Shown: positions 1 through 59,561 of the stretch, piece after piece | How positions within the stretch are numbered: the first letter of the stretch is position 1 | Layout of the letters: every line of letters starts with the position of its first letter | DNA from: a bacterium | GTDB taxonomy: Bacteria; Cyanobacteriota; Vampirovibrionia; Gastranaerophilales; Gastranaerophilaceae | Assembly: GCA_017403285.1 (NCBI GenBank) | Contig: JAFQOI010000088.1 | Coordinates: 1 to 59,561, forward strand | Direction: 5' to 3' | Length of the DNA: 59,561 nucleotides | Notes under the pieces: generated by a model | Told to the model about the DNA's origin: nothing | What the model saw: the letters and a program-made list of their open reading frames with translations, nothing else | Database searches by the model: none | Program-made: the position numbers and the translations under genes

Positions 1-330
1 CAAAGAAACTCTATTTATTCCAATTGAGTACAAATCTTTAAATTTTTTTTCTTCTATAGTTTCAGGATTTGCTTCAATTGTTATTTCAGCATTATTTTCA
101 AAATTAAGTTCGTTGAGTATTTTTTCTATATCTTTTGCTTCGAGTAAAGAGGGTGTACCACCTCCGAAGTATATTGTACTTAGTTGTTCTTTGTTGTATC
201 TATTTTTAATTTCTTTTAATAAAGCATCAATGTATATATCTTTTTTTGATACATTAAATCCTGATACAAATGAACAATAGTGGCATTTTCTTAAGCAAAA
301 AGGGATATGAATATAAGCATGTTTAATCAT
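1..330 (-). CDS. hemW: HemW-like radical SAM protein (N-terminal part, cut by window edge)
   Basis: The frame opens at an ATG at 330 and runs off the left edge, leaving 110 residues. The fragment carries the radical SAM signature C12-x3-C16-x2-C19 within IPFCLRKCHYC, which binds the 4Fe-4S cluster, then GGGTPSLL (about 56-63), an EANPET segment and the GINRVSL strand. This order is typical of HemW, the heme chaperone long annotated as oxygen-independent coproporphyrinogen oxidase. The first cysteine is followed by x3-C-x2-C, as in HemW and HemN. The C-terminal half that would separate HemW from true HemN is outside the window. It is divergent from the rimI-like gene, with about 60 bases between them. 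Confidence 0.85.
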   Translation of the reverse strand, partial: MIKHAYIHIPFCLRKCHYCSFVSGFNVSKKDIYIDALLKEIKNRYNKEQLSTIYFGGGTPSLLEAKDIEKILNELNFENNAEITIEANPETIEEKKFKDLYSIGINRVSL

Positions 331-366
331 AAAATTATTATAACATTTGAAAGTTTTTTGGCTCTT

Positions 367-375
367 TGATAAAAT
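367..375 (+). promoter_or_regulatory. Extended -10 promoter element of rimI-bioY
   Basis: TG at 367-368, one spacer base, then TAAAAT at 370-375, 18 bases before the rimI ATG. No convincing -35 is visible. The same TGnTAnAAT arrangement precedes many other plus-strand genes in the window. Confidence 0.5.
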
Positions 376-392
376 TTTGACGGGATATAAAT

Positions 393-920
393 ATGAAAAA
401 AATTCAAATTAACAGAATGACAAAGGATGATGTAGATGGAGTTTTTGCCATTGAAACAATAGTAAATCCTCATCATCATTGGTCAAAAGAATCTTTTTAT
501 AATGAAATAGCAAATAAACTTGCTTATTATTATTGTGCAAAAGATGAGGATGGGAAAATTCTTGCTTATATTGGAACTTGGCATATTTTGGAGGAAAGTC
601 ATATTACTATCCTCGCCGTTCATCCAGATTATAGGGGTTTACAATTGGCACAATTGCTAATTATTAAAGCAATTCAAGATTGTTATAAAGAGATGATTAA
701 ATATATAACTCTTGAAGTTAGAGAAAGTAATGTTGCAGCAATATCTTTATATGAAAAATTCTTATTTTCTAATGTTGGGATGAGAAAAAAATACTACCAA
801 GATAATGGTGAAAATGCGCTTATTATGTTTACCCAAAATATTTGGTATGATACATTTAAAAATAATTTTGAAAAAGTAAAAGCTTCTATAGATAAGGTGG
901 AATATTCGTATGATGAATAA
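393..920 (+). CDS. rimI: GNAT N-acetyltransferase, RimI-like
   Basis: This 175-residue protein has a GNAT fold that would transfer acetyl from acetyl-CoA to an amine. The best family match is RimI, which acetylates protein N-termini (ribosomal S18 in E. coli). Visible landmarks are the beta4 strand HITILAVHPDYRG (about 69-81), followed by the acetyl-CoA loop in the variant form RGLQLAQLL (usual pattern Q/R-x-x-G-x-G/A). Next come LEVRESNVAAISLYEKFLF, the RimI-type segment with E, N and Y, and GMRKKYYQDNGENALIM. The last 25 residues extend past the usual RimI end. The gene overlaps the BioY-like gene by 11 bases, so the two are probably co-translated. The substrate is not shown by the sequence. 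Confidence 0.8.
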   Translation: MKKIQINRMTKDDVDGVFAIETIVNPHHHWSKESFYNEIANKLAYYYCAKDEDGKILAYIGTWHILEESHITILAVHPDYRGLQLAQLLIIKAIQDCYKEMIKYITLEVRESNVAAISLYEKFLFSNVGMRKKYYQDNGENALIMFTQNIWYDTFKNNFEKVKASIDKVEYSYDE

Positions 921-1551
921 AAGAGTTAAAGCTCAAATAACAAAGTTCCACAAAGAAAATTACAGAATAAAGTTTTGTTTGGGTACAATTGCATTAATTT
1001 GCGTGTGCGTTGCGCTGATTGTGATGGCTACTTTTACTCAAATAAAAATAAATTTTAATATACCAGAAAATACGCTTGGTACATATATGAAGTTTGAATA
1101 TATTCCGCAAATTCCAGTGATTATTTTTACTGCGGCATTGCTTGGTGAAAGTTGGGGTCTAATGTCTGTGATTATCTATATAATTATGGGATTAACACCA
1201 TTTTATCCTATTTTTGCACTAGGTGGTGGAATGTCATATGTTTTTCAATATAATTTTGGGTATATTTTTGCTTATATATTTGCTGTTTTACTTGTTGCTA
1301 AACTATTAAAAGGTAAACCATCTGTTAGAAGTATGATAAAAGCAGTCTTGGGTGGTGTTTTAATAATACATGTGATTGGTATCGTTTATATGATGCTTAT
1401 TTCATTATTAAGACACGATTCTATGGATTTTGTAAAAAATTGGATATACTACCAATCTGCTTCAAAGATTATATACGACATAGTTTTTTCTTTTATCGCT
1501 CTTGTTATTGCAAGAGGAATAAGAAGAGTTTTATGGCTATTAATGGGCTAA
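910..1551 (+). CDS. bioY: BioY-like biotin transporter substrate-binding membrane protein
   Basis: A 213-residue membrane protein with about six hydrophobic segments. The central part (ALLGESWGLMSVIIYIIMG, then ALGGGMSYVFQYNFGYIFAYI) follows the BioY pattern of a glycine-rich loop and a G-x-x-x-G-Y-x-x-A/G helix. BioY is the S component of energy-coupling-factor transporters and binds biotin. No EcfT or EcfA genes are adjacent, so it may share an energising module encoded elsewhere or act alone. An AAGGTGG ribosome-binding site lies 9 bases before ATG 910; ATG 913 is also possible. The reading frame begins inside the end of rimI. A bioD gene occurs 14 kb away. The substrate is inferred from family only. 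Confidence 0.75.
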   Translation: MMNKRVKAQITKFHKENYRIKFCLGTIALICVCVALIVMATFTQIKINFNIPENTLGTYMKFEYIPQIPVIIFTAALLGESWGLMSVIIYIIMGLTPFYPIFALGGGMSYVFQYNFGYIFAYIFAVLLVAKLLKGKPSVRSMIKAVLGGVLIIHVIGIVYMMLISLLRHDSMDFVKNWIYYQSASKIIYDIVFSFIALVIARGIRRVLWLLMG

Positions 1552-1552
1552 G

Positions 1553-1819
1553 TTATAGTCCCATTGGTATCAAAATTCTGTAAAAACAATTTTCTGCTAT
1601 TTGCAACAATATAAAGGCTGCTATAGGAGATATATCAAGCACTCCGCCGATAGGTGGAATTATTGCACGAAAAGGTGCTAAAATTGCATCATTTATCTTT
1701 AAAACAGTCTTTATGGGGTCTTTTTTTTCGTCAAATAATGGAATCCAACTTGTTAAAATTCCAAATATTAAGATAAAGTATACTATTTTAAATATTATTG
1801 AAATAGCGTAAGAAATCAT
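1553..1819 (-). CDS. yggT: YggT/Ycf19 family membrane protein
   Basis: This 88-residue protein has two hydrophobic segments (about 5-25 and 60-84) separated by a short loop. The loop contains LTSWIPLFDEKKDP and LAPFRAIIPPIGGVLDISPIAAFILLQ. The pattern W-x-P then P-F-R-x-x-I-P-P-x-G-x-x-D-x-S-P-x is the YggT/Ycf19 signature, a family shared by bacteria, cyanobacteria and plastids. Its role is poorly defined, with links to envelope or division-site organisation. It lies 11 bases downstream of the MTA phosphorylase gene on the same strand, so the two probably share a transcript. Its stop is one base from the convergent bioY stop. Confidence 0.85.
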   Translation of the reverse strand: MISYAISIIFKIVYFILIFGILTSWIPLFDEKKDPIKTVLKINDAILAPFRAIIPPIGGVLDISPIAAFILLQIAENCFYRILIPMGL

Positions 1820-1830
1820 CGCTGCCTCTT

Positions 1831-2640
1831 TTATGATGTATGAGAAGTGTTATAACAGGTACAATTATTTCTTTCAACTGGAATTTCTTCTATTACTGAG
1901 AGCAATAATTTTTTTAAATTAGCAATGTTGGATTTAAATACCTGAATAACTTCTTGGTGAGTAACAGGAGGTACGTCGCCAACAAGTCCAGCATCATAAT
2001 CAGTGATTAAAGCAATAGTTAATGGGCACATGTCAAGTTCTCTTACCAAATGAACTTCAGGATATTGGCTCATATTGATAACTTCCCAGCCTTGATTTGT
2101 AAAGAATTTAGATTCTGATTTGGTAGAAAATCTTGGACCATTGATAACAACAACTGTACCTGTTTCGTGAACTGTTATTCCCATTTCCTTCGCTTTTTTA
2201 ATTGCAATTTCTCTTAATTCAGGGCAATAAGGGTCTGCTGCGCTAGGATGAACACAATCTGGACCTTCAAAGAATGTATTTTTTCTGCCATCTGTCCAAT
2301 CTACAAATTGGTCACAAATAACAAAATCACCTGGTTTGACGTTTTTTTGTAAACTTCCAGAAGCACAAGGGGAGATAACCCTAGTAACCCCTAGCGATTT
2401 CAATGCCCAAACATTTGCTCTGTAATTAATTGTATGAGGTAAAAATCTATGGTCACGACCATGTCTAGGAATAAATGCAACTGTATGTCCGTGAATTTTA
2501 CCAACAGTGATAGGATCTGATGGTTGTCCATAAGGAGTATCTACTGTTATTTCTTCGTATGGATTTCCTGATTCTTCAAAGAAGCTGTAAAATCCGCTAC
2601 CACCAATAATTCCTATTTCTGCACGTAAATTTTCACTCAT
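1831..2640 (-). CDS. mtnP: S-methyl-5'-thioadenosine phosphorylase (PNP/MTAP family 2)
   Basis: This 269-residue enzyme cleaves methylthioadenosine with phosphate to adenine and methylthioribose-1-phosphate, recycling the by-product of polyamine synthesis. Landmarks are IGIIGGSGFY near the N-terminus, the phosphate-binding RHGRDHRFLPH (about 59-69), NYRANVWALKSLGV, and the purine-site region GPRFSTKSES followed by VINMSQYPEVHLVREL. Length matches the family. Some homologues act on inosine or guanosine instead, and the sequence does not exclude this. AGGAGAAAATT before the ATG is a good ribosome-binding site. It is the first gene of a two-gene unit with yggT. Confidence 0.9.
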   Translation of the reverse strand: MSENLRAEIGIIGGSGFYSFFEESGNPYEEITVDTPYGQPSDPITVGKIHGHTVAFIPRHGRDHRFLPHTINYRANVWALKSLGVTRVISPCASGSLQKNVKPGDFVICDQFVDWTDGRKNTFFEGPDCVHPSAADPYCPELREIAIKKAKEMGITVHETGTVVVINGPRFSTKSESKFFTNQGWEVINMSQYPEVHLVRELDMCPLTIALITDYDAGLVGDVPPVTHQEVIQVFKSNIANLKKLLLSVIEEIPVERNNCTCYNTSHTS

Positions 2641-2710
2641 AATTTTCTCCTAATTCGAAAGTATAACTATTTTTTACCACAGAAAATGTGTTTGTACAAT
2701 AAACAGCAAA

Positions 2711-2739
2711 AAAAAGAACCGCTTAATGCGGTTCTTTTT
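2711..2739 (-). terminator. Rho-independent terminator of the Gly-rich pilin gene
   Basis: The A-rich arm ending GAACCGC (2711-2722) pairs with GCGGTTC plus T-run (2728-2739) around a TTAAT loop. It starts directly after the pilin stop at 2740. The symmetric A and T runs could also work on the plus strand. Confidence 0.85.
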
Positions 2740-3483
2740 TTATCTTTTTTGAACTACGTCTAACGATGATTCAATAATATCGTTTTCGTATCCGAATGCG
2801 TCATCATCAGGTGTATAAACTTGACCGTTCCACTTAACTCTGATTTTCATACCTAAATCATCATTAGAGGTGATTTCTCCGTCTTTCATACGGACTCTAC
2901 CAAGGCTTCTCTTTTCATTTTCGCCAACACTTCTGTCAACGTAAATATCTTTATATCTTTCGCCGTCATCAGAATTTTGGAAAGCAGAGTCATCTTCTAA
3001 CCCCCAATATCTGATACCATCTGTTGTAATAAAGTTTGGATTGTCATAACTTGATGTTGAACCACCGCAGTTAACTTTACCAGCAATGTTTAAAGAACCA
3101 GCAACAGCTCTACAGAATGAGTTTGATGCGTCGCCACCAGAACCATCTCCACTGCCAGAACCGCCTCCGCTACCGCCAGAACCACCTGAACCGCCAGTGC
3201 CACAGTTGCCACCCCACCAGTTTGCAATGTTTCCGTCGCAAGCTTGTCCAAGTCCTTCGCTCCCCCATATAGAGCCGCTACTTGCACCAAATCCATCTGT
3301 CATATAAGCAGAATTCATTGCATCAGAAACTGCTGTTTGTAAACTGTATAGTGCTTTTTTATAAACAATCTTATCTTTATCAGGACGAGCATTGTTAACT
3401 ACTGGGATTAATATTGCGGCTAAAACACCAATAATCGCAAGAGTTACAAGAGCCTCTGAAAGTGTAAATGCCTTTTTCATCAA
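2740..3483 (-). CDS. Type-IV-pilin-like protein with Gly/Ser-rich insert
   Basis: This 247-residue protein starts MMKKAFTLSEALVTLAIIG, a class III prepilin leader. Cleavage would fall after A5 (variant of the usual G) before F6, with E10 at the +5 position and a hydrophobic helix to about residue 28. It should be processed by a prepilin peptidase and assembled into a pilus or pseudopilus. Residues about 90-120 form a Gly/Ser-rich stretch between cysteines. Downstream, FCRAVAGSLNIAGKVNC and TTDGIRYW recur in the second pilin-like protein at 30132. The C-terminus contains WNGQVYTPDDDAFGYEND. No assembly genes are nearby. Whether it is a major pilin, minor pilin or secretion pseudopilin cannot be decided. 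Confidence 0.85.
   Translation of the reverse strand: MMKKAFTLSEALVTLAIIGVLAAILIPVVNNARPDKDKIVYKKALYSLQTAVSDAMNSAYMTDGFGASSGSIWGSEGLGQACDGNIANWWGGNCGTGGSGGSGGSGGGSGSGDGSGGDASNSFCRAVAGSLNIAGKVNCGGSTSSYDNPNFITTDGIRYWGLEDDSAFQNSDDGERYKDIYVDRSVGENEKRSLGRVRMKDGEITSNDDLGMKIRVKWNGQVYTPDDDAFGYENDIIESSLDVVQKR
3128..3216 (-). repeat. Low-complexity Gly-Ser-Gly coding repeat inside the pilin gene
   Basis: A run of GGT/GGC/TCT-type codons encodes successive GGS units with a few Asp residues, and is far richer in G+C than the surroundings. Open frames on both strands here are by-products of the repeat. Such tracts can vary in length by slippage. Confidence 0.7.
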
Positions 3484-3511
3484 TCTATCTATTTCCTCTT
3501 CTATACCTAAT

Positions 3512-3540
3512 ATTATAGTACCACATTTTTTGCATTTTCA
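3512..3540 (-). promoter_or_regulatory. Probable sigma-70 promoter of the Gly-rich pilin gene
   Basis: On the minus strand TGAAAA (3535-3540) lies 17 bases before a perfect TATAAT (3512-3517), about 28 bases before the start codon. The -35 is weak and the -10 is strong. Confidence 0.5.
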
Positions 3541-3604
3541 TACATTTGACAATATGTTTTTTTATTTAATTGTAAAGTTTTAAACTTAAAAGAAAATACA
3601 TCAC

Positions 3605-3632
3605 TTGATATAAATTTTTTATTGAATATAAT
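3605..3632 (+). promoter_or_regulatory. Sigma-70 promoter of rpmE
   Basis: TTGATA (3605-3610), a 16-base spacer and a perfect TATAAT (3627-3632), 34 bases before the rpmE ATG. It is one of the few plus-strand promoters here with a good -35. Confidence 0.65.
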
Positions 3633-3666
3633 TCAATTATCTATATAAGAAACAGAGGTGAGTTAA

Positions 3667-3873
3667 ATGAAAAAAGAAATACATCCAGAATACAAAAAAA
3701 CAGTTATAAAGTGTGTATGTGGTAATGAAATTGAAACAGGTTCTGTTCTAGATGATATAACAGTTGAAATTTGTAATAACTGCCATCCTTACTACACAGG
3801 TAATCAAAAAATTGTTGATACTGAAGGTCGTATTGAAAAATTCAAAAAACGTTATCAACAAAACAAAAAATAA
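3667..3873 (+). CDS. rpmE: Ribosomal protein bL31
   Basis: This 68-residue protein begins [12 protein letters not shown] and has the L31 pattern I-H-P-x-Y. It contains [10 protein letters not shown] and later C-x-x-C within [12 protein letters not shown], giving the zinc-binding (C+) form. FKKRYQQ near the end matches the family. It sits at the base of the large-subunit central protuberance and bridges to the small subunit. GAGGTGAGTTA before the ATG is a strong ribosome-binding site. A hairpin at 3896-3918 separates it from thyX. Confidence 0.95.
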
Positions 3874-3895
3874 GTACATATTGTACAATAGTTTT

Positions 3896-3918
3896 ATACC
3901 CACATGCTATGTGGGTAT
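3896..3918 (+). terminator. Hairpin between rpmE and thyX (attenuator or partial terminator)
   Basis: ATACCCACAT and ATGTGGGTAT form a perfect 10-bp stem around a GCT loop. Only a few T residues follow, so termination may be incomplete. It lies 25 bases before the thyX start. Confidence 0.5.
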
Positions 3919-3942
3919 TTACGTATAAAGAGGAGAAAATCT

Positions 3943-4650
3943 ATGCCTGAAGATAAGTACGCAAAAGTAAGGCTTATTGCAAAGCCAGAAAATTTATTGA
4001 AAACAATATACACGGCTTGTCGTACGTGTTATAGTGCAGATTCTCCAATAAACATCTATGATTGTGAGTCTGCTCAAGATGAAGAAAAAATGCTTAAACT
4101 CATAAACAGAGTTGTTTCTTCAGGTCATTATTCAACGATTGAACATGTTCAAGTTAGTTTTGCAATTAGTAATATTTCAAGAGCATGTTCTCACCAATTA
4201 GTTAGACATAGACATGCATCTTTTTCACAAAAATCTCAAAGATATGTTAAAGAAAAAGGTCAGTTTGAATATTTGACTCCTGATTCAATAGAAAAAAATC
4301 AGGAATTAAAAGAAAAATTTGATAATTTTATGTCTAAAATCTCCGAATTTTATCTTGAATTAACTGAAGCAGGAATTCCTGCTGAAGATGCAAGAGCAGT
4401 TCTTCCTAATGCTGCTTCAACATCAATGGTTGTTAGTATGAATTTAAGAGAACTTATTCACCTTGCAAACTTAAGATTATGTACACGTGCTCAAACAGAA
4501 ATAAGAATTCTTGTAAAAAGAATGTGTGAAGAACTCGTAAAAGAAGAAAAATGGTTAAAAGATTATCTTGTTCCGAAGTGTGAAAGAATCGGATATTGTG
4601 ATGAAGATAAATCTTGTGGAAGAAAACCTACTAAGGAACAAATATTATGA
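3943..4650 (+). CDS. thyX: Flavin-dependent thymidylate synthase
   Basis: ThyX makes dTMP from dUMP using methylene-tetrahydrofolate, FAD and NADPH. The family signature RHR-x7-S-R is present in variant spacing as [14 protein letters not shown] from about R88. [29 protein letters not shown] precedes it, and [18 protein letters not shown] contains the conserved substrate-binding Arg residues. The protein is 235 residues when started at ATG 3943, which has AGGAGAAAAT just upstream. An in-frame start at 3904 would fall inside the hairpin and add 13 residues unlike the family, so it was rejected. The last four bases overlap prfA (ATGA), indicating translational coupling. Confidence 0.95.
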
Positions 4651-5729
4651 AGGACATGCTTGATAAAATCCTGCAAATAGAAAGCAAATATGTTGAATTG
4701 GGTGAGATATTGTCTGATCCAGAAGTTATTCAGGATTATAATCGTTTTAAAACATTGTCAAAACAAAGAAAGGCAATGGAAGAAACCGTAGAAGTTTATC
4801 ATACTTGGAAAGACTGCGAACAAGCAATTGAAGATGCCCATGAAATGATGAAAGGCGAAAACGACGAAACAATGAAAGAGTTTTTGCGTGACGAAATTGC
4901 TTCTAACGAGAAAAAAATGGAAGAATTAGAAGAAAGAATGAAGGTTCTTTTATTGCCTCGTGACCCAATGGATGATAAAGACATTATGCTTGAAATCAGA
5001 GGTTCTGCTGGTGGCGATGAGGCAAATATATTTGCCGGTGATTTAATGAGAATGTATTTAAGATATGCAGATAAACAAGGCTGGCAAACTCAGATTCTTA
5101 GTAGAACAGATTGTGAAGCAGGTGGTGTTTCAGAAGTTATTATTTCTGTAAAAGGTGATAGTATTTACTCTAAATTAAAATATGAATCTGGCGTTCATAG
5201 AGTGCAAAGAGTACCAGAGACAGAATCTCAAGGTAGAGTTCATACGTCAACAGCAACAGTTGCAGTTATGCCAGAAGTTGATGACGTTGAAGTTGAACTA
5301 AACATGAATGATATAGAAATAACAACTGCTCGTTCTGGTGGTGCAGGTGGGCAAAACGTTAATAAGGTTGAAACTGCTGCTAGAGTTTTTCACAAACCAA
5401 CAGGTATAATGATTTTCTGTACAGAAGAACGTTCTCAACTTCAAAATAAAGAAAGAGCTCTTCAAATTTTAAAAGCAAAACTTTATGATTTAGAAGTTCA
5501 AAAACAAATGAAAGAAGTTACTGATTTGAGACGTTCTCAAGTTGGAACAGGTGATCGTTCTGAAAGAATTAGAACATATAATTTCCCTCAAGGCAGATTA
5601 ACTGACCATAGAATAGGTCAAAACCTCAATGTCTGGACGGTTATTGATGGGGATCTTGAAGATTTGATTAATTTGTTAATGGCTCATGACCAAAAAATTA
5701 AACTTGAAAAATTGGCTGAAATTAACTAA
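4647..5729 (+). CDS. prfA: Peptide chain release factor 1
   Basis: This 360-residue factor recognises UAA and UAG stop codons. The codon-recognition tripeptide is P190-E-T192 within [14 protein letters not shown], the P-x-T form of RF1 rather than SPF of RF2. The catalytic GGQ motif (G234-G235-Q236) lies in [15 protein letters not shown], where PrmC would methylate Gln. The C-terminal segment [27 protein letters not shown] is also typical. The start overlaps the thyX stop by four bases, and an alternative ATG lies three codons further. A terminator follows at 5748. Genes in this window end in TAA, TAG and TGA. Confidence 0.97.
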
Positions 5730-5747
5730 TAGTTAATAATTTATAAG

Positions 5748-5776
5748 AAAAAAGGTGAACTTTTGTTCACCTTTTT
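5748..5776 (+). terminator. Rho-independent terminator after prfA
   Basis: AAAAAAGGTGAAC (5748-5760) pairs with GTTCACCTTTTT (5765-5776) around a TTTT loop, ending the rpmE-thyX-prfA group. Confidence 0.85.
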
Positions 5777-5864
5777 ATAATATTTGTAATGTTTTATAAT
5801 ATTTTATTTATCTTCTTTTTATTATGTGTAAAAATAATTCTAAAGAGATTTTGTGGGGAAAGAA

Positions 5865-6845
5865 ATGCAGGAATTTAAACACTATCCTGTGATGTTAAAA
5901 GAGGCAATTGATGCTCTAGATTGTCAGCAAGATAAGTTGTACATAGATGCAACACTTGGTGGTGGAAGTTATAGTGAATTGATTTTACAAAAAATATCCC
6001 CAAATGGTAGGCTTATTTCTTTTGATGTTGACATTGATGCAATAAATCATTCAAAAGAAAGATTAAAAGATTACAAAAACTTAACGATAGTTAATTCTTC
6101 TTATGTGAATATTAAGAAATATTTAGAAGAAAATAAAATAACTGAAATAACAGGAGGCGTTGTTTTTGATTTTGGCGCATCAACTCCACAATTAACTTCT
6201 GAAACAAGGGGTTTCAGTTTTATGAAAGATGCAAAATTAGATATGCGATTCGATCAGTTGTCAGATTTTTCCGCATATGACGTTGTTAATGATTATAAAG
6301 AGGATGACTTGGTTAGGATTTTTAGTGAATACGGAGAAGAACGATTTTCGAAACGAATTGCTAAAAAAATTGTCCTAGAGCGTAAAATAAAAAAAATAGA
6401 AACCACCAAAGAACTTGTTGATATTATATTTGAGGCTACTCCAAGAATAAAATCAAAAATTCATCCGGCAACAAGAGTTTTTCAAGCGATAAGAATTGAA
6501 GTTAATGATGAGCTTAATAATATTAAAAATACACTAAACGAAGTGCTTACATTATTATCAAATGGTGCTATACTATCAGTAGTAACTTTCCACTCATTGG
6601 AGGATAGAATAGCAAAGAATTTCTTCAAACGTTATTCTAAGGAGTGGGTTGAGGAACAGACTATCGGAGACACTGGGGCGCTTGGGAATTGCGCAATGAG
6701 CATGAACGGTATACCTATTTATAATCCGCCATTGCTCGAAATTATCAACAAAAAACCTATAATTCCCACAGAGGAAGAAATAAGGTTAAATCCACCTTCT
6801 AGGTCGGCAAAGTTAAGAATTGCCAGAAGGATAAACAAAAAATAG
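5865..6845 (+). CDS. rsmH: 16S rRNA (cytosine1402-N4)-methyltransferase
   Basis: RsmH (MraW) methylates N4 of C1402 in the ribosomal P site using S-adenosylmethionine. The N-terminus FKHYPVMLKEAIDAL, the SAM loop IDATLGGGSYSELIL, FDVDIDAI, and the family hallmark DFGASTPQLTSETRGFSF followed by KLDMRFD all fit. HPATRVFQAIRIEVNDEL and VVTFHSLEDRIAKNFF complete the pattern, and SRSAKLRIARR ends it. I start it at ATG 5865 (326 residues), with GGGGAAAG just upstream. A GTG at 5853 would add four residues and is possible. It heads a reduced division and cell-wall cluster; mraZ is not present upstream. Confidence 0.95.
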   Translation: MQEFKHYPVMLKEAIDALDCQQDKLYIDATLGGGSYSELILQKISPNGRLISFDVDIDAINHSKERLKDYKNLTIVNSSYVNIKKYLEENKITEITGGVVFDFGASTPQLTSETRGFSFMKDAKLDMRFDQLSDFSAYDVVNDYKEDDLVRIFSEYGEERFSKRIAKKIVLERKIKKIETTKELVDIIFEATPRIKSKIHPATRVFQAIRIEVNDELNNIKNTLNEVLTLLSNGAILSVVTFHSLEDRIAKNFFKRYSKEWVEEQTIGDTGALGNCAMSMNGIPIYNPPLLEIINKKPIIPTEEEIRLNPPSRSAKLRIARRINKK

Positions 6846-6863
6846 CATATCAGGGGAGACATC

Positions 6864-7310
6864 TTGGCTAGAAGTTCAATCAGATACGTTGACAGAACTT
6901 ATATTTATGGACAGCAAGCGGTTGCTGCGCCGGTTTCTAATCCTGTAATTTATGGTAGATTCCCAAAACATATATCTAAAAAATCATCATCAGAAAAAAT
7001 CAATAAACTTTTAAACATGGTGCTTGTATTTTTAGTTTTAGTATCTGCAGTTAGTTATTATTTTGTTTCTGATAGTGAAAAGAAAATGAATAGTTTAGGA
7101 AGAGAAATTGTTGCTCTTTCTAATGAAAACATTGAACTTCAAAATAAGCTTGATAATCTTCATTCTTTTAATAAATTAGACATTGTAATTCATAATAAGA
7201 CCATGCTTGATAAAGCAAAAAAAGTTATTAGAATACCTGCTGTTAACGTTGCAGTTGTTCCAAAAGATGCAGAGAAAAACGTTAATTATATGTGGTCTGT
7301 TGGATATTAA
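6864..7310 (+). CDS. ftsL: FtsL-like cell-division membrane protein
   Basis: This 148-residue protein has a charged cytoplasmic segment of about 50 residues, one membrane helix (about LLNMVLVFLVLVSAVSYYFV), then a coiled coil rich in E, N and L (EKKMNSLGREIVALSNENIELQNKLDNL). This is the bitopic FtsL/DivIC layout. Its place between rsmH and ftsI is where ftsL normally lies, so it probably recruits the septal synthase. Similarity itself is weak, as usual for FtsL. Translation appears to start at TTG 6864, 7 bases after GGGGAG. A terminal segment with several valines (IPAVNVAVVPKDAEK) is unassigned. Confidence 0.75.
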   Translation: MARSSIRYVDRTYIYGQQAVAAPVSNPVIYGRFPKHISKKSSSEKINKLLNMVLVFLVLVSAVSYYFVSDSEKKMNSLGREIVALSNENIELQNKLDNLHSFNKLDIVIHNKTMLDKAKKVIRIPAVNVAVVPKDAEKNVNYMWSVGY

Positions 7311-7331
7311 TTTTGGTTAAGTCTTTTACTA

Positions 7332-7340
7332 TGGTGTAAT
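7332..7340 (+). promoter_or_regulatory. Extended -10 element before ftsI
   Basis: TG (7332-7333), one base, then TGTAAT (7335-7340), 34 bases before the ftsI ATG. It suggests an internal promoter in the cluster; no clear -35. Confidence 0.4.
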
Positions 7341-7374
7341 ATTGTGATACTCTGTAATAGAGGGAATTTGGTGT

Positions 7375-9093
7375 ATGCCTGAAAAAGACAGTAGGGAAAA
7401 ACTTAGAAAAATAGAAAAAAGGATTAAATACGCACATGTTGTTGTGCTTTTACTTTTCTGTGTTTCTATTTTGTATTTATTTTTGCTTCAAATCGTTGAT
7501 ATAAGGCATTATAAAGCCAGAGCAAATAGTCAAAGATACAGCAAGAATTTTATATTTAGAGGTCAAATTGTTGACCGTAATGGATTAAGATTGGCAACAG
7601 ATCAGACTTCTTATAATTTATATGCTCATCGTGAATATTTTGACCATGAACCATCTGAGTTGGCAGAAATACTTTCACCTATAATTGGGGTAGATAAAAA
7701 ACAAATTGAAAAATCAATAGAAAAAGGTTCTACTGTAATTCTTATAAAAAAAGATGTTCCAAGACAGGTCGCAGAACAAGTTAAAAAACTAGGTTTTAGA
7801 GAGCTTAGCCTTGATAAAAAAAATGAAAGAGTTTATCCTCAAGATGAACTTGCAGCACATGTCATTGGGTATTATAATCCTGATGCTGATACTGCTTCTG
7901 GGGTTGAACTTACTGCAAAAGCAGCACTTGAAGATGTTGGAGAAGATATTAAAGTTCAAAGAACTCCTCGTGGTGATATTATTTATGAAGCAGGGACAGA
8001 TCCTATTTTGGCGGCGACTCCAAAAACAGGAAAAACAGTTACACTTACTATAGATTCTGCAATTCAGCATGTATGTGAAAGAGAACTCTTGAATATGATA
8101 ACAGAGAAAAAAGCATCAAGAGGTGCTGTTATTGTTATGAATCCCAAAAATGGAGAAATTTTAGGATATGCCGTTTATCCTAGATATAATCCAAACAATT
8201 ATAAAAAAACAAAAGCAGTTTTGCTTAAAAATTGGACTTTGACTGATGTTTACCCACCAGGGTCAACATTTAAAACATTAACAGTTGCTGCCGGTCTTGA
8301 AAATGGGAAAATAAAACCTACAACAAAAATTCATGATACAGGTAAAATGCAACTTGGTAAGTGGACTATAACAAATTATGATTATAATAAGCATCCTAAC
8401 CCAGGCATGATAAGTCTTGTTTATTTGCTTGAACATTCAAGTAATGTAGGAAGTGCTAATATCGCTTTAATGATGAGTCCCATTGAATTTTATACCACAT
8501 TGTCTAAACTTGGAATTGGTCAAAAAAGCGGCATTGATTTGGCAGGTGAATCTGCTGGTATTTTGCCAAAACCATTTAAGTGGGATAAATCAAGACAAGC
8601 AACAATGGGATATGGTTATGGTGCATCAGTAACCGCTATGCAAATGATTACCGCTGTTGGTGCATTGGCAAATGATGGAGTTAGAGTTACCCCTCACGTT
8701 ATTAAATATTCTCCAGAAGAAGAAGCAGAAAAAGTAAAACGTGTTCAAGCCGTTAGTCCTGAAACGGCAAAGATTGTTACACAACTACTTGCTAAAAGTG
8801 TTTCTAATTCAAAATCTTATATTAATCTTGAAAAATATAGTGTTGCCGGAAAAACAGGGACTTCAAGAAAACCAAAGGAGAATAAAAAAGGTTATTCGGA
8901 AGATTTATATGCATCTGTAATTGGATATCTTCCTGCTAATAATCCACAAATATTAATATATGTTGTAGTAGACTCTGCTTCTACTGGTGGTCCAGTATGG
9001 GGAAATACTGTTGCTGCTCCAATATTTAAAGAAGTTGCGCTTCAAGTCGCAAGAATTTTAAATATACCGCCAGACAAAAATGTTGTAAAATAA
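7375..9093 (+). CDS. ftsI: Septal peptidoglycan transpeptidase (class B PBP, FtsI/PBP3-like)
   Basis: This 572-residue protein has a short cytoplasmic segment, one membrane helix (about 22-45), a dimerisation/pedestal domain starting near FRGQIVDRNGLRLA, and a transpeptidase domain. The active-site motifs are all present: S297-x-x-K in PPGSTFKTL, S355-S-N in EHSSNVG, and K493-T-G in VAGKTGTSRKP. It cross-links septal peptidoglycan with FtsW. No PASTA repeats are present at the C-terminus. It follows the ftsL-like gene by 64 bases and precedes murE by 21. A shape-related PBP2 is less likely given the neighbours. The ribosome-binding site is AGAGGGAATTT. Confidence 0.92.
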   Translation: MPEKDSREKLRKIEKRIKYAHVVVLLLFCVSILYLFLLQIVDIRHYKARANSQRYSKNFIFRGQIVDRNGLRLATDQTSYNLYAHREYFDHEPSELAEILSPIIGVDKKQIEKSIEKGSTVILIKKDVPRQVAEQVKKLGFRELSLDKKNERVYPQDELAAHVIGYYNPDADTASGVELTAKAALEDVGEDIKVQRTPRGDIIYEAGTDPILAATPKTGKTVTLTIDSAIQHVCERELLNMITEKKASRGAVIVMNPKNGEILGYAVYPRYNPNNYKKTKAVLLKNWTLTDVYPPGSTFKTLTVAAGLENGKIKPTTKIHDTGKMQLGKWTITNYDYNKHPNPGMISLVYLLEHSSNVGSANIALMMSPIEFYTTLSKLGIGQKSGIDLAGESAGILPKPFKWDKSRQATMGYGYGASVTAMQMITAVGALANDGVRVTPHVIKYSPEEEAEKVKRVQAVSPETAKIVTQLLAKSVSNSKSYINLEKYSVAGKTGTSRKPKENKKGYSEDLYASVIGYLPANNPQILIYVVVDSASTGGPVWGNTVAAPIFKEVALQVARILNIPPDKNVVK

Positions 9094-9114
9094 TTACAAT
9101 GAGGTTATAAGATT

Positions 9115-10578
9115 ATGTTATTGAATGATTTATTAAAACTTTTAGATAAATATGAAACAAAAAACTTTGAAAATATTGAAATAACAGGGATTACATACAA
9201 TTCTTTAAAGGTCGAACAGGGAAATATTTTCATTTGTATAAAAGGTGAAGCATCAGATGGACATAATTTTGCTAATCAAGCGATAGAAAAAGGTGCTGTT
9301 GCACTTTTTTGTGAAAAAGAACTTGCAATTGATGTTCCTCAAATTATTGTTGGAGATACAAAGCGTACAATGGCTTGTATTGCTTCAGCGTTTTATTCAG
9401 AACCTTCAAAAGAAATAAATTTGATTGGTGTTACTGGAACAAATGGGAAAACAACAGTTACACATTTAATTCAAAGAATATTAGAAGAGAATAATGAAAA
9501 GTGCGCTTTAATAGGTACATTGGGCTACAAATTATCAAGTGCAGATGATTATCAAGATGCAAAACATACGACTCCGCAGCCACCAGAACTTCAAAAAGAC
9601 TTAAGATTGATGGCTGATAATAATATTAAAAATGTTGTAATGGAAGTAAGTTCTCATTCTTTAGAACAAAATAGGGTCGGTTGTTGTGATTTTGATGGGG
9701 CAGTATTCACTAACCTTACCCAAGACCATTTGGATTATCATATAACAATGCGTAATTATTTTAAGGCAAAAGCAATATTGTTTGAAAATTTAAAAAAAGG
9801 TGCTTTTGCTGTTATAAATGCAGATGATGAATATGCAAAAGAATTTATAAATATTATTCCAGAAGGAATAAAAGTTTTAACATATGGAGTAAAAAATACT
9901 TGTGATGTAAAAGCGGAAGATATTGATTTTTCTATTGATGGTGCAAGTTTGACTGTTAATTATAATGGTAAAAAAGAAAAAATGAATTTGCATTTAAATG
10001 GAATGTTTAGCATTTACAATGTATTAGCGGCTTTATGCGCAGGGCTTTCAATGGGGATAGATTTTGGAATTATTGTAAGAGCACTTGAAAATACAAAAAG
10101 TGTTGCTGGTAGATTTGAAATTGTTACAAAAAAACCTTTAGTTATTGTAGATTATGCTCACACTCCAGATGGGCTTGAAAATGTTCTTAAAGCGGCCCGT
10201 GAGATTACACCTGAAGGTAGTAATCTTATATGCTTGTTTGGATGCGGTGGTGATCGTGACACTACAAAACGTCCAAAAATGGGAAAAATTGCAGATGAAT
10301 TATCTGACAAAGTTATTGTGACTTCTGACAATCCTAGAAGTGAAGATCCTCAACTTATCATATCAGACATTATGACTGGTATCAGAACTGTTGATACACA
10401 AAGAATTTTTGTTGAATCAGATAGAGGTCAAGCAATAAAATTTTTAAAGACGATAGCAATGCCTTCAGATGTTGTTGTTATTGCAGGAAAGGGGCATGAA
10501 GACTATCAAATACTTAAAAATGAAACAATTCATTTTGATGACAGAGAAGAAGCAAGAAAAGTTTTTGCTTGTGTTTAA
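9115..10578 (+). CDS. murE: UDP-MurNAc-tripeptide synthetase (meso-diaminopimelate-adding)
   Basis: This 487-residue Mur ligase adds the third amino acid to UDP-MurNAc-L-Ala-D-Glu at the expense of ATP. The P-loop is GVTGTNGKTT (105-114). HTTPQPPELQ and MEVSSHSLEQNRVG are substrate-site segments, and DYAHTPDGLENVL opens the C-terminal domain. DNPRSEDP at 405-412 is the DNPR motif that selects meso-diaminopimelate; Lys-adding enzymes have other residues here. GKGHEDYQ near the end is conserved. This predicts a Gram-negative type peptide stem. MurF, MraY, MurD and FtsW are not adjacent, so the usual cluster is broken up. Confidence 0.96.
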   Translation: MLLNDLLKLLDKYETKNFENIEITGITYNSLKVEQGNIFICIKGEASDGHNFANQAIEKGAVALFCEKELAIDVPQIIVGDTKRTMACIASAFYSEPSKEINLIGVTGTNGKTTVTHLIQRILEENNEKCALIGTLGYKLSSADDYQDAKHTTPQPPELQKDLRLMADNNIKNVVMEVSSHSLEQNRVGCCDFDGAVFTNLTQDHLDYHITMRNYFKAKAILFENLKKGAFAVINADDEYAKEFINIIPEGIKVLTYGVKNTCDVKAEDIDFSIDGASLTVNYNGKKEKMNLHLNGMFSIYNVLAALCAGLSMGIDFGIIVRALENTKSVAGRFEIVTKKPLVIVDYAHTPDGLENVLKAAREITPEGSNLICLFGCGGDRDTTKRPKMGKIADELSDKVIVTSDNPRSEDPQLIISDIMTGIRTVDTQRIFVESDRGQAIKFLKTIAMPSDVVVIAGKGHEDYQILKNETIHFDDREEARKVFACV

Positions 10579-10591
10579 TCGGAGGTAAATT

Positions 10592-11599
10592 ATGAAATTA
10601 ACAGTATTAGGTCCAGGTTGTTGGGGATTAACCATTGCAAAAATGTTAAATGATAATTTTGATGAAATTTGCGTATGGGGTAGAAAAGAAGATATTACTG
10701 ATGAATTAAAAAATTATAAAAGAACAACTAAACCATTAGAAATTCAACTTGATAATAAGGTTGAGATTACTGATGACCTCAAATATGCAATTAAAGATGC
10801 GGAGATAGTTCTTCTTGTAGTCGCTACATCAGGCATTAGACCTGTGTGTAAGCAATTGAAAGAAGCAGGTTTAAAAGATGAGCAAATTTTGGTTAATCTA
10901 TCAAAAGGGTTAGAATTACCATCTTTAAAAAGAATGTCGGAGGTTATAAAAGACGAACTTCCTTCAACAAAACTTGTTATTTTGTCTGGACCAACACTTG
11001 CAAAAGAGATAATTGATGGTTGTCCTACTGCGGCTTGTGCTGCAAGTGATGATATGGAAGCGGCAGAAAAAGTTCAAAAACATTTAACTGTTCCTTCTAA
11101 ATTTAGAATTTACACAAATCCAGATGTTATTGGTGTTGAACTTGGTGGAAGTCTTAAAAATGTTATTGCTATCGCGTCAGGTTTCGCTTCTGCAATGAAT
11201 CTTGGAGATAATTGTAGAGGAACTCTTTTAACAAGAGGTATGGCAGAAATTGTAAGGGTTAGTGTGGAATTAGGGGCAAGTCCTTCAACATTGTATGGGC
11301 TTTCTGGTATGGGTGATTTGATTGCAACTTGTTCAAGTCCACATAGTAGAAACTTTACTGTAGGTTCAATGCTTGGCAAAGGTAAAAAAATTGACGATAT
11401 TTTAAATGAGCTTGGTTCTGTTGCTGAAGGGGTTAAAACTTCAAAAGCATTGTGCGAACTTGCTGCTAAGTTAAATATTGAAGTACCAGTTTCTTCTGCT
11501 ATATATGAAGCGGTTTATACTGATATAACGCCACAAGAAGTTCTAAGTAAATTAATGAACAGAAAATTAAAACAAGAAGATGCATATACTCTCATCTAA
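10592..11599 (+). CDS. gpsA: Glycerol-3-phosphate dehydrogenase [NAD(P)+]
   Basis: GpsA reduces dihydroxyacetone phosphate to sn-glycerol-3-phosphate, the backbone for phospholipids. The N-terminal Rossmann motif is VLGPGCWGLTIAKML, a variant of the usual GAGSWG. Further landmarks are VNLSKGLE, the segment VILSGPTLAKEI, and GVELGGSLKNVIAIASG with the catalytic Lys. GDNCRGTLLTRGMAEI and YGLSGMGDLIATCSSPHSRNFTVG follow. It has 335 residues, a normal length. GGAGGTAAATT gives a strong ribosome-binding site. It follows murE by 13 bases and is likely on the same transcript. Confidence 0.95.
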   Translation: MKLTVLGPGCWGLTIAKMLNDNFDEICVWGRKEDITDELKNYKRTTKPLEIQLDNKVEITDDLKYAIKDAEIVLLVVATSGIRPVCKQLKEAGLKDEQILVNLSKGLELPSLKRMSEVIKDELPSTKLVILSGPTLAKEIIDGCPTAACAASDDMEAAEKVQKHLTVPSKFRIYTNPDVIGVELGGSLKNVIAIASGFASAMNLGDNCRGTLLTRGMAEIVRVSVELGASPSTLYGLSGMGDLIATCSSPHSRNFTVGSMLGKGKKIDDILNELGSVAEGVKTSKALCELAAKLNIEVPVSSAIYEAVYTDITPQEVLSKLMNRKLKQEDAYTLI

Positions 11600-11610
11600 G
11601 GAATATCAAT

Positions 11611-13200
11611 ATGTCTGAAAAAACGAAAAAATCTTCATTTGAAAGACTTATGGATGAAGGTAAATTGTTGTATGAACAAGGTCAATATAAAGAGGCAGTA
11701 AAAATATTCAAGACAGCGGCTTTAATGTCTGATAAACTAGATCAAGTTCAAAAGGGAACATTGTATATTTGGCTTGGAAATTCATATTATAATTTAAATG
11801 ACAAGGATAAATATAAATATTACTATGAATTATATTTAAAAGAATATCCAGAAGGTCAAGCAAGCGTTTTTTCTCGTTTATCAAGTGTTTATTACTATAT
11901 AGATGTTGATAAAAGCATTGATTATCACAATAAATCTTTGAATATAAAAGTAGGTACATTTGATTCTAGTTGTAAGTTGTTTGCAATGACAAAGTCTGCT
12001 TATTATACCCAACAAGATATAAAAGAAGAAGCCGAGTATGAAGTAAATCTGATAAAAAATTATTTGTATAACAACATACAAAAGTATAATCACGATGATA
12101 AAAAACGTGATAAGAATAAAAAATTAAATATTGCATATTTGTCATCTGATTGCCATTCTCATACAATGATGAATTATATGATTCCAATTTGGGAAAATCA
12201 TAATAAAGAGGAATTTAATTTCTTTATTTTTAATGGTTCTTCAGAAAGAGATTATACGACATGTTTAATCGAAAATATTGGAATAAAAATGATTCTTTGT
12301 GTTGATTTTACTACTGAAGAAATTGCCAAATTAGTTTATGACAATAAAATTGATATTTTGATTGACATAGGAGGTTATACTCATCTTAAAAGTTATATGG
12401 CTTTTTATAAGCCTGCGCCAATTATCATTTCTTATTTGGGGTATTTAAATACACTTGGTATTGATGAATTTGATTATATTTTGACGGATAAATTTTCAAT
12501 TCCTGAAGAAAGCGCATATTTATACACAGAAAAACCATTGTATTTAGAAAAAGGGTACCAAATATATAGGGGTAAAAATTATCCAGAAATTGCTGAAAAT
12601 CCATACAAAACAAATAAATATATTACTTTTGGAAGTTTTAATTGTACTTCAAAAATTAATGATACATTGATTTATTTGTGGTCGGAAATATTGAATAATG
12701 TTGCTGATTCTAAATTATTAATTTATCGTACGCAACTTACTAAAGATGCTATAAAATATTTTAGGAATAAATTTGTTGCACGTGGTGTTTCAAAGGATAG
12801 AGTAATTTTTGATTCTCATTCATATAATCCGCATTATAATGCATATTCTAATGTAGATATTTCTCTTGATTCATATCCATTTAATGGTATGTCAATTGCA
12901 ATAGAGACGGCAATGATGGGCGTGCCTACAATAACATTGGTAGGGGAAGGCATTCAATCAAGAGGGGCAGGAAGAATAAACAAGGTTTTAAATGAAGAAG
13001 AATTGAATGCTTATACTGGTGATGAGTACATTCAAAAGGCGATTGAACTTGCAAATGATAAGGAAAAATTGCAAAATTATAGAAAATCATTGCGTAATAA
13101 AATGCTTAATTCTGAAATAATGGTAAATCATGTTGAATTTACGAAAGACTTAGAAGATAAGTATAAAAAAGTATGGACTGATTTTATAAATAGTCCTTAA
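11611..13200 (+). CDS. OGT/SPINDLY-type glycosyltransferase (GT41) with N-terminal TPR
   Basis: The first 150 residues or so form TPR-like helices (for example LLYEQGQYKEAVKIFKTAAL). The remaining part resembles the catalytic domain of O-GlcNAc transferase and SPINDLY. Matches include NIAYLSSDCHSHTMMNYM (OGT: YVSSDFGNHPTSHL), GGYTHLKSYMAFYKPAPIIISYLGY, FDYILTD, TFGSFNCTSKIND, DISLDSYPFNGMS and MGVPTITLVG. These enzymes transfer GlcNAc, fucose or related sugars from nucleotide sugars to Ser/Thr of proteins. The target is unknown. A cytoplasmic location is expected because no signal peptide is seen. The gene is 11 bases after gpsA. Its last 17 bases overlap the convergent Cys-cluster gene. Confidence 0.88.
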   Translation: MSEKTKKSSFERLMDEGKLLYEQGQYKEAVKIFKTAALMSDKLDQVQKGTLYIWLGNSYYNLNDKDKYKYYYELYLKEYPEGQASVFSRLSSVYYYIDVDKSIDYHNKSLNIKVGTFDSSCKLFAMTKSAYYTQQDIKEEAEYEVNLIKNYLYNNIQKYNHDDKKRDKNKKLNIAYLSSDCHSHTMMNYMIPIWENHNKEEFNFFIFNGSSERDYTTCLIENIGIKMILCVDFTTEEIAKLVYDNKIDILIDIGGYTHLKSYMAFYKPAPIIISYLGYLNTLGIDEFDYILTDKFSIPEESAYLYTEKPLYLEKGYQIYRGKNYPEIAENPYKTNKYITFGSFNCTSKINDTLIYLWSEILNNVADSKLLIYRTQLTKDAIKYFRNKFVARGVSKDRVIFDSHSYNPHYNAYSNVDISLDSYPFNGMSIAIETAMMGVPTITLVGEGIQSRGAGRINKVLNEEELNAYTGDEYIQKAIELANDKEKLQNYRKSLRNKMLNSEIMVNHVEFTKDLEDKYKKVWTDFINSP

Positions 13201-13573
13201 AGTTCTTTGATTCAATTGTAAAACCGCAACCATCTGGCATTTTTGTATTGAAGCTTATATATTTTTTGGGATAGTTTCGACACAATAATGGTCTAAATTT
13301 GTATATTGTGCACTCTCCTTTTTTATTTAGTTTTTTGCAACTTAAAAATATTTCCCCGTTATCATTTATTCTTGTTATGTAGAAATACCTGTACCAAGGA
13401 AAAAAGAATTGCATTATTTTTAAATCCTTTTCATTTTTCATTCCAACGGCAGAAATTTCACGGCAACATTGCCCACATTTATTACAATATCCTTTTATTT
13501 TGTATTTTTGTTTTGTTGGGACAAAATATGATAAAAATTCATAATAGACCGATTTAATTAAATCAATAGACAT
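13184..13573 (-). CDS. YkgJ-family cysteine-cluster protein (putative Zn/Fe-binding)
   Basis: This 129-residue protein contains C-x2-C-x2-C-C (CNKCGQCC, about 32-39), then CKKLNKKGECTIYKFRPLLCRNYP, the second half of the YkgJ/Flin cysteine cluster. The family is thought to bind a zinc ion or iron-sulfur cluster; its function is undetermined. Its 3' end overlaps the end of the convergent glycosyltransferase gene. No good ribosome-binding site is seen before ATG 13573, so the start is tentative. Confidence 0.8.
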   Translation of the reverse strand: MSIDLIKSVYYEFLSYFVPTKQKYKIKGYCNKCGQCCREISAVGMKNEKDLKIMQFFFPWYRYFYITRINDNGEIFLSCKKLNKKGECTIYKFRPLLCRNYPKKYISFNTKMPDGCGFTIESKNFKDYL

Positions 13574-13605
13574 TTGTTTACAATTACTTTTTTAATATAT
13601 TTATT

Positions 13606-13614
13606 TGGTAAAAT
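13606..13614 (+). promoter_or_regulatory. Extended -10 element before the PBP1A gene
   Basis: TG (13606-13607), G, then TAAAAT (13609-13614), 35 bases before ATG 13650, with an AGAGGAAAATA ribosome-binding site between. Confidence 0.5.
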
Positions 13615-13649
13615 GTTACTGTGGTTATTATATCAGATAGAGGAAAATA

Positions 13650-15815
13650 ATGGCGTCAAAAAAACAAAAAAAGACTAATATATTTTGGGCTTTTATAAAG
13701 ATAATGTTAGTTATCTTTTTGGCTGTTACGCTTGCAGGTTATGTTGCTGTAAAAAGTTATTTGTCTAGTTTGCCTCCAATTCCACAACTTGCGAACTACA
13801 ATAGAAATATAGTTACTCAAGTATTTTCTTCAGATGGTCATTTGATAAAGACATTTCAAACTTTTCATTATGAACAAGTTACTATAGAACAAATTCCCAA
13901 ATATATAAAAGATGCAATTATATCTACAGAAGATAAGAATTTTTATGCTCATGATGGATATGATGTTATGGGTATTGCTCGTTCAATGATTGTGAATTTG
14001 ATAAATAAAAGAGCATCTCAAGGTGCTAGTACTATAACTCAGCAGCTTGCTAGAATATTGTTTTTATCAAATGAAAAAACAATGATTAGAAAAGTAAAAG
14101 AAATACAAATTGCGGCGAGGATAGAAAAATCTATATCTAAAGATAAAATACTTGAGATGTATTTGAATAATGTTTATTTGGGCTCTGGTGCTTATGGTGT
14201 TGGTGCAGCGGCATCAACGTACTTTAATAAGGATTTATCTCAATTAACGTTAGCAGAAAGTGCATTAATTGCTGGACTTCCACAATCGCCTTCTAGATAT
14301 TCTCCTTTTAAGAATATAAAACTTGCTGAAAAAAGAAGAAATAAAGTTCTTAAAAGAATGTATATAATGAATACTATTACTAAAAAAGAGTATGATGCTG
14401 CTATTAAGGAAAAAATAGTATTAAATAAGAAAACAGGGTATACAAGAACAAATATTGCTCCTTATTTTATTGATTACGTGTTGAAAGAACTAGAAAGTTT
14501 AGGTTTTGAAGAAACAGAAATAACACAAGGTGGATATAAAATAACAACGACTTTAGACTATGAAGCACAAGTTGCTGCAAATGAAGCAATTGATAAAAAT
14601 ATGGCAGCGTGGAGATTGACAAAACCAAAACAAAATGCTGCTTTATTCTCTTTCTCGCCCATGACTGGTGGAATAATTGCATATTGTGGAGGAAAAGATT
14701 ATTCTCAAAGTCAATATGATAGAATAACTCAAGCAGTAAGACCACCTGGTTCTTCTTTTAAACCAATAGTTTATGCTGCGGCAGTTCAAAAAGGTTGGAT
14801 GCCAAATGATATAATTGAAGATAGTCCAGTTACAATTGGTGATTGGAGCCCTCGTAATTATGGTGATAAATATAGAGGTAATATGCCTTTATATAAAGCT
14901 TTAGCGTTATCTTCAAATGTAATCGCAGTTAAATTGATTAATGAAATAGGTATTGCACCTGTTATAGATATGGCCCAAATGTTAGGGATTACAACTCCTT
15001 TAACTCATGATTATACAATTTCATTGGGTTCAAATGGGGTAAAATTATATGATATGGTTATTGCCTATGGTACTTTTGCCAATGGTGGTTATAAGGTTAA
15101 ACCTTATTCAATTGAAAAGATTGAAACACAAAGAGGTAGAGTTATTTATGAGGCAGGAAGAACTAAAATTTCTAAGGTTCTTGATACTGATACCGCAGGA
15201 ATAATGACCGCAATGCTTAAAAAAGTTATACTTGCAGGTACTGGACGTGGTGCATATATAAATAAACCAATGGCTGGTAAAACAGGTACCACAAATGAAA
15301 ATAAAGATGCTTGGTTTATTGGTTATACTCCTGACCTTGTAACTGGCGTATTTTTAGGGAATGATGATAATAAAAGTATTGGTGTTACTGGTGGTAGCGT
15401 TCCTGCTCGTATTTGGAAAGATATGATGCTTGTTGCTACGAAAAAATATGGTGATACTGATTTTGATTATCCAGATTATCAACTTATTCATTACGAAGAA
15501 TCTCAACCGGCTGTTGATGCTGCAGCGGAAGAAGATGGTTCTACCTTAAATAATGAATCTAAAAACGAGGATGAAAAATCTAAGAAATCTAAAAAAGATA
15601 AAAAGGATAAAGAAAAAGAAGAAAATGAAGGTTTTAGATTGATTCCTGCTCAATTAACTTTGTCTTTGAATGAAAAATTGAGAAAACAATCAAGTGATGA
15701 ACAAGAGATAAAAGTAGAATTAGAACAACAATCAGAACAAAATAAGGATGCTCAAGTAGAACTTCAAACAGAGGTGAAAGAAGAACCAGTTTTTGAAATG
15801 GAAAATCCTAATTAG
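13650..15815 (+). CDS. mrcA: Bifunctional class A penicillin-binding protein (PBP1A-like)
   Basis: This 721-residue protein polymerises and cross-links peptidoglycan. A membrane helix (about 11-31) is followed by the GT51 glycosyltransferase domain with E94-D-K-N-F-Y-A-H-D-G and QGASTITQQLAR. Other GT51 motifs, including YLNNVYLGSGAYGV, follow. The transpeptidase domain has S368-x-x-K (PPGSSFKP), S421-S-N and K544-T-G-T. The C-terminal 110 residues or so are a charged, Lys/Glu/Gln-rich tail of low complexity that would lie in the periplasm and is not part of the catalytic fold. The stop overlaps the convergent bioD stop by four bases. Confidence 0.94.
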   Translation: MASKKQKKTNIFWAFIKIMLVIFLAVTLAGYVAVKSYLSSLPPIPQLANYNRNIVTQVFSSDGHLIKTFQTFHYEQVTIEQIPKYIKDAIISTEDKNFYAHDGYDVMGIARSMIVNLINKRASQGASTITQQLARILFLSNEKTMIRKVKEIQIAARIEKSISKDKILEMYLNNVYLGSGAYGVGAAASTYFNKDLSQLTLAESALIAGLPQSPSRYSPFKNIKLAEKRRNKVLKRMYIMNTITKKEYDAAIKEKIVLNKKTGYTRTNIAPYFIDYVLKELESLGFEETEITQGGYKITTTLDYEAQVAANEAIDKNMAAWRLTKPKQNAALFSFSPMTGGIIAYCGGKDYSQSQYDRITQAVRPPGSSFKPIVYAAAVQKGWMPNDIIEDSPVTIGDWSPRNYGDKYRGNMPLYKALALSSNVIAVKLINEIGIAPVIDMAQMLGITTPLTHDYTISLGSNGVKLYDMVIAYGTFANGGYKVKPYSIEKIETQRGRVIYEAGRTKISKVLDTDTAGIMTAMLKKVILAGTGRGAYINKPMAGKTGTTNENKDAWFIGYTPDLVTGVFLGNDDNKSIGVTGGSVPARIWKDMMLVATKKYGDTDFDYPDYQLIHYEESQPAVDAAAEEDGSTLNNESKNEDEKSKKSKKDKKDKEKEENEGFRLIPAQLTLSLNEKLRKQSSDEQEIKVELEQQSEQNKDAQVELQTEVKEEPVFEMENPN

Positions 15816-16528
15816 AACATATTAAGTTTCGGAATTTTCATTTTAAATACATCTTGAACATCAATTCCGTTAATGATTTCGGTTATAAGGCTACTTATAC
15901 TTACGCTGTTGCCTTTGAAGTTTCTTATTAAACCTAAAACTTTTACGTCAGAATATTTCTCGATTAAAGAAGGAAAAGATTTTACTTCAAGCGATTCTGA
16001 ATATGCAGGATATTTATTTATTATTACCCCAGAAATATCAAGTCCAAAAGACTTTGCTGCATTTATTTCGGCAAGATATTGACCAATATTGTCATTTGAT
16101 GGTGTTACAACAACAACTATCGGTATTTTAAGCCCAAGTGGGATGTCATAAGCAAATAAATTATCTGCTATTGGCGTCATAAGGCTAGATGGTGCTTCAA
16201 CGACAATTGTTTCATTGCTTTTTGAAAGTTCAGAATAATCTCTTTTTATATTGCTTATAGAAATTTTAATTTTTTCCGCTTCTGCACTTACTTCAGGGGT
16301 GGCTTTATTTGTCATCATATATGTTGAGTGAGTTGTGATATAGGGATCAAGCATTTTAACAAAGGTTAAATCAGGTGAAAGTAAATATTTCCCTTTATCT
16401 AATGCGCCTGTTTGTATTGGTTTGTATACACAAGCTTTGTAACCCAAAGATTGCATTACGGCACTAATTCCTGCCGCAACGACAGTTTTTCCACTATTTT
16501 TATTTATACCTGTTATATAAATGTTCAT
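15812..16528 (-). CDS. bioD: Dethiobiotin synthetase
   Basis: BioD closes the ureido ring of 7,8-diaminopelargonic acid with CO2 and ATP, the penultimate step of biotin synthesis. The 238-residue protein begins MNIYITGINKNSGKTVVAAG, with a P-loop of the BioD type. It has YKPIQTGA (substrate Lys), LSPDLTFVK, and VVVTPSNDNIGQYLAEINAAKSFGLDISGVIINKYP. The usual glycine-rich EGAGG motif is replaced by EAPSSLMTPI, keeping E and TP. No other biotin synthesis gene is adjacent. A related CobQ/BioD-type amidase or regulator remains possible, but the overall pattern favours BioD. Confidence 0.8.
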   Translation of the reverse strand: MNIYITGINKNSGKTVVAAGISAVMQSLGYKACVYKPIQTGALDKGKYLLSPDLTFVKMLDPYITTHSTYMMTNKATPEVSAEAEKIKISISNIKRDYSELSKSNETIVVEAPSSLMTPIADNLFAYDIPLGLKIPIVVVVTPSNDNIGQYLAEINAAKSFGLDISGVIINKYPAYSESLEVKSFPSLIEKYSDVKVLGLIRNFKGNSVSISSLITEIINGIDVQDVFKMKIPKLNMF

Positions 16529-16604
16529 AATCGAATTATATCAAAAGAAATAATAATTACTACCTGCAAATGTCGTATAATTTGTGGAAAGAATGTCGAA
16601 TTTA

Positions 16605-16613
16605 TGCTAAATT
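16605..16613 (+). promoter_or_regulatory. Extended -10 element, possibly giving a leaderless mRNA
   Basis: TG (16605-16606), C, TAAATT (16608-16613). The usual +1 position, seven bases past the hexamer, is the A of ATG 16620. No ribosome-binding site is visible. Confidence 0.45.
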
Positions 16614-16619
16614 ATAGAT

Positions 16620-17171
16620 ATGAAAAGATTGTTATTAATATTGTTTTTAATATTTTCTTTATTTGGATTAGAGGTTAGTGCCGAAGAAATAACAAGCCAA
16701 TCTGGTCAAGCAATACGTAAAGGTACTTTTATTAGAGTAATGGTTCCAGAGGAGTTTTCTACTCTTACTTCTGATATTGGTGATGAATTGTGGTTTTTAA
16801 ATACACAAGATATGTTTATTTATGAAACAAATGCAATTCCTGAAAATACGAAAATATATGGTGAAATAGAAGATATAAGAGAGCCTGTTCAAGGACGAGA
16901 TGCGGCGATAAAAATTTTGATAAATAAAATGATAACACCAGATAAAAAGGTTTATAGAATCAAAGGTCATATATATAGCGAAAATGATAATTATATAGGT
17001 GGCAAACAAACTGCACCAACATATTATAGAAAAGTTCCTCATTATAATTTTAGATTAAGACCTTTTCTTCACGTTGCACCATTAAAAATATTAGATATGG
17101 GCAATCATACAATTGTTAAACCAGGGGAAGAATTATTTATGATTTTTGAAGAAGATGTACAAATAAAATGA
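16620..17171 (+). CDS. Exported protein, core resembling the next gene's product
   Basis: This 183-residue protein has a signal peptide of about 22 residues (MKRLLLILFLIFSLFGLEVSAEE). I do not recognise a named family. The core reads: KGTFIRVMVPEEFSTLTSDIGDELWF, then a segment IPENTKIYGEIEDI, then RDAAIKILINKMITPDKKVYRIKGHI. The order is repeated in the next gene (GDGVSMYL, ASAGSKINGTV, NGQLQIKFTNIVTPYGQMVPISAVI). This looks like a small beta domain of the kind found in TrbI/VirB10-like proteins. It ends with a charged segment GEELFMIFEEDVQIK. It is the first gene of the cluster leading to tonB-exbB-exbD. Function unknown. Confidence 0.7.
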   Translation: MKRLLLILFLIFSLFGLEVSAEEITSQSGQAIRKGTFIRVMVPEEFSTLTSDIGDELWFLNTQDMFIYETNAIPENTKIYGEIEDIREPVQGRDAAIKILINKMITPDKKVYRIKGHIYSENDNYIGGKQTAPTYYRKVPHYNFRLRPFLHVAPLKILDMGNHTIVKPGEELFMIFEEDVQIK

Positions 17172-17235
17172 ACTAATTTTAAAATGATTCGTTTTATTTG
17201 ATGAAAATGAAAAATATTGAATTGAGGAGAATAAC

Positions 17236-18027
17236 ATGAAAAAAGAATTTATATCATTAGCAATTATTGCTTCATTTTTTATGATGCCTTGTAGCGTTTT
17301 TGCTTCTAATTATGACTCGTATCCAGAAATACAGTATAATCCTCAAGAAATGCCACAACAAACAAAATATCCACTTCCTGTAAATTCGTACCAAGCTCAA
17401 GGATATGATACTAATCAATATCAAGGCGGATATTATAATACGAATCAGTTGCAAGGTAATGTAGTGATGGTTCCTGCTAATACATCTTTTACTGCTACTA
17501 CTATGAGTCCAATAAATTCTGAAATGCTGAGTGCTGGTGATGGCGTATCAATGTATTTGTCTTCTGATTTTTATTATGGAAATAAGTTAATTGCTTCTGC
17601 TGGAAGCAAAATAAATGGAACAGTTCTTCTTTCAAAAAAGGGTGGAATAGGAAAAAGAAATGGGCAACTTCAAATTAAGTTTACGAATATAGTAACTCCA
17701 TATGGGCAAATGGTTCCAATAAGCGCAGTTATCAAAACAGATGATAATTCTGGTATTCTTAAAGCAGGCGCAGTTAAGGATGTTGCAAAAGAATATACAA
17801 AAGATGCAGTTGTTGGCGCTGCAGTGGGTGCTGTTTTGGGGACTGCTATGGGTGCATTATCATCAGGAAAAGTTGGCAAAGGTGCAATATATGGAACCGC
17901 TTTAGGTGGTGGTATGGGGCTTGCATCTAATGTTGCTCAAAGAGGAGATAATGTAGAAATACCACAAGGTGCATCTCTTGTTCTTGTTACTGACCAACCC
18001 ATTACAGTTTCAATCAATAATCCATAA
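17236..18027 (+). CDS. Exported protein with TrbI/VirB10-like beta segment and glycine-zipper helices
   Basis: This 263-residue protein has a signal peptide (MKKEFISLAIIASFFMMPCSVFAS), and the C in MPCS might also suggest a lipoprotein, though the lipobox is poor. A Gln/Tyr/Asn-rich linker (about 25-75) follows, then a beta-rich core. Next is a glycine-zipper region (VVGAAVGAVLGTAMGALSSG, then YGTALGGGMGLASN) that could insert in a membrane or oligomerise. It ends IPQGASLVLVTDQPITVSINNP, like the ends of TrbI/VirB10-type domains. A TTGAGGAGAATAAC ribosome-binding site precedes the ATG. It lies 71 bases before tonB. I infer an envelope role; no activity can be assigned. Confidence 0.7.
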   Translation: MKKEFISLAIIASFFMMPCSVFASNYDSYPEIQYNPQEMPQQTKYPLPVNSYQAQGYDTNQYQGGYYNTNQLQGNVVMVPANTSFTATTMSPINSEMLSAGDGVSMYLSSDFYYGNKLIASAGSKINGTVLLSKKGGIGKRNGQLQIKFTNIVTPYGQMVPISAVIKTDDNSGILKAGAVKDVAKEYTKDAVVGAAVGAVLGTAMGALSSGKVGKGAIYGTALGGGMGLASNVAQRGDNVEIPQGASLVLVTDQPITVSINNP

Positions 18028-18066
18028 TGGATAGTAAATAGGCTATTTGTTTTGTCGTCGTTTTTT

Positions 18067-18075
18067 TGATAAAAT
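18067..18075 (+). promoter_or_regulatory. Extended -10 element before the tonB-like gene
   Basis: TG (18067-18068), A, TAAAAT (18070-18075), 23 bases before ATG 18098. It suggests the tonB-exbB-exbD-exbD operon has its own promoter. Confidence 0.45.
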
Positions 18076-18097
18076 AAAGGCAAATGAGAATTTAGGG

Positions 18098-19264
18098 ATG
18101 TCAGTTTTACAAAATAAAGATAATTCAAAATTAAATAAAGGTAGGGATGCTGTTTATGAGATCCCTGCCGTTATCAGAGAAGAAAAAGAAGATATAAGTT
18201 TTTATAAAGCGTTTATAATCTCTTTTCTTCTTCATCCGTTAATAGTTATCTTTGTTATTTTAGTATCTTTGATACTTAGATATTTGGGTTTACATTTTGA
18301 TTTGTTTAAAAAACCGGATTTGAAACCAAAAGATATAGAATTTGTGCTTGTTGAAAAAGAAGCACCACCTATAAATAAAAATACAAAAAATAGATCAGAT
18401 AAAAATTCACAAGCAGGTGGAAAACACGATCCAACAAGAAAAGAATCGTTACCACAACCAGCGGCAAAAAAGGCAGAAAATAAAACAGCAACACCAAATG
18501 TACCGGCTAAAAAACCAGCGACACCCAAACCACAGGTTCAAAAGCCACAACAGAAACCGCAACAACAAATAGCACCAAAGCAAGAGCAAAAAGTGACTCA
18601 AACACCTGCTCCAAAAGCACCTGCGCCAAAACCAACTCCAGCGCCGGCTGCTCCAAAAGTAACACAAAAACCAAATTCGACATTTAATATACCTGTACCA
18701 AAATCGTCAATTCCGCAAGTGGCACAGCCCACTGCTCCGTTGACTCCTGCTCCCAAAATTGGTGGTGGTGGAACAACAACAGGGGTTAATGGTGGAACTG
18801 GCAGTTCGCCGGCACCTACTTTCTCTCAATCTTCGGCTTCTTCTACAAGGGGAGGAATGACTGGTGGAAGTGGTAGATTCTCTGCGGCTAGTGGATATGG
18901 TAGTGGCAATGTGGGTAATCCAAGCCCTGGAAATCCTAATGGTGCTCCTGGTATAGATGCCATAAAAGAGCCAGATTTTGGACCTTATATGAAAGAACTT
19001 CAAAGACGTATTAAAATGAATTGGGATCCTCCAAAAGGAAATGAAAGCAAACGAGTTGTACTTTTATTTACCATAAGTAGAGATGGTAGACTTATGAGTG
19101 TAAAAGTTTACAGGTCTTCGGGGCTTCAAACGGCTGACAATGCTGCAGTAAATGCGGTTAAGTTAACTGCGCCATTTAGACCTTTACCTCCAGAATTTAG
19201 AGGAAATAGTGTTGATATCCAATTTACGTTTGATTATAACGTATTAGGTGCTTCACTCAATTAA
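18098..19264 (+). CDS. tonB: TonB/TolA-like energy transducer
   Basis: The product is about 388 residues from ATG 18098 (an in-frame TTG at 18047 lacks support). A cytoplasmic N-terminus of about 50 residues precedes one membrane helix (IVIFVILVSLILRYLGL). Then comes a long Pro/Ala/Lys/Gln-rich periplasmic spanning region (about 100-230) and a Gly/Ser-rich stretch. The C-terminal domain of about 90 residues (YMKELQRRIKMNWDPP, FTISRDGRLMSVKVYRSSG, ADNAAVNAVK-PFRPLPPEF) is a TonB_C/TolA_C fold. It should couple the proton gradient, through ExbB and ExbD, to outer-membrane receptors or envelope integrity. No TonB-dependent receptor lies nearby, so it could be the Tol-like version. Confidence 0.88.
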   Translation: MSVLQNKDNSKLNKGRDAVYEIPAVIREEKEDISFYKAFIISFLLHPLIVIFVILVSLILRYLGLHFDLFKKPDLKPKDIEFVLVEKEAPPINKNTKNRSDKNSQAGGKHDPTRKESLPQPAAKKAENKTATPNVPAKKPATPKPQVQKPQQKPQQQIAPKQEQKVTQTPAPKAPAPKPTPAPAAPKVTQKPNSTFNIPVPKSSIPQVAQPTAPLTPAPKIGGGGTTTGVNGGTGSSPAPTFSQSSASSTRGGMTGGSGRFSAASGYGSGNVGNPSPGNPNGAPGIDAIKEPDFGPYMKELQRRIKMNWDPPKGNESKRVVLLFTISRDGRLMSVKVYRSSGLQTADNAAVNAVKLTAPFRPLPPEFRGNSVDIQFTFDYNVLGASLN

Positions 19265-19299
19265 AAGAAAAGTAAAAAATAAGAAAAGAGGAAATAATT

Positions 19300-19935
19300 A
19301 TGGAATTACTATTAACTTCGATTAAAATGGACTGGCCAGTATTGCTACCAATATTACTTTGTTCATTGCTTACAGTTGCTGTTGCGATTAACAGATTTAA
19401 TTTTTACAATAAAAATCAAAGAGATGTTGTTAGATTTATTAGAGCATTAAAAACAGAATTGGTTAATAACAGACTAGAAGCAGCAAAGAGCCTAAGTATA
19501 CAATTGGGTGGTGTTATAGGCGAAGTCGCAGAAGAAGCAGTTAGAATTTTTTCTGAACAAAAAGTGGGATTTTCTCGTTCTTTTGATATTTCTGCCAACC
19601 TTGCAACAAGAAAATTAGAAAAATATTTAACAATTCTAGGTACTGTTGGAGGGGTTTGTCCTTTCTTGGGTTTATTTGGTACTGTTGTTAGAATATTGTA
19701 CACATTCCAAGATTTGGCATCTCAAGGTAATCAATCAGCAGCAGTTGCAGAAGGTATTGGTTCCGCTCTTATTGCTACTGCTTTCGGTTTAGGTGTTGCT
19801 ATTGTTGCAGTTGTTTTGTATAACCTTTTTCAATCAACAGTCAAAAGATATGAAGATGATTTTCAGTTAATAAAATTATTGTTCTTAAGTTTTACTGACT
19901 CAGAAGAAAAAGTTCAAACAAAAGCTTTAGTATAG
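19300..19935 (+). CDS. exbB: ExbB/TolQ-family proton channel subunit
   Basis: This 211-residue inner-membrane protein has three helices: about 12-32, about 115-137 and about 150-172. The MotA/TolQ/ExbB segment between residues 100 and 175 contains LTILGTVGGVCPFLGLFGTVVRILYTF and SAVAEGIGSALIATAFGLGVAIVAVVLYN. It forms the pentameric stator with ExbD that powers TonB. RBS GAGGAAATAATT. It lies 35 bases after tonB and 9 before the first exbD. Confidence 0.93.
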   Translation: MELLLTSIKMDWPVLLPILLCSLLTVAVAINRFNFYNKNQRDVVRFIRALKTELVNNRLEAAKSLSIQLGGVIGEVAEEAVRIFSEQKVGFSRSFDISANLATRKLEKYLTILGTVGGVCPFLGLFGTVVRILYTFQDLASQGNQSAAVAEGIGSALIATAFGLGVAIVAVVLYNLFQSTVKRYEDDFQLIKLLFLSFTDSEEKVQTKALV

Positions 19936-19944
19936 GAAATAAAA

Positions 19945-20457
19945 ATGGCATTTTCGAATCAGGATAATAAAAAATCTTTATTTACAGAGATTAATATAAC
20001 TCCGTTAACTGACATCTTTTTGGTATTACTAATCATAATGATGGTAATAGCGCCCTCTTTTCAGACAATGGATACGGATATTAATATTCCTGAAATTAAT
20101 AGTGGCATTGCAATTGAACAAAAAAATGCGACAATATCTGTTACTAAGCAAGGGCAGTATTATATTAATGGTAAACAAATTACACCAGAAGCATTGGTTG
20201 ATGAGTTAAATGCGCTTAAGCCAGTGCTAGAAAAACATGAAGTTGTTGTAAAAGCTGATAGTGAAACTAAAAGTAGCGAAATATTGAAAATAATGAAAGC
20301 AGCACAAACAGCAGAATATGAAAAACTTGTTGTAGCAGGTGAACCACTTACCAAAAAAGAACAACGAGAACTTGAAAAAACGTCAACTGCTAAACAAGCA
20401 GAAATAGAACAACCAAAACAGAAAGTTAATGCCCAAGATTATGATTGGGATGAATAA
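19945..20457 (+). CDS. exbD: ExbD/TolR-family protein, copy 1 with charged tail
   Basis: This 170-residue bitopic protein has the family's INITPLTDIFLVLLIIMMV segment, including the essential membrane Asp (TD). A periplasmic domain follows, with ISVTKQGQYYINGKQI and KADSETKSSEILKIMKAAQ. The last 40 residues or so are a Glu/Lys/Gln-rich extension missing from copy 2. The copies share most of their membrane segment, yet the codons differ at many synonymous sites, so the duplication is old. Confidence 0.92.
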   Translation: MAFSNQDNKKSLFTEINITPLTDIFLVLLIIMMVIAPSFQTMDTDINIPEINSGIAIEQKNATISVTKQGQYYINGKQITPEALVDELNALKPVLEKHEVVVKADSETKSSEILKIMKAAQTAEYEKLVVAGEPLTKKEQRELEKTSTAKQAEIEQPKQKVNAQDYDWDE

Positions 20458-20468
20458 GGAAAACTAAA

Positions 20469-20858
20469 ATGGCAGGACAAAGAAAAACATTTAATGAAAT
20501 AAACATTACTCCTTTAACCGATATCTTTTTGGTTTTACTTATCATAATGATGGTTATTGCTCCTTTATTAGACCAACAAGGGTTAAATTTGGCAGTGCCT
20601 AATGTTATAGAAGTGCAAGATGAAATAAAAGATTCTAAATTGATAAAAATAACAGTTACCGATACTGATAAATATATGGTTGATGATATTGAAATTACTG
20701 CTAATGAGTTGGGTAATTATATAAAAGAAAATGTACAGGCAAATCCAGATGGGCTTTTAATTTTAACCCAAGAACAATCGACACATGGTGCTGTTGTTAA
20801 ACTAATGGATGAAGCAAGAAATGCTGGTGTTACAAATGTCTCTATTTCAGAGTATTAA
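20469..20858 (+). CDS. exbD: ExbD/TolR-family protein, copy 2
   Basis: This 129-residue second ExbD has the same membrane segment INITPLTDIFLVLLIIMMVIAP, then a short periplasmic domain ending TQEQSTHGAVVKLMDEARNAGVTNVSISEY, the usual family ending. Together with copy 1 it could form a hetero-dimer in the ExbB pore. It lies 11 bases after copy 1. Its stop directly abuts the convergent kinase gene. Confidence 0.92.
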   Translation: MAGQRKTFNEINITPLTDIFLVLLIIMMVIAPLLDQQGLNLAVPNVIEVQDEIKDSKLIKITVTDTDKYMVDDIEITANELGNYIKENVQANPDGLLILTQEQSTHGAVVKLMDEARNAGVTNVSISEY

Positions 20859-21401
20859 TTAAAACGTTACACCCAGTTTTTTCTGAATTGCTGCTTTTAA
20901 TCCTTTGATGTTTTCTTTTAAATCTTCGTAAGAACCGCTGTTATCTATTACATAATCCCAGTCTTTTATGCTGTCGAGTTCTGTTTCTGTATTGTCGTTG
21001 TTAGAAACAAGGTTTCCTCTTTTGCTCCTTGCTTCTTCAGTTGCTTCAACTCGAACCGCAAAAGCTCCAAATGAACGAAAAACATCTAGTTCATGCTTCA
21101 TTCTTATATCCGTAACAACGGTATTTCCTTCATATTCGATAATGGAATTGAGCCAATAGTCTGGATTTTGTGCTCTGCCCCAGTTGCCCAAGTCTATCAA
21201 ATCTTGTCTGTAATTTGATTTGTTTTTTTCTATCTCTTCAACACTTAGTCCAGTTTTTTCTGAATATCTCAATTTAATGGCATCAGCAATGCCAATTCTT
21301 TTAAAAGATTTAAATTCTTCTAATAAAACTTTTGCAACCGTATCTTTTCCGGCAAATTGTTTTCCCGAAAATACTATTATTTTTTTTGAACTATTAGTCA
21401 T
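20859..21401 (-). CDS. Small P-loop (deoxy)nucleotide-type kinase
   Basis: This 180-residue protein has a P-loop variant GKQFAGKDTVAK near the N-terminus. IGIADAIKLRYSEKTG, VVTDIRMKHELDVFR and VRVEATEEARSKRG follow; the last resembles a LID-type Arg region. The layout fits dNMP kinase/dephospho-CoA kinase-like proteins and phosphomevalonate-kinase-like folds. The substrate cannot be fixed from sequence. Its ATG lies inside the last codons of the S1-domain gene (8-base overlap), so the two are translationally coupled. No separate ribosome-binding site is needed. Confidence 0.7.
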   Translation of the reverse strand: MTNSSKKIIVFSGKQFAGKDTVAKVLLEEFKSFKRIGIADAIKLRYSEKTGLSVEEIEKNKSNYRQDLIDLGNWGRAQNPDYWLNSIIEYEGNTVVTDIRMKHELDVFRSFGAFAVRVEATEEARSKRGNLVSNNDNTETELDSIKDWDYVIDNSGSYEDLKENIKGLKAAIQKKLGVTF

Positions 21402-22449
21402 TGTTAATACTTAAACTTATTCTTCTATCATCTGGATTGAATTTCAAAATAGTAGTTTGAATTTTATCTCCAACTTTTAAGATAGTATTCTTTTTGTTTT
21501 GATATTCAAGAAGTTCATTGTTTGGTAATAATGCTTCTACACAAGGGAATACCTCAACAAATGCACCAAAATGTTTAATTCTTGTGATAGTTCCTTCAAT
21601 TTTATCACCATCTTTAATTTTTTCTTTTGCCTCAAGCCAAGGATCTTTTTCAAGGTTTTTAAGGCTTAAGCTAATTCTTTGTTTTTCGGTATCAATTACA
21701 ATGACTTCTGCCTTTATGATATCGCCAACTTTTAAAATATCAGAAGGATGCTCTACCCATCTCCAAGAAATTTGAGATAGAGGAAGTAATGCGTCAATTC
21801 CTCCAATATAAACGAATGCGCCGAAGTCAGTAATCCTTACAACTTCACCTTCAACAACTTGACCGATTTCAACTGTTTCAAAAATGTTCTTTTTGTTTTC
21901 GTCTTTATCTTCGTTGTACACTTTACGATTTGAAAGAATAAAGTTACCTTGTTGTATATCCATTGTAAGGATTTTAAGTTCAAGTTTTTCGCCAACAGTA
22001 CTTTCTGTTGATTTTAATTTTAAGTGGCTAGAAGGAACAAATCCTCTAACACCTTTAACTTCAACAAGGACACCACCTTTAACGGTAGAAACAATAACAC
22101 CTTCAACTGTAGCATCATTTGCTTTTAATTCTTCAAGTTCTCTCCAGCTGTATGCCATTGCAACTTTCTTATATGACAACATGAATCTGCCGTCTTCATC
22201 TTCTTCTCTGATTATTAAAAATTCATATTCATTGTTTTTCTTTAAAGTTTCTTCAACTGAAACTGTACTATCAACAATAGCCTCTTTTATTGGAACGTAA
22301 GCGGCAGTTTTGGCTCCGATATCAACAACAACTCCTGATGAATCATGTGAGCATACAATACCTTTTACTAAGTCGCCTTTTTGGAAACTGTAATCGTATT
22401 TGCTTAATAGTGCTTCAAATTCGTTATCACTACATATTTGTTCTGCCAT
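21394..22449 (-). CDS. rpsA: Ribosomal protein S1-like, four S1 domains
   Basis: This 351-residue protein has four S1 RNA-binding repeats. Their starts are roughly at residues 18 (KGDLVKGIVCSHDSSGVVVDIG), 103 (NDATVEGVIVSTVKGGVLVEV), 190 (IGQVVEGEVVRITDFGAFVYIG) and 277 (DGDKIEGTITRIKHFGAFVEV). Repeats 3 and 4 have the classic F-GAFV pattern and end in RISLS. S1 binds mRNA leaders on the small subunit. E. coli S1 has six domains and cyanobacterial S1 three, so four is intermediate. AGAGGAAAAAAG precedes the ATG. It is followed in overlap by the kinase gene. Confidence 0.88.
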   Translation of the reverse strand: MAEQICSDNEFEALLSKYDYSFQKGDLVKGIVCSHDSSGVVVDIGAKTAAYVPIKEAIVDSTVSVEETLKKNNEYEFLIIREEDEDGRFMLSYKKVAMAYSWRELEELKANDATVEGVIVSTVKGGVLVEVKGVRGFVPSSHLKLKSTESTVGEKLELKILTMDIQQGNFILSNRKVYNEDKDENKKNIFETVEIGQVVEGEVVRITDFGAFVYIGGIDALLPLSQISWRWVEHPSDILKVGDIIKAEVIVIDTEKQRISLSLKNLEKDPWLEAKEKIKDGDKIEGTITRIKHFGAFVEVFPCVEALLPNNELLEYQNKKNTILKVGDKIQTTILKFNPDDRRISLSINND

Positions 22450-22553
22450 ACTTTTTTCCTCTTATAAAATGCCATTCTTATTCTACTTCTTTTTCCGCAT
22501 GTTGTAAAGGAAATCACGTTTTATAAGAGTTAAAACTTCAAAGAAACGTAATA

Positions 22554-22578
22554 AATGCCCCTATGAGAGGGGCATTTA
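22554..22578 (-). terminator. Terminator after the sigma factor gene
   Basis: AAATGCCCCT (22554-22563) and AGGGGCATTT (22569-22578) form a 10-bp GC-rich stem around ATGAG. It lies just beyond the sigma gene stop and separates it from rpsA. Confidence 0.75.
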
Positions 22579-22580
22579 TT

Positions 22581-23477
22581 TTAGTATACATACGTGCTAA
22601 GCAAATCTGCTGATAATGCTTCATTTCTTAATTTGTTAAGTGCTCTTGCTTCTGTTTGTCTTATACATTCTTTTGTTACCCCGTATATTTTCCCAATTTC
22701 TTCAAGTGTTTGTTTTTCTTTTCCATCGAGCCCAAAATGCAGTAGAATAACATTTTGTTCTCTTTCTTTTAAGTTCATTAGTAGTGATACTACTTCTTTT
22801 TTCATAGAGTCATATTCGATTTTTTCTTGAATTGAGGTTTTCTTATCTTCAATAATGTCTATAAGTCTAACTTCAGAACCATTATTTATTTCAAAATCAC
22901 CTTCAAGAGATAATGTTTTTTTGTATGCATTGAGATAGTTATCTATTTTTTCTGGTTCTATATTCATCTTTTTTGCAACATCAGCAGATTTTACACTAGT
23001 GCAATTTTCTTTTTCCATTTCTGCTTTGATTTTTGAATATTTAGAAAGAGTTTCTTGTATATAAACAGGAATTCTTACACTGTGTGATTGTTCGGAAATT
23101 GCTTTGAACATTGCTTGTTTTATCCACCATGAGGCATAAGTAGAAAATCTGTATCCAAATTTCCAGTTGAATTTATCAACAGCGGCCATAAGACCAATAT
23201 TGCCTTCTTGGATTAAATCAATCATGGGTAATTTGCTGGAGTGAATAACTTTCTTTGCAATAGTAACAACAAGTTTTAAATTTGCTTTAATGAGTTTTTG
23301 TTTTGCTTCTTGATTGCCTTCTTTTGCAAGTCTTGCATATTCTTGTTCATCTTCAATGCTTAGATTTTTGTACTTATAAATTTCTCTTATATAGTTTGAA
23401 AGATTTCCATCTGAAAATAATGGGTTTGAAAAGTTTTCTTGTTCTGTTTCTGCCGTATAAACACAATTTAATGCCAT
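22581..23477 (-). CDS. Sigma-70 family RNA polymerase sigma factor (group 1/2 type)
   Basis: This 298-residue protein lacks region 1.1 and the non-conserved region. It contains region 1.2 (SNYIREIYKY), region 2 (KANLKLVVTIAKKV, DLIQEGNIGLMAAVDKFNWKFGYRFSTYASWWIKQAM), region 3 beginning VRIPVYIQETLSKY, and region 4. Region 4 includes LKEREQNVILLHFGLDG and the HTH TLEEIGKIYGVTKECIRQTEARALNKLR. Compared with E. coli sigma-70, the segment PVHMIET, which touches the TG of extended -10 promoters, reads PVYIQET, so the Glu is kept and His becomes Tyr. It may be a SigA-like or alternative group 2 factor. AGGAGAGTATTATT precedes the ATG. Confidence 0.9.
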   Translation of the reverse strand: MALNCVYTAETEQENFSNPLFSDGNLSNYIREIYKYKNLSIEDEQEYARLAKEGNQEAKQKLIKANLKLVVTIAKKVIHSSKLPMIDLIQEGNIGLMAAVDKFNWKFGYRFSTYASWWIKQAMFKAISEQSHSVRIPVYIQETLSKYSKIKAEMEKENCTSVKSADVAKKMNIEPEKIDNYLNAYKKTLSLEGDFEINNGSEVRLIDIIEDKKTSIQEKIEYDSMKKEVVSLLMNLKEREQNVILLHFGLDGKEKQTLEEIGKIYGVTKECIRQTEARALNKLRNEALSADLLSTYVY

Positions 23478-23519
23478 AATAATACTCTCCTGATTACGTT
23501 AACACCGATACACACAATT

Positions 23520-23559
23520 TGCTGAATACTCAGCAGGATAAGACAGCCTATATGAGGCT
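23520..23559 (-). promoter_or_regulatory. Two small hairpins in the 5' leader of the sigma gene
   Basis: TGCTGA-ATAC-TCAGCA (23520-23535) and AGCCT-ATATG-AGGCT (23545-23559) lie 40-80 bases before the start codon. An AT-rich segment with TATATA sequences lies beyond them and could hold the promoter. A regulatory role is only suggested. Confidence 0.35.
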
Positions 23560-23741
23560 ATTGAACACAACTACCAAAATAGAATTAGAATATAAATTAT
23601 TATATTATATATACAACGTATATACTTAATATATCATTTTTGAATTCTGATTTCAAGTGTTTCGTGAAGTTATATTAAGATAAATTTAAAAAATGGCGAT
23701 TTTGCTTAATATGTTGTTACACTTTCTCCGCATGTAATTAA

Positions 23742-23752
23742 TGGTATAAAAT
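23742..23752 (+). promoter_or_regulatory. Extended -10 element before the giant helicase
   Basis: TG (23742-23743), G, TATAAA (23745-23750), followed by AT. With normal spacing the transcript would start within about three bases of ATG 23760, so the mRNA is probably leaderless; no ribosome-binding site is visible. Confidence 0.45.
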
Positions 23753-23759
23753 AGATATT

Positions 23760-26700
23760 ATGCTGATACAGGGAAGTTCTAATACAACCAGAAATAAACT
23801 TCTTATAGAAAAATATAGGAGTTTAATAGAGCAGGGTGTTGAACCTTGTGAAATACTTGTTATTTTATTAAATCCTTATAAAAAAACAAAATTTGTTAGG
23901 GATTTAGAAAGTATTGGGCTTCAAGTTTGTGATAAATCTAAAATATATACTTTAAATGGACTCTATTATAATGCTTTTAGAGAAAATTCTGAGTATATTA
24001 AGTCAATTATAAAAGATAAGGATTGTCGAGAATTAAATCAGTGTGGGCTTGAAGTTTCCCAATATATTTTTAAACAGTGTATAAAGGAAGCAGATTTTAG
24101 CGATTATATTTCAAAGGTTAATCTTCTTCACCAACTTTTTAGGCGTTATTCTTTGATTGTTCAAAATGCATTGAGCGATGAAGAAATTGATGAGCGTTCT
24201 AAAATTGTAGATGAAGTTTTTGCGAAGGATGCATACAGGGCAATTAGAAATTACAAGCAAAAAACAATAGAATATAAAAGTTTTGATTATCTAAGACAAG
24301 CAGCAATATTTCCTTTGATATATAAGAATACTGATTATTTTGCTGATATAAAATATTTAATAATTGATGATGCAGATGAATTGCCTTATATGTTTTGGCT
24401 GTTTGTTGATTATATTACTCCTAAATTAAATGAACATTTTATTGCTTATGATGAAAAGGGTTCCTCGAGATGTGGGTATCTTTGCGCTTATAAATCTGGG
24501 GTTGAGGAATTTAAATCTAAATATAAAACTGAGCAAGTTATTCTTGAAGATAAAGGTGCTCATAGTGAGACTGCGACTAAGTTATTTTATACAATAAAAA
24601 ATGGCAAGAAGATACAATTGGATGATTATTTAATTAAATCAACGGTTAATCGTTTAGATATGATAGATATGGTTTTTTCTGATGTTAAAAAATTGATATC
24701 AGCAGGAGTAAAACCTCATGAATTTGCGATTATAACGCCAGTGCAAAATGATTTGCTCGAAAAAAGTGCTCCATCTATTGGGCTTAATTTTCAATATCTT
24801 TCAGGTAGTGAAAAATTATCTGATGTAAAAGGGATAAGGCACATAATTTCAATATTGAAACTTGTAAATGGAATAGTAATAAATGATTATGAAATTAAAA
24901 GTCTTTTGATAAATTTGCTTGAAATTCCATATAGAAAGTGCATTGATATTATAAAGGATTTTAAAAAATCTAGTTTTAAAGAATTTGATTTTGAAAATGA
25001 TTTATATAACACGAAATATCAAAAACTTAGAAGTATTTTAAGTTCTTTGCAAAATATAAAATATACTATTTCTGAACAAATAAAAATTATTTATGACAAT
25101 TTGATAAAAGAGTATATTCCTTCAGAAAATCATATAAAATATGAATTTTTACTTAAAGAGGCACAATCATTTGAGGCTGCGTTTAAAGGTAAGGTTGAAA
25201 ATTTTGTGTATGAGTTTATTGTTCAGATTGAAAATAGTGTTATTAGTGAAAATCCAATAAATTCATTTAATCTTAAAAACAATGAGATAATAATTTCTTC
25301 ACCGCAGAAAATGATAGATTTTTCAATCAATGTTAAGTATCAATTATGGGTGGATATATCTAATTCAGATTGGGTTAAAAATGATACGGGGACTTTATAT
25401 AATGCTTGGGTATTAAATAGAGATTGGACGAAAAAAGAATATACGCTTAATGACAATATAGAATTAACTAATGATAAAACTGCTAGGGTTGTAAGGAAGT
25501 TAATGCTGTTGGCGCAAAATGAAGTTAGGTTCTATTCTAGCGTATATGATAGTGAAGGAAATGAAAATTTTGGTGGGCTTGCAGATTTTATTTCTTTTTC
25601 GGAGGTCAAAAGAAGTGAGTGTAAAATAATTCCTAGAGATGATCAAAAACCAGTTCTTGATTATAAACGAGGGAAAATGGGTATAATGGCGGTTCCAGGA
25701 GCAGGTAAAACAACTATCCTACTCGCTCTTATTATGAAACTTATTAATTCAGGTATTTCGCCAGAAAATATTTTTGTTCTTACTTATATGGAGTCTGCGG
25801 CAAAAAATTTTAAAGAACGTATTAAAATTGGGCTTCCTGATGGTGCTGAAATCCCTAATATTTCTACAATACATGGGCTTGCTCTTCGTATAATTAAAGA
25901 AAATAGCAATTATATAAAAAGTGGATTGGATGAAAATTTCGAAATTTGTGATGACAGTGAAAAAGAAAGAATTATCAAAGAACTTTTTTATAAACTTAAA
26001 ATTCAAGATGATAAATATGATAATTATTTAAGGGGTATTTCTATTGTTAAACACATTGTTAATACTATAAAATTGCAGTCTAAATACCAAGAAATTCAAG
26101 AGTTTTTTAATTTTTTCAAAGAATACAATAATGTTTTAAAACAAAAAAATCTTATTGATTATGATGATATGCTTAGGTTCGCAGTGCAAATTTTGCGTGA
26201 AAATAAAGAAATAAGAGAGTATTATCAAAAATTATGTATTTATATTATTGAAGATGAAGCACAAGATTCTACTGAAATTCAGCAAACGCTAATTAATATT
26301 TTAAGTGGAAAAAACAATAATGTTGTAAGATGTGGAGATATAAATCAATCTATTACTGCTACATTTACAAATTCTAACCTTGAGTCATTTAAGAAATTTA
26401 TTAATGAAAATAATAAGGTAGAAATGGTTTCTTCTCAAAGATGTGCAGCGTCTATTTATAATCTCGCTAATAAATTAGTTGAATTTGTAATAAATGATGA
26501 CGATAAAAAACAGTCATTTTATCAAATTAAAATGAGGGGAACAGAAAAAAATCCAAAGTCGGATATTGTTCCTGAATATATGATTTTTGAACAAGAAAAA
26601 GAGGAAAAGGATTTTATACTTGCTCAAATAAAGAAAATTCAAAAAGAAAAGCCAAAATCTTCCATTGCAATATTATTGAGGTTAAATTCAGATGTTAATA

Positions 26701-27554
26701 AATACAATGAATTTATAACATCTAATGGAATAAAAACTGCAATAAGAACGGATTCTTTAGCCCAAAAGGAAATATACAAATATATATATGCTGTTTTAAA
26801 TATTGTAGAAAATCCATTTAATAATAAGATAATAAAATTACTGGCAGACTTATATTTGATAGGCGTTTCAGAGTTTAAGAAGAAACAAGTTCATAAATTT
26901 TTTGAAAACCTAAATATACCATTTATAAATATAAATTCTGATGAAATTGAAGATGAAATATTGTCTCAATTGTACTGGGATATTGATTATTGGCTTAATA
27001 GAGCAGATAAAGAAATAGAAGATATTGCTTTGAATGTTGGGTTATATTATTCAAAAACTTCAGTTGATAAATCCAATACTTATTTAATTTCAACCTTTAT
27101 AAGACGATTAAGAGAAAATAATTCATCTGTGGATTTTTTAAAAACACTCGAGTACTATGCTAAAAAACCAATGAGTGCATATAAATTCTTTGAAGATGAA
27201 AATGGTGAAGATAAGAACATTGTTAGTATTATGACTATGCATAAATCAAAAGGAGATGAATTTGATTATGTCTTTATTCCTCAATTGAATGAAGATAGTT
27301 ATCCTGTTGAGATAGAGAATGTTAAATTAAAAAGTGGTAGTCATTTTGTTGAAACAATAAAAAATGCGGTTACTAATTGTGGTATTAAAACTCCTGATAA
27401 TTTGAAAAAAGAACAAATAGAAGAAACTTTGAGGCTTTTGTATGTTGGAATTACAAGGGCAAAGTATGGATTGTTTTTATCTAGTGCTAAACATTATTTG
27501 GCAAGAAAAAATGTAAAAACATCTAAAATCATTGATTTTATATTGGATAATTAA
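23760..27554 (+). CDS. Giant UvrD/Rep-like helicase with a degenerate second helicase unit
   Basis: This is a 1264-residue protein. The C-terminal half (about 620-1264) is a complete superfamily 1A helicase. It has Walker A VPGAGKTT (about 644-651), Walker B IIEDEAQDS (about 829-837), GDINQSI, IVSIMTMHKSKGDEFDYVF (about 1153) and LLYVGITRAK (about 1225). The N-terminal half repeats the layout in broken form: GSSNTTRNKLL replaces Walker A at residues 5-15, YLIIDDADELPYMFW stands for Walker B near 200, and EIIISSPQKMIDFSINVKYQLWVDIS resembles motif V. This recalls AddB/RecC-type pairs with one inactive helicase, here in one chain. I see no nuclease motif at either end. It probably acts in DNA recombination or repair. 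Confidence 0.85.
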   Translation: MLIQGSSNTTRNKLLIEKYRSLIEQGVEPCEILVILLNPYKKTKFVRDLESIGLQVCDKSKIYTLNGLYYNAFRENSEYIKSIIKDKDCRELNQCGLEVSQYIFKQCIKEADFSDYISKVNLLHQLFRRYSLIVQNALSDEEIDERSKIVDEVFAKDAYRAIRNYKQKTIEYKSFDYLRQAAIFPLIYKNTDYFADIKYLIIDDADELPYMFWLFVDYITPKLNEHFIAYDEKGSSRCGYLCAYKSGVEEFKSKYKTEQVILEDKGAHSETATKLFYTIKNGKKIQLDDYLIKSTVNRLDMIDMVFSDVKKLISAGVKPHEFAIITPVQNDLLEKSAPSIGLNFQYLSGSEKLSDVKGIRHIISILKLVNGIVINDYEIKSLLINLLEIPYRKCIDIIKDFKKSSFKEFDFENDLYNTKYQKLRSILSSLQNIKYTISEQIKIIYDNLIKEYIPSENHIKYEFLLKEAQSFEAAFKGKVENFVYEFIVQIENSVISENPINSFNLKNNEIIISSPQKMIDFSINVKYQLWVDISNSDWVKNDTGTLYNAWVLNRDWTKKEYTLNDNIELTNDKTARVVRKLMLLAQNEVRFYSSVYDSEGNENFGGLADFISFSEVKRSECKIIPRDDQKPVLDYKRGKMGIMAVPGAGKTTILLALIMKLINSGISPENIFVLTYMESAAKNFKERIKIGLPDGAEIPNISTIHGLALRIIKENSNYIKSGLDENFEICDDSEKERIIKELFYKLKIQDDKYDNYLRGISIVKHIVNTIKLQSKYQEIQEFFNFFKEYNNVLKQKNLIDYDDMLRFAVQILRENKEIREYYQKLCIYIIEDEAQDSTEIQQTLINILSGKNNNVVRCGDINQSITATFTNSNLESFKKFINENNKVEMVSSQRCAASIYNLANKLVEFVINDDDKKQSFYQIKMRGTEKNPKSDIVPEYMIFEQEKEEKDFILAQIKKIQKEKPKSSIAILLRLNSDVNKYNEFITSNGIKTAIRTDSLAQKEIYKYIYAVLNIVENPFNNKIIKLLADLYLIGVSEFKKKQVHKFFENLNIPFININSDEIEDEILSQLYWDIDYWLNRADKEIEDIALNVGLYYSKTSVDKSNTYLISTFIRRLRENNSSVDFLKTLEYYAKKPMSAYKFFEDENGEDKNIVSIMTMHKSKGDEFDYVFIPQLNEDSYPVEIENVKLKSGSHFVETIKNAVTNCGIKTPDNLKKEQIEETLRLLYVGITRAKYGLFLSSAKHYLARKNVKTSKIIDFILDN

Positions 27555-27594
27555 TCATAAGTAAAAATAAAAATTAATATTCATTAACAAAATG

Positions 27595-27623
27595 CTGATA
27601 TTCTCAAAAGCAAATGCTATAAT
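27595..27623 (+). promoter_or_regulatory. Promoter of the BlaI-like regulator operon
   Basis: CTGATA (27595-27600), a 17-base spacer containing TG at 27615-27616, then a perfect TATAAT (27618-27623), 63 bases before ATG 27686. Confidence 0.65.
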
Positions 27624-27685
27624 AGTAGTATTAAAGTGTTTAAAATTATTTTTTATATAAAAATTGAATATTAAAGGATGGATTC

Positions 27686-28033
27686 ATGGCGTATACACAC
27701 GGAACTTTAGAGAATGAAATCATGAATGCTGTTTGGACTATGGAAGAAAATGGCATCAATGCAAAAGACATTTCAGTAAGCGAAGTACTAGAAGAAATTA
27801 ATAACAATGGTAACGTAAGAGCGTACACCACAATAAAGACAGTCATGGATAGACTTGTTGATAAAAATTTGTTAAAAAGACAAAAATTTGGTAAGAAATT
27901 TTGTTATAAGTCAGTAGAAAGTCGTGCAGAAATGGCGGCTACTGCTATTAATAGACTTGCTGGTCAATTTTTTAATAATGATATGACATCATTAATGCGA
28001 GCACTAGAAAAACAATGCAGCGTAAGAGCGTAG
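27686..28033 (+). CDS. BlaI/MecI/CopY-type winged-helix repressor
   Basis: This 115-residue protein has the Penicillinase_R pattern. LENEIMNAVWTMEENG begins the first helix. ISVSEVLEEINNNGNVRAYTTIKTVMDRLVDKNLLKRQKFGKKFCYKSV is the winged-helix DNA-binding part with the conserved Y-T-T-I-K-T-V-x-x-R-L. A short C-terminal dimerisation part follows. Members repress beta-lactamase or metal-resistance genes and are usually released by a BlaR1-type protease, but none is in the window. An AAAGGATGGATTC stretch serves as ribosome-binding site. Its end overlaps the next gene by 19 bases in another frame. Confidence 0.85.
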   Translation: MAYTHGTLENEIMNAVWTMEENGINAKDISVSEVLEEINNNGNVRAYTTIKTVMDRLVDKNLLKRQKFGKKFCYKSVESRAEMAATAINRLAGQFFNNDMTSLMRALEKQCSVRA

Positions 28034-28389
28034 ATTACACAAATTTTAGAAAGCAAGTTTCAGAATTATATATTGCTGTACTTACTAAAAATCTTTCAGT
28101 AAGAGAGGCGCTAAGTTCCTTTCCTCAGGATTGTGAGGATAAGACTATTATTGCAGCTTGGCACGCACTTTGTCATCTTGAAGCTGACGAAGATTTGAGA
28201 GCTAAGGATGAAATGTATAAAAAAGAGCAGGATGAATATATTAATTTTATTGCGTATACCCTAGATAAGGGGGAAGAACTCCCTGAAAATATTGTTAATT
28301 CTTATCTTCCTTATCATGAAAATGCATTGGTTGCTAATTCAACAAAGATTAAAGGTATTTTGCAAAATTTAAAGAAATTTTTGTCCTAA
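28015..28389 (+). CDS. Unknown small protein overlapping the BlaI-like gene
   Basis: This 124-residue soluble protein is not recognised. It is helical by composition and carries AAWHALCHLEADEDLRAKDEMY in the middle, then LDKGEELPENIVNSYLP. Its start lies inside the final codons of the BlaI-like gene, so it is probably translated by coupling and could modulate that regulator or be its target. No signal peptide or membrane helix. Its start at ATG 28015 has no independent ribosome-binding site. Confidence 0.65.
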   Translation: MQRKSVDYTNFRKQVSELYIAVLTKNLSVREALSSFPQDCEDKTIIAAWHALCHLEADEDLRAKDEMYKKEQDEYINFIAYTLDKGEELPENIVNSYLPYHENALVANSTKIKGILQNLKKFLS

Positions 28390-28439
28390 TTTGAATGAGG
28401 GAAAACATCTCTTGAACTATTCAATTTATCAACTAAATT

Positions 28440-28448
28440 TGATACAAT
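28440..28448 (+). promoter_or_regulatory. Extended -10 element before the UPF0173 gene
   Basis: TG (28440-28441), A, TACAAT (28443-28448), 22 bases before ATG 28471 with an AGGAGAATAGT ribosome-binding site between. Confidence 0.45.
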
Positions 28449-28470
28449 GTTGAAAGAACAGGAGAATAGT

Positions 28471-29148
28471 ATGCGAAGATTAACCTATATTGGTCATAGT
28501 GCGTTTTTTATAGAGAAAGATTGGGATGGAATTTTAATTGATCCTTTTATTTCAGGCAATCCTAAAGCGAATTTTGATTTTAAGAAAAAACGAATAACTC
28601 ACATTATTGTGACACATGCACACCTTGACCATTTGGGTGATGCTATTGCTATATCTAAACAAACAGGAGCAACTATTCTTGCAATGGTTGAATTGGCAAA
28701 TTATTGTAGTGAAAAAGGTGCAAAAGCAGTCGGTGTTAACATTGGTGGATGCCTAGAGTTTACTTGGGGCAGTGTAAGATTTTTACCTGCGCTACATTCC
28801 AGTTCAAATCCTGATTTGCCTTATGGCGGACTTGCTATGAGTGTTCTTTTAGATATAGATGGAACAACTATATATCACGCTGGTGATACAGGATTGATGA
28901 GTGAATTTTCATTGATTGGGGAAATGTATAATCCTTATTATGCACTTCTTCCTATTGGCGGTCATTATACAATGGATATGAAAGAAGCCGCAATGGCTGC
29001 TAAAATGCTCTTTTCTATGGAAATTATTCCAATGCATTACAATACATTCCATAATATAAAAGCCAATGTTCAAGATTTTGTTAATTTGATAGAATCACAA
29101 GGTCAAAAATGTATTCCGTTAGAAGCTAATGGTTATGTTGAATTGTAA
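28471..29148 (+). CDS. UPF0173 family metallo-beta-lactamase-fold hydrolase
   Basis: This 225-residue protein starts MRRLTYIGHSAFFIEKD. It has the metal-binding H-x-H-x-D-H in VTHAHLDHLGDAI, a second ligand in LPALHSSS, D in YHAGDTGLMSEF and H in PMHYNTF. The order and length match UPF0173 (YtkL/YcjI-like) hydrolases, which are metal-dependent but of unknown substrate. I use ATG 28471 because AGGAGAATAGT precedes it; an upstream in-frame TTG/ATG would add eight residues. Its last 20 bases overlap the DUF3326 gene. Confidence 0.88.
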   Translation: MRRLTYIGHSAFFIEKDWDGILIDPFISGNPKANFDFKKKRITHIIVTHAHLDHLGDAIAISKQTGATILAMVELANYCSEKGAKAVGVNIGGCLEFTWGSVRFLPALHSSSNPDLPYGGLAMSVLLDIDGTTIYHAGDTGLMSEFSLIGEMYNPYYALLPIGGHYTMDMKEAAMAAKMLFSMEIIPMHYNTFHNIKANVQDFVNLIESQGQKCIPLEANGYVEL

Positions 29149-30145
29149 TTTTAATAGAAAAAAACCTTTGGTTGCTCTTGTTGTTCCAACAGGGATAGGT
29201 GCTTCCGTTGGCGGATATGCAGGAGATGCATCTGGTGTAGCAAGAAATTTTTCTAAAGATTTCAATGTTATTGTGAACCCTAATGTTGTTAATGCCGCTT
29301 GTTTTTCTGGTATTAATGAGTCAATGTTGTATACAGAAGGATGGGCACTTACTCAATTTTTTAAAGGGCATTTAAGTTTAATTCCATCAATGAAAAACAA
29401 AATTGGTGTTATTTTTGATAGCGGTATTTCTCAAGGTATTTTGAATGTTCATTTGAATACTGTAAGTGCAGTTAAAACAGTTTATGGGGTTGATGTTATA
29501 GGATATGAAATAACGAGTGAGCCTGCAAAAGTTGAATTTTTTAATACTAATTCTGGAATATCATCTGGGTCTGTTTTAAATTATAAAACCCTAGTTGAAG
29601 CAGGTGAAAAATTGATTGCAAGAGGAGCAGAAGTACTTGCAGTCGTTTGTAAATTTGAAGAACCACCAGAAGATAATTACAAAGATGGAGAAGGCGTAGA
29701 TATTGTTGGTGGAGTTGAAGCAGTTATATCTCATTATTTAACAAGAGAGTTATTTGTTCCTGTTGTACACGCTCCGGCTTTTGAAAATATTAATATTACG
29801 AAAGAAATTGTTGATGCAAAAGCAGCAGCAGAGTACATTACTCCCACGTTTTTACCCTGTCTTTTGGTTGCACTAGATAATGCTCCGTTATTTTCTCGTG
29901 AAAAAAGGGAACAGTACATTGCAAGAGAAGATATTTCTTCTTTAATTATGCCTTATGGGGCACTTGGTTCTTCCATTGTTTTGGATGCAATTGACGCAAA
30001 TATAGATGTTTTTGCTGTAAAAGAAAATAAATCTGTTCTTAACATAAATAAGAATGTTATTGATAAAAATGGTATAATAAAAGAAGTTGATACATATGAA
30101 AATTGTATTAAATTTTTAAAGGAAAAATTTAATGAAAAAAAATAA
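29129..30145 (+). CDS. DUF3326 family protein
   Basis: This 338-residue protein resembles DUF3326, which I recall from cyanobacteria and plants. Shared stretches are LVALVVPTGIGASVGGYAGDA, the segment VNPNVVNAACFSGINESMLYTEGWALTQF, IGVIFDSGIS, then HAPAFENI and MPYGALGSSIVLDAID in the C-terminal third. The function is not established. Glycine-rich loops suggest a nucleotide or cofactor site, but no motif is diagnostic. It starts inside the UPF0173 gene (ATG 29129 or 29135) and overlaps the pilin-like gene at its end by 14 bases, so the three genes look like one transcript. Confidence 0.8.
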   Translation: MVMLNCNFNRKKPLVALVVPTGIGASVGGYAGDASGVARNFSKDFNVIVNPNVVNAACFSGINESMLYTEGWALTQFFKGHLSLIPSMKNKIGVIFDSGISQGILNVHLNTVSAVKTVYGVDVIGYEITSEPAKVEFFNTNSGISSGSVLNYKTLVEAGEKLIARGAEVLAVVCKFEEPPEDNYKDGEGVDIVGGVEAVISHYLTRELFVPVVHAPAFENINITKEIVDAKAAAEYITPTFLPCLLVALDNAPLFSREKREQYIAREDISSLIMPYGALGSSIVLDAIDANIDVFAVKENKSVLNINKNVIDKNGIIKEVDTYENCIKFLKEKFNEKK

Positions 30146-31235
30146 ACTAGGATTTACGTTAACGGAAGTATTATTGGTATTAGTTGTAACTGGCGTTATA
30201 TTGGCAATTAGTGTAAATGCATTAAAATCAATTAAAATGTCATATACGCCACTTTCATATTATGCAAATAAAAATGTTGAGTTAATTACTAGGACATTGT
30301 TTCTAGGAGATTATAGCAGCGATAATACAGTAACCTGTAGAACAAATACTGGTTCTATTGTTACCATTTTGAAACCTGATGGGGTTGGTAATGTCAATGG
30401 TACACCACTTTGTTCTTCTTTGTATTCAGCATCTTCATCAGGTGGGGCAGGTAATAAAATATGTAATACAATGCTTGGTTTTGTGAATATTGCTGGTGCT
30501 AAAAATTGTGATGATTTATATTCCGTTGCTTTTGATGCAGCACATAATAATGAACCATATATTTCAGATATATCAGACTCTAAAAGACCTACATTTACGG
30601 CAACTAATGGGCAAAGATATTATTTGTCTTCATCTACATTTTCTTCAAATGTATCGTCTGATATCGGATTTAGAGTGTTAGCGGTTGATTTGAATGGTTC
30701 TAGAAAACCTAATACTCATTCTCCAGAACATAAATCACCACCTGATATTGTTTCATTTTTAATTATGGATAATGGAGATGTTTATCCTTTGGGTGTATTG
30801 GCAGACAATCTTTCTGTTGAATTGAATGCTGAGCAAGTAATGAATGTTCGTTATTTGGCTTCATCAATAAAAGGATATTGTAGAAGAGGTATTAGCAGGG
30901 ATGATTGTGCTGGTGTTATTAGTGATACAGCATATGTTCCTGTTGAATGTAAAGATTCAAGTAATCCAGACATAAGCAAATGTGGATTTATAGACAAATC
31001 AACTTCACTTATTTCATATAGACAAGCGAAGTGTGCTACATCTGGTTTGGCTAATACAAATACAAAAATATCTTATCCAAACTACTGTCAGCCAGTAATT
31101 GATGCTTGTATTCTTGATAATAGTCATGAATATTGTAATTACTTGTTCAGATGTCCACCAAGCCCATATTCTGCAAGATACGATGCTTGTAAAACAGAAA
31201 ACGTAAAACCAATATTTAGATTTAATTTTAATTAA
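30132..31235 (+). CDS. Type-IV-pilin-like protein
   Basis: This 367-residue protein begins MKKNKLGFTLTEVLLVLVVTG, a class III leader with cleavage predicted after G7 before F8 and Glu at +5 (E12). After the hydrophobic helix the body holds many cysteines. The segment ICNTMLGFVNIAGAKNC matches FCRAVAGSLNIAGKVNC in the pilin at 2740. Both also have a T-x-x-G-x-R-Y strand (FTATNGQRYYL here). The C-terminal 100 residues are Cys-rich (about ten Cys) and likely disulfide-linked outside the cytoplasm. It probably is a minor pilin or a pseudopilin. It overlaps DUF3326. Confidence 0.83.
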   Translation: MKKNKLGFTLTEVLLVLVVTGVILAISVNALKSIKMSYTPLSYYANKNVELITRTLFLGDYSSDNTVTCRTNTGSIVTILKPDGVGNVNGTPLCSSLYSASSSGGAGNKICNTMLGFVNIAGAKNCDDLYSVAFDAAHNNEPYISDISDSKRPTFTATNGQRYYLSSSTFSSNVSSDIGFRVLAVDLNGSRKPNTHSPEHKSPPDIVSFLIMDNGDVYPLGVLADNLSVELNAEQVMNVRYLASSIKGYCRRGISRDDCAGVISDTAYVPVECKDSSNPDISKCGFIDKSTSLISYRQAKCATSGLANTNTKISYPNYCQPVIDACILDNSHEYCNYLFRCPPSPYSARYDACKTENVKPIFRFNFN

Positions 31236-31317
31236 ATGTAAATATTTTTAAAAAAAACACCAAAAAATCATTTACTTGCACTAAACTAATTGTATTAGTA
31301 GTTTATGGTGTGTGTTT

Positions 31318-31710
31318 ATGATGAAAGTTGAAATTCCATATGGTTTAATAAGACCACAAGGTCCAAGTATTGAGAACGTTGAATTGAGAGCGACATTAGA
31401 AAAAGCAGTTGAAGATGCTCGTTTGAATCCAAGTGAACGATTAGCATTAAACGAAAAGTTTTATCCTAATGGTGGTGGTTTTAAATTGTATTCGCCAGAA
31501 ACGGATGTCTTAGAAATAACTACTTTTTATAAAAAAAATGAACCTTTTGAAATTGATGAATATGCTAGAAAAGTAAATAAATTATTTCTTGATAATAAAT
31601 CAGGAATAGTACAGGAATCATTTCAATCTTCTGATAAAGGAAATTTTCAAACTAATCTAGATAATGCATTGGCGAAGTTGAAAAAGGTTTTAAAAGGAAC
31701 TTTTGAATAA
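31318..31710 (+). CDS. Unknown 130-residue protein
   Basis: Not recognised. The reading frame is opened by ATG 31318 or 31321, and a GTG at 31312 is possible; no clear ribosome-binding site distinguishes them. The product is soluble, with the stretch KVEIPYGLIRPQGPSIENVELRATLEKAVEDARLNPSERLALNEKFYP split by a proline-rich turn, and a C-terminal Lys-rich helix. Codon use and the following terminator support a real gene. It stands alone between the pilin-like gene and ileS. Confidence 0.6.
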   Translation: MMKVEIPYGLIRPQGPSIENVELRATLEKAVEDARLNPSERLALNEKFYPNGGGFKLYSPETDVLEITTFYKKNEPFEIDEYARKVNKLFLDNKSGIVQESFQSSDKGNFQTNLDNALAKLKKVLKGTFE

Positions 31711-31713
31711 TAT

Positions 31714-31747
31714 AAAAGAGGCGATGCTTTTAAACATCGCCTCTTTT
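31714..31747. terminator. Bidirectional terminator between the 130-residue gene and ileS
   Basis: AAAAGAGGCGATG (31714-31726) pairs with CATCGCCTCTTTTT (31735-31747) around CTTTTAAA. A runs and T runs flank both arms, so it can end transcription on both strands. Confidence 0.85.
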
Positions 31748-31748
31748 T

Positions 31749-34580
31749 CTATTCTGTTACTGCTTCAAAGCATTCATCACATATTGTTTCGTGTCCAGCG
31801 TGTTGTCCTAGTTGTCTGTATTTCCAACAACGTTCACATTTTTCTCCGAGTGCTTTTGTAACGTATACTTTGTAGCCATCTTCTTCATATGTATTCATAA
31901 CATCTTCTGGCTGTGAATTGACCACAAATGCTTGAGATGTAATAAATATATTGCAAAGTTCTTTTTCGTATGATTTTAGTAATTCTGCTTTATCTGTGAT
32001 GATATATACAGCCGTTTCTAAAGAACTTCCAATTTTCTTGTCGGCTCTCAATGGTTCAATAGCCTTTGTAACTATTTCACGGACTTTTAATATTTGTGAA
32101 AATTCTGTTTCAATTTCTGTATTATTCCATTCTTTTCTTACTTCCGGCCATTTTGAAAGAAGAATACTTTCAAGTCCATCTTTTTGTGCCTCTGGAGTAT
32201 TGAACCAAATATCTTCTGCTTGGTGTGGCATTACAGGAACTAAGATTCTAACTAATGCTTGGCAGATTTCATATAATACAGTTTGGCATGCACGTCTTGA
32301 AAGTGATTTTTTGCCACTTGTGTATAATCTATCTTTTACTATATCTAAGTAGAATGAACTTAAATCTACTGCTGCAAAGTTCTGTAAGTATTGGAAGTAA
32401 CGATAGAATTCGTATTCTTCAAATGCATCAGTAACGTTTGCAATTAATGTATTTAATTTATGAAGCGCAAATTTATCGATAGATTTTAAGTCTTCATATT
32501 TTACATAATCTGTTTTTGGATCAAAATCATATAAGTTACCAAGTAAAAATCTTGCTGTATTTCTTGTTTTCTTGAAGATTTCAACTAGTTGTTTAATGAT
32601 TGTATCCCCAATTTTAACGTCATTTCTATAATCAATTGAAGCAGCCCATAGTCTTAATACGTCAGTACCATAGACTTTAATAATTTCTTGAGGAGCGACA
32701 ATATTTCCAACTGATTTACTCATTTTTCTACCTTCGCCATCAAGAACAAATCCGTGAGTTAAAACAGATTTGTAAGGTGCTTTTCCTGTAGTCGCAACTG
32801 ATGTTAATAGTGAAGATTGGAACCATCCTCTGTGTTGGTCAGAACCTTCTAAATACATTTCTACTGGAAGATCACCTAGTTCTTCGTTTCTCTTATGAAC
32901 AACCGCATAATGTGTTACGCCTGAGTCAAACCAAACATCCATAATGTCTGATTCTTTTCTGAAATGAATACCACCACATTTTGGACACTTATAATTTTGG
33001 GGCATAAGTTCTTCGGTTGTATGGTTAACCCAAGCATCAGAACTTTCCTTTTCAAATAGATCTGCAACGTGGTTTATTGTTTCGTCGTTTACAATTACTT
33101 CGCCACAATCTTCACAGTAGAATACTGGAATTGGAACACCCCAAGCACGTTGACGAGAAATACACCAGTCAGAACGATTTTCAACCATGTTTGATATTCT
33201 ATTTTCACCTGCGGCTGGTATCCATTTGACTTTTTTGATTTCATTTAAAGTTTGTTCTTTGAACATATCAACTTTTACAAACCATTGAGCAGTTGCTCTA
33301 TATATAACTGGGTGTTTGCATCTCCAGCAATGAGGGTAACTGTGAGTGATGTCTTGTTTTGCAAGAAGCGCATTGTTTGCTTCAAGTTTTTTAATAACGA
33401 TTTCGTTACCTTTAAAGTATGGAACACCAACTAAATCTGTATCATTGAAGAAATCACTAGCTTGCCAAATACCTTTTGAATCAAGAGGTGAAAATGTTTC
33501 AATGTTATATTTTTGGCAAACTTCCCAGTCTTCTAAACCATGTCCTGGTGCTGTGTGAACGCAACCTGTACCTGCATCTAAAGTAACGTGATCGCCAAGT
33601 ATTACTTTGCTTTCTCTGTTGTATAAAGGATGGAATACATTTAAATTTTCTAATTCTGCACCTTTTACTGTTCCTATAACTTTAATATCAGATTCTTGCC
33701 AAGCAACGTCTTTTAAAAATGTACCTAAAAGATCTGTAGCAACAGTGTATCTGTCGTTTTTATATTCAAAAATTGTATATTCAAGTCTTGCATTTAAACA
33801 TACTGCTAGATTTGAAGGAATTGTCCATGGCGTTGTTGTCCAAATTACCACGAACAAGTCTTTCTCTGATTTTTCATTGATTAGTGAATATACTTTATTT
33901 TGGTCATCTGAATTGAATTTAAAACGAACATAAATACTTGTTGATGTGTGGTCTTGATATTCAACTTCTGCTTCTGCAAGCGCTGTTTCACAGGACGCAC
34001 ACCAATAAACAGGTTTTAGACCTTTTTGTACATAACCTTTTTTAAACATTTCGCCAAAAACTCTGATTTGTTCTGCTTCGAATTTTGGAGCAATAGTTAA
34101 ATAAGGTTCTTCCCAATTGCCCCATACCCCAAGACGCTTAAAATCTGCTTCCTGCCCTTTTAAATTTTCAAGAGCAAATTCGCGGCATTTCTTTCTTAAT
34201 TCTCCAGCAGTTAAAGCTTGTCTTCCACCTTTTATTGTCTTTACAACTGCATTTTCAATAGGTAAACCGTGAGCATCGTAACCAGGAACATAAGGAGCAT
34301 AATATCCTTTTTGAGATTTGTATTTGATAATGATATCTTTTAAAATTTTGTTTAAAGCATGACCAATATGGATTTTTCCAGAGCTTAGATATGGAGGACC
34401 ATCGTGTAAAATAAATTTGTTAGCTTTATCTCTTTGTGCTAAGTTCTTTTCATATATTTTGTTTTCTTCCCAGAATTTTTGAGTTTCCGGTTCTTTTTGA
34501 ACAGCATTTGCACGCATTTCTAGTGTTGTTTTCGGCAAGTTTATACTGTCTTTGTAGTCTTTTTTTGTGCTCTCTGTCAT
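31749..34580 (-). CDS. ileS: Isoleucyl-tRNA synthetase
   Basis: This class I synthetase is 943 residues from ATG 34580. The ATP motif HIGH occupies H71-H74 (GKIHIGHALN) and KMSKS starts at K619. An editing CP1 domain is present (VVIWTTTPWTIPSNLAV). The C-terminus has C-x2-C and C-x2-C (CERCWKY, ICDECFEAV), the zinc site of the bacterial type. The GTG at 34589 was not chosen because GGGTGGATATT sits at a proper distance from ATG 34580. A terminator at 31714 follows it. Confidence 0.97.
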   Translation of the reverse strand: MTESTKKDYKDSINLPKTTLEMRANAVQKEPETQKFWEENKIYEKNLAQRDKANKFILHDGPPYLSSGKIHIGHALNKILKDIIIKYKSQKGYYAPYVPGYDAHGLPIENAVVKTIKGGRQALTAGELRKKCREFALENLKGQEADFKRLGVWGNWEEPYLTIAPKFEAEQIRVFGEMFKKGYVQKGLKPVYWCASCETALAEAEVEYQDHTSTSIYVRFKFNSDDQNKVYSLINEKSEKDLFVVIWTTTPWTIPSNLAVCLNARLEYTIFEYKNDRYTVATDLLGTFLKDVAWQESDIKVIGTVKGAELENLNVFHPLYNRESKVILGDHVTLDAGTGCVHTAPGHGLEDWEVCQKYNIETFSPLDSKGIWQASDFFNDTDLVGVPYFKGNEIVIKKLEANNALLAKQDITHSYPHCWRCKHPVIYRATAQWFVKVDMFKEQTLNEIKKVKWIPAAGENRISNMVENRSDWCISRQRAWGVPIPVFYCEDCGEVIVNDETINHVADLFEKESSDAWVNHTTEELMPQNYKCPKCGGIHFRKESDIMDVWFDSGVTHYAVVHKRNEELGDLPVEMYLEGSDQHRGWFQSSLLTSVATTGKAPYKSVLTHGFVLDGEGRKMSKSVGNIVAPQEIIKVYGTDVLRLWAASIDYRNDVKIGDTIIKQLVEIFKKTRNTARFLLGNLYDFDPKTDYVKYEDLKSIDKFALHKLNTLIANVTDAFEEYEFYRYFQYLQNFAAVDLSSFYLDIVKDRLYTSGKKSLSRRACQTVLYEICQALVRILVPVMPHQAEDIWFNTPEAQKDGLESILLSKWPEVRKEWNNTEIETEFSQILKVREIVTKAIEPLRADKKIGSSLETAVYIITDKAELLKSYEKELCNIFITSQAFVVNSQPEDVMNTYEEDGYKVYVTKALGEKCERCWKYRQLGQHAGHETICDECFEAVTE

Positions 34581-34734
34581 AATATCCACCCTTTATACTT
34601 TACTGACAGTATTTTAGTACAAACACATTAAATAGTAAAAACTAAAATTTTACTTGTTTCGTTTGTTTTTCCTCTTGTTATTTTTTTGTAGATTTTGTAT
34701 CATGATATTGATTGCTATTAGTTTTGGGGGATAT

Positions 34735-37002
34735 ATGACCGGAATATTAGAACAAGAACTTTATAAATCAGTAGAGAAAAATACACCAGATTATATAAAA
34801 AATAACAAATATATTGATATAGAGAATAAAGACGAATTTGTATTTGTTTTAAAAAAAGAACATTTACTTCCTTATGATGAAACAATAAATCCACAGGGTT
34901 TGAATCTTGATAATTGGCTTAAAAATTATGAAAAAGAAGCGGCAGTTTCAACCGCAGGAATTAGGGGACCTCAAAATATTTTATATCCTTATGATGTAAG
35001 ATTCCCTATTAATATAATGGGTATAATGCTGGCTACATACGCAAAAGCGTTAGTTGCAAAAGAAAAATATGTGGGTAAAAAACTTTTAAAACTTGTTGGA
35101 AGAGAAGTTAGATATAATTCTGATAAGTTTTTAGATTTAATTGCAAGAGTTCAATCAGCACAAGGCATTGAAACTCTTACAACATACCAAAGACAAACTA
35201 TGCCAATTTGGCTTGCTTCGTTTTTGTGCTTTAAGTTAGATTTGCTTGGAGGGGAATATATTACTTCAAGTCATGGAATTAGCGTAAAAAATGCAACAAA
35301 AGATTTGAATTCACAAGGTAGCCAATACTTGCCTGAGGAGTCAATGGAATTTGTTGATAAGATTAAAGAGATATTTGATATAGTAAGAAAAGATGGAAAA
35401 TATGAAATAAAAATTGCAAAATCTGACGATAAACTCATCAATGAAGATTTTATGAAAACTATAAATAATGGTATTAATCTTTATAAAGAGTATCTTGAAA
35501 ATGGTGTCGCAAACAAAGAAAATTTAAACTTAATAAATAACTTAAAAAATAAAATTGTTATTGAAAATGTTGGTGGTAGTGCATATAACACTTTAAGCAA
35601 AATATTAGATGCATTTAAAATTAGTGAAAAATTTGTTTGGATGAATATTGAAGAAGATGCATTTTTTCATTCAATTGGCAAATATGACACTGATCCAAAA
35701 GGGAATAAATGTTTTTATGATTATTCAGTAGATGCAACTGTTGTTGCTAAAAAACAAGATGGAACACCTTATTTCCCAGTTATTGATACATTAAATTATG
35801 ACGAAAAATTAAAACAATATCCTATTGGTACTGTTGTTTTAATCACAGACCCAGACCACGATAGATTAACAGTTTGCCAAATTGAAAATACAACGGCTAT
35901 TGATTTCTTAAATAAAACAGGTATAAGTTATTCTAAACTTGATGAAGATAGAATTCTTTGCGTGTATACAGCAAATCAATCATTCTTGCTAATTATGGAT
36001 TTTTGGGCAAAGCAATTAAAAGCTTCAGGTCAATGGGATAAGCATCCAAGATTTATGATTAAAACTACTGCTAGTGCAAAGTCTTGGGATGAATGGGCTA
36101 AATTTAATGGGGTTAATGTTGTTAATGTTCCTGTCGGCTTCAAAGAAATTGCAAATATAATGAAAAAAGTAGAAAAACAGATTATTGATAACCCTAATAA
36201 AGACGTTATTGTTACTGATGTTTTTGGTAAAGAAATTAATCTTGGGGTAAATCCGAGAATGATTTTTGGGGGAGAAGAATCTGGCGGTATGATTATTGGC
36301 GCAGAAGATTTGATTAAATCTAAGGCTGGCAGAGTTGCGATTGCCATGAGAGAAAAAAGCGCATCTGAAGCAATTATCGTAGCATCGGCTTTAGCAGCAA
36401 AACTTGAAAAAGAAGAAAAAACTTTATCTGTTGCACTTGATGAGATTTTTACATCAAATGAAATTATTGCTAAATACGATATGAGAGAAGACATTTCATA
36501 TTACAATGAGTCTGAACCTGATATCGTAAAATTAACTCAAGCAAAAAAAGATGGTGAGGCATTAAGAACAAAAAATGATTTGTTCTATTTAACTATGGCT
36601 TTATCTGAATTTGATGGAAACATTAATTTAGAACAAGTTAAATTTATCTTAAAGTCTACCTTTAAAACATTAAATTTTGATAATTTAATTGATATTAAAT
36701 TTGTAGGAGATGGAACATTCTTACAATTTACAGATAAGTTCATAGAAATCAGACCATCTGGAACAGATGCAAAAACAAAAGCATATGGCGCAGGTAGTGA
36801 TAAAGAAAATATTTCTGAATTTGCTCGTGTTTTAGGTAATTATTCAGGTGATTTGAATGATGAATATATTGCTTTAATTCCAAAAGATTATTACAATAAT
36901 GCTAAAGAAAAGTCTATGGATGAGTATTTGAAATTCACAAATAAAGATTTCGATGATAGAGTTTTTGAAGTACCAAATTATAACCAGACATTAAATATTT
37001 AG
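34735..37002 (+). CDS. Large alpha-D-phosphohexomutase (phosphoglucomutase/phosphomannomutase)
   Basis: This 755-residue protein carries all landmarks of the family. The catalytic serine loop is TSSHG (T177-S178-S179-H180), a variant of TASHNP. The metal site DPDHDR is at 372-377, the sugar-binding GGEESGGM at about 512-519, and the phosphate-binding RPSGTDAKTKAYGAG at about 673. It interconverts hexose 1- and 6-phosphates for glycans. It is about 200 residues longer than usual, with extra sequence around 210-330. I use ATG 34735, preceded by GGGGGATAT; an upstream TTG at 34654 would create a hydrophobic N-terminus and was rejected. Confidence 0.88.
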   Translation: MTGILEQELYKSVEKNTPDYIKNNKYIDIENKDEFVFVLKKEHLLPYDETINPQGLNLDNWLKNYEKEAAVSTAGIRGPQNILYPYDVRFPINIMGIMLATYAKALVAKEKYVGKKLLKLVGREVRYNSDKFLDLIARVQSAQGIETLTTYQRQTMPIWLASFLCFKLDLLGGEYITSSHGISVKNATKDLNSQGSQYLPEESMEFVDKIKEIFDIVRKDGKYEIKIAKSDDKLINEDFMKTINNGINLYKEYLENGVANKENLNLINNLKNKIVIENVGGSAYNTLSKILDAFKISEKFVWMNIEEDAFFHSIGKYDTDPKGNKCFYDYSVDATVVAKKQDGTPYFPVIDTLNYDEKLKQYPIGTVVLITDPDHDRLTVCQIENTTAIDFLNKTGISYSKLDEDRILCVYTANQSFLLIMDFWAKQLKASGQWDKHPRFMIKTTASAKSWDEWAKFNGVNVVNVPVGFKEIANIMKKVEKQIIDNPNKDVIVTDVFGKEINLGVNPRMIFGGEESGGMIIGAEDLIKSKAGRVAIAMREKSASEAIIVASALAAKLEKEEKTLSVALDEIFTSNEIIAKYDMREDISYYNESEPDIVKLTQAKKDGEALRTKNDLFYLTMALSEFDGNINLEQVKFILKSTFKTLNFDNLIDIKFVGDGTFLQFTDKFIEIRPSGTDAKTKAYGAGSDKENISEFARVLGNYSGDLNDEYIALIPKDYYNNAKEKSMDEYLKFTNKDFDDRVFEVPNYNQTLNI

Positions 37003-37013
37003 GAGATTGAAAA

Positions 37014-37256
37014 ATGGCAGAAGAACCAAAAATTTTAGCAACAATTCCAAGAAATGCTACAGAACAAGTACAAATTAGTATAAATTCTTATAAAGATAAG
37101 AAATACTTGGATTTAAGAATATATTATACAACTGATGATGGTGGAACTTGGTTGCCAACAAAAAAAGGTGTAACAGTATCTCCAGACAATTTGATTCTAT
37201 TAAAAGATGCTGTTGAAGAAGCAATGCAAGAACTCTTAACTGTTGAAGAAGAATAA
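37014..37256 (+). CDS. PC4-like (transcriptional coactivator p15) single-stranded-DNA-binding protein
   Basis: This 80-residue protein matches the PC4 domain: VQISINSYKDKKYLDLRIYYTTDDGGTW, then LPTKKGVTVSPDN, then a helix LKDAVEEAMQEL. The pattern of a beta sheet with the P-T-K-K-G-V motif and C-terminal dimer helix is characteristic. Bacterial members probably bind single-stranded DNA as dimers. It lies 11 bases after the phosphohexomutase and 5 before priA. AGGAGATTGAAA is its ribosome-binding site. Confidence 0.85.
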   Translation: MAEEPKILATIPRNATEQVQISINSYKDKKYLDLRIYYTTDDGGTWLPTKKGVTVSPDNLILLKDAVEEAMQELLTVEEE

Positions 37257-37261
37257 AATTA

Positions 37262-39535
37262 ATGACTGAAAAAATCCAAAAAGATAGAGATACAAGTCAG
37301 GGCATATCGGGTAAATATGCCCTGTGTCTTGTAGATGTTAAAAACTTAGGAACAAGAACATTTTCTTATCTTATTCCAGACTTGATGCGTGATGAAATTA
37401 GGGTAGGACAAGCTGTTTTGGTTCCTTTTGGCAATAGAAAACAAAATATTATTGCTTTTATTGTTGGTTTTTCTGATTATCTTGAGGAAGGAATAAAAGC
37501 AAAAGAAATAGTTAAAATAATTGATAGACGTGCTATCTTTTCTTTGGATTACCTAAAAATGCTTGATTGGATTGCAAATTACTATTGTTGTGATATCAAT
37601 GTGGTTTTGCAAGCAGCAATTCCAATGAAATTTTTGAAAGAAAATGCGCAAGATATAAAAAAAGAAAAATTTGAAAAATATGTTCTTTTTAAAACAAAAA
37701 AAGGTGCATCTTCAAGGCAACTAGAAATATTGGAAAAACTAGAAAATACTGGAGAAACAACGCTCATAGAGTTTGAAAAAGAGGTTAGAACAACTAGAGC
37801 AACTATAGTAAAAATGCAAGAGCAAGGCTTTGTAGATATTATAGAAAAGCCGATATATAGAGATCCATTGAATGTTTTTAAAAATACTAAAAAAGATAAA
37901 TTTCCAGACCTATCAGAAGAACAGCAAAAAGCATTTGATGAAATAGTAAAGAAAATGGATGCAGGGCAAACCTTGCCAATCCTTCTAAATGGCGTTACTG
38001 GTTCTGGAAAAACAGAAATATATTTTAGGGCAATAAAAAAAGTTTTAGATGAAGGTAGAAATGTTTTATTTCTTGCTCCGGAAATAGCTCTTGCTTCTCA
38101 ATTGACTTTAAGACTTATAAAAAGGTTTAACTCTGAAGAAATTGCTATTTGGCATAGCAGTATTTCAGAAGGCGAAAAGTATGATGTTTGGAGCAAGTTA
38201 AGACGAAATCAAATTAGAATAATTATTGGAGCAAGGTCTGCTGTTTTTGCTCCGTTAACCAACATTGGACTCGTTATTATTGATGAAGAACATGAAAATA
38301 CATATAAACAAACATCTCCCGCTCCAAGATATGATGCTAGAAATACAGCAGTAAAAATATGTGAGTTGCATAATGCATCACTAATAACAGGAAGTGCAAC
38401 TCCTGATGTAAGTTCATATTTTAAAGCACTTTCGACGGATAATTTAATAACGCTTGAAAATCGCTATAACAATGTTGATTTGGCAAAAGTAACAGTTGTT
38501 GATATGCGTGAGGAATTTTATCGTGAATCAAGAAGTATATTTTCTAATATGATGATAAATTCGATAAATGAAACTTTGAACAATAAAAAACAGGCGATAT
38601 TGTTGATGAATCGCAGGGGATTTTACACTAGTGTGCAGTGTCAGACTTGTGGTGAAATTATAAAATGTCCGAACTGCGATATTCCATTAATTTATCATAA
38701 TTCTGATAAAACATTGAAGTGCCATTGGTGTGGATATACTCATAAAGTTCCTGATTTGTGCCCTAAATGTGATTCTCCTGAAATAAAAATGGGAGGAATG
38801 GGAACACAAAGAATAGAAACTATTGCAGGAAAATTGTTCCCAAATGCTAAAATAGAGAGAATAGACTCAGATGTTCTTTCTTCAAAATATAAATATATTG
38901 ATATTTTGGATAGATTTCAAAATGGTGAAATAGATATTCTTATTGGAACACAAATGATAGCAAAAGGACTCGATAATCCTAATGTTGTGCTAGTTGGCGT
39001 GTTAGATGCTGATTTAAGTTTTGCTTTTCCTGATTTTAGGTCTAGTGAGAGAGGGTTTCAATTGTTGATGCAAGTTGCCGGTAGAGCAGGGCGCGGTGAG
39101 TATGATGGTAAGGTTATATTCCAAACTTATAATCCAGAACTTTATGCTATTAAAAATGCAAAAGAGCAAAATTATCTAAGTTTTTATAAAAATGAAATAA
39201 TGAGACGTGAATTGTTTGATTATCCACCATTTTGTCAGGTAGTTAAAATAGTTGTATCTTCTACTGATGAAGTCAGAGCAGCTATATGCTCTGATGAAAT
39301 AGCACAAAAATTTGCTGAACGTATAGATTCATTGGGTGTTTCTGAATATATTGAATTAAATGGTTCAATGAAATGTATAATGTCAAAAATAAATTCAGAA
39401 TATAGATATCAAATTGTAATTAAAAATAAAATGAGTAAAAAAGGGCAATACTTAATTTCTACATTCGTAAAAAGTATTGCCGCTGCAAGTGATATTAAAT
39501 TGACAATAGATATAGATCCTGTTGATATAATCTAG
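37262..39535 (+). CDS. priA: Primosomal protein N' (replication restart helicase)
   Basis: PriA reloads the replisome at broken forks. The 757-residue protein has an N-terminal DNA-binding part beginning ALCLVDVKNLGTRTFSYLIPD, a DEAH-like helicase core with Walker A GVTGSGKT (244-251) and IIDEEHENTYKQ, and a zinc-binding region. The zinc region has C-x2-C pairs at CQTCGEIIKCPNCDIP, CHWCGY and CPKC. GTQMIAKGLDNPNV and QVAGRAGRGEYDGKV are helicase motifs V and VI. Its stop shares the CTAG at 39532-39535 with the convergent alaS stop. Confidence 0.96.
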   Translation: MTEKIQKDRDTSQGISGKYALCLVDVKNLGTRTFSYLIPDLMRDEIRVGQAVLVPFGNRKQNIIAFIVGFSDYLEEGIKAKEIVKIIDRRAIFSLDYLKMLDWIANYYCCDINVVLQAAIPMKFLKENAQDIKKEKFEKYVLFKTKKGASSRQLEILEKLENTGETTLIEFEKEVRTTRATIVKMQEQGFVDIIEKPIYRDPLNVFKNTKKDKFPDLSEEQQKAFDEIVKKMDAGQTLPILLNGVTGSGKTEIYFRAIKKVLDEGRNVLFLAPEIALASQLTLRLIKRFNSEEIAIWHSSISEGEKYDVWSKLRRNQIRIIIGARSAVFAPLTNIGLVIIDEEHENTYKQTSPAPRYDARNTAVKICELHNASLITGSATPDVSSYFKALSTDNLITLENRYNNVDLAKVTVVDMREEFYRESRSIFSNMMINSINETLNNKKQAILLMNRRGFYTSVQCQTCGEIIKCPNCDIPLIYHNSDKTLKCHWCGYTHKVPDLCPKCDSPEIKMGGMGTQRIETIAGKLFPNAKIERIDSDVLSSKYKYIDILDRFQNGEIDILIGTQMIAKGLDNPNVVLVGVLDADLSFAFPDFRSSERGFQLLMQVAGRAGRGEYDGKVIFQTYNPELYAIKNAKEQNYLSFYKNEIMRRELFDYPPFCQVVKIVVSSTDEVRAAICSDEIAQKFAERIDSLGVSEYIELNGSMKCIMSKINSEYRYQIVIKNKMSKKGQYLISTFVKSIAAASDIKLTIDIDPVDII

Positions 39536-42150
39536 TTCAATGTTTGTTTTATTTCTTTAACTACATCAGAAAGAACAGTTCTTAAATTAGTTCTATCTTT
39601 GCCAGCACCTTGAGCATATTGTGGTCTTCCTCCACCTTTGCCATCAGTCGCTGCTGCAAGTTTTGATACTATTTGACCAGCATTTATGCCTTTTTTCACA
39701 AAACTATCTGATACTTTTACGATGTATGTTATCTTATCTGTGTCAACAGAAGCAAGAATTATAATGCTTTCTCCTAGTTTCGCAGATATCATATCCGCTC
39801 CAAGTTTTAATAAGTTTGCACTGAATGCTTCAGTTTCTGTTACGAATAACTTACCACCAGTAATATCTTCTGCTTTTGATATAAATGATTGGAATTTTGT
39901 CTTTGCTTGTTCTGCTTTTAAATTTTCAACTTCAATTTGAAGATTTTTATTATCAACAACAAGTTTTGCGATTCTTTGACCTAATTCGTTAACAGGTGCT
40001 TTGAAAGCTTGTGACATTTTGTCAATAATCTCTGCTTTTTCGCTTAAGAATTTGATTGCGGCATTTCCAGATACGGCTTCAATTCTTCTTGTTCCTGCTG
40101 CAACGGCAGATTCTGAAATAATTTTAGTCAAACGAATTTTGCCAGTTGATGAAACATGGGTCCCACCACATAATTCCATTGAAATTTCACCCATTTTAAC
40201 AACACGAACATCTTCGTCATATTTTTCGCCGAATAATGCCATAGCGCCTGATTTTTTAGCCATTTCAATATTCATAACAGTTGTAGTTTGAGTTATATCT
40301 TCTCCAATCCATTTGTTGATAATATCTTCAACTTCTTGAAGTTCTTCTTTTGTTACTGCTCTTGGAAATGTAATGTCAAAACGAGTTCTATTTTCATCAA
40401 CATAAGAACCTGCTTGATGCACTTCTTCTCCTAAAACTTTTCTTAAAGCCGCTTGAATTAAGTGTGCATTTGAATGGTGAATTCTGATTTCATTTCTTCT
40501 ATTTACATCTATTATTGCAGTTATGGCATCTCCAACTTTTGCTTCTCCGTTAATCATTTGAACACGATGAACGAAAAGTTTATTAACTTTAAAAGTATTT
40601 AAAACTTCTGCTTTGAAATCCTCACCTTCAATAAAGCCAGTATCACCAACTTGTCCACCAGATTCTGCATAGAATGGCGTTTTATCAAGCATAATATCAA
40701 TGAAGTCACCAGCTTCAATAATTGCTATAATCTTTGCTTCTGCTTTTTCGTTGTCATAACCAACAAATTCAGTTGAACCAAATTTATTTTCAACATCAAC
40801 ATAAATTAAGTCATCTGTAAGACTTATTTTGTGTGCAGCAGCTTTTGCCATTTCTTTTTGGTTTTTCATTTCCTTTTTGTAGCCTTCAACATCAACTTTA
40901 ACCCCTTTTTCGGCAGCAATTTCAATTGTAAGTTCTAGAGGAAAACCAAATGTATCATATAATTTGAACGCATTTGCACCATCTATTTCTTGAGAATTTT
41001 GCATTAATTCTTCTAAAAGTTTATATCCTCTATCTAGAGTTATTTTAAATCTTTCTTCTTCTTGTTTTATTATAGATTTAATTTTTACTGCATTTTTTTC
41101 TAAATCAGGATATTGTTCTTTGTATAAAGAAATAACAGTGTCAACAATTTCATTTAAGAAAGGAAGTTCAAGTCCTAATAATTTACCATGTCGTAGCGCA
41201 CGTCTTAAAATCATTCTTAGAACATAATTTCTTCCTTCGTTTCCTGGAGTTACTCCATCATTAATCATAAAAGTAACGCATCTTGCATGGTCAGTTATAA
41301 TTCTCAAAGAAATATCTGTTTTGTTATTTTGCTTATAAGCAACTTTACTCATATCAGATACTTTATCTAGTATTGGTTTTAAAAGGTCTGTTTCAAATGT
41401 TGAGTCTTTGCCTTGAACAACCATTGTTATACGTTCTAAGCCCATACCAGTATCAACATTTTTCTTTTCTAAAGGAGATTGATTACCTTCTTCATCTTGG
41501 AATAATTCAGTAAACACTAGGTTCCAAATTTCAACCCAACGGTCGCATTCACAAGTTGCGATTGAGCAATCATCACTACATTTTAAGTGTTCACCTAAAT
41601 CGTAGTGGATTTCACTGCAAGGACCACAAGAACCAGTTGCTCCAGGAGGTCCCCAGAAATTATCTTTTTTCCCTTTTCTTATAACTCTTTCTGGTGCAAT
41701 ACCTACATCTTTTGTCCAAATATCAAATGCTTCATCATCTGTTTCATATATGGTTATCCATAAGCGTTTTGGATCCAGTTTTAAATAGTTTGTTACGAAA
41801 TCCCAGCTCCAAGGAATTACTTCTTTTTTGTAGTAATCGCCAAAAGCAAAATTTCCAAGCATTTCAAAGAACGTATGGTGTCTTGGGGTTCTTCCTACAT
41901 TTTCAATATCAGAGTCCTTACCACCTGCTCTTGCACATTTTTGGCAAGATACTGCCCTTGCTGGTTCAAATGGAGGTTTCTCCAAGCCTAGATAATAAGG
42001 TAAAAATTGAAGCATCCCTGCTGTTGTTAATAATACAGTAGGATTGTTTGGTACCAAACTCGAACTTGGCACCTCTGTAGACTGATGTTTGTCTCTAAAA
42101 AATTCTATAAATGCTTTTCTAATTTCATTTCCAGTTAGCGGAGTTGTCAT
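39532..42150 (-). CDS. alaS: Alanyl-tRNA synthetase
   Basis: The class II synthetase is 872 residues from ATG 42150, preceded by AAAAGGATAG. An upstream non-ATG start at 42219 would add 23 residues unlike the family. Motif 2 is near TPRHHTFFEMLGNFAFGDYYKKE. The editing domain has HHSNAHL and the C-x3-H zinc site CGGTHVSSTG, both used to remove mischarged Ser and Gly. The C-terminal C-Ala domain ends KGGGRPQYAQGAG. It lies upstream of the GGGtGRT terminator and is convergent with priA. Confidence 0.97.
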   Translation of the reverse strand: MTTPLTGNEIRKAFIEFFRDKHQSTEVPSSSLVPNNPTVLLTTAGMLQFLPYYLGLEKPPFEPARAVSCQKCARAGGKDSDIENVGRTPRHHTFFEMLGNFAFGDYYKKEVIPWSWDFVTNYLKLDPKRLWITIYETDDEAFDIWTKDVGIAPERVIRKGKKDNFWGPPGATGSCGPCSEIHYDLGEHLKCSDDCSIATCECDRWVEIWNLVFTELFQDEEGNQSPLEKKNVDTGMGLERITMVVQGKDSTFETDLLKPILDKVSDMSKVAYKQNNKTDISLRIITDHARCVTFMINDGVTPGNEGRNYVLRMILRRALRHGKLLGLELPFLNEIVDTVISLYKEQYPDLEKNAVKIKSIIKQEEERFKITLDRGYKLLEELMQNSQEIDGANAFKLYDTFGFPLELTIEIAAEKGVKVDVEGYKKEMKNQKEMAKAAAHKISLTDDLIYVDVENKFGSTEFVGYDNEKAEAKIIAIIEAGDFIDIMLDKTPFYAESGGQVGDTGFIEGEDFKAEVLNTFKVNKLFVHRVQMINGEAKVGDAITAIIDVNRRNEIRIHHSNAHLIQAALRKVLGEEVHQAGSYVDENRTRFDITFPRAVTKEELQEVEDIINKWIGEDITQTTTVMNIEMAKKSGAMALFGEKYDEDVRVVKMGEISMELCGGTHVSSTGKIRLTKIISESAVAAGTRRIEAVSGNAAIKFLSEKAEIIDKMSQAFKAPVNELGQRIAKLVVDNKNLQIEVENLKAEQAKTKFQSFISKAEDITGGKLFVTETEAFSANLLKLGADMISAKLGESIIILASVDTDKITYIVKVSDSFVKKGINAGQIVSKLAAATDGKGGGRPQYAQGAGKDRTNLRTVLSDVVKEIKQTLN

Positions 42151-42218
42151 ATTTCTATCCTTTTCATTCTTATACAAATATTTTACAACAAAAAAATATA
42201 CGGCAACTTTAAAATACA

Positions 42219-42248
42219 AAAAGAGAGAACAATTAAGTTCTCTCTTTT
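42219..42248 (-). terminator. Terminator after the GGGtGRT gene
   Basis: AAAAGAGAGAAC (42219-42230) and GTTCTCTCTTTT (42237-42248) form a 12-bp stem around AATTAA, 22 bases beyond the GGGtGRT stop at 42270 and just upstream of alaS. Confidence 0.8.
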
Positions 42249-42269
42249 AATTTTATATTAGTTTTTTTA

Positions 42270-43268
42270 TTATGCCATTGCTTTTTCAACTGCAACTGCA
42301 ACTGCAACAGTGGCACCAACCATTGGGTTGTTACCCATACCGATAACGCCCATCATCTCAACGTGAGCAGGTACTGAAGAAGAACCTGCAAATTGAGCAT
42401 CACCATGCATTCTTCCCATAGTATCTGTCATACCATAAGAAGCAGGACCAGCAGCAACGTTATCTGGATGAAGTGTTCTACCTGTACCACCACCAGATGC
42501 TACAGAGAAGTATTTTCTTCCGTTTTCAATAGCCCATTTTTTGTATGTGCCAGCAACTGGGTGTTGGAATCTTGTTGGGTTTGTAGAGTTACCAGTGATA
42601 GAAACATCAACACCTTCTTTTATCATAATTGCAACGCCTTCTGATACATCGTCTGCACCATAGCATTTTACTTTTGCTCTTTCACCGTCTGAGAATGGAG
42701 TTTCTTTTAAAACTTTTAATTCACCAGTTTTGAAATCATAAGCGGTTTCAACTGCAGTAAAGCCATTGATTCTTGCGATAATGTATGCGGCATCTTTGCC
42801 TAAACCATTTAAAATAACTCTTAAAGGTTCTTTTCTAACTTTGTTAGCGTTTCTTGCAATACCAATAGCACCTTCAGCAGCAGCGAAAGATTCGTGACCT
42901 GCTAAGAAGCAGAAACATTTTGTTTCTTCTCTTAATAACATAGCGCCTAAGTTACCGTGACCGATACCAACTTTTCTTGTATCACCAACTGAACCAGGAA
43001 CCGCAAATGCTTGTAACCCTTCGCCGATTGCTTCTGCAGCATCAGCAGCATTTTTGATACCTTTTTTAATTGCAATAGCGCAACCTAAAGTATAAGCCCA
43101 AGAAGCGTTATCAAACGCAATTGGTTGAATACCTTTTACGATTTCATCTACGTTTATACCTTTTGATAGACATAATTCATTTGCTTCATCTAAAGATTTA
43201 AAATCATATTCTTTTAGAACTTTTTCTATAGTTTTATGACGTCTATCTTGTCCTTCAAATTTTGCCAT
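42270..43268 (-). CDS. GGGtGRT family protein
   Basis: This 332-residue protein contains FSVASGGGTGRTLHPDN, the stretch that names the family, and further conserved parts such as GHGNLGAMLLREETKCFCFLAGHESFAAAEGAIG and GMTDTMGRMHGDAQFAGSSSVPAHVEMMGVIGMGNNP. The C-terminus is GATVAVAVAVEKAMA. Its function is unknown. It lies directly downstream of a NifU-like scaffold gene, and I recall such pairing in other anaerobes; a cluster-related role is likely but not shown. The ribosome-binding site is AAGGAAATAAACT. Confidence 0.85.
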   Translation of the reverse strand: MAKFEGQDRRHKTIEKVLKEYDFKSLDEANELCLSKGINVDEIVKGIQPIAFDNASWAYTLGCAIAIKKGIKNAADAAEAIGEGLQAFAVPGSVGDTRKVGIGHGNLGAMLLREETKCFCFLAGHESFAAAEGAIGIARNANKVRKEPLRVILNGLGKDAAYIIARINGFTAVETAYDFKTGELKVLKETPFSDGERAKVKCYGADDVSEGVAIMIKEGVDVSITGNSTNPTRFQHPVAGTYKKWAIENGRKYFSVASGGGTGRTLHPDNVAAGPASYGMTDTMGRMHGDAQFAGSSSVPAHVEMMGVIGMGNNPMVGATVAVAVAVEKAMA

Positions 43269-43331
43269 AGTTTATTTCCTTATTTTAATTATTTCTAACT
43301 TGTTTTTTATCGAGTGTACAATCAAGATCTG

Positions 43332-44033
43332 TTATTGTTGTCTTGGGTCGATTGTTTTAACAGCATCAGCAAATCTGCCGTATGTGCCGATATTTTTTTC
43401 GAATGCTTCTTTTTCATCTTTTCCTGCTTTAATAGCATCCATTACTTTACCCATGTTAACGAACTTGTAGCCAATAACTTCGTCATTTTTATCTAAACCA
43501 AGTTCTAAGATATAACCTTCTGTCAATGAAAGGTATCTTACACCTTTTTCTTTTGTTGAGTGGATAGTACCAACCATTGAGCATAAGCCCTTACCAAGGT
43601 CTTCTAATCCAGCACCAATTGGAAGCCCGCCTTCGGAAAATGCTGTTTGAGTTCTTCCGTATACGATTTGTAAGAATAATTCTCTCATAGCAACGTTGAT
43701 AGCGTCACATACTAAGTCTGTATTTAATGCTTCAAGAATAGTTTTTCCAGGAAGAATTTCGCCTGCCATTGCTGCAGAGTGAGTCATTCCTGAGCATCCA
43801 ATAGTTTCTACTAATGCTTCTTGGATAATACCATTTTTAACGTTTAATGATAATTTACATGTTCCTTGTTGAGGAGCACAGCATCCGCATCCGTGTGTTA
43901 AACCAGAAATATCTTTAATTTCTTTGCATTTTGTCCATTCACCTTCTTGTGGAATTGGAGCAGGTACGCCTTTTACACCTCTTCTTACACAACATTGATT
44001 TTCAATCTCATGTGTCACTTGCATGTTGTTCAT
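43332..44033 (-). CDS. Iron-sulfur cluster assembly scaffold-like protein (NifU N-terminal fold)
   Basis: This 233-residue protein holds a NifU_N/IscU-like region: GTCKLSLNVKNGIIQEALVETIGCSGMTHSAAMAGEILPGKTILEAL, with a cysteine at the usual scaffold position. An N-terminal extension holds ENQCCVRR and CGCCAPQQGTC, giving extra cysteines. The C-terminal part after residue 130 is unlike ordinary IscU and includes YGRFADAVKTIDPRQQ. Together with the GGGtGRT gene 60 bases downstream it seems to form a unit. A perfect AGGAGGTCAG precedes the ATG. It may bind a cluster or sense redox state. Confidence 0.8.
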   Translation of the reverse strand: MNNMQVTHEIENQCCVRRGVKGVPAPIPQEGEWTKCKEIKDISGLTHGCGCCAPQQGTCKLSLNVKNGIIQEALVETIGCSGMTHSAAMAGEILPGKTILEALNTDLVCDAINVAMRELFLQIVYGRTQTAFSEGGLPIGAGLEDLGKGLCSMVGTIHSTKEKGVRYLSLTEGYILELGLDKNDEVIGYKFVNMGKVMDAIKAGKDEKEAFEKNIGTYGRFADAVKTIDPRQQ

Positions 44034-44149
44034 CTGACCTCCTGTTTATTTATACATACATATATTTTTATTTACTAACCTTTTGTGGTCATTAAGATTA
44101 TATGTTAAACAAAAATATTTTACACGTATTATTTTCAGGAGATTTACAA

Positions 44150-47100
44150 CTATGTATTTCCAAGACTGAAGATGTTATAGATTTCTTCATCAGAAAGTTC
44201 TGTTATTACTTTTTCACCTTCAAAAACTGCAAGATTTACTAACTCTTTTTTCTGTTTTATCATTTCATCTATTTTTTCTTCAAATGTTCCAATCGTAACA
44301 AGTCTGTGAACCATTACATTTTTGTCTTGTCCTATACGATAACTTCTATCGGTTGCTTGTTCCTCAACTGCTGGATTCCACCATAAGTCGTAATGTATTA
44401 CATTTGTTGCTGAAGTTAAGTTTAAACCAGTTCCACCTGCTTTTAGCGATAAAAGCATTATTTTTTGATCTGGATTTGTTTCAAACTCGTGAAGCATGTT
44501 TTGTCTTTGAGTTGTATTTAACGATCCATGGAAGAACAATGGAGAAACATTTAATTCGTTTTGAATTATTGTTGATAGGATATTCCCCATTTCTTTGTAC
44601 TGTGTAAATGCAATTACTTTTTCATCGTTTTCTAATATTTGAGAAAGTAGAGAAATGAATTTTTCTGTTTTGCCAGAAACATCTTTTGTCTTTTCCCCAT
44701 ATTTTAAATATTGGAATGGGTGATTACAAATTTGTTTTAGTGCAGTGATTAACTTGAAGATGATACCCCTTCTGTTTATTCCTTTTTGGCTTGAAATATC
44801 TGTCATTAATGAATTTAAAGTTTTTTCATATAGTGCTGCTTGAGATTTTGTTAAATAGCAGTATTCATCAAGAACCATTTTTTCGGGCAAATCATCAATA
44901 ATGTTCTTATCAGTTTTCAAACGTCTTAAAACAAATGGAGATATTGATAATTTTAGTTTATCTGCTTGTTCATATTGTTTGAAACGTTCAATAGGAATTG
45001 CATAGAATTTTTGGAAATCTCTGATTGAACCTAAATACCCTTTATTAATAAAGTCAAAAATACTCCAAAGTTCTGTTAATTTATTCTCAACAGGTGTACC
45101 AGTCATTGCTATTTTAATATCTGATTTTAATGATTTAACAGCAGTAGTTTGAGAAGTGTCAGGGTTTTTAATATTTTGTGCTTCATCGACAACAATCATG
45201 CCCCAAGTCGTTTTCTTAACTTCTTCTATATCTATTCTCAATATTGCAAAAGTTGTAATGATAACGTCTGCCTTTAAATCAAGTTCTCGTTCTGGACCAT
45301 GGTATGCTTTTGCAATTAAGGAAGGGGCAAACATTTTAAGTTCTTTTATCCAGTTACCCATTAATGTTGTAGGACACACTACTAAAACAGGAGCTTTAAG
45401 TTTGTTTTCTTCTTTTAATTTCAATATTAAACTTATAACTTGTATGGTTTTTCCTAGTCCCATATCATCTGCAATACAAGAACCAAACCCTTTAGTTGTG
45501 TTTGTATAAAGCCATTTTAATCCACCTTGTTGGTATGGACGTAATTCGCCTTTTAGTGTTTCTGGCACTGAAACTTCAACACTTTTTCCGACATCTTTTA
45601 CGATATTTGCAAATGCTTCATCATAATCAAATTCATATTCATTTAAGTGACCAGAAAATGCAGCGTGGAGCATTTCCATTCTTGTGATTTTGTCAATTTT
45701 AGGATTTTTTAATTTGTTTATAATAGATTCTGCTTCGGCTTGGTCTATTAGTATGTATTTGTTTTTAAATTCAATAATACCATTAGCATCTTTTATAAGT
45801 TTTTCAAATTCTTCAACTGATATTTTTTCATCTCCAATAGAAACTTGGAACGAAAAATCGAAAATACCCGCTAAACTGATGTTTCCACCTTTTCCATTTA
45901 ATATATCTGCAACATCTTGTTCTCTAGATGTTTTGATTTTTGCATTGATAGATGCTCTTGGAACAATAATATTGCCAAAGTTTGGTGGGAAGTTAATGTT
46001 TATGCCTGCTTTGTTTAAATAATAAGCAGTGTGTATCATTAATTTATAGACATCATTTAAAGATAAATATAGTTTTAAGTTATCTTCATCTTCAAATAAT
46101 GTTTCAAGTTCTTTATAGTAGCGAAGGGCGTAGTTCAATTGCTTTTCAACAATATTTATAAGATAAGAACTTTGATATCCCCAATAAGTACCATCTTCAT
46201 AAATTTCTAATAATTGGCGAGAGGGTTCTTTTTCCGCAAGTGTTTTGTCGTTTGCTGTTACAGAAATTGTGAGGATAAATTTATCTTCGTCAATTTTTGC
46301 TATATCTAATTGTGGGCTTACTGGATATTTACCTATGTATATTTCATCAAGCCATTCACTTATTGCTTCTGCTAAATCTAATGAACGAATATATCTTTTG
46401 TTATTGGCAGGTTTTAAGAAATATATAGAAGAAACAATATCTTTAAATTTATATGCTTTGAACTTTAAAAATTGAAAAATAACATAATTTAAATAGTTTT
46501 CAATCAGTATATCAGCAATGTTTTTTACATCTGATATTTCTTTGAAATTAAGGTTATATACCTCGTCAATTGAATCTTGCAAATGTTCGTTAATCGCAAA
46601 CATTTCGTAAGTAACATTGAAAAATTTATCAGTTTTATTTATTTTTGGTAAGAAATAAAGTTTTTCGACTGTCTTTTTTACAAATTGAGTAAGAACGTTA
46701 AATATTTTAAATGATTCAGTAACACTTTCATTTTGAACAACGGTGTCAAATCCTGAAAAATATTCCCAAATAAGTTCTAGAGGGATTTTGTATCCTATTT
46801 TGTCAACTTTTTGTCCATTTTCTTCTACTTCATATGCGCAAGATGAAAATCTGTACATAGATCCTTTTGACTTTAAATAAAAATCAAAATTGTTTGTTGG
46901 TGTAACAAAAACTTCCATTCCTTTGTCACTTTTTATAATCCAGAAACGAGTATTTTTTATTGGGTTACTGGATGCTTGAAAAGTGTTGGCAAATTCATCT
47001 TCTACAAGTTGATATATTGTGCTCAACATTAACCTGAAATCTTTTTTTTCACAACCAACTGGATTTTCAGTAAGGTTATGAAACATTTCATCTATATTAT

Positions 47101-47152
47101 TCTTCTTGAATGAGAATGCAAATTTATTATCTACGATTGTCTCGGACATCAT
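44150..47152 (-). CDS. SNF2-family helicase
   Basis: This 1000-residue protein has a C-terminal SNF2 ATPase. It includes [11 protein letters not shown] (about 560-570), [28 protein letters not shown], and the final helicase half [40 protein letters not shown]. The N-terminal half of about 540 residues is a separate region typical of bacterial SNF2 proteins, with no recognisable zinc-binding SWIM motif. Bacterial SNF2 proteins translocate on double-stranded DNA and may act on transcription or repair. The start may be M1 or M2 (47152 or 47149). It is divergent from the radical SAM gene. Confidence 0.9.
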   Translation of the reverse strand: [1000 protein letters not shown]

Positions 47153-47212
47153 AAAAATCCCCTAAACTGGACTATGACAATATTATACATTAAAAAAAAT
47201 TTTTTATAAGTA

Positions 47213-47221
47213 TGGTAGAAT
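47213..47221 (+). promoter_or_regulatory. Extended -10 element before the radical SAM gene
   Basis: TG (47213-47214), G, TAGAAT (47216-47221). The expected transcription start is at about 47228, leaving only a GGAGAGATT ribosome-binding leader before ATG 47238. Confidence 0.5.
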
Positions 47222-47237
47222 ATTTGTTGGAGAGATT

Positions 47238-48275
47238 ATGAGATATAAAAGTTGTCATCTAATAGAACATGGTATATCCTTAGACGTCGATTGTATCAAG
47301 GCGTGTTGTTTGTCTCGTGAGTTCGACAAAGGTCAACTTATGATTGAGCCTAAATATGAAAAAGGTGTTATAGATTGGGATGATATTTTTAATATCAAAA
47401 AAAAGCATCGTAATTATCAGCAAAATCAAGGTGATTTGTCTGCTTGCGAAGGTTGTTATAATTTAAGAGAAGAAGATTGGGATGAAGAGGATTATATTTC
47501 TTTCATAAATTTTGACCATTGGAGTCAGTGTAATTCTGATTGTATTTATTGTGGGGTCCGACAAAATAAACCAAAAACAAAAAATAATATATTAAATGCG
47601 GTAAAAGATCTTATTAAAAAAAGTAAATTTAGAAATAACGGAGAAATTACTTTCCAAGGTGGAGAACCTACAATATTGCCAGAATTTGAAAAACTCTTGA
47701 CTTTGTTTATAAATGAAGGCTCTAAAGTGAGGGTGCATTCGTCAGGTATTTTGTTTAGTCGAGCAATCAGAAATGGCTTAAAAAAAGGTGCTGTAACTGT
47801 TGTTGTTTCACCGGATTCTGCTACTAAAGATGTTTATAAACAAATAAAAAGAGTGGATAAGTCAAAAGAAGTTTGGCAAACAATAAGTCACTATAGAAGA
47901 AATTTAAAATCAGAATATCAAAATTTAGTAAAGGTTAAATATATTATTATTCCTGGTGTAAATGATAACTTAGTTGAAATAAATGAATTTTTTGAAAAAC
48001 TAAAAAAGATAGATATTAAAAGTTTAATAGTTGATGTTGAATATACATATGCAAATAGAAACATGGGAAATATTTCCTCACATGTTTATATGTTGATTGA
48101 TTATATGGAACATTTTGCAAAACAAAATGGAATAGAATTTGATTTGTATGATTCAGCAAAGTATGCTCGACAAAATAGGACTGTTCCCCAAACAACAAAT
48201 ATGGATTCAAACGAATTTATTAGTGACTTTAATAGAATTCAATGGGAAAATATGAAACAAAATATTAATTATTGA
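47238..48275 (+). CDS. Radical SAM protein with N-terminal extra cysteines
   Basis: This 345-residue protein has the radical SAM motif C98-x3-C102-x2-C105 within WSQCNSDCIYCGV and later FQGGEPTILPEFEKL. Before the motif there are seven cysteines, including C6, C19, C23, C24 and C70-x2-C73, an arrangement that may bind an additional iron-sulfur cluster as in SPASM/twitch enzymes. The SPVR-like stretch VVSPDSATKDVYKQIKR and KYIIIPGVNDN fit the barrel. The substrate is unknown. Its stop overlaps the end of the convergent membrane-protein gene by seven bases. Confidence 0.82.
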   Translation: MRYKSCHLIEHGISLDVDCIKACCLSREFDKGQLMIEPKYEKGVIDWDDIFNIKKKHRNYQQNQGDLSACEGCYNLREEDWDEEDYISFINFDHWSQCNSDCIYCGVRQNKPKTKNNILNAVKDLIKKSKFRNNGEITFQGGEPTILPEFEKLLTLFINEGSKVRVHSSGILFSRAIRNGLKKGAVTVVVSPDSATKDVYKQIKRVDKSKEVWQTISHYRRNLKSEYQNLVKVKYIIIPGVNDNLVEINEFFEKLKKIDIKSLIVDVEYTYANRNMGNISSHVYMLIDYMEHFAKQNGIEFDLYDSAKYARQNRTVPQTTNMDSNEFISDFNRIQWENMKQNINY

Positions 48276-49735
48276 TTGGATATTTGTTCTTTGATTTCAG
48301 ATATATCCCAATATTTGTTTTTTAATCTCATAGAAGTTGTTTGTAAATATAGAAATTCACGAGCATTATCGTAATAATTTTCTTTTTCTGTATCCATACA
48401 ATATTCCGTATAATCAGGATAATATGTAGCAGGCATGATAAGTTTCTTTATTTCGTATTCTTCAGAAATAAAAATTGCTTTGTGCATAGTTCCAAAACAA
48501 GTATTAAAACTTAAAAATGGTTTTGTTGTAAAGTCTTCTTCCGGAATTGTTATAAATGTCTTTTCAGATTTTTTTATTAGTTCTTTTAGATAAGATACAT
48601 ACTTGTTAAATTCAAAACAATTATTTAATTGCCAGCTGATTCCGATTAAACCTATAATGCAAGCCGTTACAATTAAATTTGAAAGAAAAATAGAATTTAT
48701 TTCTTTATGAAAATATTCCATTGTTAGGATTGCTATAATAACTGGATAAATGAACCAAAAAACAAAACTATAATTTTGTAATTCTGTCATTGGGTTTGGA
48801 ATAAAATTTGTTGTTTTCCATAGGCAGAAAACTAAAATCCCAATATATAAGAGTATTATAGGTATATTTCTTTTTCCAACTGGTTTTTTATACAAAGTAA
48901 ATATTATAACTGCAATAAGAGCGAAAATGGTTATCAAAGAATTGGTATTGAAAAGGTTTTCTAATGTTGTTTTGGATGCAAAAAGCCATTCGTTGCTGCC
49001 TTGATTTAAATCCATTTGACCTGAAATTGACCATAGTATTGTTTTTATTGGAATGTATAAGAAAAAAAACAATCCTGATAATCCTATCAAAACTTTATAC
49101 CATCTATTTATTTCTTCTCTTCCTTTTTGTGTTAGTAGAATTGCAAAAATAAAAAGAATTATTCCAAAAATCATACTTATTTCAAATGATTCAAATAAAT
49201 ATGTTGTGATAAGTACAATAGGAATTAAATCTTTTAAACTTAATTTTGTTCTTGATAAAAAGTATGAAAGTAGAGCAAAATAAAATAATACTGCGATATG
49301 AACTTCTCTACATACCCATATTGTGTTTTGCAAAGAAAAAAATGTATAAAAAGCAAAACATATTGCGGCTATATCAAATCTTTTTGTTCTTAGTGCTATT
49401 AGATAATTAGCAACTAAACCGAAAATATGAAGAATAAGATATGATGCAGAAAATGCTCTTAAAAGATTTAATATTGATGTGTCTTTTAAAAAGAATGCAG
49501 ATATGTTAAACGGAATTGCGATTAAAAAGTTTGTAAAATATCTTATGTTTCTATCTGGAAAAACTAAAAACCTAGAAAAGGTATCATCCTGAGAAATATT
49601 TCCTAGCATCATTGCAGGCATATCGAAAAATAATCCTAGTGAATATTTAACGTGGCAAAATATGAATGCAAAAAATGCGAAAATAAAAGAAATAAGAAGA
49701 ACTTTGTGTTTTAAAAAGATATTTTCGTTTTGCAT
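48269..49735 (-). CDS. Polytopic membrane protein of unknown function
   Basis: This 488-residue protein has about ten or eleven hydrophobic segments spread from residue 10 to about 370, with a short polar C-terminal domain. The first loop holds DMPAMMLGNISQDDTFSRFLVFPDRNIRYF, which resembles the early loop of GT-C glycosyltransferases or O-antigen polymerase-like proteins, but no diagnostic motif is seen. Many Phe and Leu in the helices. No sure neighbours in function. Likely an inner-membrane protein; a carbohydrate role is a guess only. Confidence 0.7.
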   Translation of the reverse strand: MQNENIFLKHKVLLISFIFAFFAFIFCHVKYSLGLFFDMPAMMLGNISQDDTFSRFLVFPDRNIRYFTNFLIAIPFNISAFFLKDTSILNLLRAFSASYLILHIFGLVANYLIALRTKRFDIAAICFAFYTFFSLQNTIWVCREVHIAVLFYFALLSYFLSRTKLSLKDLIPIVLITTYLFESFEISMIFGIILFIFAILLTQKGREEINRWYKVLIGLSGLFFFLYIPIKTILWSISGQMDLNQGSNEWLFASKTTLENLFNTNSLITIFALIAVIIFTLYKKPVGKRNIPIILLYIGILVFCLWKTTNFIPNPMTELQNYSFVFWFIYPVIIAILTMEYFHKEINSIFLSNLIVTACIIGLIGISWQLNNCFEFNKYVSYLKELIKKSEKTFITIPEEDFTTKPFLSFNTCFGTMHKAIFISEEYEIKKLIMPATYYPDYTEYCMDTEKENYYDNAREFLYLQTTSMRLKNKYWDISEIKEQISNQ

Positions 49736-49842
49736 ATAAGAAACAAACTCCTTTGCTATTCACTTTTTAAAAATGTTACTCACAGAATTTTATTCTGTCA
49801 TATTTCATATCCTATTATAAATGTGAAAAAAAAACATTCTTA

Positions 49843-49851
49843 TGATAAAAT
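49843..49851 (+). promoter_or_regulatory. Extended -10 element before gatC-pyrG
   Basis: TG (49843-49844), A, TAAAAT (49846-49851), 25 bases before the gatC ATG, with TTGGAGATAAGAC between as ribosome-binding site. Confidence 0.5.
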
Positions 49852-49876
49852 TTTAATAAGATTTTGGAGATAAGAC

Positions 49877-50158
49877 ATGATAGGAAAAGAAGACGTAAAG
49901 CATGTTGCAAAACTTGCAAGGCTTGAATTAACAGAGGAAGAAATTGAAAAATATTCAAAACAACTTGATGAAATTATCAAGCATGTTGAGCAAATGAATG
50001 AAGTAGATACAACAGATGTTGAACCAATGCCACATCCAATCCCTGTATATAACGTTATGAGGGAAGATGAAGTTAAATACGAACATACAAAACAAGAAAT
50101 GATAGCAAATGCACCGTTTGAAGAAGACGGATTTTTTAGAGTTCCAAAAATTAATTAG
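49877..50158 (+). CDS. gatC: Aspartyl/glutamyl-tRNA amidotransferase subunit C
   Basis: This 93-residue subunit has the GatC pattern: VKHVAKLARLELTEEEIEKYSKQLDEIIKHVEQMNEVDTTDVEPMPHP, a helix pair followed by the D-T-x-x-V-E-P strand. It ties GatA to GatB in the enzyme that converts Glu-tRNA-Gln or Asp-tRNA-Asn to the amide form. GatA and GatB are not adjacent and must be elsewhere. It lies 15 bases upstream of pyrG and may be co-transcribed with it; both need glutamine-derived ammonia, but linkage may be chance. Confidence 0.95.
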   Translation: MIGKEDVKHVAKLARLELTEEEIEKYSKQLDEIIKHVEQMNEVDTTDVEPMPHPIPVYNVMREDEVKYEHTKQEMIANAPFEEDGFFRVPKIN

Positions 50159-50173
50159 AAGATAGAGGTATTA

Positions 50174-51808
50174 ATGAGTACAAAATACATATTTGTTACA
50201 GGTGGAGTAGTTTCTTCTTTAGGAAAAGGGATAGTCGCAGCATCATTAGGTCGTCTGTTAAAAGCAAGAGGATTTAGTGTTGTTATACAAAAATTTGACC
50301 CTTACATAAACGTTGACCCAGGAACAATGAGTCCATTTCAACATGGTGAGGTTTTTGTTACTGATGATGGCGCAGAAACGGACTCAGACTTAGGGCATTA
50401 TGAAAGATTTACAGATACAAGCCTTGGGCAAATAAACAATGTTACATCTGGAAGTATTTACCAAACAGTTATTAATAAAGAACGTCATGGTGATTATTTA
50501 GGTGCAACTGTTCAAACAATACCTCATATCACAAATGAAATAAAATCTAGAATAAAAAAGGCAACACAACAATTTAAACCTGATTTTCTTATTGCTGAAA
50601 TTGGTGGTACAATTGGTGACATTGAAAGTTTGCCATTTATTGAATCTATAAGACAATTTAGAAGTGAAGCAGGATTTGGTAATAGTATTTCAATCCATGT
50701 TACATTGCTTCCTTATTTACCAACATCAGGCGAATTAAAAACAAAACCATCACAACACAGTGTTACAAACCTTAGAAGTTATGGTATTCAGCCTGAAATT
50801 TTGGTTTGCAGAACTGCAAAACCTATTCCTAAAAAGGAAAAAGAAAAATTGGCTCTTTTCTGCTCTGTTCCGAAGGATGCAGTTATTGAATGTCGTGATA
50901 TGAAGAGTATTTATGAAGTGCCTTTGGCGCTTGAAGAACAAAACATGGCAAGTGTTGTGCTTCAAAGATTATTTGTTCAAGACCAAAAACCAGATTTAGA
51001 AAGCTGGAAAAATCTTGTTTATAAAATTAAAAATCCAGAAAAAACAATAAAAATTGCTATTGCTGGTAAATATACTAAATTATCAGATGCTTATATCTCT
51101 GTAGTTGAATCATTAAAGCACGCTGGCTATCAAAATAATGCGCAGATTGATATTAAATGGATTAACTCAGAAGATTGTGTAGAGTATGAAAAAGCAAAAG
51201 AAGCACTTGCTGATGTTGATGGCTTGGTTGTTCCAGGTGGCTTTGGTATTCGTGGTATAGAAGGTAAATTAAATGTTATTAGATATGCAAGAGAAAATAA
51301 TTTACCATTCTTGGGTTTATGTCTCGGTATGCAATGTGCCGTTATTGAATATGCAAGAAATGTTGTTGGTCTAAAGAATGCAAATTCAATGGAATTTAAT
51401 GAAAATACTCAGTATCCAGTAATTGATTTAATGACAGAACAAAAGCATGTTGAAGGATATGGTGGTACTATGAGACTTGGTAAGTTTGAATGCCATATCA
51501 AAAAAGGTACAAAAGCTGAAAAAGCTTATGGTACAGATGTTATTTGGGAACGTCATCGTCATAGATATGAAGTTAACAATGAATATCGTAAACAAATTGC
51601 TGATGCAGGACTTGTATTCTCTGGTTTATCTCCAGATGGTATGCTTTGTGAAATGGTTGAACTTCCTAAAAATGATTGGTTTGTTGCTTGTCAATTCCAT
51701 CCAGAGTTTAAATCTCGTCCAGAACATCCGCATCCGTTGTTTATGGGCTTGATTAATGCTGCTAATAAAAATGTGGAAGAAAAATCTAAAAAGTTAGCGA
51801 GTGTATAA
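50174..51808 (+). CDS. pyrG: CTP synthase
   Basis: PyrG turns UTP into CTP using ATP and the ammonia of glutamine. The 544-residue protein begins with [23 protein letters not shown], the synthetase P-loop, and has [40 protein letters not shown]. The glutaminase domain has the nucleophile Cys in LGLCLGMQ and the His-Glu pair in [18 protein letters not shown]. Length and order are normal. A terminator at 51824 follows it, shared with the convergent era gene. Confidence 0.97.
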
Positions 51809-51823
51809 ACAAATAGTCAAAGT

Positions 51824-51857
51824 AAAAAAGTGGAAATGATAAATTTCCACTTTTTTT
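51824..51857. terminator. Bidirectional terminator between pyrG and era
   Basis: AAAAAAGTGGAAAT (51824-51837) pairs with ATTTCCACTTTTTTT (51843-51857) around GATAA. It ends pyrG on the plus strand and, in reverse, era on the minus. Confidence 0.85.
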
Positions 51858-51877
51858 ATTTGTTAAATTAAAAAGAC

Positions 51878-52765
51878 TTAGTACATTTTATCCATATCTT
51901 TGGACTTTTTGCGCCAATCTTTAACTACTTTTACCTGTAAATCCAAGTATACTTTTTTATCCGCTGTATATTCTAATTCTTTTCTTGCTTCGGTTCCAAT
52001 TTTTTTAAGCATAGAACCTTTTTTTCCTATCAAAATCCCTTTTTGTGTTTCTTGTTCAACGATAATTTGCGCTTCTATTTTATCAAGTGTTTCTGTTTCT
52101 TCGTACTTTTCTATAATAACAGCAACACTATGGGGAACTTCATCGTGCGTATATAATAAAATTTTCTCTCTAATGAGTTCTCTTGCAATATTTCGCATTG
52201 TTTCATCAGTTATTTGTTCTTCATCATAAATTTTTTCGCCTACAGGTAATTTTCTAATTATGTTTGTCATTAAAGTATCAAAATTTCTACCTGTTTTTGC
52301 TGAAATTTTAACTGTTGGATAATTTTGATTAAATAGTGTTTTGTATGTTAGTAGATTTTCCTCTCTTTTTTGAGGGTCTTTTAAAAGGTCATATTTATTT
52401 GCGATAATTATAATTTGTCCTTTATAATCTTTTAAAACGTTTTCAACAATCCATTTGTCACCTCTACCAGCAGAAGTGGCTCCATCTACTACGAATAACA
52501 CTAAGTCTACATCGGGTATTGCGCTCTTCGCTTCATCAACTAAGCATTCTCCTAGTTTATCTATTGGTTTATGAATTCCTGGTGTGTCGACAAAAACAAC
52601 TTGTGCTTCTTCTGTTGTTAAAATGCCATTTATTCTTCGTCTGGTTGTTTGTGCTTTATTTGTTGTAATTGCAATTTTTTGACCAATTAAACGATTTAAA
52701 ATTGTAGATTTGCCTACATTTGGACGTCCAATTATTGCCGCATATCCGAATTTAAAGTGCTTCAT
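51878..52765 (-). CDS. era: GTPase Era
   Basis: Era binds the 3' end of 16S rRNA and helps assemble the small subunit. The 295-residue protein has G1 GRPNVGKST (about 13-21), G3 DTPGIHKP, G4 NKYD and G5 SAKTG. A KH domain follows, with GILIGKKGSMLKKIGTEARKELE. I start it at ATG 52765, which lies inside the last codons of the CDF-CorC gene (14-base overlap); an in-frame TTG at 52795 is less likely. The overlap indicates translational coupling with that gene. Confidence 0.96.
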   Translation of the reverse strand: MKHFKFGYAAIIGRPNVGKSTILNRLIGQKIAITTNKAQTTRRRINGILTTEEAQVVFVDTPGIHKPIDKLGECLVDEAKSAIPDVDLVLFVVDGATSAGRGDKWIVENVLKDYKGQIIIIANKYDLLKDPQKREENLLTYKTLFNQNYPTVKISAKTGRNFDTLMTNIIRKLPVGEKIYDEEQITDETMRNIARELIREKILLYTHDEVPHSVAVIIEKYEETETLDKIEAQIIVEQETQKGILIGKKGSMLKKIGTEARKELEYTADKKVYLDLQVKVVKDWRKKSKDMDKMY

Positions 52766-54593
52766 CTGTTGCCTGTTCTTCTGTTTTATCAACAAATGGG
52801 GTGTCTTTTTTCATAATTAATCTAGAAATTCTTATACCATCAAGTTCTGTTACTTCAAAAGATAGATTTTTGTCTTCAATCTTATCTCCAACTTCGGGCT
52901 CTCTTCCAAGTAAACCGAATACATAACCGCCAAGTGTTTGGAAGTCTTCATTTGGTATATCTAAATCATATTTTTCATTGATGTCTTCAATATCAACAAG
53001 TGCAGATATATTTAAAGTGTTATCATCTATTTTTATTATTTCTGGTGTAGGCGATTCATCAAATTCATCATATATTTCTCCTACAATTTCTTCGATAATA
53101 TCTTCAACAGTAACAATACCAGCAATGCCGCCGTGTTCATCAACAACTGCAGCAATTTGATTTTTTGTTGTTGTAAAATCATTCAATAAATCACTGATGA
53201 ATTTGTTTTCAGGAATTATAAGTATTTCGCGAGCCAAAGATTTAATTTCAAAACCTTCTTGTTCGAATGTTTTATCTCTTAGTGCACGAAGAGCATCTTT
53301 TGCGTTAATCACTCCAATTATATTATCAACAGTATCTTCATAAATTGGTATTCTTGTATGTCCAGATTCAATAATGAGGTCTATTAATGCACTAAAACTA
53401 TCTTCAGCATCAACAAATACTACCTTTGGTCTTGGTATCATAATTTCTTTTACTACGGTTTGGGCAAAAGAATAGAAATTTGAAAGCATATCTGCTTCTT
53501 TATCATCAAGAACATCAATTTTTTCACCTTCTTGAATAATTTTATCAAACTTGTCTTCCCAATTTTCTTCTGCGTCATTTGAATCTATTTCAACAGAAAC
53601 GTGAGAAATATCATTAAACTTTTCTCTTATACGTCTTTCGACCATTTCTGTAATGTCATCTGCTTCTTTTACTTGGATTTCTGGGTCTACTTCAATTGTT
53701 ATATTAACGATTAAACCAGAAGTACCCATATTCATTGTTTTTAGTTCTTTTACGCAACTTACACAGTGCAAATCTTCAGTTATTTGTTTAATAACTTCTT
53801 CAACGTGAGGTTCTGCAGAAAGACCGGTTAATAGATTTACATTGTTTTTTAGCATATAACCTGCTAAGAATAAAAGCATTAATGCAATAATGCCTGATGC
53901 AATACCATCTGGAATATGTGCTAAATTTTCAATTAGACAGAATTTAGAGATACTAACCGCAACAAAAGCAACAACTACCCCTGTTAGTGCAACAACATCT
54001 TCATACCAAACGAACTTTGTTGTCGGTGTACTAATTTTGTGTACATATTTCATTGATTTAAAGAAGTCTATAATAGGATTGATGCGTTTTACTTTTGATT
54101 CTGCTAAAACCGCATTAACAGCGCTATGAACTGCCCAAGATTCAAAACAAATGCTGGCAATCAAAATAACGGCTAAAATTTCATAGTTATTAATCATAAT
54201 CAAAACTTCTTCATGGTCGTTATTCACAATTTTATTGTATGCGCTAAATAATGATACAGCAGAGCCGAAAAACATCAGAATACAAGCGATAATTGTCCAA
54301 ATGTTTGTCTCTAAACCATGTCCAAAAGGATGAACGCCGTCAGCAGGTCTTGAACCACGTTTTAAACCTACCATTAAGCAAATACTGTTGAATGAATCAA
54401 CTGCAGAGTGAACTGCTTCGGCAAACATAGCAGATGATTTAGTAAAATACCAAGAAATTAACTTTATTAATGCTATGGAAATATTTGCTAAAAATGCTCG
54501 AATTACAGCATTGAATTTTAAACGATTATTTTTTTCTTTTGAACTTGCAGAAACACTTATAGGTTGCTGCTCTGATAAACTGTCTGATGTCAT
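52752..54593 (-). CDS. Cation diffusion facilitator fused to CBS-CorC module
   Basis: This 613-residue protein joins two families. Residues about 25-345 are a CDF cation transporter with about six membrane helices: [19 protein letters not shown] has the H-x3-D metal pair, [15 protein letters not shown] follows it, and [11 protein letters not shown] resembles the ZnT9-type site. A cytoplasmic C-terminal domain ([17 protein letters not shown], then [11 protein letters not shown]) ends this half. Residues about 370-613 are the cytoplasmic half of HlyC/CorC/CNNM proteins: [51 protein letters not shown], then the CorC_HlyC domain ending [12 protein letters not shown]. The usual DUF21 membrane part is absent. 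It is coupled to era, a common neighbour of corC. Confidence 0.9.
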   Translation of the reverse strand: [613 protein letters not shown]

Positions 54594-54684
54594 CTTTTTC
54601 CCTATTATTATTTATCAATGCAATAATTATAAAATAAAGCACAGAAAAAGTCTATTATCAGTGATTTTATCAGGTATTTCATAC

Positions 54685-55992
54685 TTATCTGAATAAATAA
54701 ACGCCTATAATTGCGAATAGGATTAATGACAAGTTGTAATGTAGAAAAGTTGGAACGCAAGTATCCCAAATATGGTTGTGTTGTCCGTCTACATTTAATC
54801 CAGATGTTGGACCAAGAGTAGTGTCAGAGGCAGGCGAACCAGCATCTCCAAGTGCTGCGGCGGCGGCAAGAAGTACAACAGTTTGTCCTACATTGAATCC
54901 CATATGTGCACATATGGGCACAAAAACAACGGCTAGTATTGGAATAGTACCGAATGATGTTCCTATTCCTATTGTAATTAACAATCCTAGCAATAACATA
55001 ATTATTGCTGTTATTATTTGGTTCGCTGGAAGTACACTTGTTATATATGTTACAAGCGTTTCTATGCCGCCAGTTGCTTTTAATATTGTTGCAAATCCTG
55101 ATGCAACTAACATTACAAATGCAACGTAACCCATCAAATAAATGCCTTCATCCATAAGTTTATCCATTTTTGAATGTTTTACTGCTCCAAGTGTAAATAT
55201 AATGCCTAAACCAGTTAGAGCGCCTAATGGTAATGAATGAGTGTATATTTGAACGGCAAAAGTTACAATTGCTGCAAGAATGGTTATGAAGTGTTTTTTA
55301 TTGAACTTTATTTCTTCATTATTTTCATTTTTTTTATTTATTTGATCGTATTCTCTTGGTTTTCTGTATATAAAAAGAGCAATAAATAATGCTATAATCA
55401 TTCCTAACCCAAGAATCCATGTGTATTCCCAAATTGTAGAACGAGCAATTTGCATATCATTTTGAATCATATTATCTGCAATAAGATTATGAAATATTAA
55501 TCCAAATCCAACAGGGATTGCGACATAAGGCATTTTTAATCCAAATGCAAGAGTACAAGCAATTGCACGTCTATCTATTTTTAGTGTATTCATTATTGGT
55601 AAAAGTGCTGGAATAAGAATTGGTATAAACGCAATGTGAATTGGTATTATGTTTTGTGATGCCATGGATATAAGACCTAATATAAAAAATAATATCCAAG
55701 TTCTATTATTAACTATGTTAATGATTTTTTGAGAAATAATATTTGTCAAACCAGTATGGTTCATTGCTGCAGCAAAGGCACCCAGTAAAATATAACTTAA
55801 TGCTGTTTCAGAATTGCCTCCCATCCCTGAAATAAAGGTGTTCATTATTTCAGAAATGCCTATATGTGAAGTTAATCCAGCAAATATACTTGATATTAGT
55901 ATTGCTAGTAAAACATTAACCCTGCACAAACATAATATGCAAAGTAGAATGATTGATGTTACGACTGGGTTGAAAAAAATATTGGTTAACAA
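54685..55992 (-). CDS. NhaC/YuiF-like Na+/H+ antiporter family protein
   Basis: This 435-residue membrane protein has about eleven or twelve helices. Features are SETALSYILLGAFAAAMNHTGL, NIIPIHIAFIPILIPALLP, LKMPYVAIPVGFGLIFHN, TIGIGTSFGTIPILAVVFVPI and LLAAAAALGDAGSPASDTTLGPTSGLNVDGQHNHIWDT, the last being the conserved segment of this antiporter family. The order fits PF03553-like transporters with an extra N-terminal domain. Substrate (Na+/H+ or an organic acid) is not certain. It is monocistronic by spacing, 91 bases downstream of the CDF-CorC start. Confidence 0.82.
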   Translation of the reverse strand: MLTNIFFNPVVTSIILLCILCLCRVNVLLAILISSIFAGLTSHIGISEIMNTFISGMGGNSETALSYILLGAFAAAMNHTGLTNIISQKIINIVNNRTWILFFILGLISMASQNIIPIHIAFIPILIPALLPIMNTLKIDRRAIACTLAFGLKMPYVAIPVGFGLIFHNLIADNMIQNDMQIARSTIWEYTWILGLGMIIALFIALFIYRKPREYDQINKKNENNEEIKFNKKHFITILAAIVTFAVQIYTHSLPLGALTGLGIIFTLGAVKHSKMDKLMDEGIYLMGYVAFVMLVASGFATILKATGGIETLVTYITSVLPANQIITAIIMLLLGLLITIGIGTSFGTIPILAVVFVPICAHMGFNVGQTVVLLAAAAALGDAGSPASDTTLGPTSGLNVDGQHNHIWDTCVPTFLHYNLSLILFAIIGVYLFR

Positions 55993-56142
55993 GATTTATT
56001 CCTTTTTATTTATAGGTTTATTTTATCCAAACAGAAATTATTATAATTTTATTTTGAAAAAAGTAAAAAACAGTATTTCCACTTCATTTTCTATTCTTAG
56101 TTGAAGTATAGCATAAACCTGTTTTTTAGTAGAAATTCAAAT

Positions 56143-56173
56143 AAAAAAGAGTTCATTTTGTGAACTCTTTTTT
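56143..56173 (-). terminator. Terminator of the autotransporter gene
   Basis: AAAAAAGAGTTCA (56143-56155) pairs with TGAACTCTTTTTT (56161-56173) around TTTTG, directly after the autotransporter stop. Confidence 0.85.
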
Positions 56174-56178
56174 ATTTA

Positions 56179-56679
56179 CTATCTTTCAATCCTTGATGAA
56201 TTAGACTTCTTAGGCATTGTATGCTTTCTTTGGAATGTTGATGTTTGAGGTCTTACGTTTGTAGTTTTTCTTCTGTCAACATAATTTGCCTTTTGTCTAT
56301 TCACTGCCTGTTGTTGTTTTGACTTTTGATATTCTTCATATTTTTGTTGTTTTATGTTTTGTGAATTCAATTGTCTATTTTCTGTTGATTTAACCGATTT
56401 TTTAGTTTCTTTTATTGTTAAATTTAATGGTTTTTCTTGAGTAGTTGAAATTGGTTTATTTTGTTTTTTAACTTCTGAAACATTCTTTTCTGGTTTTACT
56501 GTAGGTTTTTTAGCCTTTTTAGTTTCTGTTTTTAACTGTTTCTTTGTTTCAGATTTAATTTCTTTCTTAGTTGTTGAAGGCAATACTTCTTCAGGAGTTA
56601 TTACTGTTGGTTGGATTTGCTCTATTTCCTGAGTAGAAGTATTTGTCATTGTAGAACTAGAAATAGGTGTCGAAGGTCC
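56179..56679 (-). other. Basic low-complexity tail after the beta-barrel
   Basis: This tail encodes about 165 residues with runs of TKKEIKSETKKQLK, TETKKAKKPTVKPEK, QKYEEYQKSKQQQAVNRQK and RKHTMPKKSNSSRIER. It follows the presumed last beta strand and would lie in the periplasm if the barrel is closed as usual. Confidence 0.7.
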
Positions 56680-59561
56680 TAATAGCCATTGTAATCCTGT
56701 TTGGAAACCAACACCTGTTCTGCCACCATTTCTAAATGTAACTTGTCCGTATCCGGTAAATCTATCTTTGAATTCTTTTGTTGCCCCAAAACCGTATTGG
56801 AAGTATCCGTGATCCATTTTTATGTCTGGAAGGATTACATTTCCTGCTCTTCCATCAACTTTGCCCATAAAGTTATATACATATGCTGCTGTTAAATAAA
56901 CGCTGAATGTATCTTTATGCCAAATTAAGTTTAATCCTGGAGCAAGGTTTAATCCATTTAGGAACCCAGAATTCATTCCCATAGCGCCAAAATTAGAGTG
57001 CCAATTTTGGTTGCCAAAGAAGTTATAAGATAACATCATACTTGGTTGTAGTATTACGTCTTCTAATAATTGATAATCGTAAGAAGTTTTTGATGCAATA
57101 CCAGCAAAGTAATTGAATTGGTTTTCGTTGTTGCCCGCAACATCTTGGCGCGAACCATATGCACCAGCATAACCTAATACAGATGTTGCCAATTTGTCTT
57201 TATAGAAAGTACCCATTGTACCTATTTGACCGCCATCTTCATAGATGCTTACGCCGTTGAAGTATTGGTGAGCACCATTGTATCCTAAGTATGCAGATGG
57301 GATGAAGCTCCAGCCATTTTTCATTTCTTTAACGCCAAAGTCTGCACCAAATAATGTTCCATAAGCATTATTTCCTACGTCTAGACCTCTATTCATATTT
57401 AGACGTTCAAAATTACCATAGAATTTAACCCATAGACCACCATCTTTTTTACTGTATTGGTATGGTGCGTTTTGAGGCATTATTGCAGCATATTTGTTGA
57501 CATTTTTATCTTCATCAGTAAATCTTGAAATTAATGAACCATGGTCTAATAATAGGTCATTAACTAACAATTGATTTTGCCATTGTGCTATTGTTGCAAC
57601 TTGTCCTCTGAATACTTGTGGATTATAACTAGTCAATGCTAAAGCATATTTACCGCCACCTCTATTTTGGAGTTGGTATGAACCTATTGGGGTGAACATC
57701 TCTTGCTCGCTAGCCGTAAAGTTTATATTTGGATTTATTGTTCCATTTGCATTAAAGATTTGCATTTCAATTTCTCTATCAATTGGAGCAGCATCTTTCA
57801 ATGGATTACCAATATAATTCCAATTCGCAATATTAATAGTGCCTTGTGTATCACTATCTAAACCAGTAATATTGCCGCCAATATTGTATTTATCGTAATT
57901 TTTATTTGAATTTGAACGAGCAGTTATATCAAGGCTAAAGTCTGCTTTTGCATCTGGATCAATTGCTGTTCCTGCCAAACTTGTATAAGGGGTGTTGTTT
58001 ACTACCAAATCATTTGATATTTTGTGTTGTTCAAATGAGCCTGTGACAGTATTGACTAAACCTGATGAATATAAGTTGTTTATTCCTGTTATTCCACCAT
58101 TTGTAATATTTAGTTTTGAAGTATTATCTAATTTAAAATCACCACCAGTTATGATACTTGGGTTGTTTATTGTCATAATACTGTTTTCAAGTTCAGTACT
58201 ACCACCGGCTTGAGAGAATTTAGGACCAGTTGTTAAATCAACAGTCATATCTTTTAATCCTAAATTGCCATTTGTTACGTCTATCGTTCCTGCCCAAGTG
58301 TCAGCATCTGTTCCAGTGCCATTTAACACCACAACAGAACTATTTGGAGATGATGTGCTATTTAAATTTAATACACTATTTTCTGCAATGTTTACTGTCG
58401 CAGCAGTTGTTATTCTTCCGTGTTCTAAATTGATTTTTCCTGCGCCGCTGCTAGAATTACCAATTAAGACATTCCCACCTGTTATATTTGATGAATTATT
58501 TAGGTTATAAGTAGAATTACCAACAACTTCTAATGTGCCATCAGCCATTATGACTTTTGATCTGTTATCAACAGCGTTATTAACACTTAATTTTGAACTA
58601 GCAATATTAACAGTGCCTTCTGAAATTACACTGCCAGAAGTTAATTCTAAATTAGAACCATTTGTAAGATGTAAGTTCCCACCTGTTTGATTGTATTTTG
58701 AATTAGCAGTTGTTTTTTTGCTTACATTATCTAATGTGATATTTCCATTGTCTGCAAGTGCTAAATTACCAGCCCAGATATCATTATCTGTTCCAGCGGT
58801 TGGATTTGAAATGTCATTTAATACAACAGAACCAGCGTTAACTGCTAATGTTGCGCCCCCTAAAATAGATGTTTTAACGGCTTTTTCTATAGAATCATTT
58901 ACGTTTGATAATGTTGTTGTATTTCCATTGATTCCATCTATAATTACATTTCCTTCTACAGCTTTTAAATTTACATCTTGAGTTGTTACACCATCTAAAT
59001 ATAAATTAGCAGTAGAACCAGAATCCAGTAATAATGTGCCAGAAACAAGGTTATCACCAGAATCTAATCTTGTAGTACCTTTTTTGAGATTTAGGTTGTT
59101 TCCAGCCCCAACGTCAACTTTTGCAATTACAAGATAAGTAATATCATCATTTTCATTATCTAATATTACAGTATTGCGTTCAAATACTAAATTGCCAGAA
59201 TCAGCATCTAAATTAACATTTTCGGTGGTTATACCATCAAGATGTAGGTTCGCATTAGTTCCGTTTAGGTGAAGTGTGCCAGATTCTAATGTATCGGTAC
59301 CATCTAATTGAACTAAGCCATCTTTTATTTCTAATTTATTGCCAGCACCAGTTGCAACTTTTGTGTTAACTGCATATAAAATTTGGTCGTTAACATTTCC
59401 AAGCGTTGTTGTGCCATTCATAATATTAACATTGCCAGACACAGCATCAATAGAACCAGAAGATGCTGAAGTAGCGAAAGTATCAAGATTTAAGGTGCCA
59501 CCATTAACAGAGATTTTAGAATCAGCATTAAGAGTATCAGAAGCAGAATCTAAAGTAACAG
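56179..59561 (-). CDS. Autotransporter-type outer-membrane protein (5' end outside window) with basic tail
   Basis: The frame is open to the window edge; a GTG at 59442 is not a start, since coding sequence continues upstream, leaving about 1126 visible residues. The passenger is Asn/Thr/Gly/Ser-rich with beta-helix-like repeats (GGNVLIGNSSSGAGKINLEHG). It is followed by a barrel of about 250 residues starting near GGLWVKFYGNFERLN and holding SAYLGYNGAHQYF, NLIWHKDTFSVYLTAAY and KMDHGYFQYGFGATKEF, ending TGVGFQTGLQWLLG. Then comes a tail of about 165 residues rich in Lys, Thr, Gln and Arg. Type V secretion is the likely route. The missing N-terminus hides the signal peptide. A terminator follows. 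Confidence 0.85.
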   Translation of the reverse strand, partial: VTLDSASDTLNADSKISVNGGTLNLDTFATSASSGSIDAVSGNVNIMNGTTTLGNVNDQILYAVNTKVATGAGNKLEIKDGLVQLDGTDTLESGTLHLNGTNANLHLDGITTENVNLDADSGNLVFERNTVILDNENDDITYLVIAKVDVGAGNNLNLKKGTTRLDSGDNLVSGTLLLDSGSTANLYLDGVTTQDVNLKAVEGNVIIDGINGNTTTLSNVNDSIEKAVKTSILGGATLAVNAGSVVLNDISNPTAGTDNDIWAGNLALADNGNITLDNVSKKTTANSKYNQTGGNLHLTNGSNLELTSGSVISEGTVNIASSKLSVNNAVDNRSKVIMADGTLEVVGNSTYNLNNSSNITGGNVLIGNSSSGAGKINLEHGRITTAATVNIAENSVLNLNSTSSPNSSVVVLNGTGTDADTWAGTIDVTNGNLGLKDMTVDLTTGPKFSQAGGSTELENSIMTINNPSIITGGDFKLDNTSKLNITNGGITGINNLYSSGLVNTVTGSFEQHKISNDLVVNNTPYTSLAGTAIDPDAKADFSLDITARSNSNKNYDKYNIGGNITGLDSDTQGTINIANWNYIGNPLKDAAPIDREIEMQIFNANGTINPNINFTASEQEMFTPIGSYQLQNRGGGKYALALTSYNPQVFRGQVATIAQWQNQLLVNDLLLDHGSLISRFTDEDKNVNKYAAIMPQNAPYQYSKKDGGLWVKFYGNFERLNMNRGLDVGNNAYGTLFGADFGVKEMKNGWSFIPSAYLGYNGAHQYFNGVSIYEDGGQIGTMGTFYKDKLATSVLGYAGAYGSRQDVAGNNENQFNYFAGIASKTSYDYQLLEDVILQPSMMLSYNFFGNQNWHSNFGAMGMNSGFLNGLNLAPGLNLIWHKDTFSVYLTAAYVYNFMGKVDGRAGNVILPDIKMDHGYFQYGFGATKEFKDRFTGYGQVTFRNGGRTGVGFQTGLQWLLGPSTPISSSTMTNTSTQEIEQIQPTVITPEEVLPSTTKKEIKSETKKQLKTETKKAKKPTVKPEKNVSEVKKQNKPISTTQEKPLNLTIKETKKSVKSTENRQLNSQNIKQQKYEEYQKSKQQQAVNRQKANYVDRRKTTNVRPQTSTFQRKHTMPKKSNSSRIER
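58819..59439 (-). repeat. Tandem 80-residue repeats in the passenger
   Basis: Two complete units (59200-59439 and 58957-59199) and one partial (58819-58956). They share NVND/NEND-x-I, T-x-V-x-x-GAGN-x-L, L-x-SGTL-L and N-LYLDGVTT-x-x-VNL. The nucleotide sequence has diverged, so this is an old duplication. A further partial unit may extend past the edge. Confidence 0.65.

Follow-up and report, generated by a model that had tools for sequence, protein, structure and literature searches.

The gene at positions 23760–27554 of the window (the whole 59,561-nucleotide stretch of DNA that was analysed) is a single open reading frame with an ATG start that encodes a 1264-aa fusion of a pseudo-helicase and a helicase; the gene, its motifs and the three intervals after it described below are all on the forward strand. 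The reading that we favour, to which we assign a probability of roughly two in three, is that this protein is a single-chain AddAB-type motor for DNA-end processing whose own nuclease is now gone in the window's genus. The preliminary description of this DNA had proposed an active and an inactive helicase joined in one chain in the manner of AddA/AddB or RecB/RecC, a proposal that is supported by the fold, the motif state and the profile comparisons. The strings on which it drew (GSSNTTRNKLL from residue 5, IDDADELP from residue 202 and SPQKMIDFS from residue 514) are present in the translation, and a Pfam search of the 1264 aa likewise detected no PD-(D/E)XK nuclease domain. The genome of which the window is part comprises 2.23 Mb in 162 contigs, and Candidatus Gastranaerophilales MAGs are its closest relatives that bear names. 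Orthologues of the fused protein were found in most of 98 relatives, at full length where the contig permits.

A working motor and a decayed copy in one chain

The C-half (residues 623–1264, positions 25626–27551) was identified by Pfam and fold matching as an active-type UvrD/AddA helicase and the sole intact motor of the protein. The full UvrD/Rep motif set described earlier was recovered here, with Pfam matches to UvrD-helicase (7e-45) and UvrD_C (2e-22) spanning residues 629–1244. Its Walker A motif, GAGKT (residues 647–651, positions 25698–25712), is intact in 30/30 sequences of the genus and 48/48 overall and lies within the family signature AVPGAGKT, which differs from the VVAGAGSGKT of PcrA-like paralogues. 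Motifs I, II, III, V and VI are conserved in 42 sequences; specifically, every residue of motif II (EDEAQDS, residues 831–837, positions 26250–26270) is invariant, as are V, R and A of motif VI (RLLYVGITRAK, residues 1225–1235, positions 27432–27464). In the model of a close, shorter orthologue (L026; 1200 of 1221 residues, pLDDT 85), the C-half matched UvrD with Z 37 and AddA with Z 31.6 (583 residues, 24% identity); the pTM of this full-length model is 0.71, so the relative placing of the two halves is only moderately sure. By sequence, the nearest NCBIfam models to the C-half are PcrA and Rep (PcrA 4e-51), yet its scores fall below the cut-offs for pcrA (174 bits vs 911), rep (161 vs 951) and addA_Gpos (99 vs 707.65), and the fused protein gave no match to an AddB model in NCBIfam. 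The motif set and the fold are thus those of PcrA, UvrD and Rep, but the fused protein differs from them in the motor-dead copy in front and in lying far under the equivalog cut-offs.

The N-half (residues 1–622, positions 23760–25625) is predicted from an AlphaFold2 model, fold searches and profile alignment to be a UvrD-fold pseudo-helicase, an AddB-like module. On its own it had no sequence match in NCBIfam or PDB and nothing useful in PHROGs, and a profile search of PDB returned weak matches only, PcrA among them at E 0.21. Because these direct searches were unproductive, its tie to helicases runs through outgroups, structure and profile comparison. Two class-outgroup N-halves matched Pfam UvrD-helicase above the cut-off (3e-7 and 1e-7), with a third below it (4e-4). 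Additionally, the broad N-half family profile aligned with the C-half family profile across 587 columns (E 2e-20), corresponding motif regions falling opposite each other, so that the repeated layout noticed in the preliminary description is real. The model of residues 1–622, built from 42 aligned orthologues (pLDDT 89, pTM 0.87), has a RecA-like UvrD fold, and no profile match to an unrelated family was found. It matched UvrD/PcrA from end to end with Z about 30, AdnB with Z 24.6 (569 residues, 4.6 Å) and AddB with Z 22.9 (about 566 residues), while the N-half of the L026 model matched AddB with Z 22.1 (539 residues). We regard the N-half, on the strength of these models, as a complete, motif-decayed second helicase copy. 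In the fold search AddB ranks below UvrD, and the grounds for assigning the N-half to AddB are therefore the architecture, the lost motor and the nuclease partner; the N-half profile matched two AddB proteins in part (E 8e-6, 223 columns), and since that match is only partial, sequence alone places the N-half no nearer to AddB than to UvrD.

The decay of the N-half Walker A motif, GSSNTTRN in the window (residues 5–12, positions 23772–23795), was followed by row comparison. A search for homologues in which the first Walker A is intact was successful (GPTGSGKT, GPLGSGKT, GDPRSGKT), and GK[TS] is present in 8/9 rows from outgroups or other families. Among other genera of the window's family, GK[TS] occurs in 0/9 and xKT without the glycine in 9/9 (lysine kept in 9/9); in the window's genus, GK[TS] occurs in 0/30 and the lysine is kept in 9/30. 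The aligned rows point to a stepwise decay from GKT through NKT to none. In another family (L050), the N-half Walker A was lost independently with the nuclease gene retained, so Walker A loss and nuclease loss are not strictly coupled. Other positions have been held: the motif II-like DDADE (residues 203–207, positions 24366–24380) aligns with motif II of the C-half, and its D206 and E207 are invariant in 42 sequences, as are Q516 and D520 of the motif V-like SPQKMID (residues 514–520, positions 25299–25319). The glutamine of motif III is missing in the rows inspected and the TRA arginine finger of motif VI is absent from the fused N-halves inspected, which makes an early loss of the second motor probable. 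In some probable photosynthetic cyanobacteria, traces of motif VI resembling SRA or NRA survive in the N-module, which may therefore have been an active helicase in the past.

A separate nuclease in relatives and its loss in the genus

A search for a separate PD-(D/E)XK nuclease gene, suggested in the preliminary description, succeeded in relatives and found no stand-alone copy in the window's genus. A nuclease gene of about 190–240 aa overlaps the helicase gene or lies shortly after it in other genera of the family and in several further families, and in two class outgroups PDDEXK_1 genes of 283 aa and 267 aa overlap its end; in some genomes the nuclease is unlinked to the helicase gene. The encoded protein is PD-(D/E)XK and Cas4-like, with invariant catalytic residues (GxxxH, E, D, DxK, QxxxY) and, as a rule, four Fe-S-type cysteines. 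At L053 (G042), the gene immediately after the helicase gene encodes a 188-aa nuclease that keeps the catalytic residues and lacks the first and the three C-terminal cysteines. At L058 (G051), two short genes, which by eye resemble a nucleotidyltransferase (MNT) and a HEPN protein, lie between helicase and nuclease, about 450–1130 bases past the helicase gene.

Comparison with locus L056 (G058) located the site of the missing gene. There the order is helicase, nuclease (225 aa), BlaI and a 128-aa gene, while in the window and most of the genus-g1 loci examined it is helicase, BlaI and a 124-aa gene. The interval where relatives have the nuclease gene is empty in the window (27555–27685) and is followed by a BlaI/Penicillinase_R-type regulator (27686–28033; Pfam Penicillinase_R 3.6e-19), which comes after the helicase gene in most g1 loci examined, and then by the 124-aa gene (28015–28389), whose place after BlaI is shared by most g1 loci and L056; both serve as synteny markers. 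The tblastn matches within the gap were short and scattered (E 0.05 and worse) and give no credible nuclease remnant. A family-profile search over 98 genomes found the small stand-alone nuclease gene in 0/41 genomes of the genus; draft genomes may miss genes, but these 41 agree on the absence. Relocation within the genus was rejected, as nearly all the profile matches listed were long frames of the size of a 1033-aa UvrD-PDDEXK protein. In the helicase tree the genus and G052 group together, with G058, which keeps the nuclease, as their sister. This topology requires the nuclease to have been lost twice, once in the common ancestor of the genus and G052 and once in G056. The nuclease was lost on the branch leading to the window's genus and G052, its closest sampled relative.

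The 1033-aa protein just mentioned combines UvrD and PDDEXK_1 regions, is encoded at L045 6992–10093 (contig C148 of the window's genome, G000), is the sole PDDEXK_1 match in that genome and resembles the UvrD-Cas4-like fusions described in PMC5704561. It raises the alternative that the nuclease was replaced and not lost, with this protein, or a diverged gene, binding the fused helicase. PDDEXK proteins of about 1020–1035 aa occur in most genomes of the genus, a point in favour of such a replacement, but frames of this size were matched in most of the 98 relatives, including genera with a linked nuclease, so the protein is not a replacement gained by the genus; the profile search, moreover, found no stand-alone copy. 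We consider this explanation unlikely.

Proposed mechanism and relation to known systems

Under the favoured reading of a single-chain AddAB-type motor, the C-half would be an ATP-driven UvrD/AddA-like helicase, with the 3'-5' polarity of its family. By analogy, the N-half would occupy the place of AddB, gripping, splitting or scanning the unwound strand fed to it by the C-half and possibly reading it. To our knowledge, no Chi has been reported for the window's order. In AddB, the helicase-like domain scans for Chi and has an ionic latch (PMC4824097). Ancestrally, the cutting of the strands would have fallen to a small PD-(D/E)XK nuclease of the Fe-S type, a separate subunit encoded directly downstream. 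The enzyme of the genus most likely still unwinds DNA ends, its presumed substrate, for RecA-dependent repair, where it may also load RecA and take part in recombination; degradation would be left to nucleases acting in trans, for example a candidate RecJ or the UvrD-PDDEXK protein of the genome.

A different role, which we hold to be improbable, is that the helicase of the genus no longer takes part in end resection and has become a PcrA/Rep-like translocase or accessory helicase, with the N-half as a clamp, acting in replication restart or in the removal of RecA or roadblocks. The proximity of the C-half to the PcrA/Rep models, the nuclease loss in the genus and the further decay of the N-half Walker A in just this lineage are all consistent with such a change. 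Against it, both halves are under strong purifying selection within the genus with no sign of a shift (dN/dS 0.08–0.20 for the N-half and 0.05–0.17 for the C-half, with synonymous sites near saturation for the more distant pairs), the invariant residues of the N-half are common to the genus and its nuclease-bearing relatives, and two further UvrD-family helicases, neither with a nuclease match, are already encoded in the genome (frames of 825 and 680 aa). A role in anti-phage defence instead of repair is very improbable: PADLOC models for GajB and for the RT-associated helicase match the C-half down to 1.6e-49, but this is the general UvrD level, like that of PcrA, the gene sits among housekeeping genes and is kept across the order, and no GajA-like partner was seen adjoining it. 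Elsewhere in the window (18047–20858), a cluster resembles, by eye, a TonB-type protein, an ExbB/TolQ-like protein and two ExbD/TolR-like proteins.

When compared to known systems, the single-chain motor that we propose is most like AddAB (PDB 3u4q, 4cej; Bacillus-type), in which a dead helicase-like AddB is paired with the working SF1A helicase AddA; compared half by half, the N-half folds like AddB and the C-half like AddA, and the nuclease of the relatives is of the same Fe-S PD-(D/E)XK kind. In contrast to AddAB, both helicase modules are in one chain with no nuclease domain on either half, and whereas AddA and AddB each have a C-end nuclease, the relatives have one separate small subunit and the genus has none. 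By this analogy the fused protein would work like AddAB; it is not filed as AddAB because the chain lacks nuclease domains, scores far below the AddA cut-off and has no AddB match. RecBCD also pairs a motor with an inactivated helicase, and the RecB chain matches the C-half with Z 26.6 and the N-half with Z about 20, but RecC (Pfam PF04257) has no match in the window's genome and the RecC carriers of the phylum are mostly without the N-module family. The mycobacterial AdnAB likewise has two UvrD-like modules, to one of which, AdnB, the N-half matches, but it consists of two chains, each with its own nuclease, where the present protein is one chain without a nuclease domain. In one survey AdnAB was found only in Actinobacteria (PMC6452273). 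UvrD-Cas4-like fusions and UvrD/Cas4-like operons, including those of Clostridiales, similarly link a UvrD-type helicase to a pfam12705 nuclease, but no pseudo-helicase half is described for them (PMC5704561). The fusion was not described in the literature searched, a body of work that subscription journals mostly lie outside, and earlier reports, such as AddAB surveys across phyla, are possible.

Distribution across the phylum and biological meaning

The preliminary description suggested a possibly lineage-specific enzyme. The fused form extends beyond the genus to the majority of genomes in the window's order and to some of the outgroup families within the class, and its modules reach phylum-wide as separate genes. 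In G108, within the phylum and outside the class, three overlapping genes encode an N-module (673 aa), a C-half-like helicase (712 aa) and a nuclease (280 aa) in the same order as in the fused system, but as an unfused operon. In other genomes (L119–L126, L136–L145), probably those of photosynthetic cyanobacteria to judge by phylum, genome size and gene content, the three modules are scattered genes, comprising an N-module (about 685 aa) whose Walker A is intact, a helicase of 739–797 aa with the signature AVSAVPGAGKS and a nuclease of 261–279 aa.

Across 386 genomes of the phylum (threshold E 1e-15 for N-module and nuclease), the N-module was present in 310 and the nuclease in 297. Both occurred in 295 genomes, the N-module only in 15, the nuclease only in 2 and neither in 74 (Fisher p 2e-61, genomes treated as independent); 10 of the 15 genomes with the N-module only belong to the window's genus and make up its entire sample. 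RecC was found in 62 genomes, of which 57 belong to family f40 and have no N-module match and 5 others have both (p 2e-45, related genomes treated as independent). Additionally, a linked pair of AddB-like and AddA-like genes accompanies the fused helicase at L130 4265–10352 (G056; 931 and 1125 aa) and L152 621–6999 (G058; 989 and 1141 aa), the small nuclease being lost in the former genome and kept in the latter. These pairs, and the five genomes with RecC and the N-module together, indicate that the fused enzyme is not a strict substitute. One genome (G299) has a diverged second copy of the N-half family on contig C18 (23546–25384; frame 1132 aa, E 4e-222) and a normal copy on C28.

The genes recB, recC or recD are reported as missing from model cyanobacteria and as present in marine Prochlorococcus and Synechococcus (PMC5101192), which bears on how double-strand-break repair starts in much of the phylum. 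We give even odds to the broader view that a distinct, phylum-wide helicase-nuclease replaces RecBCD in most of the phylum and has become a nuclease-free end-unwinding motor in the window's genus; its three dissociable modules are the pseudo-helicase, the motor helicase and the small Cas4-like nuclease. Being widespread, with the N-module largely absent where RecC is found, these modules are a testable candidate for break repair in tractable strains, and the window's genus is a natural experiment in which the motor is held under selection without the nuclease and the second ATP site has been lost by degrees.
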